A stretch of 41,751 nucleotides of DNA, taken from Clostridia bacterium (lineage in GTDB: Bacteria > Bacillota > Clostridia > Christensenellales > Aristaeellaceae). Shown here piece by piece: positions 1-41,751 of the stretch. The position numbers and the translations under genes were made by a program. Below the pieces are notes generated by a model, which was not told the origin of the DNA, made no database searches, and saw nothing but the letters and a program-made list of their open reading frames with translations. The DNA is taken from positions 1-41,751 of the forward strand of contig JAFWES010000002.1 of assembly GCA_017512805.1 (NCBI GenBank). Direction: 5' to 3'. How positions within the stretch are numbered: the first letter of the stretch is position 1; every line of letters begins with the position of its first letter.

Positions 1-300
1 ATCCTGGGGCATATCTCCACGGAGGTGGTGGCAGCCAATTCTTTGGCAAGCACACTGCGGAATCTGGTGATCGTGGGCTGCGGCGGATTTGGTACTGCAG
101 GCAGCATTCTGATCGGCAAGCTGTTGGGGAAAAGCGATTATGACAATGCCAGATGGGCTGGCAAGCGGGTCTTTGCAGGCTCCCTTCTGTCAGGCGCTGT
201 CAGCGGCTGTATCCTGTTTCTGCTGTACTTTTCCGTGCCGCATGCTCGTTCCGTTGGAAGAAAGCGCCGCCGCGCTGTTTCAGGGCATGCTGTTGATCCG
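1..300 (+). pseudogene. MATE efflux transporter fragment, frameshifted and truncated
   Basis: The window opens inside a gene read in frame 1. Its protein contains the stretch STEVVAANSLASTLRNLVI and then GCGGFGTAGSILIGKLLG, which are typical of the second half of MATE-family multidrug/Na+ antiporters. Around position 235-242 the reading frame shifts to frame 2, where MLVPLEESAAALFQGMLLI carries on the same protein; one surplus base explains this. Similarity stops near position 295-300, where sequence belonging to an unrelated minus-strand gene begins. The gene is therefore broken twice and should not yield a working transporter. An intact paralogue of the same family lies at 5317-6681. The 5' part is outside the window. 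Confidence 0.7.
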
Positions 301-390
301 GAGCCCGTCCGGCGTCAGGGTTCTGCCATGCAGCTGGTCGGTCAGGTACTGCTGGTACTTTTCATATTCCTTGTTCGATATCTGCTTCAT
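280..390 (-). pseudogene. N-terminal remnant of a small hypothetical protein
   Basis: On the minus strand an ATG at 390 is preceded by GGAGG at good spacing. It opens a 36-codon frame starting MKQISNKEYEKYQQYLTDQL and continuing through HGRTLTPDGLRI. The composition and the RBS make this look like a real N-terminus. I think it resembles small proteins carried by Clostridia mobile elements, but I cannot confirm that without a search. After residue ~32 the frame runs into the antisense of the broken MATE gene and stops. It is thus a fusion scar: the 3' end of this gene and the 3' end of the MATE gene were lost at one junction around 294-300. Confidence 0.4.
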
Positions 391-470
391 CGTGCCCTCC
401 GGTCATCTCGGGAAACTGGAATTTGCAGATTACCTGGATTCTTTGCTCTCGATCCAGTCAGAGGATTTGA

Positions 471-3400
471 TTAACTGCAAATCAGCTTTTCCAAAGTGCT
501 GAACAGGATCTCCGGCTCTACCGGCTTACTCAGATGAGCGTTCAAGCCAGCCTGCATGCTGCGCTGCACGTCTTCATCGAAGGCATTGGCTGTCAACGCG
601 ATGATCGGGATCGTGCCTGCATCCGTCCGATCCATCGCACGGATCGCTTTTGTGGCTTCCAGTCCATCCATCTCCGGCATGCGCATATCCATCAGAATTG
701 CGTCGTAGTACCCCGGTGCGTGTTCCGCGAACATCTCCACAGCAATCTTGCCGTTCTCTGCATGTTCGGCTGTGATTTCGCGCATGGAAAGCACCATCAT
801 GATGATCTCCGCGTTCACCTGCACGTCCTCCGCCAGGAGGATCCGACGGCCTTTCAGGTCAACGGGCTGCTTTGCAGGCTGGCGGTTCTTCTTTTCGAAT
901 GCTTTCGTGAACTCGTCCATGGCGCTTTCAGCGAACAGCGGTTTGGAAACAAAGGCGTCGACACCGGCTTCCATGGCCTCTGCGGCGATGTCGTCCCAAC
1001 TGTAGGATGTCAGGATAATCACCGGAACCTCGCTGCCGACCAGGGCGCGGATCTGTCTTGTCGTTTCCACACCATCCATATCCGGCATCTTCCAGTCAAC
1101 GAAGATGAGATCGTAGGGGGTTTGTCTTGCTTTCCGGATCCCGACCATTTTCAAGCCTTCCTGGCCGGAGGAGGCTATGTCGCTTGTTACACCCACCTGT
1201 CCAAGAACGATCTGAGCGTGTTCGCACGCAATCGGATCATCATCGATCACCAGCGCATTCAGATTCTGAGGGATGGCCCTTGGGGAAATGACATCTTTTT
1301 TCGCCTGAGCAGCTATGGGCAGCGTCACCTGAACGACAATCGTGGTTCCTTTTCCTTTTTCGCTGTCCACAGAAATACTGCCGTTCATCAGCTCTATTAT
1401 GTTTTTCGTGATCGCCATGCCAAGACCGGTGCTCCCATATTTGCTGGTTGTCGAGGAATCCTCCTGGCTGAACGGGTCAAACAGCTTTGGCAGGAATTCT
1501 TTGCTTATGCCGATGCCGGTATCGCGGATCGTAAAGCGGAGCGCGGACTGACCGCCAAATCTGGCAGTTTCTTCGAGCATGAAGATAACACTGCCTCCGG
1601 ACGGGGTAAACTTAACCGCGTTCCCCAGAATAATCAGGATCACCTGGCGCAGCTTGATCTCATCCCCGATAAACCGATCTTCTATATGACCTTTGATCCG
1701 GCAGTCATACTCTATGCTTTTTTCTTTGCACTGACTGCTGATGAGGGTATTGATCTGCTCAAGAACTCTGGCAAAGGAGAACTCCTCATTTTTCAGTGAC
1801 AGACGTCCTGATTCAATGCGGGACATATCAAGTACAGAATTGATGATATCCAGCAGGTGATGCGCGGAGAGACTGATTTTTTCAAGGTTCTCCCGTGTGC
1901 TGTCAGAGATGGTCGCGTCGGCCAGCACAATGCTGTCCAGCCCGATGATGGCATTCATCGGTGTGCGGATCTCGTGGCTCATGTTGGACAGGAAGGCAGT
2001 CTTCGCCCGGTTCGCAGCCTCCGCAGCAACCAAGGCGTCGCTCAGCGCTTCGCTCTGTTCCAGCGTCCTTCTCATTTCTTCGTCGACATCCATAAAGCAC
2101 ATGCTCACAGCGTGAACCAGATGATCATCCCGATCCTCCGGACGCCGGACTCCGGCAAAGCGAATCATCTCATAGCTCTCCCGCCCGTTTCGCTTTACCA
2201 TATATCGGTGGGAGATCACCAGCTTTTCCCTCAAGCCTTCACGGATTGCGTCTGGCTGTATGAAATCAAGAAAAGCGCCGCGATGCTTCTCGATGATATA
2301 TTTTTCCGCATATGCTGTCAGCATATTCAGATACGGAAACTTCTCCCCGACTTTGAGGCCTTCATCAAGCGCTGTATGCGCCTGGTAGCAGATCCCTTCG
2401 TTTTTGTCCAGCTCCAGATAATATACGCCCCAGTAGTCTGAAGCCAGGGCCGTGATCATCTTCCCGGACTCCGCGATGGTGTCGTTCGCCGCAGCAATCG
2501 TACTGTCCGCCTCGGCGATGATCCTCCTGCGCTGCCTGATATACCGGATGATGAAGCAGGCTCCCACGCAAAGAAACAGCGAAACCAGAATGGCCAGAAG
2601 CGTTACGCCGTTTCGATTCGCGTTGCTGATCATGGTTTGATAGACTTCCGGCGGGAAATATACAACGATGTAATAGTCCGAAGAGCCGCCAATATAAGCG
2701 GCATATCCAACGGAGTCCCTGCCCGAGTCGCGGAATGTAAACGGAAAGTTGTTTCCGCCGGAGAAATCCGGCATTTCCATGTCCATGATCCCATCCCGCA
2801 CAGCGGTTTGAAAATTGTCGAACAGTTCGTTTCCGGCAGTGTTCTGGATCACTGTGCCATCCCGGTCGCACAGCACCGCTTCGCAGGGATAATCAAAGAT
2901 GGAAACTGAGATCAGGCTTTTGATCCGTTCCTCTCCGAAGAATCCGACCACAACTCCGATGATCTCGCCCTCTTCCCACCCGTTTGCATAGACCGGCGCA
3001 TAGAAACCAAACTGCCTCTCTGTGGCTAGAACAGGTGTCAGAACATACGTTACCCCGGAATGGCCTTCTATGCCGCGCTGATAGTATTCCCGCTGGGAGA
3101 CGTCCGCCTGTACGCTGATTCCTCGTGGCGAGTAATACCGACCATAGCGATCGACGTACCGAAGATAATCAAAGCCGAAGCGTTCCTGATAAAGGGACAG
3201 AATATCATAGATCTGCGTCGATGCTGTCTCCGGAACATCCACTTCGCTTTCCGCGTTCAGTGCGGATGCATCAAATCCTCTGCTGAGGAATTCCGCCTCG
3301 AGTGCAATGGAAGCGGTATTAATGTGATGGAGGTTTTCCTCAAAAAAGATATCCAGCGAGGCCGCCCGGTTTGTGGCAGTGTCTTCAATATAGTTCCGGT

Positions 3401-3524
3401 TCTGGGCGGTGATTCGGCTCACATTTGAATGGTAGAACACGGCAAACGCAATGAAAATACCAAGTGCCAGAATCAAAACGCCTATGATATTCTGATGCCT
3501 GTTATTTCGCACTTTTCTATCCAT
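471..3524 (-). CDS. Hybrid sensor histidine kinase with two receiver domains
   Basis: A 1017-residue membrane sensor. One TM helix at about residues 13-31 and a second at about 304-327 flank an extracytoplasmic dCache-like sensor region. A PAS-like stretch (about 345-480) follows. The HisKA domain has FLSNMSHEIRTPMN with the phospho-accepting His517. The HATPase domain shows the N box (Asn635 in LGNAVKFTP), DTGIGI (Asp668) and GSTGLGM. Receiver 1 (about 755-865) has phospho-acceptor Asp810 and receiver 2 (about 892-1015) has Asp946; both have the conserved Lys near their ends. There is no Hpt or DNA-binding output domain, so phosphate must pass to another protein or the receivers act by protein contact. 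An AAAGGGTGG ribosome binding site precedes ATG 3524. No partner regulator lies beside it, so it looks like an orphan kinase. The ligand is unknown. Confidence 0.93.
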   Translation of the reverse strand: MDRKVRNNRHQNIIGVLILALGIFIAFAVFYHSNVSRITAQNRNYIEDTATNRAASLDIFFEENLHHINTASIALEAEFLSRGFDASALNAESEVDVPETASTQIYDILSLYQERFGFDYLRYVDRYGRYYSPRGISVQADVSQREYYQRGIEGHSGVTYVLTPVLATERQFGFYAPVYANGWEEGEIIGVVVGFFGEERIKSLISVSIFDYPCEAVLCDRDGTVIQNTAGNELFDNFQTAVRDGIMDMEMPDFSGGNNFPFTFRDSGRDSVGYAAYIGGSSDYYIVVYFPPEVYQTMISNANRNGVTLLAILVSLFLCVGACFIIRYIRQRRRIIAEADSTIAAANDTIAESGKMITALASDYWGVYYLELDKNEGICYQAHTALDEGLKVGEKFPYLNMLTAYAEKYIIEKHRGAFLDFIQPDAIREGLREKLVISHRYMVKRNGRESYEMIRFAGVRRPEDRDDHLVHAVSMCFMDVDEEMRRTLEQSEALSDALVAAEAANRAKTAFLSNMSHEIRTPMNAIIGLDSIVLADATISDSTRENLEKISLSAHHLLDIINSVLDMSRIESGRLSLKNEEFSFARVLEQINTLISSQCKEKSIEYDCRIKGHIEDRFIGDEIKLRQVILIILGNAVKFTPSGGSVIFMLEETARFGGQSALRFTIRDTGIGISKEFLPKLFDPFSQEDSSTTSKYGSTGLGMAITKNIIELMNGSISVDSEKGKGTTIVVQVTLPIAAQAKKDVISPRAIPQNLNALVIDDDPIACEHAQIVLGQVGVTSDIASSGQEGLKMVGIRKARQTPYDLIFVDWKMPDMDGVETTRQIRALVGSEVPVIILTSYSWDDIAAEAMEAGVDAFVSKPLFAESAMDEFTKAFEKKNRQPAKQPVDLKGRRILLAEDVQVNAEIIMMVLSMREITAEHAENGKIAVEMFAEHAPGYYDAILMDMRMPEMDGLEATKAIRAMDRTDAGTIPIIALTANAFDEDVQRSMQAGLNAHLSKPVEPEILFSTLEKLICS

Positions 3525-3577
3525 CTTATACCACCCTTTCAGAATTCAATCTGGTGATATAGGAAACCAGAGTCAAC

Positions 3578-3675
3578 TTAGATCTCATAGTCCTCATGGG
3601 AAAACGGAAGAATCTCCGGATCGATACCATATCTCTTTTTGTGTAAGCATCTATTTGCTCACGGATCATTTTCAT
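3578..3675 (-). pseudogene. Remnant of a MmcQ/YjbR-like gene (tentative)
   Basis: On the minus strand, just upstream of the hybrid kinase, one frame reads MIREQIDAYTK. After a one-base shift in an A-rich run the neighbouring frame reads RYGIDPEILPFSHEDYEI and then stops. The second piece resembles the N-terminal YGIxPE motif of MmcQ/YjbR (CyaY-like fold) proteins, which are usually ~110-130 residues. Only ~33 residues remain, so the gene is frameshifted and cut off. The family assignment rests on my memory of the motif. Confidence 0.3.
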
Positions 3676-3730
3676 TGCCACATGCCATCTCTCCAAATTC
3701 CGATTTGTCGATAGCCGACAATCTCAAAAT

Positions 3731-4216
3731 TCAATCATCCAGAGTATGATAGTATGGACAGATATCTTCATAATGTCCATCCTTCATTCTAAACCCGCCG
3801 GGAATCGTCCCGAGCTGGATAAAGCCCAGCCTTTCATACAAATGCCGGGCATGGATATTGCTTTCCACCACCGCATTGAACTGGAGAACACGGAATCCGA
3901 GTTCTTTTGCCTTCTCCAGGCAATCCAGTACCAGTTTTTCCCCGATATGCTGCCCGCGCACAGAGGAAGAAACAGCATAGCTGGCATTGCAGATATGCCC
4001 GCAACGCCCGACATTGTTCGGATGCAGGATATAAAGGCCGATGATTTTCCCGCCATCATCCGCCACTCCGGTATAACTTTGGGAGGCAAAAAAGGCTTTC
4101 CCGCTTTCCATATCCAGGCATTCTTCCTGTGGAAAGGCGATTCCTTCCTCGACAATCTCATTCCATATCGGAATCATTTGTTCCAGATCTGCCTCTGTAT
4201 ATTCTCTGATCTGCAT
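3731..4216 (-). CDS. GNAT family N-acetyltransferase
   Basis: A 161-residue single-domain GNAT protein that should move an acetyl group from acetyl-CoA to an unknown amine. It begins MQIREYTEADLEQMIPIWNE, the usual opening of the fold. It has the acetyl-CoA pyrophosphate-binding motif A around VRGQHIGEKLVLDCLEKAKE, followed by NAVVESNIHARHLYERLGF, the standard GNAT motif B. Length is normal and the frame is intact. GAAGGAGG stands at correct spacing before ATG 4216. It is a single gene between remnants, so context gives no substrate. Proteins of this shape are often annotated as phosphinothricin- or RimI-like, but nothing here supports a specific name. Confidence 0.88.
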   Translation of the reverse strand: MQIREYTEADLEQMIPIWNEIVEEGIAFPQEECLDMESGKAFFASQSYTGVADDGGKIIGLYILHPNNVGRCGHICNASYAVSSSVRGQHIGEKLVLDCLEKAKELGFRVLQFNAVVESNIHARHLYERLGFIQLGTIPGGFRMKDGHYEDICPYYHTLDD

Positions 4217-4312
4217 TGCCAGCCTCCTTCAGTTGAATCGTTATTATGAAGCAGAAAATCAAAAGTTAATCTGCTTTCCTCCGTTCGCCCTGATGGTTAG
4301 ATATTTCAAAAG

Positions 4313-4433
4313 TTACAGCTCATTCTGTGATTGCTTTTTTTCCGACAGATAACAGATCATATTCAGCGAATCCGGCAAGCCTTCATCAACATATCCGGAA
4401 TCTGCAAAGCCGTATTTCTCGTATCCTAAACAT
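4313..4433 (-). pseudogene. Gutted GNAT acetyltransferase downstream of the antitoxin-like gene
   Basis: Directly after the stop of the antitoxin-like gene (4437) lies GAGGAG, six bases, then ATG at 4433: a proper translation start for a second operon gene. After only a few bases the sequence enters, in another frame, codons for LGYEKYGFADSGYVDEGL and then PDSLNMICYL, which read like the C-terminal strands of a GNAT acetyltransferase, ending at TAA 4313. The start codon and the last ~38 codons survive, while the ~100-codon body is gone. GNAT proteins serve as toxins in some toxin-antitoxin pairs, so this may be a disarmed toxin. That is inference from position only. Confidence 0.45.
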
Positions 4434-4436
4434 TTT

Positions 4437-4685
4437 TTACTCCTCAAATTCAGACAGATCCAATGCTGAGGAAACTTTTCCCTTCTTCATATTTTCAACA
4501 GCACTGTCCATCATCTTCAGAGTATTTGCAGATACTTCAAACGGCTTCGTCAGCACTCTTGGCTCCAGGATAATCCTGTGATCCGGAAGAACAGAGACAT
4601 GGTAGTACTCGTATCCAGCTTCACGCAGCGTAAGCCTCTTTTTTGAATCCAGTTTTGCATCATATTCCCGTACAGCAGCTTCCAT
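4437..4685 (-). CDS. Antitoxin-like small protein (possible AbrB/MazE-like fold)
   Basis: An 82-residue protein starting MEAAVREYDAKLDSKKRLTL. GGAGG lies 8 bases before ATG 4685, while the more upstream ATG codons sit on or too close to that ribosome binding site, so this start is preferred. The first half (DSKKRLTLR...YYHVSV...GRIILEPR-like pattern) resembles small antitoxins and AbrB-type beta-barrel regulators. The C-terminal half is acidic and helical (ALDLSEFEE), as in toxin-binding tails. A consensus promoter and a perfect 18-bp palindrome lie immediately upstream, matching an autoregulated toxin-antitoxin operon. The next gene is a gutted GNAT, so this may be an orphan antitoxin. No database check was possible. 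Confidence 0.6.
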   Translation of the reverse strand: MEAAVREYDAKLDSKKRLTLREAGYEYYHVSVLPDHRIILEPRVLTKPFEVSANTLKMMDSAVENMKKGKVSSALDLSEFEE

Positions 4686-4708
4686 ATTCATTTCCTCCAC
4701 AATCACAT

Positions 4709-4726
4709 AAGTGGGATATCCCACTT
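4709..4726. promoter_or_regulatory. Perfect 18-bp palindrome, likely operator of the antitoxin-like gene
   Basis: AAGTGGGATATCCCACTT equals its own reverse complement. It begins 3 bases downstream of the -10 box of the minus-strand promoter and covers the expected transcription start. A dimeric protein bound here would block initiation, which is the classic layout for autorepression by an antitoxin. The binding protein is inferred, not shown. Confidence 0.6.
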
Positions 4727-4728
4727 GA

Positions 4729-4757
4729 ATAATACAGTTTCAGAGCACAGCTGTCAA
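4729..4757 (-). promoter_or_regulatory. SigA-type promoter for the antitoxin-like gene
   Basis: Minus-strand TTGACA (4752-4757), 17-bp spacer, TATTAT (4729-4734). The -35 is a perfect match and the -10 matches 5 of 6. It points at the gene starting at 4685, with a leader of about 37 bases. Confidence 0.75.
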
Positions 4758-4816
4758 TTGCATTTTTGCAGAGATAACTCAAAAGTTAAGTGGCTACTGC
4801 CAAATCCCGAACGACC

Positions 4817-4954
4817 ATGTTTCAGGCACAATCAAAGTACCACAAAACACGGTCTTCTGAAAGTGATTATTCGTTGCCTCAAATCGTCCCGCTATTTGGA
4901 CAATTTGCGGTGGCAGACAATTCTGATCCGCTTTATAATGAGGTCGGCCCTTGA
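4817..4954 (+). CDS. Short ORF of unknown meaning before the MazF-like gene
   Basis: A 45-codon frame starting MFQAQSKYHKTRSSESDY and ending near DNSDPLYNEVGP. It has protein-like composition and may be the remains of an upstream partner of the PemK/MazF-like gene, which starts 36 bases further on. There is no ribosome binding site before its ATG and I do not recognise a family, so it could be chance. This 305-base stretch (4686-4990) otherwise contains only the promoter and palindrome described separately. Confidence 0.2.
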   Translation: MFQAQSKYHKTRSSESDYSLPQIVPLFGQFAVADNSDPLYNEVGP

Positions 4955-4990
4955 GGCCTTTGTAAGCCCCAGGGAAATGAGGTCTGGTGA

Positions 4991-5284
4991 ATGATCAGGG
5001 CAGAGCAGGGAGACATCCTGCGCGTCAGCGGAATCAACTGGCCTGTGATTGTTGTCAGTAACAATCATTTCAATCAGATCGGTGAGGCAATCGTTTGCCC
5101 AATCCTGAACAATATCACGCAGAATGCTGTTCATCTGCCGATCCGTGTTTCCACTTCTGCCGGGGAACTTCAGGGACATATTGCGTGCGAGCATTTACGC
5201 CATGTGGATCTGAACGTGAGGGGAAATATACTACGTAAAATCATTCTTGACGGCGTGCTTTCTCCTATTTATACTACGTCCTGA
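4991..5284 (+). CDS. PemK/MazF-like toxin
   Basis: A 97-residue protein. The motifs EQGDILRVSG, then WPVIVVSNNHFN, VCPI, and CEHLRHVDLNVRG follow the order of the PemK/MazF endoribonuclease fold (CcdB/PemK beta-barrel), which in active members cleaves single-stranded RNA. It is a little short: the C-terminal helix normally present (about 10-15 residues) seems missing or altered after residue 83. GAGG lies 11 bases before ATG 4991, and the ATG overlaps the stop of an upstream frame as ATGA, hinting at translational coupling to a lost partner. No convincing antitoxin is adjacent on the same strand. The antitoxin-like gene at 4437-4685 is divergent, so pairing is uncertain. Confidence 0.65.
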   Translation: MIRAEQGDILRVSGINWPVIVVSNNHFNQIGEAIVCPILNNITQNAVHLPIRVSTSAGELQGHIACEHLRHVDLNVRGNILRKIILDGVLSPIYTTS

Positions 5285-5316
5285 TATTCATCTGACCGGG
5301 ATGCAGGAGGCATGGC

Positions 5317-6681
5317 ATGGGAATTCGGAGAAGCGCAATTGACATGACAGCAGGACCGATTCTGCGGAACGTAATGGTTTTCGCCATTCCCCTGGTGCTC
5401 GGAAACATTCTGCAGCAATTGTATACCACCGTGGATACCCTGGTGATCGGCGCCTACTGCGGCACCGCTTCGCTGGCGGCCGTAGGCACCAGCTCGCAGC
5501 CGGTGGAGGTTGTCCTGTGCATTTTCCTGGGAATCGGCGCCGGCGTTTCCATCCTGGTCTCCCAGTTCGTCGGCTCCGGCAACAGGCTAAAGGCCAGGGA
5601 TGTGAGTCGGACGGCCTGCGCCTTCGTCTGGATCTGCGGCGTGGCGGTCAGCCTGCTGGGCATTCCTGCCGCGCCGCTGATTCTCCGCTTCATGCAGGTT
5701 CCGGAGGACGCCATGGATCTGGCGGTAACCTATGTGCGCATCGTTCTCGCCGGGTCCCTGGGCAACATCGGCTATAACCTGAACGCCGGGATCCTGCGGG
5801 GCATGGGAAACAGTTCTGCCTCCCTGTTTTTCCTGATGATTTCCTGTGCCGTTAATGCGGCGCTGGATCTGGCCCTGGTGGCGGGGCTGGGCATGGACGT
5901 CACCGGCGCCGCCCTGGCCACCTGCGTTTCCGTCTACATCAGCTGGTTCGTCAGCATTCTCTATATCCGGAAGTATTATCCGGAGCTGAATTACCCGGTG
6001 TTTACCCTGAAAGCCTCCGCTGCGCACCTGAAGCAGATTCTTCGGATCGGCATTCCCATCGGCCTGAACCATTCCCTGTATTCCCTGGGCCATATCGCCC
6101 TGCAGACGCTGGTCAACGCCCAGGGCTCCGTCTTCATGGCGGGGCAGGCTGTGTCCGGGCGGATTACCGGGCTCGCCAGCATCGCCATCTCCGGCCTTTC
6201 CTCGGCGGCAACCACCTTCTCCGGCCAGAATTTCGGTGCCGGAAGGTATGACCGGCTGCGGCAGGGTTATCGCCGGATCCCCCTGGCTTCGGGGGTGATT
6301 ACCCTCGCTGCGGGCCTCCTGTTTCTGCTGATCCGCGCCCCGATGCTCCGGCTCTTCAGCCAGGATGAAGCGGTTCTGATGTACGCGGATCGATATGTTA
6401 CCGTAGATCTGCTGGGCCATTGGATGTTTGCGGTTTTCAATGCCATCCTCTGCATCGTCAACGGGGTGGGAATGGTGCGGGTTACGATGGTTGTTAATCT
6501 TCTGATGCTCTGGGCCGTGCGTATCCCCTGCGCGTATATGATCCGCACCTGGTTTGACGGCACCTGGATCATGCTGAGCGTTCCGATTTCATTCGCCTTC
6601 GGCATGTGCTGCATGATCGGTTTCTGCACGTTTTCCCGGAAATGGAAGGAAATCATTCAGCGGCCCGTCGGGACCGGCTGA
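5317..6681 (+). CDS. MATE family efflux transporter
   Basis: A 454-residue integral membrane protein with the usual 12 TM segments in two related halves. It opens with DMTAGPILRNVMVFAIPLVL and LQQLYTTVDTLVIG, the signature of the NorM/DinF MATE superfamily, which exports cationic drugs or metabolites in exchange for Na+ or H+. The repeated motif reappears in the second half near ILRIGIPIGLNHSLYSLG. The start is fixed by AGGAGG at 5305-5310, six bases before ATG 5317. It stands alone, 32 bases after the MazF-like gene, and runs convergent to bioY. Substrate cannot be told from sequence. Confidence 0.93.
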   Translation: MGIRRSAIDMTAGPILRNVMVFAIPLVLGNILQQLYTTVDTLVIGAYCGTASLAAVGTSSQPVEVVLCIFLGIGAGVSILVSQFVGSGNRLKARDVSRTACAFVWICGVAVSLLGIPAAPLILRFMQVPEDAMDLAVTYVRIVLAGSLGNIGYNLNAGILRGMGNSSASLFFLMISCAVNAALDLALVAGLGMDVTGAALATCVSVYISWFVSILYIRKYYPELNYPVFTLKASAAHLKQILRIGIPIGLNHSLYSLGHIALQTLVNAQGSVFMAGQAVSGRITGLASIAISGLSSAATTFSGQNFGAGRYDRLRQGYRRIPLASGVITLAAGLLFLLIRAPMLRLFSQDEAVLMYADRYVTVDLLGHWMFAVFNAILCIVNGVGMVRVTMVVNLLMLWAVRIPCAYMIRTWFDGTWIMLSVPISFAFGMCCMIGFCTFSRKWKEIIQRPVGTG

Positions 6682-6700
6682 TCCTCCCATCGATCCGCGA

Positions 6701-7222
6701 TCAGAGATGCAGCGCCCTTCGGAGCCTGTCGGACAGCAGCAGGGCCAGGGCCAGCTTGACCAGATCCGGCAGGAGAAAGGGGACCACGCACCAGGCAAGC
6801 GCCGTGCCCAGGGCGATGGCGCCGCTCTGGCGGGTGTATACGAGGATGAACCAGGCGGTTCCGAAGGCATAGCAAAGCAGGAGACCCAGGAGCATGGAGA
6901 CGATCCGAACGCCCCGGCTGTCCCTGCTCAGCCGCTCTCCGACCCAGTAGACGAGCCCCATGAGGATGAATCCCAGCAGGTACCCTCCGGTGGTTCCGAA
7001 AAGGATGCCGATGCCTCCGCTGAAGCCCGCGAACACGGGGACGCCCAGGGCCCCCAGCAGAAGATAGACCAGGATGGCAGCGGTGCCCCGCTTGCCGCCC
7101 AGGAGTCCCAGCGTGCAGAAAACGGCGAAGGTCTGCAGCGTGAAGGGAACCGCTGCCGGGATGCTGATCCACGAGCACACCGCCATCAGCGCGGCGCACA
7201 CCGCCCCAAAAGCCAGATCCAT
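6701..7222 (-). CDS. bioY: Biotin transporter BioY
   Basis: A 173-residue membrane protein, the substrate-binding S component for biotin uptake (ECF-type or solitary BioY). Diagnostic features are VPFTLQTFAVFCTLGLLGGK and the glycine-rich GGIGILFGTTGGYLLGF, followed by further TM segments; six helices are plausible. The ATG at 7222 is favoured because AAAGGA lies nine bases upstream; an in-frame ATG at 7252 would overlap the preceding gene by 17 bases. It is the third gene after birA and the DUF1284 gene, so biotin uptake is tied to biotin sensing here. No ecfA/ecfT genes are in the window, so energising would have to come from elsewhere. Confidence 0.92.
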   Translation of the reverse strand: MDLAFGAVCAALMAVCSWISIPAAVPFTLQTFAVFCTLGLLGGKRGTAAILVYLLLGALGVPVFAGFSGGIGILFGTTGGYLLGFILMGLVYWVGERLSRDSRGVRIVSMLLGLLLCYAFGTAWFILVYTRQSGAIALGTALAWCVVPFLLPDLVKLALALLLSDRLRRALHL

Positions 7223-7235
7223 GGTCTGAAATCCT

Positions 7236-7637
7236 TTATTTGTCCTTTGCATCTATCCATCCCTCCCGGGTGTTCCTGCACAGGCCGAACCATTCGCAGC
7301 ACCCGCATATCTTCCCAAACGTATCCTTTTCAAGCACCTGCTCCCTGGCCTCGCGGGCCAGCACGCTCCAGCTGCGCGTTTCGCCCGCGGAGAAGCCGCA
7401 GGCCTCCAGGACGCCCCTGTCCAGGCGGTTTACCTTTTCCTCGGAATCGCATCTGCCGCCGGCTATATGCGGGCAGGCGGCACAGATATCGTCCCGTCCT
7501 TCGACCAGGGTGACAGCCGTGTCGGGACGGGCTTTCAGCCGGCAGATGAGCGCGTCCATGCCGGCCGCAAAAGCGTCATCGTACCCGTGGCCGGTGTACT
7601 TCTGGACGCACAGCAGATGATGGGGCCGCATCTTCAT
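7236..7637 (-). CDS. DUF1284 domain protein, cysteine-rich
   Basis: A 133-residue protein beginning MKMRPHHLLCVQKYTGHGY, the conserved opening of DUF1284. Cysteines cluster as CAACPHIAGGRC and CGCCEWFGLC, suggesting metal or iron-sulfur binding, although no activity is established for the family to my knowledge. Its ATG overlaps the birA stop (ATGA at 7634-7637) and bioY follows within 14 bases, so the three genes are co-transcribed and translationally coupled. Its place inside a BirA-regulated unit hints at a role in biotin or lipid metabolism. That is context only. Confidence 0.82.
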   Translation of the reverse strand: MKMRPHHLLCVQKYTGHGYDDAFAAGMDALICRLKARPDTAVTLVEGRDDICAACPHIAGGRCDSEEKVNRLDRGVLEACGFSAGETRSWSVLAREAREQVLEKDTFGKICGCCEWFGLCRNTREGWIDAKDK

Positions 7638-8644
7638 GATACAGGCCTCACGCTCACTTCGCCGGAAGACAGGGCCTCAGAGGAGCCGTCCTCATAGCGG
7701 ACAAGCAGGCGGCATTCGTCATCGATATCACAGGCCGTGGCCGGGCGGGAGGCTCCTCCGCGGAGGACGTAAACAGGCTTTCCGATCAGAAAGCTCCTGG
7801 ACTTGTATTCCTCCGCAAAGCTTCCGTTTTCCAGATCCGCGTATACCTGGCGGAAGCTCTTCAGGAATTCGGCCGCGATCCGGCTCCGCAGATCCCGGCG
7901 CCGGGTCAGCGCGATGGGCCCGGCGATGGTTTTCAGTTCCTCGGGGAAGCCCCCCTCTGGTTCGTATACGTTGAAGCCAATGCCCATGATGGCCCAGTCC
8001 ATGCCTCCGCTTTCCAGATCGATGGAGGCTTCCGTCAGGATGCCGCAGGTCTTTCTGCCGTCCACCAGGATGTCGTTGACCCATTTGATGCAGGGCTTCC
8101 GCTCCGGGCTTTCCCCGGCGGTGCAGGCTTCTATGGCGCGGCAGGCCGCCACGGCCGCCGCTGTGGTGATCCGCACGGCCTGCCGGGCAGAGAGGCGCGG
8201 CATAAGAAACACGCTCAGATACACGCCGCTGCCCGAGGGGGAAAGGAAGGATCTGCCCATACGGCCCCGGCCGGCGCTCTGGCTGCCGGCGATGACCGTA
8301 TGCCAAGGAGCGGCATCGCCGCCCGCGGCTGCCTTCAGCTCGGGGGCCCTGCGCTTGAGGCAGGTGTTGGTGGAGTCCACCTGGCTGAGTACCTCCAGAT
8401 CGAACAGGGGAGCCGCATCGCCCAGATACCGGAGGACGGCGCTTTTGCTGATGGCGTCACTCTCTTCGCTGAGTCGGTATCCCTTCCGGGTCACCTCGAA
8501 ACGGTAACCTTCCTCTTCCATCTGGCGGATACACTTCCATACCGCCGCACGGGTGATGCCCAGCCCTTCCGCTATGGCGTTTCCCGAGAGGTATTCCTTA
8601 CCGGCTTCTTCCAGAAGCGCGGCAATCTGCTGCCTGGCGTTCAT
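7634..8644 (-). CDS. birA: Bifunctional biotin-protein ligase / biotin operon repressor BirA
   Basis: A 336-residue group II BirA. Residues 1-60 form a winged helix-turn-helix (IAEGLGITRAAVWKCIRQME). The catalytic domain has the biotinoyl-AMP loop GRGRMG (125-130) and KWVND (187-191), with the SH3-like C-terminal domain following. It joins biotin to the acceptor lysine of biotin carboxyl carrier proteins using ATP, and as a holo-dimer it represses biotin genes. ATG 8644 is preceded by GGAAGGGAG; the longer open frame upstream runs through the promoter and is not coding. It heads the operon birA-DUF1284-bioY and probably represses its own promoter through the operator at 8706-8744. Confidence 0.95.
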   Translation of the reverse strand: MNARQQIAALLEEAGKEYLSGNAIAEGLGITRAAVWKCIRQMEEEGYRFEVTRKGYRLSEESDAISKSAVLRYLGDAAPLFDLEVLSQVDSTNTCLKRRAPELKAAAGGDAAPWHTVIAGSQSAGRGRMGRSFLSPSGSGVYLSVFLMPRLSARQAVRITTAAAVAACRAIEACTAGESPERKPCIKWVNDILVDGRKTCGILTEASIDLESGGMDWAIMGIGFNVYEPEGGFPEELKTIAGPIALTRRRDLRSRIAAEFLKSFRQVYADLENGSFAEEYKSRSFLIGKPVYVLRGGASRPATACDIDDECRLLVRYEDGSSEALSSGEVSVRPVS

Positions 8645-8686
8645 ACGCTGCGTCTCCCTTCCTGTTGATCGCTCTTTGCGACAGGT

Positions 8687-8715
8687 AGGATAGCACATAA
8701 AAAAGAATACGTCAA
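8687..8715 (-). promoter_or_regulatory. SigA-type promoter of birA-DUF1284-bioY
   Basis: Minus-strand TTGACG (8710-8715), 17-bp spacer, TATCCT (8687-8692). The start point would fall near 8680, giving a leader of about 36 bases before ATG 8644. The -35 box lies inside the left arm of the inverted repeat at 8706-8744. Confidence 0.7.
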
Positions 8716-8744
8716 CTTTCTCAAAATGAAAAAGTTGACGTATT
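8706..8744. promoter_or_regulatory. BirA-box-like operator (14-bp arms, 11-bp spacer)
   Basis: AATACGTCAACTTT (8706-8719) and its exact reverse complement (8731-8744) are separated by 11 bases. BirA operators in Firmicutes are long spaced inverted repeats with a GTTAAC-like core; here the core is GTCAAC/GTTGAC. The element overlaps the -35 box of the birA promoter, so bound BirA would block RNA polymerase. The identity of the binder is inferred from position and form. Confidence 0.7.
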
Positions 8745-8828
8745 GCGCATCCATCTGGCAAATGGTCTTTCGGTCAATGTAATTCAGCTCAGATAATCAT
8801 GTTGAATATATAGCCTGAAAAATTTGAT

Positions 8829-8857
8829 CCTGCTGGATTTGTTCAGCAGGTTTTTTT
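8829..8857 (+). terminator. Rho-independent terminator in the leader of the sdh operon
   Basis: CCTGCTG (8829-8835), an 8-base loop, CAGCAGG (8844-8850), then seven T. It is oriented on the plus strand although no plus-strand gene precedes it. It either ends a short unannotated transcript from 8745-8828 or acts as an attenuator for sdhCAB. In the rest of 8645-9054 I see the birA promoter and operator and no further gene. Confidence 0.55.
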
Positions 8858-9054
8858 CTGCCATAGAGCTCCTTCACAGCCCTCCGGGACGGGCGCGAAA
8901 GAAGCGCAGCAAACAATCTGAGAAGGCGGATATTTTGTTATGGATTTTGGACGCCGGATACAGTACAATGGCTCCGATGGATTGTGCGGGATTCATACGG
9001 TTCCGGGGCGGGCTGTATGCCGCTCAGCAAGTGAGCTTAAAAGGGAGAACAGGG

Positions 9055-9630
9055 ATGAAGCTGAAGAAACTGAACGCGGCCCTCGGCCTTTTATCGATTG
9101 CGGCCCTGCTGCTGCACGTGGGATACACCGTGGTTGCGTACCTGATGTATTACTATAACCCGACGCTCAAGCTGCTGACGGCCATGCCCTTTATGGTGCT
9201 GGTCTGTCTGCATGCGGTTTGCGGCATGCTGACGGTATTCCTTCAGGCGGACGGAACGAGCCTGGATCTGTATCCGAAGCAGAATCTGCGGACCCTCCTG
9301 CAGCGGATTTCCGCGGCTCTCATGCTGCCGCTGCTGATCCTGCACATCAATACCTTCGGTCTGCTTCAGTCCGCCGCCGAGGCAGGACAATGGCTCTGGT
9401 TTGCACTGCTGATGATCAGCCAGCCGATCTTCTACGGCGTTGCGCTGACCCATGTGGCGGTGTCCGTAACCCGCGGGCTGATTACCCTGGGGCTGCTGTC
9501 TTCCCGCGAGAAGCAGAAACGCATTGACAGAATCATCTATATCCTCTGCGGGACGGCCTTTGTGATCTCAACCTATGTGGTGATCAAGACGGAGCTCGCC
9601 ATGTTCCTGGCCGGAGGTGGCGCGCCATGA
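9055..9630 (+). CDS. sdhC: Succinate dehydrogenase/fumarate reductase cytochrome b subunit
   Basis: A 191-residue membrane anchor with five predicted TM helices (about residues 8-30, 41-62, 82-106, 113-134, 165-186), the plan of the single-chain di-heme anchors of B. subtilis and Wolinella. Histidines in LLLHVGY, VCLHAVCG, LILHINTF and ALTHVAVS are candidates for heme b ligands. It holds the flavoprotein/iron-sulfur dimer to the membrane and passes electrons to or from quinone. AAAGGGAGAACAGGG precedes ATG 9055. Its stop overlaps the sdhA start by four bases, so the three sdh genes form one operon. Whether it works as succinate oxidase or fumarate reductase cannot be decided from sequence; in an anaerobe fumarate reduction is likelier. 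Confidence 0.85.
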   Translation: MKLKKLNAALGLLSIAALLLHVGYTVVAYLMYYYNPTLKLLTAMPFMVLVCLHAVCGMLTVFLQADGTSLDLYPKQNLRTLLQRISAALMLPLLILHINTFGLLQSAAEAGQWLWFALLMISQPIFYGVALTHVAVSVTRGLITLGLLSSREKQKRIDRIIYILCGTAFVISTYVVIKTELAMFLAGGGAP

Positions 9631-11261
9631 AAGATGTGCTGATCATCGGCAGCGGAATCTCCGGGATGGCCTGCGCGGTACGCTGCGCGGCCCGGGGCGT
9701 GCATGTGACGCTGGTATCCCCCTTTCCGTCGGAGCGGTCCCAGTCGGTCATGGCCGCGGGCGGCATCAACGCGGTGCTGCCTGGCGGCGAGGCGGGGGAG
9801 TCCGTCTCAAGCCATGTAGAGGATACGCTGAAGGGCGGGTGCCTGCTGGGCGGAGAGCGGGCCGTGACCGGCCTGTGCGAGCACGGCGAAGAGATCCTGC
9901 GCTACCTGGAGAGCATCGGCACGGTGTTCTCGGTGGACGGGCAGGGGCGCCCCCGGCGCAGGGCCTTCGGCGGCCAGTCCCACAAGCGGACGTATTACTG
10001 CGGCGCCTCCACGGGCAAGCAGATCGTTTCCGCGCTGGTGATGGAGGCCAGGCGATTCGAGGCGGCGGGGCTGATTGAGCGCAGGCTGTGGTGCTGCTTC
10101 CATTCCGCGCTGATCCGGGACGGCGTCTGCCACGGAGCCATGCTGTTCGACGAAGCCCGCGGCGGGCTGCAGGTCGTCTGCGCGGACGCCGTGGTGATCG
10201 CAACCGGCGGCCAGAATGCGCTCTTCGGCAAGACCACCGGCTCCACCCAATGCGACGGCTACGCCGCGGGCAAACTGTTCATGCAGGGGGCGGAGCTCAA
10301 GAACCTGGAGTTCATTCAGTACCATCCGACCACGATGGAAACCCAGCAGAAACGCATGCTGATCTCTGAGGCGGCCCGCGGCGAGGGCGGCCGGCTGTTT
10401 ACCCGGAAGGATGGGCGAAACGTATACTTCATGGAGGATAAGTACGGCCCCGGCGGCAACCTGATGACGCGGGACGTGGTGTCCCGGGAAATAGACGCGC
10501 TGGAAGGTCCGGCCTGGCTGGATCTGTCCTTCCTGGACCGGGCGGTCATCGACGAGCGGCTGCCGGAGGTGCGGGATCTCTGCGCGAAATATGCCGGGAT
10601 CGATGTGACCCGGGAGCCGATCCCGGTTCAGCCCTCCGTGCACTTTTTCATGGGCGGCCTGGCAGTGCATATGAATCACGAGACGAATATCCGGAACCTT
10701 TTTGCCATTGGCGAATGCGCCTCCATGTATCACGGAGCGAATCGGATCGGCGGCAATTCGCTTTTGTCGGCTATATACAGCGGAAACATCGCCGCGGAGG
10801 AGGCCGCCGGAAGAAAAGGCGATTCGCGCCATCCGGATTTCAGCAGCGATCTGGAGCGGGAACGGAACCTGCTGCAGCGGAACATGGACACCCAGAGCCC
10901 CTTCCCGGTCATGTACATGCGGGATATGCTGGCGGAAACGATGCAGAAGCGGCTGGGCATCGTCCGCAGCGAGGAAAACCTCTCCCAGGGGCTGGCCGAT
11001 ATCGATTATGATCTTTCGGTCGCCGAACGCATCCGCTACGACTCCAGCGTGATGCCCTATTTCAATTACAGTCTGACCGGGATCCTGACCCTGGCCCGGG
11101 CGACCGTGACCTGCGCACTGGCGCGCCGGGAGAGCCGTGGCGCCCATTACCGGAGCGATTACCCGGAAATGGACGAGGCCGCCGGGTTCGCGACGATCAT
11201 CTCCTATGATGAAGGAAAATACAGCGTGCGGCTGGATAAGGAGCGTGCCTATGAAAGTTAG
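9627..11261 (+). CDS. sdhA: Succinate dehydrogenase/fumarate reductase flavoprotein subunit
   Basis: A 544-residue FAD protein. The N-terminus has the dinucleotide motif GSGISGMACAVRCAARG, then SVMAAGGINAVL, the region where FAD is normally attached to a histidine. QYHPTTME carries the catalytic His-Pro-Thr region. HFFMGGLAVHMNHETNI, then GECASMYHGANRIGGNSLLS, complete the FAD and substrate sites. The C-terminal helical domain is present but somewhat short; most homologues are about 570-600 residues. It interconverts succinate and fumarate. It is coupled to sdhC by an ATGA overlap at 9627-9630 and overlaps sdhB by 11 bases. Confidence 0.94.
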   Translation: MKDVLIIGSGISGMACAVRCAARGVHVTLVSPFPSERSQSVMAAGGINAVLPGGEAGESVSSHVEDTLKGGCLLGGERAVTGLCEHGEEILRYLESIGTVFSVDGQGRPRRRAFGGQSHKRTYYCGASTGKQIVSALVMEARRFEAAGLIERRLWCCFHSALIRDGVCHGAMLFDEARGGLQVVCADAVVIATGGQNALFGKTTGSTQCDGYAAGKLFMQGAELKNLEFIQYHPTTMETQQKRMLISEAARGEGGRLFTRKDGRNVYFMEDKYGPGGNLMTRDVVSREIDALEGPAWLDLSFLDRAVIDERLPEVRDLCAKYAGIDVTREPIPVQPSVHFFMGGLAVHMNHETNIRNLFAIGECASMYHGANRIGGNSLLSAIYSGNIAAEEAAGRKGDSRHPDFSSDLERERNLLQRNMDTQSPFPVMYMRDMLAETMQKRLGIVRSEENLSQGLADIDYDLSVAERIRYDSSVMPYFNYSLTGILTLARATVTCALARRESRGAHYRSDYPEMDEAAGFATIISYDEGKYSVRLDKERAYES

Positions 11262-11946
11262 AATCCTGCGGCAGCAGTCGCCTGCGAGCGCGCCATACTG
11301 GGAGTTCTTTGTATATGACGGCCCCGTGGACAATTCAGTGGCCGGGGTGCTGGATTACATCAACTATCACGATGACATCATCAATGCGGACGGAAAACGG
11401 ACGACCCGCATCGGCTGGGAATGCTCCTGCCTTCAGGGGATCTGCGGCGCCTGCGCCATGGTGATCAACGGCAGGCCCGCCCTCGCCTGCGAAACCTTCC
11501 TAAAGGATTTGAAGGGAGCGGAGATCGAGATCCGGCCCCTGCGCAAATTTCTGGTCATCCACGACCTAGTGGTAGACAGATCCTCCATTCAGGAGAATCT
11601 GAAGCAGGCCAACATGTATATCGGGGAATATCAGCCCGCGGAAGACGGGGACCACGGGCACCAGTACGCAGCTGCCAAGTGCCTGAAATGCGGGCTCTGC
11701 CTGGAGGTATGCCCGAACTACGTAAACGGCCGTACCTTCTTCGGCGCGGCCTTTGCCAACGACTGCTACCTGGTCGCGACCCGGAACCGCTCGAAAGGCG
11801 GGAGCGTCCGGGCCCTCTACGCGGAGCATTTCGGAAAGACCTGTTCCAAATCCCTTTCCTGCATGGACGTTTGCCCCATGAAGATCTCCACGCTGGCCTC
11901 CATGGCCCATTTGAATAAGAAGTCCGGAAATGGAAAGGACGCCTAA
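11251..11946 (+). CDS. sdhB: Succinate dehydrogenase/fumarate reductase iron-sulfur subunit
   Basis: A 231-residue protein that wires the flavin to the membrane heme or quinone. The [2Fe-2S] ferredoxin domain shows CSCLQGICGACAMVINGRP followed by the last cysteine of the set (ALAC). The C-terminal domain has CLKCGLCLEVCPN and CSKSLSCMDVCP for the [4Fe-4S] and [3Fe-4S] clusters. The start at ATG 11251 lies inside the last codons of sdhA, giving MKVRILRQQSP; the longer frame upstream is a shadow of sdhA. It is the last gene of the sdhCAB operon. I see no clear terminator after it. Confidence 0.94.
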   Translation: MKVRILRQQSPASAPYWEFFVYDGPVDNSVAGVLDYINYHDDIINADGKRTTRIGWECSCLQGICGACAMVINGRPALACETFLKDLKGAEIEIRPLRKFLVIHDLVVDRSSIQENLKQANMYIGEYQPAEDGDHGHQYAAAKCLKCGLCLEVCPNYVNGRTFFGAAFANDCYLVATRNRSKGGSVRALYAEHFGKTCSKSLSCMDVCPMKISTLASMAHLNKKSGNGKDA

Positions 11947-11964
11947 AAACGAACCTCTCTTTGA

Positions 11965-11994
11965 TTGCAGGAGATTCGGAAACAATGGTAGAAT
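11965..11994 (+). promoter_or_regulatory. Possible promoter of the alpha/beta hydrolase gene
   Basis: TTGCAG (11965-11970), 18-bp spacer, TAGAAT (11989-11994), pointing at the gene starting at 12086. The match is moderate. Confidence 0.45.
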
Positions 11995-12085
11995 AATGGT
12001 TGTGAGCTTTAGCTCGACAACTCGGAATTTCTCGAGGCGAAGTATCCTTCAACATAACAGACGGTACAAGAAGGGCAGATGAATT

Positions 12086-13681
12086 ATGAGATTTGGGTTT
12101 TCATACATAGGCCTGATATGGCTGATCATGCTATTGATTCCTAATTTCATCTGGACGAAGAATAAGCCACAGAATTATGAGAAACTCGAAGAGGGTGAAA
12201 ATAAAGTACTGCTTATCCTGGAGAGGGTCGGGCAGTTTATCGTAACGCCTGTGGCACTCATGTTTTCAGATTTCAACTATAAGGGATGGAACTTCTGGGC
12301 AGTGGTTCTGCTTGCTTCGTTTTTATGCATGGTTCTCTATGAGGTTTGGTGGATCCGGTATTTTCAGAGTGAGAAGACCATGAAACATTTTTACCGGGGA
12401 ATTCTTGGAATCCCGGTCGCAGGTGCAACACTTCCTGTCATTGCGTTCTTCCTGCTCGGAATATATGGAGGAAATATTCTGATGCTCTTCGGTGCTGCCC
12501 TACTTGGAGCAGGCCACATAGGAATCCACCTGCAGCACCGGAAAGAAGTATACGGACCCAAGCCAAAGAAAAGAATGGCGGCACGGATCATTTTCGGCAT
12601 ACTGAAATCCGTGGCGATCCTGATCGTCGTGATTGTATTTGGCGCATTCTCTTTTCTGATTGCCGAAAGGAATATCAATCAGCTTAAACGATTTGTTCGC
12701 TATAAGAATGGTGTAAATGAGCAGCTCTATGTCAGGCTTACCGATCAGGAGGAGTATATTACGATTGCCGGAGAAAAAGTCGACAATCCTGTGATCATCT
12801 CGCTTCATGGCGGACCGGGATCCCCTACATCATATGTCGATTATTGCTGGCAGGATTACCTGACCGATGAGTATACGGTAGTCAGCTGGGATGAACGAGG
12901 ATGTGGCAGGTCCTACTACCGCAATGTCAATGTCGATCCGGACAATATAACACTATCCTTTGATACGCAGATGACAGATCTGGATGCCCTTGTCGATTAT
13001 CTGTGCGAGCGGTTTTCCAAAGATCAGGTCATCATTATGGGACACTCATACGGAACCGTGCTTGGAAGCAGATATGTGCTGGCTCATCCTGAAAAAGTGT
13101 CTGCCTACATCGGCATAGGCCAGTCTGTGAATACACGCAACTATGCCGACGAGATATATTCCTATGAAGACGCTCTTGCACGGGCGCGTGCAAACGGTGA
13201 CGATACAACAGAAATGGAAGCAGCCTGCGAGAGATTTATGGCTGATATGAGTCTGGCAAACCTGATGAAATTGAGAGCAAAGGTTGAACCGTACCATCCA
13301 CAGACGGAAACAAAAGATATCTCAACCATGGCAGCACTTACCAGTCCCATCCTTGGAGTGGATGACATGAGATGGTATGCTTTTCAGGTCCGTGCTTTGT
13401 TGGATGATGCCAGCATGAAACGTTATGAAGAACTGGTGGAGAAACCGCTTGCCGGAGTGAAGGACTATAATGCATTGGAGACGGGAGATGCGTATCAGAT
13501 GCCGGTGATGTTTATATCCGGTTCCTGCGATTGGATCTGTCCGGTCGGGCTGGTAGAGGATTACATGGAGGTTATTACAGCTCCGAAAAAAGAATTATAT
13601 CTGATCGAGGGGTGCGGTCATTCTCCGCAGGGTCAGCTCCCTGAAGAATTCTGCCAGGCAGTGAAGGGCTTTCTTCATTAA
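12086..13681 (+). CDS. Membrane protein fused to an S33-type alpha/beta hydrolase
   Basis: A 531-residue protein in two parts. Residues 1-~155 hold several TM segments (about 5-22, 70-90, 105-127, 130-146) and look like a complete small membrane protein. A further helix at ~168-190 anchors an alpha/beta hydrolase of the proline-iminopeptidase type: oxyanion motif HGGPGS (241-246), nucleophile Ser321 in GHSYG, likely Asp482 in SGSCDW and His512 in GCGHSPQ. It probably cleaves an N-terminal residue from peptides or hydrolyses a small ester at the membrane; the substrate is unknown. GAAGGG lies 10 bases before ATG 12086. It is a single-gene unit, and it is visibly more AT-rich in codon choice than the sdh genes, which may mean separate origin. 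Confidence 0.85.
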   Translation: MRFGFSYIGLIWLIMLLIPNFIWTKNKPQNYEKLEEGENKVLLILERVGQFIVTPVALMFSDFNYKGWNFWAVVLLASFLCMVLYEVWWIRYFQSEKTMKHFYRGILGIPVAGATLPVIAFFLLGIYGGNILMLFGAALLGAGHIGIHLQHRKEVYGPKPKKRMAARIIFGILKSVAILIVVIVFGAFSFLIAERNINQLKRFVRYKNGVNEQLYVRLTDQEEYITIAGEKVDNPVIISLHGGPGSPTSYVDYCWQDYLTDEYTVVSWDERGCGRSYYRNVNVDPDNITLSFDTQMTDLDALVDYLCERFSKDQVIIMGHSYGTVLGSRYVLAHPEKVSAYIGIGQSVNTRNYADEIYSYEDALARARANGDDTTEMEAACERFMADMSLANLMKLRAKVEPYHPQTETKDISTMAALTSPILGVDDMRWYAFQVRALLDDASMKRYEELVEKPLAGVKDYNALETGDAYQMPVMFISGSCDWICPVGLVEDYMEVITAPKKELYLIEGCGHSPQGQLPEEFCQAVKGFLH

Positions 13682-13770
13682 TAGAACCAGGAAACAAACG
13701 TACAGATGTTTACCGGCTTCGATGAAATCTACAACGGCTTCACCCACGAAGGCGGGGCATTTGGACCGGA

Positions 13771-14655
13771 TCAGACTTCCTTTCCTCTGATCTGGTAGGT
13801 GACATAGGCGAACCGGGTGCTGTCCGGGGACCAGGAATTGACGTTTATGGTGCCCTGCCCGCCGAAGAGCGTCTCCAGGGTTCGCAGGCCGCTTCCGTCC
13901 GCGTTCATCAGCCGGAGCTCCACATATTTGTGCGGGACATGCTCACCCGGCTCCACGTCGCCCTTCCGGTAACAGATCATGACCACCTTCGTCCGGTCGG
14001 GAGAGATGTGGGGGAACCAGGTGTTCCACTCCGTGTCAAAGGTCATCTGCCGCTGGTCGGAACCGTCCGCCCGCATCCGGAAGGCCTGCATGAGCCCGCT
14101 TCGGACGGAGTTGAACCAGATGTATTCCCCGGCGCTGTCATATTCGCTGCCGTCGTTTAGCCCGGGGGCATCCGTCAGGCGCGTTTCGACCCCGCCCTCC
14201 GCCGGAATGGTATAGATATCAAATTCCCCGTTTCTTTCCGCGCAGTAGGCAAGCGTCTTTCCGTCCGGAGACCAGCCGTGCAGATAGCTGGGGGCCAGCG
14301 GCGTAATCAGCCGCGGCACGCCGCCGGTCATCGGTACGGTATAGATCCGTGACTTCCAGTCCTCCTTTGTGGCGTGGGAGACGGCGATCATTTTTCCGTC
14401 CGGGGAGAGGACGTGGTCGTTGTTGCAGGCATTGACAAACCCCGTATCGATCCGGGTGAGTTCCCCGCTTTCCAGGGCATAGCGCCAGATCTGCCCGTTG
14501 CTGTTGAACACCAGGGCTTTTCCGTCCGGGGTCCAGTTGGGCGCTTCTATCAGGTAGTCGAAGAAATGCACGGTTTCGCTTTTTCCCGTCCGGATGTCAT
14601 AGATTTTGAGCAGGGACTGGTCGTCATCCCGGTACCATACGTCTTTCTGATTCAT
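13771..14655 (-). CDS. TolB/WD40-like beta-propeller protein
   Basis: A 294-residue protein made of repeated propeller blades. SPDGK, WSPDGKTLAYCAERNGEFDI and HISPDRTKVVMICYRKGD are typical TolB-like (PD40) blade motifs, about five or six in all. No signal peptide is seen, so it should be cytoplasmic. Some relatives are oligogalacturonate lyase-like or DPP-IV-type propellers without catalytic domains; this protein has no hydrolase domain. AAAGGAGA stands nine bases before ATG 14655; the longer upstream frame is not coding. It is the last gene of a carbohydrate operon after the GH9-like gene (77-base gap), so it may handle an oligosaccharide product. That role is inferred from context. Confidence 0.75.
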   Translation of the reverse strand: MNQKDVWYRDDDQSLLKIYDIRTGKSETVHFFDYLIEAPNWTPDGKALVFNSNGQIWRYALESGELTRIDTGFVNACNNDHVLSPDGKMIAVSHATKEDWKSRIYTVPMTGGVPRLITPLAPSYLHGWSPDGKTLAYCAERNGEFDIYTIPAEGGVETRLTDAPGLNDGSEYDSAGEYIWFNSVRSGLMQAFRMRADGSDQRQMTFDTEWNTWFPHISPDRTKVVMICYRKGDVEPGEHVPHKYVELRLMNADGSGLRTLETLFGGQGTINVNSWSPDSTRFAYVTYQIRGKEV

Positions 14656-14732
14656 GTTCGTTTCTCCTTTCCTTGGGGGGCGTGATTCAGTCGCTCCGCT
14701 TTTTCGAGGGAAGCACCTCAGCGCAGCAATTT

Positions 14733-17255
14733 TCAGGGCTGAACCGTTTCTTGGGGGGAGATTTCTTCCGCTTTCTGCTTCAGCAGGTCCCGGACCGCCA
14801 GGACGAGGAACATGAAGCGGGAGGATCCCCCGCCCAGCACATATTCCGTCTGCTGCCACAGGTAGGGCCATTCCTTCAGCTCCGGGAAATCCGGACGGAT
14901 CAGCGCCGTGCCGGACACCACCCCTCCGGGAATGTAGGAGCCGTCCGCCCGGTTAAAGCCGTAAGCGGCTGTAACGGACCGGGCGCCGATGCCGGAGGCA
15001 AAGGAGACGCTGCGTTCGGGATGGCAGCCCAGGATAAAGCTGAGGGTGTTGAAGCACAGATCCGGCGGGAAGATCTCGGGGAAGGCCTTGTGCAGGTAAT
15101 AGTGCTCGCAGCCCAGCTTCTGAATCATCCAGCCGGCGCCCCAGATATAGGGGCGGTAGGGAACCCTGTAGGGCGAATGGGCCATCTGCCCGTCTTCCTG
15201 CTGCCTGTAGCGGAGAAGGCTCTCCCGGAGGGCGGCGGTAAAAGGCGCGTGACGCAGCTTTTCCGCGGCCCGCGCGGCGATCCACCCCAGCTGTTCCGGC
15301 AGGGAAGCGATCAGATCCGTTTCTTTCAGAACCGCGTCCGCGTAGACGCCTTCGCCCGTGGTCAGGAACAGCTCCGCCGCGGCGTGAACCCGGGCGGCCC
15401 GGGACGCCTGCTCCGCGTCGGAACGGGTGCCGCGGAACAGCGCTCGGGCGGCTTCCAATGCTTCGGCGGACAGGGAAGGGTTAAAATCCGACAGCGCCCG
15501 GGATACCGCCGCGAGGTGCGCCGCGGTGGCCAGTTCCCGGGCCGGGTTATCTTCCGTGAATACCCAGCGGTCATCCTCGCTGCCGGGGACGCCGTCGGTC
15601 ATCGCGGCCGCGTCGCCCAGCAGCACATACTGCCGGAGCGTGGGAGCGATGACCCCCCGGTAAAGCCGGCCCAATGCCTTCCAGCCGCCCAGGACGGCCA
15701 GGGCGCCGTGTTCGATCTGCTGAAGCAGGTCGTTTTTTCCGTCCGGCTGATGGATCTCTACGGTCTTTGTCCCCTGGTCGACGGTGGTGGCATCCCATTC
15801 CACATGGAAGGTTTCCCACATCAGGGCCAGCAGGTAGGCCTCGCCGGACTGGGACTCCACGCGCAGATCGAAATCCCCCGCGTCATGCCATCCGCCACAG
15901 TTCAGGCCGGGAACGCATTCCCCGGGACGGAAGCGGGTCAGGGTTTCCGGGCCCTGACGGTAGCCGTCAAAATGATTCCAGCCCACGGGCGCCATGCGCG
16001 CGTCGTCCATGTGGCACCGGCCGTGCCAGACCCGGTACTTCTCGCTGACGCGCATATGGCACATCTGCACGGGCAGGAAGTATTCCAGCACGGGCTGCCA
16101 TACGCCCCGATCAAAGACGTCCTGCGCGATCCGGAAGACGGAGGACAGGGCGTCCCCGAAGCCGACCTGATAAAGGCCGGGCTCTTTTACGTCCGAGAAA
16201 TCAAAGCAGAGGCAGCGGTAGCGCAGGAAGCGCCCCCAGACGCTTCCATCCCTGCGGAAGCACAGCTCCCGGCCGCCTTTTCCGATGCGCCAGAGGGTGA
16301 AGACCCCGTCCGCGGGACCGCGCGGATCGAGTTCGGCGACGGCCAGCTTCGGCTGCCCCGGCATATAACCGACCTGGGACACCTGAATGCGCGGCGGGCT
16401 GAACCAGCCTTCGACCGCGCTGGGCGTCAGGAGCCACTCCACCGCGTGGGGCCCCTCGGCGGAGAAGGGGGAGCTGAGCACAAACCAGCCGTTGTTGTGG
16501 CTGAGGCGCCCGTCGTAGAGGCGCAGCTCGTTGCCTGCGCTTTCCGCCGTAAAGCGGAGGAGGGGATCATCCGGACAGCAGGTAAAGCAGTGCCCGCAGG
16601 CGTAGGGAGCCGCCGTTTCCTCATCCCCCCGCAGGGGGCTGAAGGCGCGCCCGGTTTCCATCAGGCTGTCCGCGTATCCTTGCGGCAGGCCGGGAAGATC
16701 CCGGCGGCTGCGAAGATAGACGGAGGGGCGGCGGTCCACCGGGCCGACGGGCTGGCTGGGAAAGAGGCCCTGCCGGTCATCCATGATCCAGGGCTTGCCG
16801 AAGAGCAGGCCGGGGAACAGCTCCAGATTGAAGCACAGACGGTCGGCCCATTCCGGCGGGATGCCGGGATCCGCGTCCACGGTGATCCGCAGGGACGCGC
16901 CTTCCGCCCGCACGGTGACGGTGTAATCGAAGGCACAGTCAGGATAAACCATTGGGTTAAATCCGCGCAGATGCCGTTCCTCATCCGGCCAGCGCAGCCG
17001 GGAAACGATGGTTCCTTTTTCCGGATCCACCCGGCGGTCCAGCAGTTTGGGGACGGGCTGCCACTGCCCGGGCGCCGGCTCGAAGCGCACGTCGCCATTG
17101 GCGGCCAGGCGCTCCCCGTGCATCAGCAGGCTGACGCCGCTCTGGTGCCCTTCGGGATAGATATCCTCAAAAGCGATCACGTTTACGCCGTGACGGACGA
17201 AGTATCCGGCCTCCGGATCCAGGAGGAAGCCGGCGGTTTTCCCGTTCTGTTCCAT
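14733..17255 (-). CDS. Glycoside hydrolase family 9-like protein with CelD-type Ig domain
   Basis: An 840-residue protein. Residues 1-~285 form an N-terminal beta-rich region I do not recognise. Residues ~288-375 (PPRIQVSQVGYMPGQPKLAV) match the cellulase N-terminal Ig-like (CelD_N) domain. The rest is an (alpha/alpha)6 barrel with the GH9 motif GGWHDAGDFD (catalytic base pair Asp458/Asp461), NTLSFILGCHPERS, and a late Glu804 in QQTEYVLGG at the place of the proton donor. GH9 enzymes invert beta-1,4-glucan or related bonds. There is no signal peptide, so it is predicted to act inside the cell on imported oligosaccharides, which differs from secreted cellulases. AAAGGAG precedes ATG 17255. It is 17 bases from the upstream gene. 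Confidence 0.8.
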   Translation of the reverse strand: MEQNGKTAGFLLDPEAGYFVRHGVNVIAFEDIYPEGHQSGVSLLMHGERLAANGDVRFEPAPGQWQPVPKLLDRRVDPEKGTIVSRLRWPDEERHLRGFNPMVYPDCAFDYTVTVRAEGASLRITVDADPGIPPEWADRLCFNLELFPGLLFGKPWIMDDRQGLFPSQPVGPVDRRPSVYLRSRRDLPGLPQGYADSLMETGRAFSPLRGDEETAAPYACGHCFTCCPDDPLLRFTAESAGNELRLYDGRLSHNNGWFVLSSPFSAEGPHAVEWLLTPSAVEGWFSPPRIQVSQVGYMPGQPKLAVAELDPRGPADGVFTLWRIGKGGRELCFRRDGSVWGRFLRYRCLCFDFSDVKEPGLYQVGFGDALSSVFRIAQDVFDRGVWQPVLEYFLPVQMCHMRVSEKYRVWHGRCHMDDARMAPVGWNHFDGYRQGPETLTRFRPGECVPGLNCGGWHDAGDFDLRVESQSGEAYLLALMWETFHVEWDATTVDQGTKTVEIHQPDGKNDLLQQIEHGALAVLGGWKALGRLYRGVIAPTLRQYVLLGDAAAMTDGVPGSEDDRWVFTEDNPARELATAAHLAAVSRALSDFNPSLSAEALEAARALFRGTRSDAEQASRAARVHAAAELFLTTGEGVYADAVLKETDLIASLPEQLGWIAARAAEKLRHAPFTAALRESLLRYRQQEDGQMAHSPYRVPYRPYIWGAGWMIQKLGCEHYYLHKAFPEIFPPDLCFNTLSFILGCHPERSVSFASGIGARSVTAAYGFNRADGSYIPGGVVSGTALIRPDFPELKEWPYLWQQTEYVLGGGSSRFMFLVLAVRDLLKQKAEEISPQETVQP

Positions 17256-17272
17256 GGGGACTCCTTTCGGAT

Positions 17273-19033
17273 TCAGCGAAGGATCTTCAGGTGCAGGCTC
17301 TGGCCCGGCGCCGCGGTGACCTCGAAGGCATATTCCGGCGGAGCGGTCCGGGTGAGGGCGCCGTCCTGCCGCTTGCAGGGCGCGGGAAGGAGCACGCCGT
17401 TTTGATACATTCTGCCCGTATCCAGATCCTGCAGGCTTTCACATGCGCCGCGCACCACGATCCGCGCGCGGGAAATCATCGGACGGAAGGAATGGAGGCA
17501 GCAGACGTCGTTGTCCCAGGCGATCAGGCTCCACTTCGGTTCCGCGGAAAGATAGAAGGGCAGGCCCGCGGAAAGCTCCCGGCACAGAATGCCGGTCACG
17601 GCGGCAGGCAGCTTGTACAGATCCGCGAAGTTTTCAGGAACGTTGAGGATCAGCAGCTTTCCGCGGCCGTACAGGTCTTCCGTCAGCACGGGGAAGTTGT
17701 CTTCATCGCACATCAGGAGGATATCCGCCCAGGTGGCGTTGGTCTTGTAATCCAGCGCTTCGAACAGAATCTTCTCATCGCTGTGGGCATGGCGGATGGC
17801 GGCGTAATCAAACTCGCTCAGGTCGACCATATAGCGCCGGCCCGAAACATGCCTGTTGGTCAGCCGTACACTGGTCATCTCCTGAATTCCGCGGTTCCAC
17901 GTTTCCCGCAGGAAGCCGGTGGTAACGACGGCCTTTCCGCCCTTGCGCACATAGGCCTCCAGCTTTTCCACCGCGTCGGGTTTACAGGCGGACCGCTGCG
18001 TCAACAGAACGGAGGGGGCTTCTTCCGGGAAATCCGGAACGGGCTCGAGAACCGCGCCGCACATCCCCAGGTAGCTGATCAGCTGATCTTCGCCTTCCGC
18101 GTCGAAGGGCTCCCAGACCTTCGTGCCGACCGGCCGGCCCGCCTGATCCAGGAAGGCGTCCACCCTGCGCAGGACGCTGTCCATGGCGGGCAGGGCAGGG
18201 GAGGAGAGCAGGGAGGGGAAGTTGAACAGGGTCAGTTCCTTCGCGCCGCCCAGGAAACTGAATTCCGCCTGCTCCAGGAAACGGCTGATATTATCCGCGG
18301 AGCCGCCCAGATCGATCCATCCGCCGCCGTTGCGCCCGGGGGCCGCGTTTTCCAGCAGGCGCATGGCGCTGTAGGATTCATAGCGCTGCAGGTGCTGGGC
18401 GGCATAGAAGGGTTCCCGGGTCTCGGTTCCGGTGTAGATCATATCGAAGATGTCCTTCTGGATGCCGGGATTGTACCCCGTGGCCTGGTGGCTTTCGTAC
18501 CAGTTCGGATACTTGATGATAAAATTCATCCGGGGATTGACCCGCTTGGCCTCCGCGACGATCTCCTCGGAGAATGCTTTCATCTGGGCCTGGCGGAAGT
18601 CCTTCCAGCTCTGCTTTCCCTTGGCCGCGATACACATTTCGCACCGGCAGGAGGTAAAATAGAAGTCGTCCAGAATGATTTCGTCAAAGACCTCGGCGTT
18701 TTCCCGCACGATCCGCAGGTATTCCTGCCGGTGGGCGGGATCCGTATAGCAGAAGGTATCGAAGAGCGCGGGCTTCGGCGCGCCGCCGACCAGCACGGTG
18801 GAGGTAATGCCGCCGGAAACCTGGAGCCCGTATTCCTCCAGCAGGGCTTTGACTTCCTTCAGCCTTTCCACGGGGATATCAACGGTCGCCCGGTGGTTTT
18901 CCACATAGACTTTGGACAGGGGAAGGCAGCGGAGGTATTCCTCCACACCTTCGCGAATCTGCCGGTCCGTCGCGTCCTTCACATAATAGGCATACATGTA
19001 GCTCGCAATGCTGAAATTCCTGTAAGCGTTCAT
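17273..19033 (-). CDS. Putative TIM-barrel glycosidase-like protein
   Basis: A 586-residue protein without a signal peptide. The N-terminal ~330 residues look like a TIM barrel. DEIILDDFYFTSCRCEMCIA followed by AKGKQSWKDFR resembles clan GH-A-like enzymes (compare the Cys-rich loops of GH42-type proteins), with Asp/Glu candidates in the ILDDF strand. The middle (LLTQRSACKPDAVEKLEAYV, RKGGKAVVTTGF) looks like a class I glutamine-amidotransferase-like or beta-galactosidase trimerisation fold, and the end is beta-rich. I cannot assign a family number or a sugar. GGAG sits eight bases before ATG 19033, which is preferred over the ATG at 19048. It is the first gene of the operon with the GH9-like and TolB-like genes, directly behind the promoter at 19115-19144. 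Confidence 0.65.
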   Translation of the reverse strand: MNAYRNFSIASYMYAYYVKDATDRQIREGVEEYLRCLPLSKVYVENHRATVDIPVERLKEVKALLEEYGLQVSGGITSTVLVGGAPKPALFDTFCYTDPAHRQEYLRIVRENAEVFDEIILDDFYFTSCRCEMCIAAKGKQSWKDFRQAQMKAFSEEIVAEAKRVNPRMNFIIKYPNWYESHQATGYNPGIQKDIFDMIYTGTETREPFYAAQHLQRYESYSAMRLLENAAPGRNGGGWIDLGGSADNISRFLEQAEFSFLGGAKELTLFNFPSLLSSPALPAMDSVLRRVDAFLDQAGRPVGTKVWEPFDAEGEDQLISYLGMCGAVLEPVPDFPEEAPSVLLTQRSACKPDAVEKLEAYVRKGGKAVVTTGFLRETWNRGIQEMTSVRLTNRHVSGRRYMVDLSEFDYAAIRHAHSDEKILFEALDYKTNATWADILLMCDEDNFPVLTEDLYGRGKLLILNVPENFADLYKLPAAVTGILCRELSAGLPFYLSAEPKWSLIAWDNDVCCLHSFRPMISRARIVVRGACESLQDLDTGRMYQNGVLLPAPCKRQDGALTRTAPPEYAFEVTAAPGQSLHLKILR

Positions 19034-19090
19034 CTTTATCTCTCCCATCGCAGATTCATATCGGGGCCATGTCCGCAGACAAACCGGGTC

Positions 19091-19106
19091 ATGAACACGT
19101 GTTCAT
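19091..19106. promoter_or_regulatory. 16-bp perfect palindromic operator
   Basis: ATGAACACGTGTTCAT is its own reverse complement. It lies directly downstream of the -10 box at 19115-19120, just past the expected start point of the carbohydrate operon. An even palindrome with a central CG is typical of LacI/GalR-family operators. No such regulator is encoded in the window. Confidence 0.6.
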
Positions 19107-19114
19107 ATGCATGC

Positions 19115-19144
19115 ATTATAAGCTTGGCACCTGCTTTAAGTCAA
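19115..19144 (-). promoter_or_regulatory. Strong SigA-type promoter of the carbohydrate operon
   Basis: Minus-strand TTGACT (19139-19144), 18-bp spacer, perfect TATAAT (19115-19120), leading to the gene at 19033 with a leader of about 75 bases that carries the palindrome at 19091-19106. Confidence 0.8.
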
Positions 19145-19236
19145 TACACTTTTGTTCGTTTTCCGGCAAAAAATGTCTGCCCGCCGCCGAATCGAAGGAC
19201 GTTTTGGAACATTGACTTAGAGTATACTTAAAACCG

Positions 19237-19266
19237 GGCTGCCCGGCCCGTTCCGGGGCCGGAGCC
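19237..19266 (-). terminator. Terminator of the yitT-ABC exporter operon
   Basis: Inverted repeat with arms GGCT-CCGGCCC (19237-19249) and GGGCCGG-AGCC (19256-19266), GC-rich, followed on the minus strand by CGGTTTTAAG. It lies 12 bases after the stop of the ABC gene at 19279. Confidence 0.65.
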
Positions 19267-19278
19267 TGTTTTCCACGC

Positions 19279-21045
19279 TCACTCAAACTGCGCAGCGTAG
19301 AGCTGGTGATAAAAGCCTTTCAGCGCCATCAGCTCCCGATGGGTTCCCTGTTCCACCACATCCCCGTCCCGCAGCACCAGAATCCGGTCCGCGTTTTCGA
19401 TGGTGGACAGCCGATGCGCAATGACAAAGCAGGTCCGGTTCTTCATCAGTTCCCGCATGGCCTTTTGGATTTCCCGCTCCGTCGCCGTATCCACATTGGA
19501 AGTGGCCTCGTCCAGAATCAGCATCGGCGCGTCGTACAGCATGGCGCGGGCGATGGTTAACAGCTGCTTCTGTCCTTTGGAGATATTCCCCCCGTCCTCC
19601 TGAATCAAGGTCTCATATCCCTGGGGCAGCCGCATGATAAAGGGATGAATCCGCGCGGCCTTGGCCGCCGCCACCACTTCTTCCACGGTGGCGTTTTCCC
19701 GCCCGTAAGCGATGTTCTCGAAAATCGTTCCCTGAAAGACCCAGGTATCCTGCAGTACCATGGCATAGGCCCCCCGGACGCTGCGCCGGGTGGCGGTCCG
19801 TATATCCGTCCCGTCAATGGAAATCGTCCCCTTCTGGGGATCGTAAAAGCGCATCAGCAGATTGATGATGGTGGTTTTCCCGGCCCCCGTGGGCCCCACG
19901 ATGGCGATCAGCTTTCCCGCGGGGGCTTCCAGGCTCAGATCGTGCAGAATGGTCTTTCCCGCGTCGTATCCGAAGGACACGTGATCCACGGATACATTCC
20001 CCCGAACATGCTCCAGCGCCTTCGCCCCCGGGACGTCCGCGCCCTCCTCTTCCTCGTCCAGCAGGACAAAGACCCGTTCCGCCGCCGCCAGGGCGGAAAA
20101 AAGCTCGTTGAAGATCTCGGCGATGGCATTGATGGGCCCGGCAAATTTCCGGCTGTACAGCACAAAGGAGGAAATCCGCCCCAGGTCAATGATCCCCCGG
20201 AGATACAGCAATCCCCCCAGCAGGCCGATCAGGCTCAGACCCAGGTTGTTGATGGAGCTCATGGTGGGCCCCATGGTGACCCCGTAGTATTCCGCGTCAT
20301 AAAAGGCGTCCGCCGCGTCCCGGTTGATGCGGTCGAATTTCCCGTCCACCCGGTTTTCATAGGCGTAGGCCAGAATGGTCTTCTGTCCGGAGAGCATCTC
20401 CTCCACAAAGCCGTTCATCCTTCCGTAGCTTTTGGAGCGCCGGGCATAGCGCGGCTGGGTTTTCCGCCGCATATGCACCGTGTAGGCGACGGAGACCGGC
20501 ACCGTCACCAGGGTCACCGCCGACAGGGGCAGAGAGATGGAAATCATCATCACCAGCGAACCCACCACCGTGATTACGCTGGAGAGAATCTGCACGATAT
20601 CCGTGGCCAGGCTGGTGGAAATCACGTCGATATCGTAGCTGACCCGGCTGATGATATCCCCCGCCTGGTGCCGGTCAAAGTAACCCACGGGCAGGCGCAT
20701 CAGCTTATCAAACACATCCTGCCGCATCTGCCGGGCCATGCGCTTGCTGATCACCGTCATCATCAGATTGATGCCAAAGCCCAGGAGGGCCGACCCCGCG
20801 TAGCACAGCAGCATCAGCCCCGCATAACGGCGGACCGCTTCGAAGTTGACCTTTCCGGCGCCCGCCGCCGCTTCCCGGATGGCGGATCCGGCCAGGCTGG
20901 GGCCCCACAGGTTCAGAAGATTGCTGACGAGGCTCAGCAGCGCCACGCCCAGGATCACGTATTTCCAGGGCCCCAGGTATCCCATCATCCGCAGCAGCGC
21001 GCTCCGGGTATCCTTCGGCTTTTTCATCACCGTATCCCGCGCCAT
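19279..21045 (-). CDS. ABC exporter half-transporter, partner with canonical catalytic glutamate
   Basis: A 588-residue TMD-NBD half-transporter: six TM helices in residues ~30-310 and an ATPase domain after ~345. It has Walker A GPTGAGKT, Walker B MLILDEATSNVD with the catalytic Glu, and H-loop IAHRLST. The signature is NISKGQKQ where LSGGQ is usual. Because each ATP site pairs Walker A/B of one subunit with the signature of the other, this odd signature belongs to the degenerate site of the heterodimer formed with the adjacent gene product. Families of this type (BmrCD, TM287/288) export drugs, lipids or peptides; the cargo here is unknown. The start is one base after the partner's stop, with GGAGGAGG upstream. 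Confidence 0.93.
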   Translation of the reverse strand: MARDTVMKKPKDTRSALLRMMGYLGPWKYVILGVALLSLVSNLLNLWGPSLAGSAIREAAAGAGKVNFEAVRRYAGLMLLCYAGSALLGFGINLMMTVISKRMARQMRQDVFDKLMRLPVGYFDRHQAGDIISRVSYDIDVISTSLATDIVQILSSVITVVGSLVMMISISLPLSAVTLVTVPVSVAYTVHMRRKTQPRYARRSKSYGRMNGFVEEMLSGQKTILAYAYENRVDGKFDRINRDAADAFYDAEYYGVTMGPTMSSINNLGLSLIGLLGGLLYLRGIIDLGRISSFVLYSRKFAGPINAIAEIFNELFSALAAAERVFVLLDEEEEGADVPGAKALEHVRGNVSVDHVSFGYDAGKTILHDLSLEAPAGKLIAIVGPTGAGKTTIINLLMRFYDPQKGTISIDGTDIRTATRRSVRGAYAMVLQDTWVFQGTIFENIAYGRENATVEEVVAAAKAARIHPFIMRLPQGYETLIQEDGGNISKGQKQLLTIARAMLYDAPMLILDEATSNVDTATEREIQKAMRELMKNRTCFVIAHRLSTIENADRILVLRDGDVVEQGTHRELMALKGFYHQLYAAQFE

Positions 21046-21046
21046 C

Positions 21047-22813
21047 CTACGACACCTCCTCCCGCATCTGCGTCCGGTAGATGTCCCGGTACGCGGGGCA
21101 GGCAGCCATCAGCTCTTCGTGGGTGCCCCGGCCGATCATCTCTCCCTCATGCAAAACCAGGATTTCGTCCAGCCCCATGATGGACGATACCCGCTGGGCG
21201 ATGACCACCTGTGTGGCGCCCGAATGATGCGCCCGGATGGCCTTGCGCATCTCCGCGTCCGTCCGGTAATCCAGGGCGGAGGAAGCGTCGTCCAGAATCA
21301 GAATCTCCGGCTTCGCCGCCAGCGCCCGGGCGATCAGGAGGCGCTGCTTTTGTCCCCCGGAGAAGTTGGCGCCATGGATGGCCGCCTCATGGTCATAGGC
21401 ATCCTCGTATTCCTCGATGAATCCCCTGGCCATGGCGTCCCTGGCCGCCAGCCGCAGGGCTTCGTCGTTTACGTCCCGCCCGAAGGCGACATTTTCCCGG
21501 ATGCTGTCGGCGAAGATCACATCGTTCTGGAACACGACGCCGAATTTCCGGTGCAGGGTGTCCCGGTCGTATGCCCGGACGTCTTTTCCGTCCACGAACA
21601 CATGCCCCTCCTGGGGGTCATAAAACCGCATCAGCAGATTGACGATGCTGGTTTTTCCGCTCCCCGTTGCGCCGATGATCCCCAGGCTTCCCCCCCGGGG
21701 CACGGAGAAGGAGATCCCCTTCAGGCACTGCTGACGCTCCTCGCCCAGAAACTGGCCATGCCCGTCCCCGGCCTCATCCGTGTCATAGTTGAAGGTGACG
21801 TTGTCAAAGATCAGCATGTCCCGCGAAGGAGCGGGCTCCGTTTTTCCCTCCGGCAGGGGAGTCAGTTCCTCCGGCATTTCAATGACCTCGGCGATCCGGT
21901 TGGCGGAGGCGTTGGCCTTGCTCATCATCATGAAGATCCGGTTCAGCCCCATGACCCCCATCAGGATCATATTGAAATAGGTCAGAAAAGCCAGAATGAC
22001 GCCGGGCTGGGTCTGCCCGTCGTTTACCCGCCGGGCGCCGATCAGCACCACCAGCATCAGACCCACATTCAAAAGCAGCGTGACCACCGGACCCGGCAGG
22101 CTCATGATCACGCTGGCCCTGACTTCCTGTCCGGCCATGCGGGCGTTGGCCTCCCCGTATTGTTTTTCCTGGTAGGGCTCTTTGCCCAGCGCCTTGACCA
22201 CCCGGATCCCTGTAATGCTCTCCCGCATCAGCCGCACCAGGGCGTCCATCCGTTTCTGCACCTCGTCATACAGCGGGATTCCTTTCCAGGAAATGACGCT
22301 GACCAGCGCGATCATGACGGGCGCCATGACGCAGAGGATCGCGGCCAGCCCCGTATCCATGGTCAGGGTGATGGCGATCCCGCCCAGCAGCATGATCGGC
22401 GCCTGGATTCCCATGGTCTGGATCATGCGGATAAAACTCTGTACGTTATAGGTGTCGCTGGTCATGCGGGAAATCAGGCTGGGAAGCCCGACCCGGTCCA
22501 TCTGCCGCCCGCTCAGGTTCAGCGCCGTGTGGAACAGATCCCGCCGGATGGCGAAGGTCCCTTCCTGGGCGACCCGGACGCTCATCCTGTTGGCCGTTAC
22601 GTTCAAAAAGCGGGTGATGAAGGTCAGCGCCAGCATGACCAGACCCCAGGCCGCCACCGGCAGGACGCCGTCCGCCGAGGGCACCACGTGATCCAGCAGG
22701 TGCTCCAGAACGTAGGGGATCAGCAGCTCCGTCCCCGTCCCGGCCAGCTTGATCAGCATTACGGAAAGCACCAGGCGCTTCCACGGCTGAACATATTTCC
22801 AAATGAGCCTCAT
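21047..22813 (-). CDS. ABC exporter half-transporter, partner with degenerate ATP site
   Basis: A 588-residue TMD-NBD protein paired with the next gene. Walker A is GATGSGKT and the signature is a proper FSGGQKQR. Walker B ends ILILDDASSALD, with Asp in place of the catalytic Glu, and the H-loop is IAQRVSS, with Gln in place of His. Both changes are those known from the non-hydrolysing site of heterodimeric exporters. Together with the partner's ISKGQ signature they place one clean degenerate ATP site in the complex, and the other site should be fully active. The N-terminus lacks a long soluble extension. The ribosome binding site is weak and distant (AAAGG about 14 bases upstream). Confidence 0.93.
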   Translation of the reverse strand: MRLIWKYVQPWKRLVLSVMLIKLAGTGTELLIPYVLEHLLDHVVPSADGVLPVAAWGLVMLALTFITRFLNVTANRMSVRVAQEGTFAIRRDLFHTALNLSGRQMDRVGLPSLISRMTSDTYNVQSFIRMIQTMGIQAPIMLLGGIAITLTMDTGLAAILCVMAPVMIALVSVISWKGIPLYDEVQKRMDALVRLMRESITGIRVVKALGKEPYQEKQYGEANARMAGQEVRASVIMSLPGPVVTLLLNVGLMLVVLIGARRVNDGQTQPGVILAFLTYFNMILMGVMGLNRIFMMMSKANASANRIAEVIEMPEELTPLPEGKTEPAPSRDMLIFDNVTFNYDTDEAGDGHGQFLGEERQQCLKGISFSVPRGGSLGIIGATGSGKTSIVNLLMRFYDPQEGHVFVDGKDVRAYDRDTLHRKFGVVFQNDVIFADSIRENVAFGRDVNDEALRLAARDAMARGFIEEYEDAYDHEAAIHGANFSGGQKQRLLIARALAAKPEILILDDASSALDYRTDAEMRKAIRAHHSGATQVVIAQRVSSIMGLDEILVLHEGEMIGRGTHEELMAACPAYRDIYRTQMREEVS

Positions 22814-22861
22814 CCAAACAAATGCCTGCCTTTCCCCTTCTTTCGCCGCTTTCCTTCCGCG

Positions 22862-23773
22862 CTACCGGTACCGGGAAATCTTCCGGAAATTGCCCAGGGT
22901 TTCGTTCACCGGCATGACACAGGCGAAGGTGTCTTGAAACCGGCTGAGGATCTGCTCCATCTGGGAAATCTGATGATAGCTGATGACGCAGATCAGCATG
23001 GTCTTTCCCTGGTGGGAATACCCGCCTTCCGCCTGCAGGAAGGTGGTGGAGTGATGCAGATCCCGGATGACCGCCTGCGTGACCTCTTCCGGGTGGGAAG
23101 TAATCATCTCCACCCGCCAGGCCCGTTTTCCCGCCTGGATCCACCGGTCGGACACCATGGTGGTCAGGAAAGAGTAGATGATGCACAGCGCCACCGGCTC
23201 AATGTTGTAGTCATACACGAAGTAAGACATGCCGGCGATGGCGACGTTGATCCCCAGCACCACGTGCATCATGGAAAAGCCCGGATACTTTTTATGCACG
23301 AACTGCCCCACGAAGTCCGTTCCGCCGGTAGAGCCGCCCCGGCGGATCGTGATCCCGTAAATGAACCCGTTGATGCATCCGGAAACCACCGGCGCCAGCA
23401 GGGTGGACCGCCCATCCTCGGTATGGTAGATGAACCGGCTCATATCCACGTATTTCTGCATGATCAGCAGCGCGCCCGAAAAGACCAGCACAAAGGTCAG
23501 CGTCCTGGCGGCAAACTGCCTGTTGACGAAAATCCAGCAAATGATGGCCAGCGGGATGTTGAGGAGCAGCGAAAAATACCCGACGCTGAAGTGGAAAAGG
23601 TACTGCAGCATGGTCGCCAGCCCGTTCAGCCCCGAGGGCGCGAAGGAATTCTGCAGGATGAATACCTGATAATTCAAAGCCATCAACACTGCGGCCAGGG
23701 CCAGTGACAGATAGTCCAGCGCGGCCTGCAGTTCCGGGTTCCGGGTTTTTGTCCTGGGTGAAGTCGTGGTCAA
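22862..23773 (-). CDS. YitT family membrane protein (DUF161 + DUF2179)
   Basis: About 303 residues: five or six TM helices (residues ~20-205) followed by a soluble C-terminal DUF2179 domain (~225-300). FAPSGLNGLATML and RRGGSTGGTDFVGQF are the glycine-rich motifs of the YitT/YvjA group, whose function is not settled. No ATG lies at the N-terminus. TTG 23773 is ten bases after GGAG and fits best; TTG 23782 is also possible but is only one base from the GGAG. It leads the operon with the two ABC genes (48-base gap) and may support the same process, but that is only context. Confidence 0.88.
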   Translation of the reverse strand: MTTTSPRTKTRNPELQAALDYLSLALAAVLMALNYQVFILQNSFAPSGLNGLATMLQYLFHFSVGYFSLLLNIPLAIICWIFVNRQFAARTLTFVLVFSGALLIMQKYVDMSRFIYHTEDGRSTLLAPVVSGCINGFIYGITIRRGGSTGGTDFVGQFVHKKYPGFSMMHVVLGINVAIAGMSYFVYDYNIEPVALCIIYSFLTTMVSDRWIQAGKRAWRVEMITSHPEEVTQAVIRDLHHSTTFLQAEGGYSHQGKTMLICVISYHQISQMEQILSRFQDTFACVMPVNETLGNFRKISRYR

Positions 23774-23806
23774 TGTAAACAAGCTCCTTTCCGTTGCTGA
23801 CTGGCT

Positions 23807-23835
23807 ATTCTACCATGGACAGCCATTTTCGTCCA
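23807..23835 (-). promoter_or_regulatory. Promoter of the yitT-ABC operon
   Basis: Minus-strand TGGACG (23830-23835), 17-bp spacer, TAGAAT (23807-23812), about 34 bases before the TTG start. Confidence 0.55.
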
Positions 23836-24003
23836 GCATTGACGAAACCGGCCGTAATGCAATACGAGCATATTCCTACGCAATGGAGAATTGCTTGAAT
23901 TGCATAATTGGTCCTATCCATGGGGGCCTCAGCCTGAGGAGGATCCGGAAGCCTAAACTCAATCAGGAGCAGACAGGGATCTGCTCCGTTTTCATGACGG
24001 ATC

Positions 24004-24051
24004 GCCGCTGGCATTCATCTGTTGATGAATGCCAGCGGCCAAATTTTTTTT
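24004..24051 (+). terminator. Strong plus-strand terminator hairpin without an upstream gene
   Basis: A perfect 16-bp stem (GCCGCTGGCATTCATC, 24004-24019, with its complement at 24024-24039) has a four-base loop and is followed by CAAA and eight T. The T run is on the plus strand, but the flanking genes are both on the minus strand. In 23774-24241 I see no convincing protein gene, only this element, the yitT promoter and a second plus-strand hairpin. Confidence 0.75.
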
Positions 24052-24189
24052 CAGATTGATATCTATTGCAAGATTTATCGCCAATTCCGTTCAGTCAATT
24101 CCTCATCATCCGTGTTTTATACGCTACTGGTATCAGATTACAGTCATTATACCACCGCTGATTGAGCAGAGCCCCCCAAGAAACCACTG

Positions 24190-24216
24190 CCAGGGCGGCC
24201 CTCCCCCTGGTTTTTT
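24190..24216 (+). terminator. Second plus-strand terminator-like hairpin
   Basis: CCAGGG (24190-24195), nine bases, CCCTGG (24205-24210), then six T. It faces the end of the minus-strand surface-protein gene. It could end an unannotated plus-strand RNA or stop read-through into that gene's antisense strand. Confidence 0.45.
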
Positions 24217-24241
24217 AGGCCAGAACCTGCCATGTCTTGTG

Positions 24242-27200
24242 CTATTCATCTTCCACAGGTAATGCCACAAAATGGATACCCATTTCCAGCGAGGAGCTTT
24301 CAGCCAGTCCCCCCGCCGGACCATACACGGCGATCAGCGACGTGCAGCCGTCGAAGGCGCTGGGGGACATGTCACAATCCCGGGACACGCGGATCTGTGT
24401 CAGTCCGGTGCAGTTTTTGAAAGCGTAATCGTCGATGTTCTGACAGTTGCCTGCGTCGACCACAGTGATGGACGTGTCGCCCTCGAAGGCATTATCATCT
24501 ATCGTCTGTGTGTAGGCGGGCAGGGTGAAGGTCGGAATGCCGAAGGGGGGCAGGGTAAGCGGGAGCGCGGATGGATCATAAGGCGTGATCGTCACGCCGG
24601 CCATCAGAGAGCTTCTGTCACTCATTGCTGGGGAAACGACACGCAGCACGTTGTAATCCTGGTAGATGAAGGGTTTCTCCAGCACCACATAGCCATATTC
24701 GTTTACGGTGATGCTGCAAGGCAGCGGCGTGCCGTTGGCGTCCGTGTTCCAGGTCAGGGTGACCGAGGCGCCGTCGCTGCCAGCGATACCTTTCTTTACA
24801 CTAGATGCGACGACGGTACCGCCGGAGATTGTGGTATCGGAATGGTTGCCGCCGATAGCGGGATACCACGTACTGCTGCTAGTCGCGTTGATATTGCCGC
24901 CGGAAATCATGACTGTGCTGCTGCCGCCAATCCCGCTGCCGATGCCCGCGGCTAAGCTTGACGTTGAGGTAATAACTGTACCGTTGGTAATGGCGACCCT
25001 GCCATCGCCATCCTGACCGCCGCCGATGCCCGCTCCGCCGCCTGTAGTGTTGGCCGTGACTTTGCCGCCAGTGATGGTGACCGTACCATTGCCATAAATT
25101 CCTCCGCCGATGCCCGCACCGACACTGCCGCTGACTGTGACATCGCCGCCGCGGATCACGATGTGGTCTCCGCTGTGTCTCTCACTACCGCCGATGCCCG
25201 CGCCTGAATCGTTTCCGGTCACGGTCACACGGCCGCCCAGAACGGTGATGTACCCGGCGTCGTGGGCGTTTCTGCCGTCACTGTCCGAACTGCCGCCTAT
25301 GCCCGCGTTTAATGTGGGTGGCGTGGTGATGGTCAGGAAGCCCTGCTTGCCCACATCTGCGTTCTGGCCGCAGATGGTCAGGCTGTCTCCTTCGTTCACC
25401 GTGATGCCCTGCGGGACTGTGAGATTACAACCATCAAGCAGGATCAGCGTTGCGTTGCCGCAGACAGTGACGCGTTCTGCAATGGTCAGGCTGTCTTCCG
25501 CCAGCACGTAGCCGGTCCATACGGTGCTGCTGGCGTTCAGCACAACAGTGTCCAATGGGATGAGCATATCCTGCAGTTCGCTGCCCACCCAGTCCCGATA
25601 ATGCAGACGTACCCAGTTAGCCGTGTAGTTACGGTCGCCGGTGGAGCCCTTCGGGATAATGACGTTTTTCGTGAGATCGTCCAGCCCCGTACCTGTCCAG
25701 CCCGTGAACACGCAGCCGGGGCGTGTGGGGTTGACGAGCGTGAAACTGTCGCTCTCTATGTGATAGCTGGTTGGATTGACTGCGCTGCCGCCGTTCAGAT
25801 TGAAGCCGATGCTGTAGTTTATGGGTGACCAGTTCGCCGTGTAGGACCGCTCTCCCATGGAACCTTTCGGGATGGTGACTGTTTCTGCCGGATCGCCGGT
25901 GATGCCGGTGCCCGTCCAGCCCAGGAACGCGTAGCCTGTGCGCTTTGGATTTATCAGCGTGAAGGTCTCGGTTTCCATGTTGTAGGTCACGCGGTTGGCT
26001 GCGCTCACGGTGCCGCCGTTCAGCTCATACGAAATGGCATAATTGACGGGATTCCACCCGGCCTGGTAGATGCGCGTGGCCCTGGAGCCGGTCGGAATGG
26101 TGACGGCCGCGGCCGTCTCTCCGCTCAGGCTGTCGGTCCAGCCCGCAAAGGTATATCCTTCGCGCACCGGGTCGTTCAGCGTGATCGGCGCGCTCTCCAC
26201 GGTGAAGCCCGTGGGGTTGGACGCCGTGCCGCCGTTCAGGATGTAGCCGATGCTGTAGGTGCCGGCGGTCCCCACTGTTTTTCCGGTTGATACGGCAGTG
26301 TTTCCGAACGTGAAGGCATTGCCGGCCAGATCCCGCACGGTTCCGTTGATTTCGTTGATCCGCAGCTCGCCGGTGCCGCTTACTGTTCCGCTGTAGGTCG
26401 CCACGTTGGTGCCCGCGCTCTCCGGCATGAGGTTCATCGTGCCCCAGGTGGTGTCCAGACTGGTGCCCGCGGCGTTGACGATCTCGTCAAAGCACAGGCT
26501 CACGATTACTTCGTTGCCATTCGCGTACCGCCCGTTCGCTGTCTTCGTCTGCAGCAGGTTCGGGGCGGTTGTGTCCAGCAGTGCGATTCGTGCGAACAGA
26601 TTGCGAAAGTACCAGTCGTCTTCGCCGGATCCGCTTGCGTCGAAGCGGACGTCCAGCTCCCGGGTATTCGGTTCCAGCAAAAGCGCGCCCGCGTTTGGCG
26701 CCTGCGCGCCGCTTCTGAATCTCTGCTGATACAGCTTTGCGTTCGCACCCGGAAACTCGGTATGGCCGCTGTTCTGTCCAGCGTCCGCCTGTGTCTGCGC
26801 GCCGCTTGCGTGGGGGAAGACCCATGGCATCTCGTCCGTCACCACGGACTGGCCGGTGGCGCTCAGCTCAAAGCACGCCTTGTACAGCGATTTGGACGGG
26901 GCGGATATCTCATGGTACTGCCCGTAATCATCATCGGGGTCGTATTCAGTATCCTTATCAGCCAGGATCTGGATGTATTGATAGCCGTCGTTCTCCTCCT
27001 TCATCATGAAGCCGAACGCCGCCGCCACCTTCGTCTGCGTGGCCTGGAGATATTCAGTCGGTTGGAGGTCCTGCAGCCTGCTGATGTCGTAAGTATGGAT
27101 CCTCTGTCCGTAGCCGTCGTCCGTCACCGTGGCGTACGAGCTCCCGGTCAGTTCGACATCATTATACTTCTGGTTCAGGGCTGAGGACGAGACAAACCCG

Positions 27201-27709
27201 CCGTCGCTGATATACAGCAGATCCGCGACGCTGTTGACGGCGGTGCTTATGTACTGCGTGCCGGTCGTCAGCGGAAAGATCCCCCGCCAGAGCTCATAGC
27301 CGCCCTCGTCGATCACCCGCAGGCCGTACATGCGCTCCGTCCCTGTCTGGTACCAGTAGCCGGCGGGCGAACTGCTGTCGCGCGCCTTCGGCGTGACGGC
27401 GGCATTCACATAGACATAATGGCTGCCGCCAAAGTTGACCTGGGTGTTCAGCGGTGTGAAATGGATGCCCTCGACCGCTGACACGCTGAAGGTCTGCAGG
27501 GTCAGGGCCGGTTTCACGCCGGTTTTATTGAACCGGGCGTCAAGCAGCAGATACAGTTGCTGAGAATCCGTGTCGTACTGTACTCTGACCAGCGGCGGGT
27601 CCCAGGTGTATGTGATCTCTTCCGCCCCCGCCATTCCCGGCAGGCCAAGCAGCAGAGCCACGCACAGCACTGCCGCCAGATAACGCGTAAACCGCCTGTT
27701 TTTCTTCAT
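24242..27709 (-). CDS. Large secreted protein: Ig-like, InlB_B repeats, beta-helix, BspA LRR
   Basis: An 1155-residue exported protein. Residues 1-29 are a signal peptide (RRFTRYLAAVLCVALLLG, cleavage after AGA). Residues ~30-380 are a beta-rich region of unknown type, and ~385-478 look Ig-like (DTTAPNLL...DLAGNAF). Three Listeria-Bacteroides (InlB_B) repeats lie at ~484-552, 556-627 and 631-699. Glycine-rich repeats with GAGIGGG and TVTITGGKVT at ~790-970 suggest a right-handed beta-helix. Residues ~1065-1140 have BspA-type LRR motifs (IDDYAFKNCTGLTQI). There is no LPXTG, SLH or TM anchor at the C-terminus, so it is released or held by an unknown means. AAGGAGG precedes ATG 27709. It probably has an adhesion or matrix role. 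Confidence 0.88.
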   Translation of the reverse strand: MKKNRRFTRYLAAVLCVALLLGLPGMAGAEEITYTWDPPLVRVQYDTDSQQLYLLLDARFNKTGVKPALTLQTFSVSAVEGIHFTPLNTQVNFGGSHYVYVNAAVTPKARDSSSPAGYWYQTGTERMYGLRVIDEGGYELWRGIFPLTTGTQYISTAVNSVADLLYISDGGFVSSSALNQKYNDVELTGSSYATVTDDGYGQRIHTYDISRLQDLQPTEYLQATQTKVAAAFGFMMKEENDGYQYIQILADKDTEYDPDDDYGQYHEISAPSKSLYKACFELSATGQSVVTDEMPWVFPHASGAQTQADAGQNSGHTEFPGANAKLYQQRFRSGAQAPNAGALLLEPNTRELDVRFDASGSGEDDWYFRNLFARIALLDTTAPNLLQTKTANGRYANGNEVIVSLCFDEIVNAAGTSLDTTWGTMNLMPESAGTNVATYSGTVSGTGELRINEINGTVRDLAGNAFTFGNTAVSTGKTVGTAGTYSIGYILNGGTASNPTGFTVESAPITLNDPVREGYTFAGWTDSLSGETAAAVTIPTGSRATRIYQAGWNPVNYAISYELNGGTVSAANRVTYNMETETFTLINPKRTGYAFLGWTGTGITGDPAETVTIPKGSMGERSYTANWSPINYSIGFNLNGGSAVNPTSYHIESDSFTLVNPTRPGCVFTGWTGTGLDDLTKNVIIPKGSTGDRNYTANWVRLHYRDWVGSELQDMLIPLDTVVLNASSTVWTGYVLAEDSLTIAERVTVCGNATLILLDGCNLTVPQGITVNEGDSLTICGQNADVGKQGFLTITTPPTLNAGIGGSSDSDGRNAHDAGYITVLGGRVTVTGNDSGAGIGGSERHSGDHIVIRGGDVTVSGSVGAGIGGGIYGNGTVTITGGKVTANTTGGGAGIGGGQDGDGRVAITNGTVITSTSSLAAGIGSGIGGSSTVMISGGNINATSSSTWYPAIGGNHSDTTISGGTVVASSVKKGIAGSDGASVTLTWNTDANGTPLPCSITVNEYGYVVLEKPFIYQDYNVLRVVSPAMSDRSSLMAGVTITPYDPSALPLTLPPFGIPTFTLPAYTQTIDDNAFEGDTSITVVDAGNCQNIDDYAFKNCTGLTQIRVSRDCDMSPSAFDGCTSLIAVYGPAGGLAESSSLEMGIHFVALPVEDE

Positions 27710-27909
27710 ATCGTTTCCTCCTTCAGCTCTCGCCGTGCCGGGAAAACTCCGTTGCCACTTTTGATTCACACGCCTGTTACTCTACGTTATATTGTACAAC
27801 TTAAGGGTATTGAAAGTCAAACAATAGTTCTTTCCGCCTGGGACGTCCCTTGCAAGTATTATTGCGGGCATTCCGCTTACATACACCGCACCGCAAAATG
27901 ACGGTGTGA

Positions 27910-27931
27910 CTACCAACTGAGCTACACGAAA
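27910..27931 (-). pseudogene. tRNA 5'-half (D-arm) relic
   Basis: The minus strand reads GTGTAGCTCAGTTGGTAG, the conserved D-arm of a tRNA, but what follows is not a tRNA body: TCACACCG replaces the expected AGAGC. No acceptor or T arm is found nearby in the correct order. In the 481-base stretch 27710-28190 the recognisable items are this relic, a terminator, and the tRNA-Val 3' part. Confidence 0.5.
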
Positions 27932-28023
27932 TCTGTATACCTCAATTGGTGGAGCAAACCGTTTACATCAACTGAAACCAGTCTCGCGAAGGTGATTTGA
28001 ACACCCCCAGGTAGAAAACACAA

Positions 28024-28053
28024 GAAAAAAGTCCTCGATTTCTCAAGGACTTT
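28024..28053 (-). terminator. Rho-independent terminator behind the tRNA-Val relic
   Basis: Minus strand: AAAGTCCTTGA, GAAA tetraloop, TCGAGGACTTT, then further T (positions 28053 down to 28024). It is an 11-bp stem with one wobble. It lies eight bases after the tRNA 3' end and probably was the tRNA's own terminator. Confidence 0.75.
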
Positions 28054-28061
28054 CTTTTCAG

Positions 28062-28115
28062 TGGTCGCAACAGGACTCGAACCTGTGACCCCATCGATGT
28101 GAACGATGTGCTCTC
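28062..28115 (-). pseudogene. tRNA-Val(CAC) 3' fragment, possible attachment site
   Basis: The minus strand from 28115 to 28062 reads as the last ~54 nucleotides of a tRNA. It has the 3' side of the D stem (GAGAGC), a complete anticodon arm with stem CATCG/CGATG and loop TTCACAT (anticodon CAC, valine), a variable loop, a T arm ACAGG-TTCGAGT-CCTGT, and the acceptor strand TGCGACC plus A. The 5' acceptor strand and most of the D arm are absent, and the upstream sequence is unrelated. Such 3' tRNA pieces are the usual scar left at one end of an element integrated into a tRNA gene. Confidence 0.7.
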
Positions 28116-28190
28116 CGCACGTCGTACAAAGTGTCGAATTGAAGATGAATACTGTCTTCATCCGGTTTTGGTGTATTCATGCGATGTGTT

Positions 28191-29028
28191 TTACGTCAGC
28201 GGCTGCAGCGGTCCATAGAAATAACTGGCCGTAGCTCCGCCGTCCGCCAGGAAGGTGGAACCGGTAATGAACGCGCCTCTGTCGCTCATGAGCAGTTCTG
28301 CCACATTGGCCACCTCATCGGCTGTACCTGGACGTCCAGCAGGGCACTTGGCAAACATATTCTTGTAGAAGTTTCCGCGCGGGCCGTTGAATTCATCAAT
28401 GGCCAAGGGCGTTACGATGGATGATACCTGGGGCAATGTCGTTGAGCCGAGCGCCGCGCTGACCCCATTTGACGCATTCTGCCATGACGCGCTTTTCATT
28501 GCAGCGCTTGGCAAGCTGATATGCATGCAGGGTGTCGCGGATGTTCTCCGGCTGGAGGATCTCCAGGGAGAGCAGCTCTTCCGTAGGCGTGGTAGCCAAC
28601 TGGCGATCCTGCTCAGCGGTCAGCTGAGGCATGCGCCAGCCGGACTGGCTGGAGATGGTGACGCCGCAGCCGCCCTCCGCGATGACCTTGCCGACCTCTT
28701 CCAGCAGCACAGCAGTGCCGTACAGGTCAACCTTCAGGATCGCTTCAATGGGAGCCTGACTGGGTGACACGCCCGCACCGTTCACCAGATACTTGATCTC
28801 GCCGTACTTCTGCGCTTCGGCGATGATGGCCAGGATGCTTTCCCGGCTGGATAAATCCATCTCAAAAGGCACTACGTCATAGCCCGCCTCATTCATGATC
28901 TTTGCGATGGCGTTAGCATTCTCGATCTTCTTGTCGCCCAGGATGATCTTCTTCCCGAAACCGATCCGGCGGGCGATGGCCATGCTGATCTGACCCGCAC
29001 CGGTGACAAGCATTACTTCCTTTTTCAC
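28191..29028 (-). pseudogene. SDR family oxidoreductase, frameshifted by a 4-bp duplication
   Basis: A short-chain dehydrogenase of about 280 residues split between two frames. The first part has the NAD(P) motif VTGAGQISMAIARR, NGAGVS, the catalytic serine region TISSQSG and the YxxxK pair in HAYQLAKRCN. At 28416-28423 the plus strand reads GATGGATG. Removing one GATG joins APGII directly to VTPLAIDEFNG in the other frame, which then runs through AGRPGTADEVANVAELLMSD and TGSTFLADGGATASYF, the normal C-terminus. So one tandem duplication broke an otherwise intact gene, and it could revert. It sits beside an aldo-keto reductase remnant and flavodoxins. Confidence 0.85.
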
Positions 29029-29045
29029 GTTCTTTGCCCTTCCTC

Positions 29046-29290
29046 TTATCTCTCAAAGGTCGCAGCGACTTTCTTCAACAGCTCCCGGATGGGCAGATGC
29101 TGCGGACAGACCTTTTCACACTTGCCGCAGCGGATACACGCAGACGCTTTGCCGTGACCTTCGCCGGTGATGAGGTTGTTGTAATGCGGCAGAATTCGTC
29201 GTAGTTTACCTTGCCATCCTTCATGGGCAGGCGCATGCAGCCAAAGCCGAAGTTGCCGTGGATCTCCGGGAAAAAGGGATTCTGAATCAT
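29046..29290 (-). pseudogene. Aldo-keto reductase with 4Fe-4S tail, large internal deletion
   Basis: The reading frame starts well (AGGAGGAG, then MIQNPFFPEIHGNFGFGCMR and LPMKDGKVNYDEF), which is the N-terminus of ferredoxin-domain aldo-keto reductases. After ~33 residues the other frame supplies LITGEGHGKASACIRCGKCE and KVCPQHLPIRELL, the C-terminal iron-sulfur cysteines of the same family, ending at TAA 29046. About 300 residues, the whole TIM barrel, are missing and the frame is shifted. It is non-functional. Confidence 0.8.
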
Positions 29291-29305
29291 CTGCTTCTCC
29301 TCCTG

Positions 29306-29908
29306 TTACTGGGCAAGACCGATGCTCTTCAGCCAGTTGGCAACATCCGCGCCGGTGCCGTCCGCGTCATTCTGGGCCTTGCTGCCTCGAATAGCCAGGC
29401 CCTTGAGCACGGTGGCGCTGGTCAGCAATTCTTCAATGTCCCGCTGGCTGTGCGCCTGACCGCTGCCCTCGTGGGTATTGAAGGGAATCACGGTCTTGCC
29501 GGTAAAGTCATAGGCGTCCATAAAGGTGTAGACGATGTTGGGGATGTTGCCCCACCAGATGGGAAAGCCGATGAACACGGTATCATACTGCTCCCAGTTC
29601 CCGATCTCTCCTTCATATTCCGGGCGGGCTTTCTTCTGCTGTTCCCTTGTGGCCACATCCAGGCAGGAATCGTAATCCTCAGGGTAGGGCACAACGGGCA
29701 CCAGCTCAAACACATCCGCGCCCATCTGCTCCGCGATGGTCTTGCCCATCTTTGCGGTATTGCCTTCCTCGATCACGCCGACATTGTAGTTCTCTCCGGC
29801 ATGGGAGAAGTACACCACGAGCACGTGAGCAGGCGTTTCCTCTGCGAAAACGGGAATGGCGCCGCACAGCAGTATAGCGGCAAGGATCAGGGAAATCAGT
29901 TTCTTCAT
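29306..29908 (-). CDS. Exported flavodoxin-like protein
   Basis: About 200 residues. The N-terminus KKLISLILAAILLCGAIPVF plus AEE is a clear Sec signal peptide. The rest is a flavodoxin: VLVVYFSHAGENYNVG at the phosphate-binding loop, YDTVFIGFPIWWGNIPNIVY around the FMN-stacking tryptophan, and PFNTHEGSGQAHS. Flavodoxins normally act in the cytoplasm, so export is unusual. It could be an FMN protein of an extracytoplasmic electron chain. The ATG at 29908 is nine bases after AGGAG, and the ATG at 29914 overlaps the previous stop as ATGA. It is in one operon with the SnoaL-like gene and the cytoplasmic flavodoxin. Confidence 0.85.
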   Translation of the reverse strand: MKKLISLILAAILLCGAIPVFAEETPAHVLVVYFSHAGENYNVGVIEEGNTAKMGKTIAEQMGADVFELVPVVPYPEDYDSCLDVATREQQKKARPEYEGEIGNWEQYDTVFIGFPIWWGNIPNIVYTFMDAYDFTGKTVIPFNTHEGSGQAHSQRDIEELLTSATVLKGLAIRGSKAQNDADGTGADVANWLKSIGLAQ

Positions 29909-29910
29909 GT

Positions 29911-30309
29911 TCATGCACTCCTTATCGAATAAAGTTGGTAGCCATAGGTGCTGGCTTCAGCCAGCGTGATCAGCCAGCGTTCATTTCTTCTGACAAGTCG
30001 GAGATCCTGCTCAAGCCGCCAGGTATGCCAGCCGCCGCCAAAGACCGCCGCGTGAACCCGGCTTTTGCCGATCAGCGTCGCCGTGTTTCCCTGGACGGTC
30101 ACATCCATGCTGTCATGCTCGGCGGAGGAATAGTTCAGGGTGCCGTTCGCTACCGCTTTCAGAAAAGCTGCTTTGGGCTGACGCATGCCTGTCATGTGCA
30201 CCAGCACAAAGGAATCGTCCAGCACGGCGGAGAGCGCCGGAATGTCCTTTGCGATCATGGCGCGGTACATTTCCTGATAAGCCGCCTGGCATTTTTCCCG
30301 GTCAGACAT
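29911..30309 (-). CDS. SnoaL/NTF2-like protein
   Basis: About 132 residues with the NTF2-like cone fold pattern: EMYRAMIAKDIPALSAVLDD, then VLVHMTGMRQPKAAFL, HDSMDVTVQGNTATLIGKS, and a C-terminal strand WHTWRLEQDLRLVRRNERW. Members are small-molecule binding or isomerase-type proteins; no catalytic residues can be assigned. ATG 30309 starts the conserved region. An ATG at 30411 overlaps the flavodoxin stop (ATGA), but the additional 34 codons would translate the hairpin sequence at 30328-30418 and are probably not part of the protein. Its stop overlaps the next gene's first ATG. Confidence 0.75.
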   Translation of the reverse strand: MSDREKCQAAYQEMYRAMIAKDIPALSAVLDDSFVLVHMTGMRQPKAAFLKAVANGTLNYSSAEHDSMDVTVQGNTATLIGKSRVHAAVFGGGWHTWRLEQDLRLVRRNERWLITLAEASTYGYQLYSIRSA

Positions 30310-30327
30310 TTTTCTTTGTTCCGCAAT

Positions 30328-30418
30328 CTCAATCGGCGCGGCTCCACACTGTGGAGACCGCTTGTTTCGATTGAGCTCAGAACCAATGAGATTTCCGCCA
30401 CCGGCGGTCATTGGTTCT
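30328..30418. repeat. Two tandem hairpins (REP-like) inside the flavodoxin operon
   Basis: Hairpin 1 (30328-30375) has outer arms CTCAATCG/CGATTGAG, then GCGG/CCGC, then CTCCACA-C-TGTGGAG. Hairpin 2 (30379-30418) has arms AGAACCAATGA/TCATTGGTTCT and an inner CCGCC/GGCGG. Neither has a T run, so they are not ordinary terminators. They may stabilise or process the operon mRNA, or be a mobile palindromic unit inserted between the genes. Confidence 0.55.
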
Positions 30419-30917
30419 TCGCCCAGGCCTCGACTTTGCTCTCGCTCTGCGCAGCTTCCGCGCCGTGGATGGAAAGACCGGCTGCCACCGTCGCGCCCTT
30501 GCAGATCTTCCTGAGCTCCCGCTCGCTGCCGCCCATACCGCTGCCCTCGTTGGTGCAGAAGGGCACGATCTTCTTGCCGGTCAGGTCAAAGCGCTCAAGG
30601 AAGGTGTACACGCACATTGGCATCGTGCCCCACCAGTTGGGATACCCCACAAAGATGGTGTCGTACTGATCGATGGATTCCGGGTACTTCTTGAGTTCGG
30701 GCCTTGCGCCTTCCCGCAGCTCAGCCTTGGCTTCCTCGATGCAAACCATATAATCCTTGCTGTATTCCCGGACGGTCTCGATCTCAAACAGATCGCCGCC
30801 GACAGCCTTCTGCACGAACTCCGCCACCCGTTCGGTGTTACCCTTCGCCAGATCCACGATGCTGCCGTTCCAGTAGTTCTGTCCCTTGCGGGAGTAGTAC
30901 ACGATCAGGTTTGCCAT
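30408..30917 (-). CDS. Flavodoxin
   Basis: A 169-residue cytoplasmic flavodoxin with no signal peptide. NLIVYYSRKGQNYWNG is the FMN phosphate loop, YDTIFVGYPNWWGTMPMCVY carries the isoalloxazine-stacking tryptophans, and PFCTNEGSGMGGSERELRK is the C-terminal FMN region. This flavodoxin_4-type group acts as an electron carrier or quinone/oxidoreductase partner. AAAGGTGG precedes ATG 30917. It is first in an operon with the SnoaL-like and exported flavodoxin genes, and the LysR regulator at 31049-31921 lies just upstream on the same strand, separated by a terminator. Confidence 0.9.
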   Translation of the reverse strand: MANLIVYYSRKGQNYWNGSIVDLAKGNTERVAEFVQKAVGGDLFEIETVREYSKDYMVCIEEAKAELREGARPELKKYPESIDQYDTIFVGYPNWWGTMPMCVYTFLERFDLTGKKIVPFCTNEGSGMGGSERELRKICKGATVAAGLSIHGAEAAQSESKVEAWAKNQ

Positions 30918-30999
30918 ATCACAAGTCCACCTTTCTGATGTTTATCCTCTTCATGTCACAGCAGCGCTCTTTTCACACTGCACCTACATTCTAAAAAGA

Positions 31000-31036
31000 A
31001 AAACGCGCGGAATCAATTCGGATTTCCGCGCGTTTT
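31000..31036 (-). terminator. Terminator after the lysR gene
   Basis: A perfect 13-bp stem (AAAACGCGCGGAA, 31000-31012; complement at 31024-31036) with an 11-base loop, followed on the minus strand by TTTTTCTTTTT-like sequence. It separates lysR from the flavodoxin operon. By symmetry it could also act on plus-strand transcripts. Confidence 0.8.
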
Positions 31037-31048
31037 GATAAGAAAAAC

Positions 31049-31921
31049 TTATTTGATGTTCTGTCGAAGCGCTTCCGCGAACTCCCATTGCAGGGAGGAG
31101 TCGCTGCGCTCCGGCCAGAAGGCAAAAATCTTCCGGGTCAAGGGCACTTCGCCACGATATAGCGGCAGGAGCGCGGTGCCGTCATCTGTCGACATATCGG
31201 CGTCGCAGGGATAAAAGCCGATCCCGGCGGCGGCGTTCATCCGGGCTTCTTCCACGTTTTCCGTAAAGAGAAAGCTGGACTGCAGTCCCATCACGTCACG
31301 CCAGTGGGATGCTTCATTCTCCCGTTGCTCCGGCGAAGTCACCAGGATGCACAGCCTATCCTGCATATCATACATCGTCACCCGTCCGGCTGCTGCCAGC
31401 GGGTCATCCTGACGGAGCAGAGCGAAGAGCGGCTGCTCCATCAGCTCCTCATTGATAAACTGATCTGACAGCGCCCGCCACTGGTCGTTGATCACCATGT
31501 CCAGGGAGCCTTCGTTGACCGGGTGAAAAAGCTCTTCATGGGTGCCGGTGGTCAGGGACAGCCTCACGTGGGGAAGCGAGGCTGTGAAACTCTGAACTGT
31601 CTTCTGGATGATCCTGGCGCTGAATCCGTTTAACACGCCCACCCGCAGCCGCTGATACTCACCGCTGGCAATACGACGAACCTCCCGGACAGCACTGTCC
31701 AGGGCCTGCACCTGTTTCCTGGCCTGCTCGTAGAAATACCGACCTGCAGGTGTGACCGTGAACTTTCTACCATGCCGCTCAAGCAGCTGCACCTGCAGTT
31801 CTTCCTCCAACGCCTTGATCTGCTGGGAGATGGCGGACTGGGAGATGTGGCAGATTTCACCTGCCTCGAAAAAGCTGTTGGTTTCCACTACAGCGATAAA
31901 GTAGCGCATTTGACGGTGCAT
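31049..31921 (-). CDS. LysR family transcriptional regulator
   Basis: About 290 residues. The N-terminal winged helix-turn-helix reads MRYFIAVVETNSFFEAGEIC and HISQSAISQQIKALEEELQ, the LysR consensus. The linker and the periplasmic-binding-like effector domain follow (TTGTHEELFHPVNEGSLDMV, ENVEEARMNAAAGIGF). It binds DNA as a tetramer and answers a small effector. GTG 31930, ATG 31927 and ATG 31921 are all in frame; GGGAG is ten bases from 31921, which I prefer. It most likely controls the flavodoxin-SDR-AKR redox genes next to it, as in many Firmicutes clusters. The effector is unknown. Confidence 0.92.
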   Translation of the reverse strand: MHRQMRYFIAVVETNSFFEAGEICHISQSAISQQIKALEEELQVQLLERHGRKFTVTPAGRYFYEQARKQVQALDSAVREVRRIASGEYQRLRVGVLNGFSARIIQKTVQSFTASLPHVRLSLTTGTHEELFHPVNEGSLDMVINDQWRALSDQFINEELMEQPLFALLRQDDPLAAAGRVTMYDMQDRLCILVTSPEQRENEASHWRDVMGLQSSFLFTENVEEARMNAAAGIGFYPCDADMSTDDGTALLPLYRGEVPLTRKIFAFWPERSDSSLQWEFAEALRQNIK

Positions 31922-31938
31922 CTGCATCACTCTCCCTG

Positions 31939-32289
31939 TTACATTGGTGTTCCAACCTCAATCAGATTTCCGTCCGGATCATAGAAACGTACGACCTTCT
32001 GTCCCCAGCTGTGCGTCATCAGTCTGTTCACATACCGAACTTCCGGGTAATATGTTTCCAGCCTGTCAACGAAGCCCTCAATATCGGCTTCCTCAAAATA
32101 TAGTTCGCAGGAATTGCTCTCGGGAATGATCGAACTCAATTCTTTCTGTCCGCCGTCGTAGTAGACGATCACTTTAGAGATGTTCTTGCTTTGGTCATGA
32201 AAAACAAATGTGACGAGATAATAATCCCGCACATCCCGTGTTTCACCGAAATCGCCGCTTTCATCGATCAGCAGACTGAACTCTTTCAT
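31939..32289 (-). CDS. Chimeric small protein: DUF3800-like start, VOC (glyoxalase-type) end
   Basis: 116 residues in two unlike parts. Residues 1-~38 (SLLIDESGDFGE, then YYLVTFVFHDQSKNI) look like the N-terminal acidic motif of DUF3800 proteins. From about residue 42 the sequence is the C-terminal half of a vicinal-oxygen-chelate protein: NSCELYFEEADIEGFVDRLE, THSWGQKVVRFYDPDGNLIE. The usual first VOC strand-helix unit is missing. The frame is open throughout, with GGAG six bases before ATG 32289, so it may be made, but a normal VOC metal site cannot form in full. It is probably the product of a deletion that fused two genes. Confidence 0.6.
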   Translation of the reverse strand: MKEFSLLIDESGDFGETRDVRDYYLVTFVFHDQSKNISKVIVYYDGGQKELSSIIPESNSCELYFEEADIEGFVDRLETYYPEVRYVNRLMTHSWGQKVVRFYDPDGNLIEVGTPM

Positions 32290-32523
32290 GCCATACTCCA
32301 AAAAATGACGGGAAATTCTTCCCGCCTGCCGTGATTCAAGGAACTCATCGCTCAGATCGCTATTATATTACCATGATTCGCTGATGTGCGCAATAGCATA
32401 TAGAAAGTTTTCCGAGGAGTGAGTCCGGTGAAAGGTCTGATGACCCGGACAAGGCCGTTCATCGTCTGCCTGTCAAACCGGGGCAGCGCCAGAGACTGAG
32501 ACGATACATATGCTGTATAAAAT

Positions 32524-32568
32524 GGAGCTGTCCCTTGATGAACGGATAAGCGCATCCGGGACAGCTCC
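32524..32568 (-). terminator. Terminator of the giant LRR/InlB protein gene
   Basis: GGAGCTGTCCC (32524-32534) and GGGACAGCTCC (32558-32568) form a perfect 11-bp stem with a 23-base loop; ATTTTATAC follows on the minus strand. It lies 24 bases after the stop at 32592. The rest of 32302-32591 shows no gene I can support. Confidence 0.6.
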
Positions 32569-32591
32569 GTTTAAAAATTGATGAATGTTCC

Positions 32592-35500
32592 TCAGTGGCT
32601 CGTCAGCCATCCGTTGCTGATCGGAACAAATGTATACCCATAAGCATCGGCGAAGCTTTCCGCCCGAGTCCCCGGGAATCCGTAGATATACTGCACCCCG
32701 CTGTGATGGAAGGCGTCGTATGCGATGCTGTTCACGGAAGCAGGGATGATGACCGCCTCGGCGGGAATCCCGTAGAAGGCTTCGCTCTCGATCGTCCCTG
32801 TCGCGGCGGGCAGCTTCAGGAAGCCCGATACCGTGGGCGTAATCCACTTTGCGTATACGGTGAATCCTTCTGTCACCGGATCCGCGAAGGTGCAGGGAGT
32901 GCTGTAGTCGCTGTCAAGATACCATCCGTCGAAGATACTGCCGGCCATGAACGGGTCCGCCGGCCAGTCGGCATAATCTCCTGCATTTAGTTCCTGGGCC
33001 GGCACATCCGCGTCCGCAAAGGTAATCAGGCAGAAGCTCCTGCTGTCCGTGAAGGGTACGCCGCTCACCGTCGCGGTGGCGGTATAGATGACGCTCCGGC
33101 CGTCTCCGCTGATCTCTCTTCTGATCGTGCCTGATACTTCCGTTCCGTTTGGCAGGACGAAAACAGCGCGCTCCGTGCCGTCCCATTCCCATTCAGGGAG
33201 GACGACTGTGGCGTTCTGATGCAGAACCAGAGTGGTGATTCTCTGAGTCTGAAGCCCTGCATTCCAGGTATACGTGTAAGTGACGTTTTCGCCGTCCTGT
33301 ACCCGGTTGCCGTCCAGATAGGTTTTCAGCAGCCGGAGCTGGCCGGAAAGATCCAGTCCTGTGAGCAGCGGCGCGCCGGGCGCTCTCAGGGTTTCGATCT
33401 GTACGCTGCCGGTCGTTATACTGTTCAGGCCGGGATTGTTGCTCAGATCCAGACCGGTCAGGCCTGACAGCGCGCTCACGTCGACGCTTCGCAGATCGTT
33501 GTTCTTCATCGACACGAAATGAAGATGCTGATTCTGGCTCAGATCGACTTCATCCAGGCCGGAACCGTCCAGCCTGATTTCAGCTACGCTGGTCAGGTAT
33601 TCGATCCCCTGCAGGCTGTGCATGCCGGTGACGCTGCCGGCCCAGGTCGTGGAGAGCACTGTGATCTCAGAGATTTCATTGTCTGTCAGCACGCCGTTCT
33701 GGTTCCTGTCAAAATTGATGCGGCCCATGAATTCACGGAACGCGGCATCCGGGAAGTGCGCTTCGTCGATCGGGATGCCGGAGGTGATGAAGCCGTTCAG
33801 CGGTGTTCCGTGAGAGAGGTAAACAATATAGTTGACATTATTCAAATGAATCAGGTGGCGCTCATAGGTATTCGGTTCATTGCCTACAGTGGCAACCTGT
33901 CCGTTCGAAATAGCAAGACACAGATTGGGACACCCGGACAGATCAATCTCAGTGACGCCGGTAAACTGAAGTTCCAGGACTCGGATCCCGGGAGCGCTGA
34001 GCTGTACGCTGGTCAGATCCGGATTGTTATAGAGATACACTGTGCCGGTCAGTTCCGTGCATTTCACAGCGTTCACGGTGGTCAGCGCATTGTCCCGGGC
34101 ATTCAGGGTGGTCAGTTTGGTGTTGTTGTTCAGGTTCAGGGAAGTAATCTGATTCTCCTGGCATTCGAGTGTCTTGAGTTCCGTATTGTGGCTGAGATCG
34201 AGCGCTGTCAGGTTATGATTCTGACATTGCAGCGTCTCCAGCTTCGTGAAATACTGAATCCCCTGAAGATTGGATATTTTTTGGCCATTATAGGTATAAT
34301 ATCTGAGATCGAGGGTGGTAACATCATCCCGTTCCGAGGCAGAGAGGTAGTGAGTGCCGTTTGCATCCGTGTGGCCCTCTGTGGCTATGTTTTGCAGCAC
34401 ATAGTGCCGGAACACCTCATCCGGGAAGTTGGCCGCGTTGATGGCGATGCCCTCCGGCACCCATACGGCGTAGTAGGTCGCATCGCCGGTGCAGGTGGTG
34501 TTCGCAAATCCATAGGTATAAGTTGCATTGGCATAGGGACTCCAGCCTTCGAAGACGTATTCTGTCCGGGTTGGCCTGGTGGTCGGCGGGATGATGGCGT
34601 CTCCGTAGGCGTATGTCTGGATGATATTCTCCTCGTTACCGCCGTTCATGTCGAAAGTGACGGTATACGATGCCTTTTCCCACTTGATATAGATATCCAC
34701 ATCCGCGGTCAGCGGCACGTCCGGATTGAATGGCACGGTCAGGGCCTCATCCGTGAAATATCCCGTCATAACCCAGCCGTTGTAATGGGGCGGATCCTCC
34801 AGGGCATAGCTGAGAAAACTGTCGTCGCTGGGTACGCAGTTGTAGGGGATAATGTAGGTAAAGGTAGAGACCATTCCTCCGGAGGGGTTGGTATAGTGCC
34901 TTGTCACGGTATAATTGTTGGCCCAGCCTGCGTAGAGAGTCGTATCGCCTGTAGCCGCAGCGCTGAAATCGTACAGATTCACGCACTCCGGCTCGGTATA
35001 CCAGCCGGTGAAGGAGATCGATCCGGGATTGCCGGAACCGGTATAGCGCAGCGGCACGATCTGCCGGAAAGGCTGGCCGGTACGCGTTTTCAGTTCTACA
35101 GGAGTATCCGGTTCAATATCGCTGTAAGTTCCGTCTGCCGGCCTCCACCGCGTGACGTTATGAATGCCGTTCCAGTTGTATGTCACGGTATAACCGTCAT
35201 AGAGCCAATGGGCATACAGCCTGATATTCGCTGTGACCGGTTGGGCAAAGTCGAATCTGTTCACGCATTCGCTTTCCCGATACCAGCCTTCGATGTACCA
35301 GCCCTGCCAGGTATCGCTGTCCGTACGAAGCGTGTACACGTCCGGCATGGCTACGGGGCTGCCTTCGTGCACTTCTTTCCTGCTGACGGGGAAATTGTTA
35401 GGCCCCCGCCCGTTCGGGTCAAAGTCTACTGAGTGCCCCCACCAGGCATAGAGTGTCAGATTAGCCGTAACCGGCTCAGTAAAATGATACTTGTGCGCAG

Positions 35501-37445
35501 GAGCAAAATCGGTGTCGGTATACCAGCCGCCGAATACCCAGCCATAAGCAGTCGGTATTTCCGGCTGCATCACAGTTTCTCCTTCAGGCACATGCTGGAC
35601 ATCAGGCGTCAAACCATGATTACAGTTGTCAAAAGAAATCGTATACACGTGCTTCTCCCATTGTGCGAGGAAGCAGGTGTCTTTCGTGATGCGAACTGTA
35701 TCCCCCGGATAAAGGATGGCTGATGTCTCGGTTTTCCAACCGCTGAAATAATAAGTTGAATCAGGCGGGGAAAACGTACACTCAGGAAGTTCAATGAGGC
35801 AGCTGTTGACAGTACTTTCGTCGGGCATATTTCCTGACCCGCCATTTGCATCAAATGATATATGGAAAATGAGGTAGGGAGAAAACGGAACCCCATTATC
35901 GTTTGCAAAACTTTCCGCTGTGGAACCGAGATAACCAATAATAGTCAACTGAGGGCACTTTGAGAATGCCAAAGAATCTATATTCATCTGACGATTCAGA
36001 ATAATTGCATTTAGAAGATTCGGACAATCGTAGAATGCCCCGATACCAATACGGGATACACTTTCGGGAAGCGTGATTTCTCTTAGCTGTTCACATGAGG
36101 AGAATGCGTTGCCATTGATTCGCTGTAAGCCATCCGGAAAAGAAACATGACCCAGGGAAGTGCATTGGTCGAACGCACACTGTTCAATTTCTCTGAGGCT
36201 TGAGGGAAATGTGATGTCGGAAAGCGACGAACAGCACCAAAAAGAATGACCGCCGATTCTGTCTATACCATTCTGGAAAACCAGACTCAATAACCTTTTG
36301 CAGTTAGCAAACGCATATTCACCATACGTTCTCAGACTTCCCGGGATGCTCAGACTCAGAACGCCGCATTCTGAAAAAGCATATTTACCGACACTTGTCA
36401 GATTGTTTGAAAGAATGATCTGTGTCAGATTCGTACACTTCCAGAACGCTTCTTCTTCGATGACGGTAACAGTATCCGGAATCGTGAGGCTTGTCAGACC
36501 GGCGCAGTTATAGAAGACGGCTGGACCAATGGTTTCTATCCCATACGGAAGGGTCAGTGAACCATCAATCTTTCCGCACGGATAAACCAGCAATGTTTTC
36601 CGGTTTTTACTCAGAAGCAGGCCGTCTTCTGAAGCATAATTAGCATTCATTGGGTCAACAGTGAAACTCATCAGTGCATCGCATTCATTAAAGGCCCGCT
36701 CATGGATGCTAGTTACACTGGACGGTATTGTAATAGTGGTAAGATTTTGACAGCGCAGAAAAGAATATCGGCCGATACTTGTAACACTGGCAGGAATAAC
36801 CACGCTGGACAGGCTGGTACAATCAGTAAAGGTGTTGTCCTCAATAGCAGATACACCATAGGGAATGGTTATTCTCTTCAGACTGCTACATGCGTTGAAT
36901 GCAGCGCAGCCAATGCTGGTGACACTGTCTGGAATTACAATCTGCTCCAGGCTTGTGCAGGAAGAAAACGCCCATTCGTCAATCGTAATTACACTCGATG
37001 GAATATTGATCTGGACCAGACTCGTGCAATGGTTAAAAAGGCTTCTTCTGATGCTATCCACTCCGTATGGAATGGTTATAGAGGTAAGCTTTTTACAATA
37101 TAGAAAGGCACATTCTCCGAGGCTTCTGATGCTAGATGGAAGTGAAATCGCTGTGACATTTCCGCAGCTTTCAAAAGCATAGCTGCCTATGTGCGTAATT
37201 CCCTCAGAGATGACAATGGATTTTATAGAATAATTGGTCTCAAATGGTGATCTGTTGCTGCCACTTACAGGATAATCTGTCATTGCCCCGCTTCCGTTTA
37301 TTGAGAGTACGCCTGTATCACTGTCAATCTGCCAATGTACATTATTTCCACATTCCCCTGTAGTAATACCTGCTTTAGCAACGGTACAACACACCAGCCC
37401 AAGTATTAGTCCCAGTACCAGCGCGATCCACATCTTCCGCTTCAT
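32592..37445 (-). CDS. Giant secreted BspA-LRR / InlB_B-repeat protein
   Basis: A 1617-residue exported protein. Signal peptide 1-25 (WIALVLGLILGLVCCTVAKA). Residues ~70-515 are about 18 BspA/TpLRR-type leucine-rich repeats of 23-24 residues (for example SVTSIGRYSFLRCQNLTTIT). Residues ~525-1000 are InlB_B (Listeria-Bacteroides) repeats with the FxGWYTD signature. Residues ~1008-1390 are two SDS22-like LRR blocks, each led by an AANFPDEVFR/EAHFPDAAFR segment; the second has an EF-hand-like loop DRNQNGVLTDNE. One more InlB repeat and a last BspA LRR end the protein. No LPXTG, SLH or TM anchor is visible. AAAGGAGG precedes ATG 37445, which overlaps the response-regulator stop (ATGA). It is probably an adhesin or surface-matrix protein under that regulator. 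Confidence 0.9.
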   Translation of the reverse strand: MKRKMWIALVLGLILGLVCCTVAKAGITTGECGNNVHWQIDSDTGVLSINGSGAMTDYPVSGSNRSPFETNYSIKSIVISEGITHIGSYAFESCGNVTAISLPSSIRSLGECAFLYCKKLTSITIPYGVDSIRRSLFNHCTSLVQINIPSSVITIDEWAFSSCTSLEQIVIPDSVTSIGCAAFNACSSLKRITIPYGVSAIEDNTFTDCTSLSSVVIPASVTSIGRYSFLRCQNLTTITIPSSVTSIHERAFNECDALMSFTVDPMNANYASEDGLLLSKNRKTLLVYPCGKIDGSLTLPYGIETIGPAVFYNCAGLTSLTIPDTVTVIEEEAFWKCTNLTQIILSNNLTSVGKYAFSECGVLSLSIPGSLRTYGEYAFANCKRLLSLVFQNGIDRIGGHSFWCCSSLSDITFPSSLREIEQCAFDQCTSLGHVSFPDGLQRINGNAFSSCEQLREITLPESVSRIGIGAFYDCPNLLNAIILNRQMNIDSLAFSKCPQLTIIGYLGSTAESFANDNGVPFSPYLIFHISFDANGGSGNMPDESTVNSCLIELPECTFSPPDSTYYFSGWKTETSAILYPGDTVRITKDTCFLAQWEKHVYTISFDNCNHGLTPDVQHVPEGETVMQPEIPTAYGWVFGGWYTDTDFAPAHKYHFTEPVTANLTLYAWWGHSVDFDPNGRGPNNFPVSRKEVHEGSPVAMPDVYTLRTDSDTWQGWYIEGWYRESECVNRFDFAQPVTANIRLYAHWLYDGYTVTYNWNGIHNVTRWRPADGTYSDIEPDTPVELKTRTGQPFRQIVPLRYTGSGNPGSISFTGWYTEPECVNLYDFSAAATGDTTLYAGWANNYTVTRHYTNPSGGMVSTFTYIIPYNCVPSDDSFLSYALEDPPHYNGWVMTGYFTDEALTVPFNPDVPLTADVDIYIKWEKASYTVTFDMNGGNEENIIQTYAYGDAIIPPTTRPTRTEYVFEGWSPYANATYTYGFANTTCTGDATYYAVWVPEGIAINAANFPDEVFRHYVLQNIATEGHTDANGTHYLSASERDDVTTLDLRYYTYNGQKISNLQGIQYFTKLETLQCQNHNLTALDLSHNTELKTLECQENQITSLNLNNNTKLTTLNARDNALTTVNAVKCTELTGTVYLYNNPDLTSVQLSAPGIRVLELQFTGVTEIDLSGCPNLCLAISNGQVATVGNEPNTYERHLIHLNNVNYIVYLSHGTPLNGFITSGIPIDEAHFPDAAFREFMGRINFDRNQNGVLTDNEISEITVLSTTWAGSVTGMHSLQGIEYLTSVAEIRLDGSGLDEVDLSQNQHLHFVSMKNNDLRSVDVSALSGLTGLDLSNNPGLNSITTGSVQIETLRAPGAPLLTGLDLSGQLRLLKTYLDGNRVQDGENVTYTYTWNAGLQTQRITTLVLHQNATVVLPEWEWDGTERAVFVLPNGTEVSGTIRREISGDGRSVIYTATATVSGVPFTDSRSFCLITFADADVPAQELNAGDYADWPADPFMAGSIFDGWYLDSDYSTPCTFADPVTEGFTVYAKWITPTVSGFLKLPAATGTIESEAFYGIPAEAVIIPASVNSIAYDAFHHSGVQYIYGFPGTRAESFADAYGYTFVPISNGWLTSH

Positions 37446-38116
37446 GCTCTGTTTCCTCCTTTGGTTGTTCTGTTCTCGGTGCGGTCGTCCTCGTGCACGA
37501 CCAAGCCCAGGGCTTTGGCGTTCACCGCCAGGTCGATGCGATTCTTATAGCCGGTTTTTTCCAGCATGTGCTGGATATGATTGCGCACGGTGTTGACGGA
37601 GATGTGCAGCTGCTGGGCAATCTCTTCGTTGGTGTAGTTGCGGGTCAGCTCCCGCAGCACCTCCTGCTCCCGCTCGGTCAGATCCGCCTTCCGGGCGATG
37701 CCGAACTCCGGGTTGGGCAGGCTGTCCGGATAGACAGATTCGCCGTCCATGGTGCGGTCCATGACCTCGGTCAGGGAAGTGGACGAATACTCCTTGAACC
37801 AGAAGCTTTCAACCCTGGCCCGGCGCGCTTTTTCGATCCATTCGGCCTCGGCTGTGGAAGTGGTGAGGATGATCTTCACCTCCGGGTGGCTGGCTTTGAT
37901 GCTGCGGGCGCAGGTGAGGCCGTCCAGCCCGTGCTTCATCATCACGTCCATCACGACCAGGTCCACCGGATTCTGATCGCAGAAGATGATGGCCTGCTCG
38001 GCGCAGGGGATCGAGGCTGCCAGCTCGTATCTCTCTGACATGCGCACGAGTCCCTCAAAAAAGCCCCGGGCCAGGTACTGGTCGTCCACCACGGCGACAC
38101 GAACGCGCTCGCTCAA
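37442..38116 (-). CDS. NarL/FixJ-type response regulator (REC + LuxR HTH)
   Basis: 224 residues. The receiver has Asp11/Asp12 (VVDDQ), phospho-acceptor Asp57 in VVMDVMM, and Lys in WFKE. The LuxR-type helix-turn-helix (~150-210) reads LTEREQEVLRELTRNYTNEE and IAQQLHISVNTVRNHIQHML, a full match to the family. The start is TTG at 38116 with GGGTGAT upstream. It should be phosphorylated by the kinase encoded 161 bases upstream and then bind DNA as a dimer. Its stop codon overlaps the start of the giant surface protein gene, so the two are translationally coupled. The palindrome at 38243-38260 is a candidate binding site. Confidence 0.93.
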   Translation of the reverse strand: MSERVRVAVVDDQYLARGFFEGLVRMSERYELAASIPCAEQAIIFCDQNPVDLVVMDVMMKHGLDGLTCARSIKASHPEVKIILTTSTAEAEWIEKARRARVESFWFKEYSSTSLTEVMDRTMDGESVYPDSLPNPEFGIARKADLTEREQEVLRELTRNYTNEEIAQQLHISVNTVRNHIQHMLEKTGYKNRIDLAVNAKALGLVVHEDDRTENRTTKGGNRA

Positions 38117-38138
38117 AACAGATCACCCGCTCTCATCA

Positions 38139-38171
38139 TAAAAATGCAGCCGTCGGGAAAACGGCCGCAGC
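38139..38171 (-). terminator. Terminator-like hairpin just before the response regulator
   Basis: Minus strand: GCGGCCGT (38168-38161), a seven-base loop, ACGGCTGC (38153-38146), then ATTTTTAT. It is an 8-bp stem with one mismatch and five T, ending 22 bases before the TTG start. It either ends the kinase transcript or attenuates read-through into the regulator and surface-protein genes. Confidence 0.5.
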
Positions 38172-38242
38172 GAAAAGGAAAATAACAGCCCGATTCCCAT
38201 AATTGTCCATACTCAGTTTATCGGGAAAAACAGGGCTTGCAT

Positions 38243-38260
38243 ATAGTCCGGTCGGACTAT
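38243..38260. promoter_or_regulatory. Inverted repeat upstream of the response-regulator gene
   Basis: ATAGTCCG-GT-CGGACTAT, with 8-bp perfect arms and a 2-base centre, lies in the 161-base gap between the kinase and regulator genes. Its size fits a LuxR-type dimer site. Six T follow on the plus strand (one shared with the right arm), so a weak plus-strand terminator is an alternative reading. Confidence 0.4.
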
Positions 38261-38277
38261 TTTTTGTTACAGAAATA

Positions 38278-39543
38278 TTAAATTTTGTTTTGATTGGGCG
38301 TTTTGGGCAGAATAATGTCCAGGCGGAAGGCTGGAATGCTTTCCACGTGCATATGTCCTCCCCTGCGCTCCGTCAGTGCCCGCAGGGACAGCAGCCCGCC
38401 CGCTTCACGGATCGGCCCGGATGGCGTTATGCCATTGTTTTCCAGGGAAAAGCGCGTCCCGTCTTCCTCCTGCCTGATCTGCACGGACAGAGCGCTGCCG
38501 CCCGCGTGCTTCACGGTGTTGGCGGCGCTTTCCTGGATGGCGGCAGCCAGCAGGCTCCGCTCGGGTTCTTCCTGCGGGATCCGGCCTGTGATCGTGACCT
38601 CCACCCCGATGGTCTCCGCCATGTCGATGGCATCCGCCAGCGCATCGCGGGCAGTGTCGTCCTGTTCGTACTCCCGCAGCAGGTAGCTGTTGGTATTTCT
38701 GAGCGTCTGCAACAGCATCGCCTCGTTGAAGGCTTTGGGGTCGCTCAGATAGTGGCGGCTCTCCAGCAGGATGTGACCCAGCTCGTCGTGCACAGTCATT
38801 CGGGCGGACAGCAGCTCCTGGGCGGTGATGATCCGTTCGGCCTGGCGGTTGTAGATTTTCAGGCGCAGCTGGATGTCCCTGAGCTTCCGGTTCTTTTCCT
38901 GAAGGTCGTTCAGGATTCCGGCCTGCCCGGTGATGTCCGTAGCGATGAACTCCGTGAGCGCTCCGTCCGGATGCGGGCAGGCGTCGAACTGCCACACCTT
39001 TCCATCCAGGGACAGTGGGCCTTCCCCTGCCGCCGCCCGGAATTGGTCCATATCATGCAGCGGGGATCCTGTCAGAGCCAGGGAAAGCCGTTCCATCACC
39101 AGGTTGCGGAAAACCACGCCGCCGCCCGGTTCGGCGAAGGCAATGCCCACCGGGAGCAGGTCCATCGTTTCCTTGATGCTGTCCTGCGTCAGATGATTGT
39201 CCCGGTAGCGGCGGGCTTTCCCCGCGGCCGGGATGAGCGGAACAGCCAGGAAAGCCTCCGCCAGCGCCAGCGCCCAAACCGGGAGCGCTCCGACCGCCGC
39301 AAGCCAGGCCGGAAGGGCGGCGAAACCGCCGCCGGTATTGTTCTCCCAGGAAATCATGCACAGGCAGAGCCAGAGAACCGCCGCGCAGAGGAAGAAGGAG
39401 GCCGTCAGTACGCTCCGGACCCGGCGGCTCCGCCCGTCCCACCGGGCGGCGATAAGCAGCGTCATCCAGCCTGTCAATGCCAGAAACAGCACGCTCAGCA
39501 GGGGCTGCCGCCAGACGGAAAACACGGCGTCATGGATCGTCAT
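38278..39543 (-). CDS. NarX/DesK-type sensor histidine kinase
   Basis: 421 residues. Three or four TM helices in the first ~105 residues are followed by a PAS-like segment (~120-210), a coiled linker, and a HisKA_3-type dimerisation domain with MTVHDELGHILLE (phospho-accepting His252), the HDxxGH motif of the NarL-partner kinases. The ATPase domain shows the N box ESAANTVKHAGG (Glu338, Asn342) and the glycine-rich AGGLLSLRALTERRGG. The G1 motif is weak (SLENNG). It should phosphorylate the LuxR-type regulator encoded next. Its start overlaps the stop of the upstream kinase-like gene (ATGA at 39540-39543), implying the two membrane proteins are made together and may form one sensor. Confidence 0.92.
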   Translation of the reverse strand: MTIHDAVFSVWRQPLLSVLFLALTGWMTLLIAARWDGRSRRVRSVLTASFFLCAAVLWLCLCMISWENNTGGGFAALPAWLAAVGALPVWALALAEAFLAVPLIPAAGKARRYRDNHLTQDSIKETMDLLPVGIAFAEPGGGVVFRNLVMERLSLALTGSPLHDMDQFRAAAGEGPLSLDGKVWQFDACPHPDGALTEFIATDITGQAGILNDLQEKNRKLRDIQLRLKIYNRQAERIITAQELLSARMTVHDELGHILLESRHYLSDPKAFNEAMLLQTLRNTNSYLLREYEQDDTARDALADAIDMAETIGVEVTITGRIPQEEPERSLLAAAIQESAANTVKHAGGSALSVQIRQEEDGTRFSLENNGITPSGPIREAGGLLSLRALTERRGGHMHVESIPAFRLDIILPKTPNQNKI

Positions 39544-41195
39544 TCTCCCTCACCGCCCTTCTTTTCATTCATTTCGGGGAGAAGCTCCAGATACAGGATC
39601 CCCTCCTCCTCCCGCGTCCGCGCGGCCACAGGGAGGGTGCTCAGGTTCGGAATGCGCTCCGCCTCCGTTGCTAAGGAAAGGCCGTCGCCCCGCCAGGAAA
39701 CCATCAGCGACGAGGCGTTGCCCGTCAGCTGCTCCGCCACATTTTCGAAGGCGTCGTAGAGGGCGATTACAAGGGCGGATGGGAGAAGCGTATCCTGCTC
39801 CGGCGGCTGCACGTCGGTATGCAGATCAGCCAGGGACAGATAGCTCGCGGACTCCTGCAGCGCCAGGAACAGTGTCTGGGTAGACAGGCTGTCCTGCTCC
39901 GCCGCCAGCAGGAGCAGGTTCGTCTTCCGTTTCACAAAAGCGTTCAGTACAGACACCTGGGCAATCTGCTTCCGGAAGGCGGGTGTATCCGGTTTCATCT
40001 GCCCCAGCAGCCCTTCGATGCGCTGCTGGCAGGGGTACAGGATCTCCGCGATCTCGTGATAAATACGGTGCCGGGACTGCAGCCAGGCATCCTTCTCCCG
40101 CTGCTCCGTCTCGGCCTGGATCAGGCTGTTTTCCGATTCAATGAGCTCATTGGCTTCCGCCAGACGATCCTGGGCCCGGTGCACCTCGGTTTCATCTTCG
40201 GTCCAGAAGGCGAAACCCCCGCGTACTGCATGCCCGGAGAGCTTTACGTCCGGCGTCAGGTACACCGGAGCGGCAAGCGCGGCCTGCAGCTGACCCGCCT
40301 CAGCGCGGAGCGCTTCCCCGGACCGGTAAACGGGATGGAACCCCCTGTCCGTGACCAGGGCAGGCGTTCGAAGCCTGCTGAAAAAAGCCATGTAGTTCTC
40401 GTTATGCTGAATCAGCCGGTATCGGATACAGACCTCAAACACGCCCAGCATCCCGAAGATGTGGATCTCGGGGTTGTTATACATGTGCGGTCCATAGATC
40501 CCATCCTGGAACAGGATAAATATTAGCAAAATTCCGAACCATAACCCGACAACGGCAAGCAGGGCTAAAAATGCTTTTCCGCGCTGCCTCGCAGTCGTCA
40601 GAAGCAGCAGAAGAAGGCCCGCGGCAAAGCTCAGGATCATCCAGGCATACAGGGCATAGAAGACCGGGCCATGTGTATAGGTGCCGGTATCCACGGCAAA
40701 CTGGCTGAGAGCCACCCGGGGCGAATATACCAGCCCATGGAGATCATTGGTCAGGGCCAGCAGGGAGAGCAGGCCCTGTGGGATCAGCAGCAGGGTTTCA
40801 TCCCATCGTCCCGCTCGGTTCCCCCGTCGGATGCGCAGGCTGGTCATCAGGAACAGCGTCGGGATCAGCGTCATGGGAAGAAAATACAGATAGACCGAAT
40901 ACCTCAAGGCGCCGGGTTCCACAGCGAATCGATACTTGAACACCCGAAGAAGCTGGTACAGGAGCATCATCAGCGCAGCCCCCGTCACCCAGGTTCTTGT
41001 GCGGGACGGCAGCAGCCTGGCCCGGACAGACCGCAGCCAGAACAGCAGGAGGCCGATATAGATCAGGTAGTTGGCCTCCGTCATCAGCGACTCCAGCTCC
41101 GAATTTCCGCTGAATGCCAGCAGATTGGCGAAGCCTGCCAGCAGGAGGAAGGCCGCAAAGAAAATGGTTCGGCGCGTGGTCGTGCGGTCGCTCAT
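39540..41195 (-). CDS. 7TM sensor, kinase-like but without a recognisable ATPase domain
   Basis: 551 residues from ATG 41195 (AGGGGAG upstream). The first ~260 residues hold seven or eight TM helices like the 7TM receptor part of histidine kinases (HisK_N_7TM). A short PAS-like region follows (~270-335), then a coiled coil (~338-370) and a helical pair resembling a dimerisation domain: HRIYHEIAEILYPCQQRIEG, with a His in the expected place. The C-terminal ~130 residues have the length of a small ATPase domain, but I find no N box, DxGxG or GxG motif. It therefore looks like a pseudokinase or ligand-sensing partner of the true kinase encoded next, with which it is translationally coupled. The ligand is unknown. 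Confidence 0.75.
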   Translation of the reverse strand: MSDRTTTRRTIFFAAFLLLAGFANLLAFSGNSELESLMTEANYLIYIGLLLFWLRSVRARLLPSRTRTWVTGAALMMLLYQLLRVFKYRFAVEPGALRYSVYLYFLPMTLIPTLFLMTSLRIRRGNRAGRWDETLLLIPQGLLSLLALTNDLHGLVYSPRVALSQFAVDTGTYTHGPVFYALYAWMILSFAAGLLLLLLTTARQRGKAFLALLAVVGLWFGILLIFILFQDGIYGPHMYNNPEIHIFGMLGVFEVCIRYRLIQHNENYMAFFSRLRTPALVTDRGFHPVYRSGEALRAEAGQLQAALAAPVYLTPDVKLSGHAVRGGFAFWTEDETEVHRAQDRLAEANELIESENSLIQAETEQREKDAWLQSRHRIYHEIAEILYPCQQRIEGLLGQMKPDTPAFRKQIAQVSVLNAFVKRKTNLLLLAAEQDSLSTQTLFLALQESASYLSLADLHTDVQPPEQDTLLPSALVIALYDAFENVAEQLTGNASSLMVSWRGDGLSLATEAERIPNLSTLPVAARTREEEGILYLELLPEMNEKKGGEGE

Positions 41196-41383
41196 CGTTC
41201 TTCTCCCCTCTGCGGAAAACACAGTCCGCCGCGCGGTCCCCCGGGTGAAATCAGCATCCTTTCAGAATTCCGGAACCCGGATCCGCAGGGGATCGGGGGC
41301 CTTCCTTCCGGGCCCGTCACACGGTTCTGCATATGACGCAGAAATTTCATTGATGAAATCGCAATGGAATTTTACCAGGGGTG

Positions 41384-41412
41384 ATTATACCGGAATGAAG
41401 CCGCGTTGTCCA
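41384..41412 (-). promoter_or_regulatory. SigA-type promoter of the sensor-regulator-surface protein operon
   Basis: Minus-strand TGGACA (41407-41412), 17-bp spacer, perfect TATAAT (41384-41389). It gives a leader of about 180 bases before ATG 41195. Inside the leader an inverted repeat ATTTCAT-TG-ATGAAAT (41344-41359) could be a regulator site or hairpin. Confidence 0.75.
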
Positions 41413-41751
41413 TGCCTATACGGAAACCGTGCCTGGTGATATCATTCAGTTCAAATACGTCAAGACGCTCAGCCTATCATAAAAAGCGGACCGGCTGGGA
41501 ACTTATCCAGTCGGTCATTTCGTTTACACCGATTCCCGGCTATTCGTTCACACCCATGCCTTATTTCTATATCATCGGCGGCGATCCGATGTCCAGTCTT
41601 TCTTTCTTCGTTGTGAACTTCCAGAATAATTAACCCGCTTTGGCATAAGACCGGACGTCCAGATCTTGTGCCAGGACTTGATTTTTCTACGCAAATGCTG
41701 GAATTTCCGGTTGCGAAACCGGGAAGAATGTGGTACTATGTAGCGGGATAA
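41413..41751. other. Right-hand end of the window without an assignable gene
   Basis: Upstream of the operon promoter I find no gene I can name. Two short plus-strand frames have protein-like composition (one ending with YFYIIGGDPMSSLSFFVVNF at 41633, the other ending PGRMWYYVAG at 41751), but neither has a start with a ribosome binding site or a known motif. They may be fragments or chance. Confidence 0.3.

Follow-up and report, generated by a model that had tools for sequence, protein, structure and literature searches.

The stretch of DNA analysed here, 41,751 nucleotides of contig JAFWES010000002.1 from a Clostridia bacterium (the window), carries a gene cluster that we read, with a probability of about 0.72, as a three-component system in which a hetero-sensor drives the gene of its own regulator and genes of giant surface proteins. 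In this reading the two sensor proteins would form a heterodimer and the regulator would bind a predicted operator. The receptor, kinase, regulator and surface-protein ORFs are all co-directional on the minus strand, and the features of the locus are, in the direction of transcription:

41384..41412, minus strand: sigma-70-like promoter 5' of the receptor gene, from its consensus match (11/12)
39540..41195, minus strand: 7TM receptor-like pseudo-histidine kinase, 551 aa, ATG start, Pfam PF16927
38278..39543, minus strand: histidine kinase, 421 aa, HATPase_c 0.0052, DHp H252, CA N342
38238..38263, minus strand: putative operator, A-tract and 7-4-7 inverted repeat AAAATAGTCCGACCGGACTATATGCA, from conservation in the homologous place, HTH co-variation and genome scans
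38215..38220, minus strand: TAAACT, -10 box of the promoter predicted for regulator and surface protein, at the spacing of most operator copies
38145..38169, minus strand: hairpin resembling a terminator, with TTTTT after it, within the predicted regulator leader, from a sequence scan
37442..38116, minus strand: NarL/LuxR-type response regulator, 224 aa, D57 and K108, TTG start, Response_reg and GerE
32592..37445, minus strand: secreted surface protein, 1617 aa, with BspA-type LRR_5, Listeria-Bacteroides (InlB B) repeats and LRR_4, from Pfam
32524..32568, minus strand: intrinsic terminator 3' of the surface-protein gene, from direct reading and folding

An earlier note on this DNA had described the four genes (receptor, kinase, LuxR-type regulator and 1617-residue surface protein), two ATGA overlaps at 39540-39543 and 37442-37445, the promoter and the terminator, and all of these were present, the overlaps being read directly. 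The promoter TGGACA-17-TATAAT at 41412-41384 was the best (11/12) among 15 promoter-like sites in 31500-41751, where shuffled sequence gave a mean of 7.1. The terminator at 32568-32524 consists of a long stem, GGAGCTGTCCC...GGGACAGCTCC, followed by ATTTTAT; it has no entry in the automated terminator scan, its loop exceeding the length which that scan permits. For the receptor an alternative earlier start is possible at a GTG at 41222. No conserved element was seen among the homologues in the alignment rows shown for the DNA 5' of the receptor gene, and an Rfam search of 32000-41751 returned no family at gathering score. The List_Bact repeat model of NCBIfam passed its own cut-off in the large protein, and among the NCBIfam matches listed (for the regulator the best 25 of 88) an equivalog cut-off was reached by none of the four proteins.

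The receptor contains a HisKA_7TM domain (Pfam PF16927, 1.9e-11), and this N-terminal 7TM module was found by Pfam in 21 of 21 receptors. A HATPase domain was not detected in the receptor in Pfam at E up to 1, nor did it occur among the 11 families listed for the 21 receptor homologues (E up to 0.1), in agreement with the earlier description of a 7TM sensor that has no ATPase motifs. The linker between HisKA_7TM and the C-terminus appeared PAS-like by eye. At the position taken as the H-box His the receptors carry Asp in 32, His in 11 and another residue in 10 of 53 sequences. When the profiles were compared by hhalign, the C-terminal region of the receptor was colinear with 93 columns of the C-terminal region of the kinase (probability 53, E 1.4e-4), over a span reaching from the end of the DHp domain to between the G1 and G2 boxes. 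The same profile gave at most 1.4 against the regulator, the N-terminal part of the receptor and two further kinase regions, and at most 0.4 in five column-shuffled controls; the middle regions of receptor and kinase gave 19 and their membrane regions 32. Since the aligned part stops short of the H-box, the equivalence of the two His positions rests on context. Owing to this similarity of the C-terminal profile the receptor looks like a kinase devoid of its chemistry, and we concluded, with moderate support from the sequences, that it is probably a kinase that lost its chemistry and kept a kinase-like remnant. A PDB sequence search with the receptor profile returned chance-level matches alone (best E 0.29). 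The receptors of L128-L131 and L133 have an extended N-terminal part and measure 716-779 aa overall.

The kinase has about three TM segments by inspection and a middle part that is PAS-like by eye. Its HATPase_c match (0.0052) lies under the curated cut-off of Pfam. The H-box His (H252) and the N-box Asn (N342) were each conserved in 51/51 sequences, and the two Gly of the G2 box in 49/51 and 51/51. The first G1 position was Asn in 43 and Asp in 2 of 51, with Asp at the second position in 12/51; as the G1 Asp is thus mostly replaced by Asn, ATP binding would be atypical. The family profile of the kinase matched DesK across DHp and CA, as well as the CA domains of VraS, DevS and DosT. Judged by these sequence features, the protein is an atypical DesK/VraS-like histidine kinase.

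Receptor and kinase genes are closely coupled. They adjoin in 59 of the 61 loci compared, a set that includes two paralogues of the window genome and the near-duplicates L113 and L114 (L019, apparently the same contig as L029, was left uncounted), and 49 of those 59 loci show an in-frame NTGA overlap of 4 nt. The two exceptions are L020, with no kinase found and a contig that ends about 1 kb beyond, and L104, with a cut-off kinase scoring below threshold. The earlier note had suggested a hetero-sensor; its degenerate, kinase-like first sensor and the adjacency of the two genes stand, and because of both we favour this idea, with the heterodimer itself being what gene coupling and the sequence remnant would suggest. 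Receptor homologues at E up to 0.001 were found in 10 of 61 genomes, the own genome included, in 24 of 297 genomes of the order and in 33 of 391 of the class, some of the matches being short or weak. Three copies of the receptor-kinase pair lie in the window genome (contigs C7, C8 and C74). Ten named relatives are metagenome-type records, one with dairy-cattle duodenum in its title, six with RUG names, which we take to be a rumen series, and three SRR bins, and bear the taxon labels Blautia, Lachnospiraceae, Ruminococcaceae, Clostridiales and Clostridia.

A further element, absent from the earlier note, lies between kinase and regulator. An alignment of the DNA from the kinase stop to the regulator start revealed a conserved inverted repeat directly 5' of a -10 box, in the window at 38215-38263. 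This operator-promoter was present at the homologous place in 25 of the 61 loci, in 23 by a regular expression and in L036 and L103 by eye, and was not found in the other 36, in many of which the kinase and regulator genes overlap. It occurs under six family labels (f1, f16, f24, f42, f74 and f96) and goes with whichever gene leads the downstream unit. In the window and in L017, L021, L026, L028, L033, L034, L101 and L119 it stands 5' of the regulator; where the surface gene separates kinase and regulator (L030, L032 and L118) it stands 5' of the surface gene, with an extra copy 5' of the regulator in L030 and L118. In six further loci it lies across the stop codon of the kinase gene: in L022 and L120, and in L037, L105, L121 and L122, where operator DNA thus encodes the last kinase residues (e.g. 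...NQPxG).

The spacing between repeat and -10 box is nearly fixed. In 42 copies, chosen from the operator-string list after most contexts were known so that this statistic is not fully blind, the best -10 box, counted from the operator start, began at position 44 in 34, at 43 in 4, at 42 in 2 and at 45 in 2, and the TATAAT matches at positions 43/44 had a mean of 4.98 vs 2.48 ± 0.14 in shuffled sequence. The pairing within the inverted repeat was 5.08 of 7 vs 2.05 ± 0.22. Six of 24 operators have at most 3 of 7 dyad pairs, and these may therefore be direct repeats or asymmetric. With the first base of the -10 box set as -12, the centre of the repeat falls near -43, where LuxR-type class II activators usually sit.

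The regulator matched Response_reg (2.2e-16) and GerE (4.9e-16) in Pfam, D57 and K108 were each conserved in 51/51 sequences, and the best solved match of the family profile was VraR. With the starts as chosen, TTG is the first codon of the regulator gene both in the window (38116) and in several homologues, e.g. L026, L027 and L031-L034, which may keep its translation low. For 24 regulator-operator pairs, a set that excludes loci with no element found and in which L024 and L025 were placed in register manually, the distance between operators was correlated with the distance between HTH domains with r 0.73 and with the distance between receivers with r 0.53. The partial correlation of operator and HTH given the receiver was 0.59 (0/5000 permutations), and that of operator and receiver given the HTH was -0.07 (3981/5000). 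The three paralogous systems of the window genome have different operator variants; the half-site is TAGTCC in the C7 system and TGGGCC in the C8 system, and the remote copies in this genome match either the C7-type or the C8-type half-site.

To find further copies, whole genomes were scanned with patterns and with the model R1, the latter scoring 150 first-look candidates in each genome. The pattern matched 7 places in the own genome, and 0 when reversed as a control. R1 gave 6 matches at E up to 0.003, all at regulators or surface genes: the regulators on C7 and C8, a surface-fragment/regulator unit on C74, two ORFs on C32 and a truncated copy on C8. The C32 ORFs are remote giant LRR genes. 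As called they encode 2214 and 1603 aa, the first with 14 LRR_5 stretches and the second with 12, and both are preceded by an exact TATAAT (positions 44 and 42). The earlier note had seen the output as dedicated to one adhesin, a view that is not supported, as the same element precedes these other giant surface genes. The promoter and signal-peptide start of the 1603-aa gene are near-duplicated on C8 (L026:14596-14927, L146:14253), followed by a broken short frame. Dropped from the own-genome set were C91:33818 (3 mismatches), which has no -10 box in place and lies outside the R1 set, and the second-pattern matches on C13, C17 and C43 (3 mismatches), also outside it.

The largest set was found in G626, with 16 copies by pattern (reversed control 1) and 16 also by R1. 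A single copy stands 5' of the regulator, an orphan copy is followed by a tiny ORF, a tRNA-like stretch and uvrA, and contig ends cut 2 more. Of the 13 readable copies away from the regulator, the remaining 12 thus precede surface-type genes (LRR and/or SLH-like). By eye 11 of these 12 ORFs have a signal-peptide-like start, which the 325-aa ORF of L188 does not, and of the five ORFs scanned four contain SLH, LRR_4 and Big_2 and one contains SLH and Big_2. In G626, where 150 of 431 candidates were scored, about 50 LRR_4 frames were counted; about 10 of them, roughly a fifth, follow the element, which would therefore cover a part of these frames. G459 has three copies at the trio and two remote ones; the genes following the latter encode a DUF4428 protein and a protein of 495 aa, not LRR giants. 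G459:C22 was left out, having no -10 box in place. The remote copy in G020 lies at a contig end.

Across genomes, R1 at E up to 0.003 was found in 12/12 genomes with a close trio and in 0/11 genus or family relatives in which no receptor was found, a comparison that is partly circular because the model was built from those same loci. Four of the 12 close-trio genomes have remote copies, and the other 8 have copies at the trio locus only. In 7 other searched genomes R1 gave no match at this threshold, two of them reaching 0.0097 and 0.086. Weak matches were recorded at G213:C1:1136501 (0.019), G006:C11 (0.027) and G283:C1:894851 (0.086), and matches with 3 mismatches in G006:C3, G031:C101, G036:C36, G034:C3, G213:C1:658209 and G007:C6 were left uncounted. 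With a variant pattern, G051, G272, G283, G508 and G536 gave 8 sites in all, each at a trio locus (control 0), and 9 other genomes gave none; G283 and G536 have a second site 3' of the regulator, before the adjoining gene, whose product looks secreted.

The large protein of the window matched LRR_5 (1.7e-117), Flg_new (3.5e-53) and LRR_4 in Pfam and has a signal peptide by inspection. Among 43 loci with at least 3.5 kb readable downstream, 25 have a large secreted ORF there; upstream on the same strand it was found in 6 of 50 (p 2.4e-6) and upstream on the opposite strand in 7 of 50. These counts come from a crude hydropathy rule applied to up- and downstream spans that differ slightly; it misses L024, L026 and L028, in which an ORF neighbouring the regulator was judged by eye to be secreted or LRR, and may overcall, e.g. 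in L037 and L132. The genomes are mostly drafts, and giant repeat genes are often cut by contig ends. We concluded that the link of the system to surface genes is strong, not universal. The conservation of the four-gene order, which the earlier note had proposed to look for in other Clostridia, was found for the receptor-kinase part; beyond this the order varies, and in 18 of the 43 loci the crude rule shows no large secreted ORF. The regulator lies 3' of the pair in the window and in many loci, not so in L018, comes first in L029, and is separated from the kinase by the surface gene in the three loci named above. A conserved C-terminal surface-protein motif was considered and dropped, since matches to that end occur in numerous other LRR proteins of this genome. 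The window holds a second large protein (24242-27769, 1175 aa) with Listeria-Bacteroides repeats, a beta-helix and LRR_5, and no R1 match was found before its gene. In the distant trios L130, L131 and L134 a similar protein of about 130 aa follows the regulator, e.g. MRRIVINMQNSLFCNAI..., and in L131 and L134 it lies near secreted-looking genes.

The earlier note had read the locus as a single operon with a single promoter, in which case all four genes would be transcribed from 41384-41412 and the inner element would be incidental. The strong consensus promoter 5' of the receptor gene and the ATGA coupling at both ends would fit this, and between the kinase stop and the operator no terminator was found in the window or in 8 others of the 15 loci tested. 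The inner promoter is conserved across several families, however, and intrinsic terminators stand before it in the remaining 6 of the 15 loci. The conserved inner promoter thus ruled out one operon as the main reading, and we consider it very unlikely. Given the operator-promoter at 38215-38263 and the hairpin at 38169-38145, the four genes need not share one transcript. Since the regulator's own unit has its own predicted activated promoter, receptor and kinase on one side and regulator and surface protein on the other probably form two transcription units, and in the window there may be read-through from the upstream genes into the regulator unit. The hairpin at 38145-38169 sits downstream of the predicted inner promoter and 5' of the regulator start, and is possibly an attenuator added to the control by the operator. 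A sequence resembling it can be read in the leader of L029; the minimum-energy folds of whole leaders favour other pairings.

The inner element could also be bound by another factor, either a different LuxR-type protein or an alternative sigma factor, that happens to control the regulator and surface genes; a composite sigma promoter, too, would show such a constant -10 spacing. Yet the element co-varies with the HTH of this regulator and, given the HTH, not with the receiver. The presence of the element in the close-trio genomes and its absence from the trio-less relatives (12/12 and 0/11, partly circular as stated) also speak against another factor, as do the differing operator variants of the three paralogous systems in one genome, so that we regard it as quite improbable. 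At the sensor end, the 7TM protein might be an independent receptor or accessory modulator, acting as LiaF does on LiaS, and not a subunit of the kinase. LiaF and RocA are described as accessory proteins of Gram-positive sensor kinases in the part of the source available (PMC12675982). A C-terminus that aligns colinearly with some of the kinase C-terminus would, however, be needless in a pure accessory protein, and we hold this alternative to be unlikely.

Under the hetero-sensor reading, the 7TM receptor with its kinase-like remnant would pair with the adjacent kinase and gate it, and the overlapping stop and start would let both be translated at roughly equal dose. The kinase would then phosphorylate D57 of the regulator, as the conserved residues suggest. 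A phosphorylated regulator dimer would bind the 7-4-7 repeat about 43 bp upstream of the transcription start and, going by this geometry, activate in class II fashion, with the repeat overlapping a weak -35. One target would be the regulator's own unit, which carries the giant LRR/InlB protein through translational coupling; in some genomes remote giant LRR surface-protein genes would be further targets.

Whether this is an undescribed three-component family of gut Clostridia, in which every paralogue reads a separate operator code and switches a separate set of giant LRR adhesins, we consider an evenly balanced question. If so, several insulated copies per genome (three here) would allow a choice of giant surface coats by signal, and some lineages would write the operator through the last codons and the stop of the kinase. 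Giant LRR surface proteins are numerous in some commensal Clostridia genomes, and in the literature searches made no paper on their control was found. A searchable operator predicts target genes genome-wide and which regulator reads which site, and the 24 operator-HTH pairs are a ready set for recognition rules of the NarL type. Likewise, no publication on this system was recognised among the literature matches listed (titles and abstract openings, with subscription journals outside the scope).

Several parts of the system have known counterparts. The N-terminal 7TM module is shared with the HisKA_7TM histidine kinases (PF16927), whereas the recognisable HATPase and the phospho-His are missing in the receptors here. 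Of the hallmarks of DesK/NarL-type systems, the H-box, N-box, G2, D57, K108 and GerE features are present, and the G1 Asp of the kinase is mostly absent. DesK/DesR, VraS/VraR and LiaFSR resemble the system in that the kinase profile matches DesK and VraS and the regulator profile VraR, and LiaFSR has a LiaF-type accessory protein; to our knowledge none of the three has a 7TM pseudo-kinase partner. BspA-like LRR and InlB proteins have LRR_5, Flg_new and LRR_4 in common with the surface protein, which is here tied to a regulator and an operator. GacS/RetS is not known to be a translationally coupled pair linked to surface proteins. Interacting kinases in which the partner alters the signalling of the other are described, in the parts available of these sources, for GacS/RetS (PMC12148439) and for the pseudokinase ChrS with HrrS (PMC9491836), and as far as the latter goes, the same holds for ChrS/HrrS.

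The earlier statement that no described system is like this one was too strong, as FasBCA of group A Streptococcus is a precedent (PMC12675982). According to the available part of that paper, FasBCA is a three-component system with two sensor-kinase-like proteins, FasB and FasC, which form a heterodimer by two-hybrid; FasC is a proposed pseudokinase and carries a His thought to be phosphorylated (H246), and the RNA FasX acts on the mRNAs of the pilus and other surface proteins. On this basis both systems have two adjacent sensor-kinase-like genes, one regulator and a consensus site before the target. They differ in the presumed phospho-His, placed in the proposed pseudokinase FasC there and conserved in the kinase subunit here (the receptors have it in 11 of 53); in the regulator, FasA being ComE-like and the window regulator of the LuxR/NarL type; and in the output, an sRNA in FasBCA and here the surface-protein genes themselves. 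As far as this source goes, FasBCA is the nearest described arrangement found, and the window system would join FasBC as the second candidate for a dedicated sensor pair of pseudokinase and kinase.
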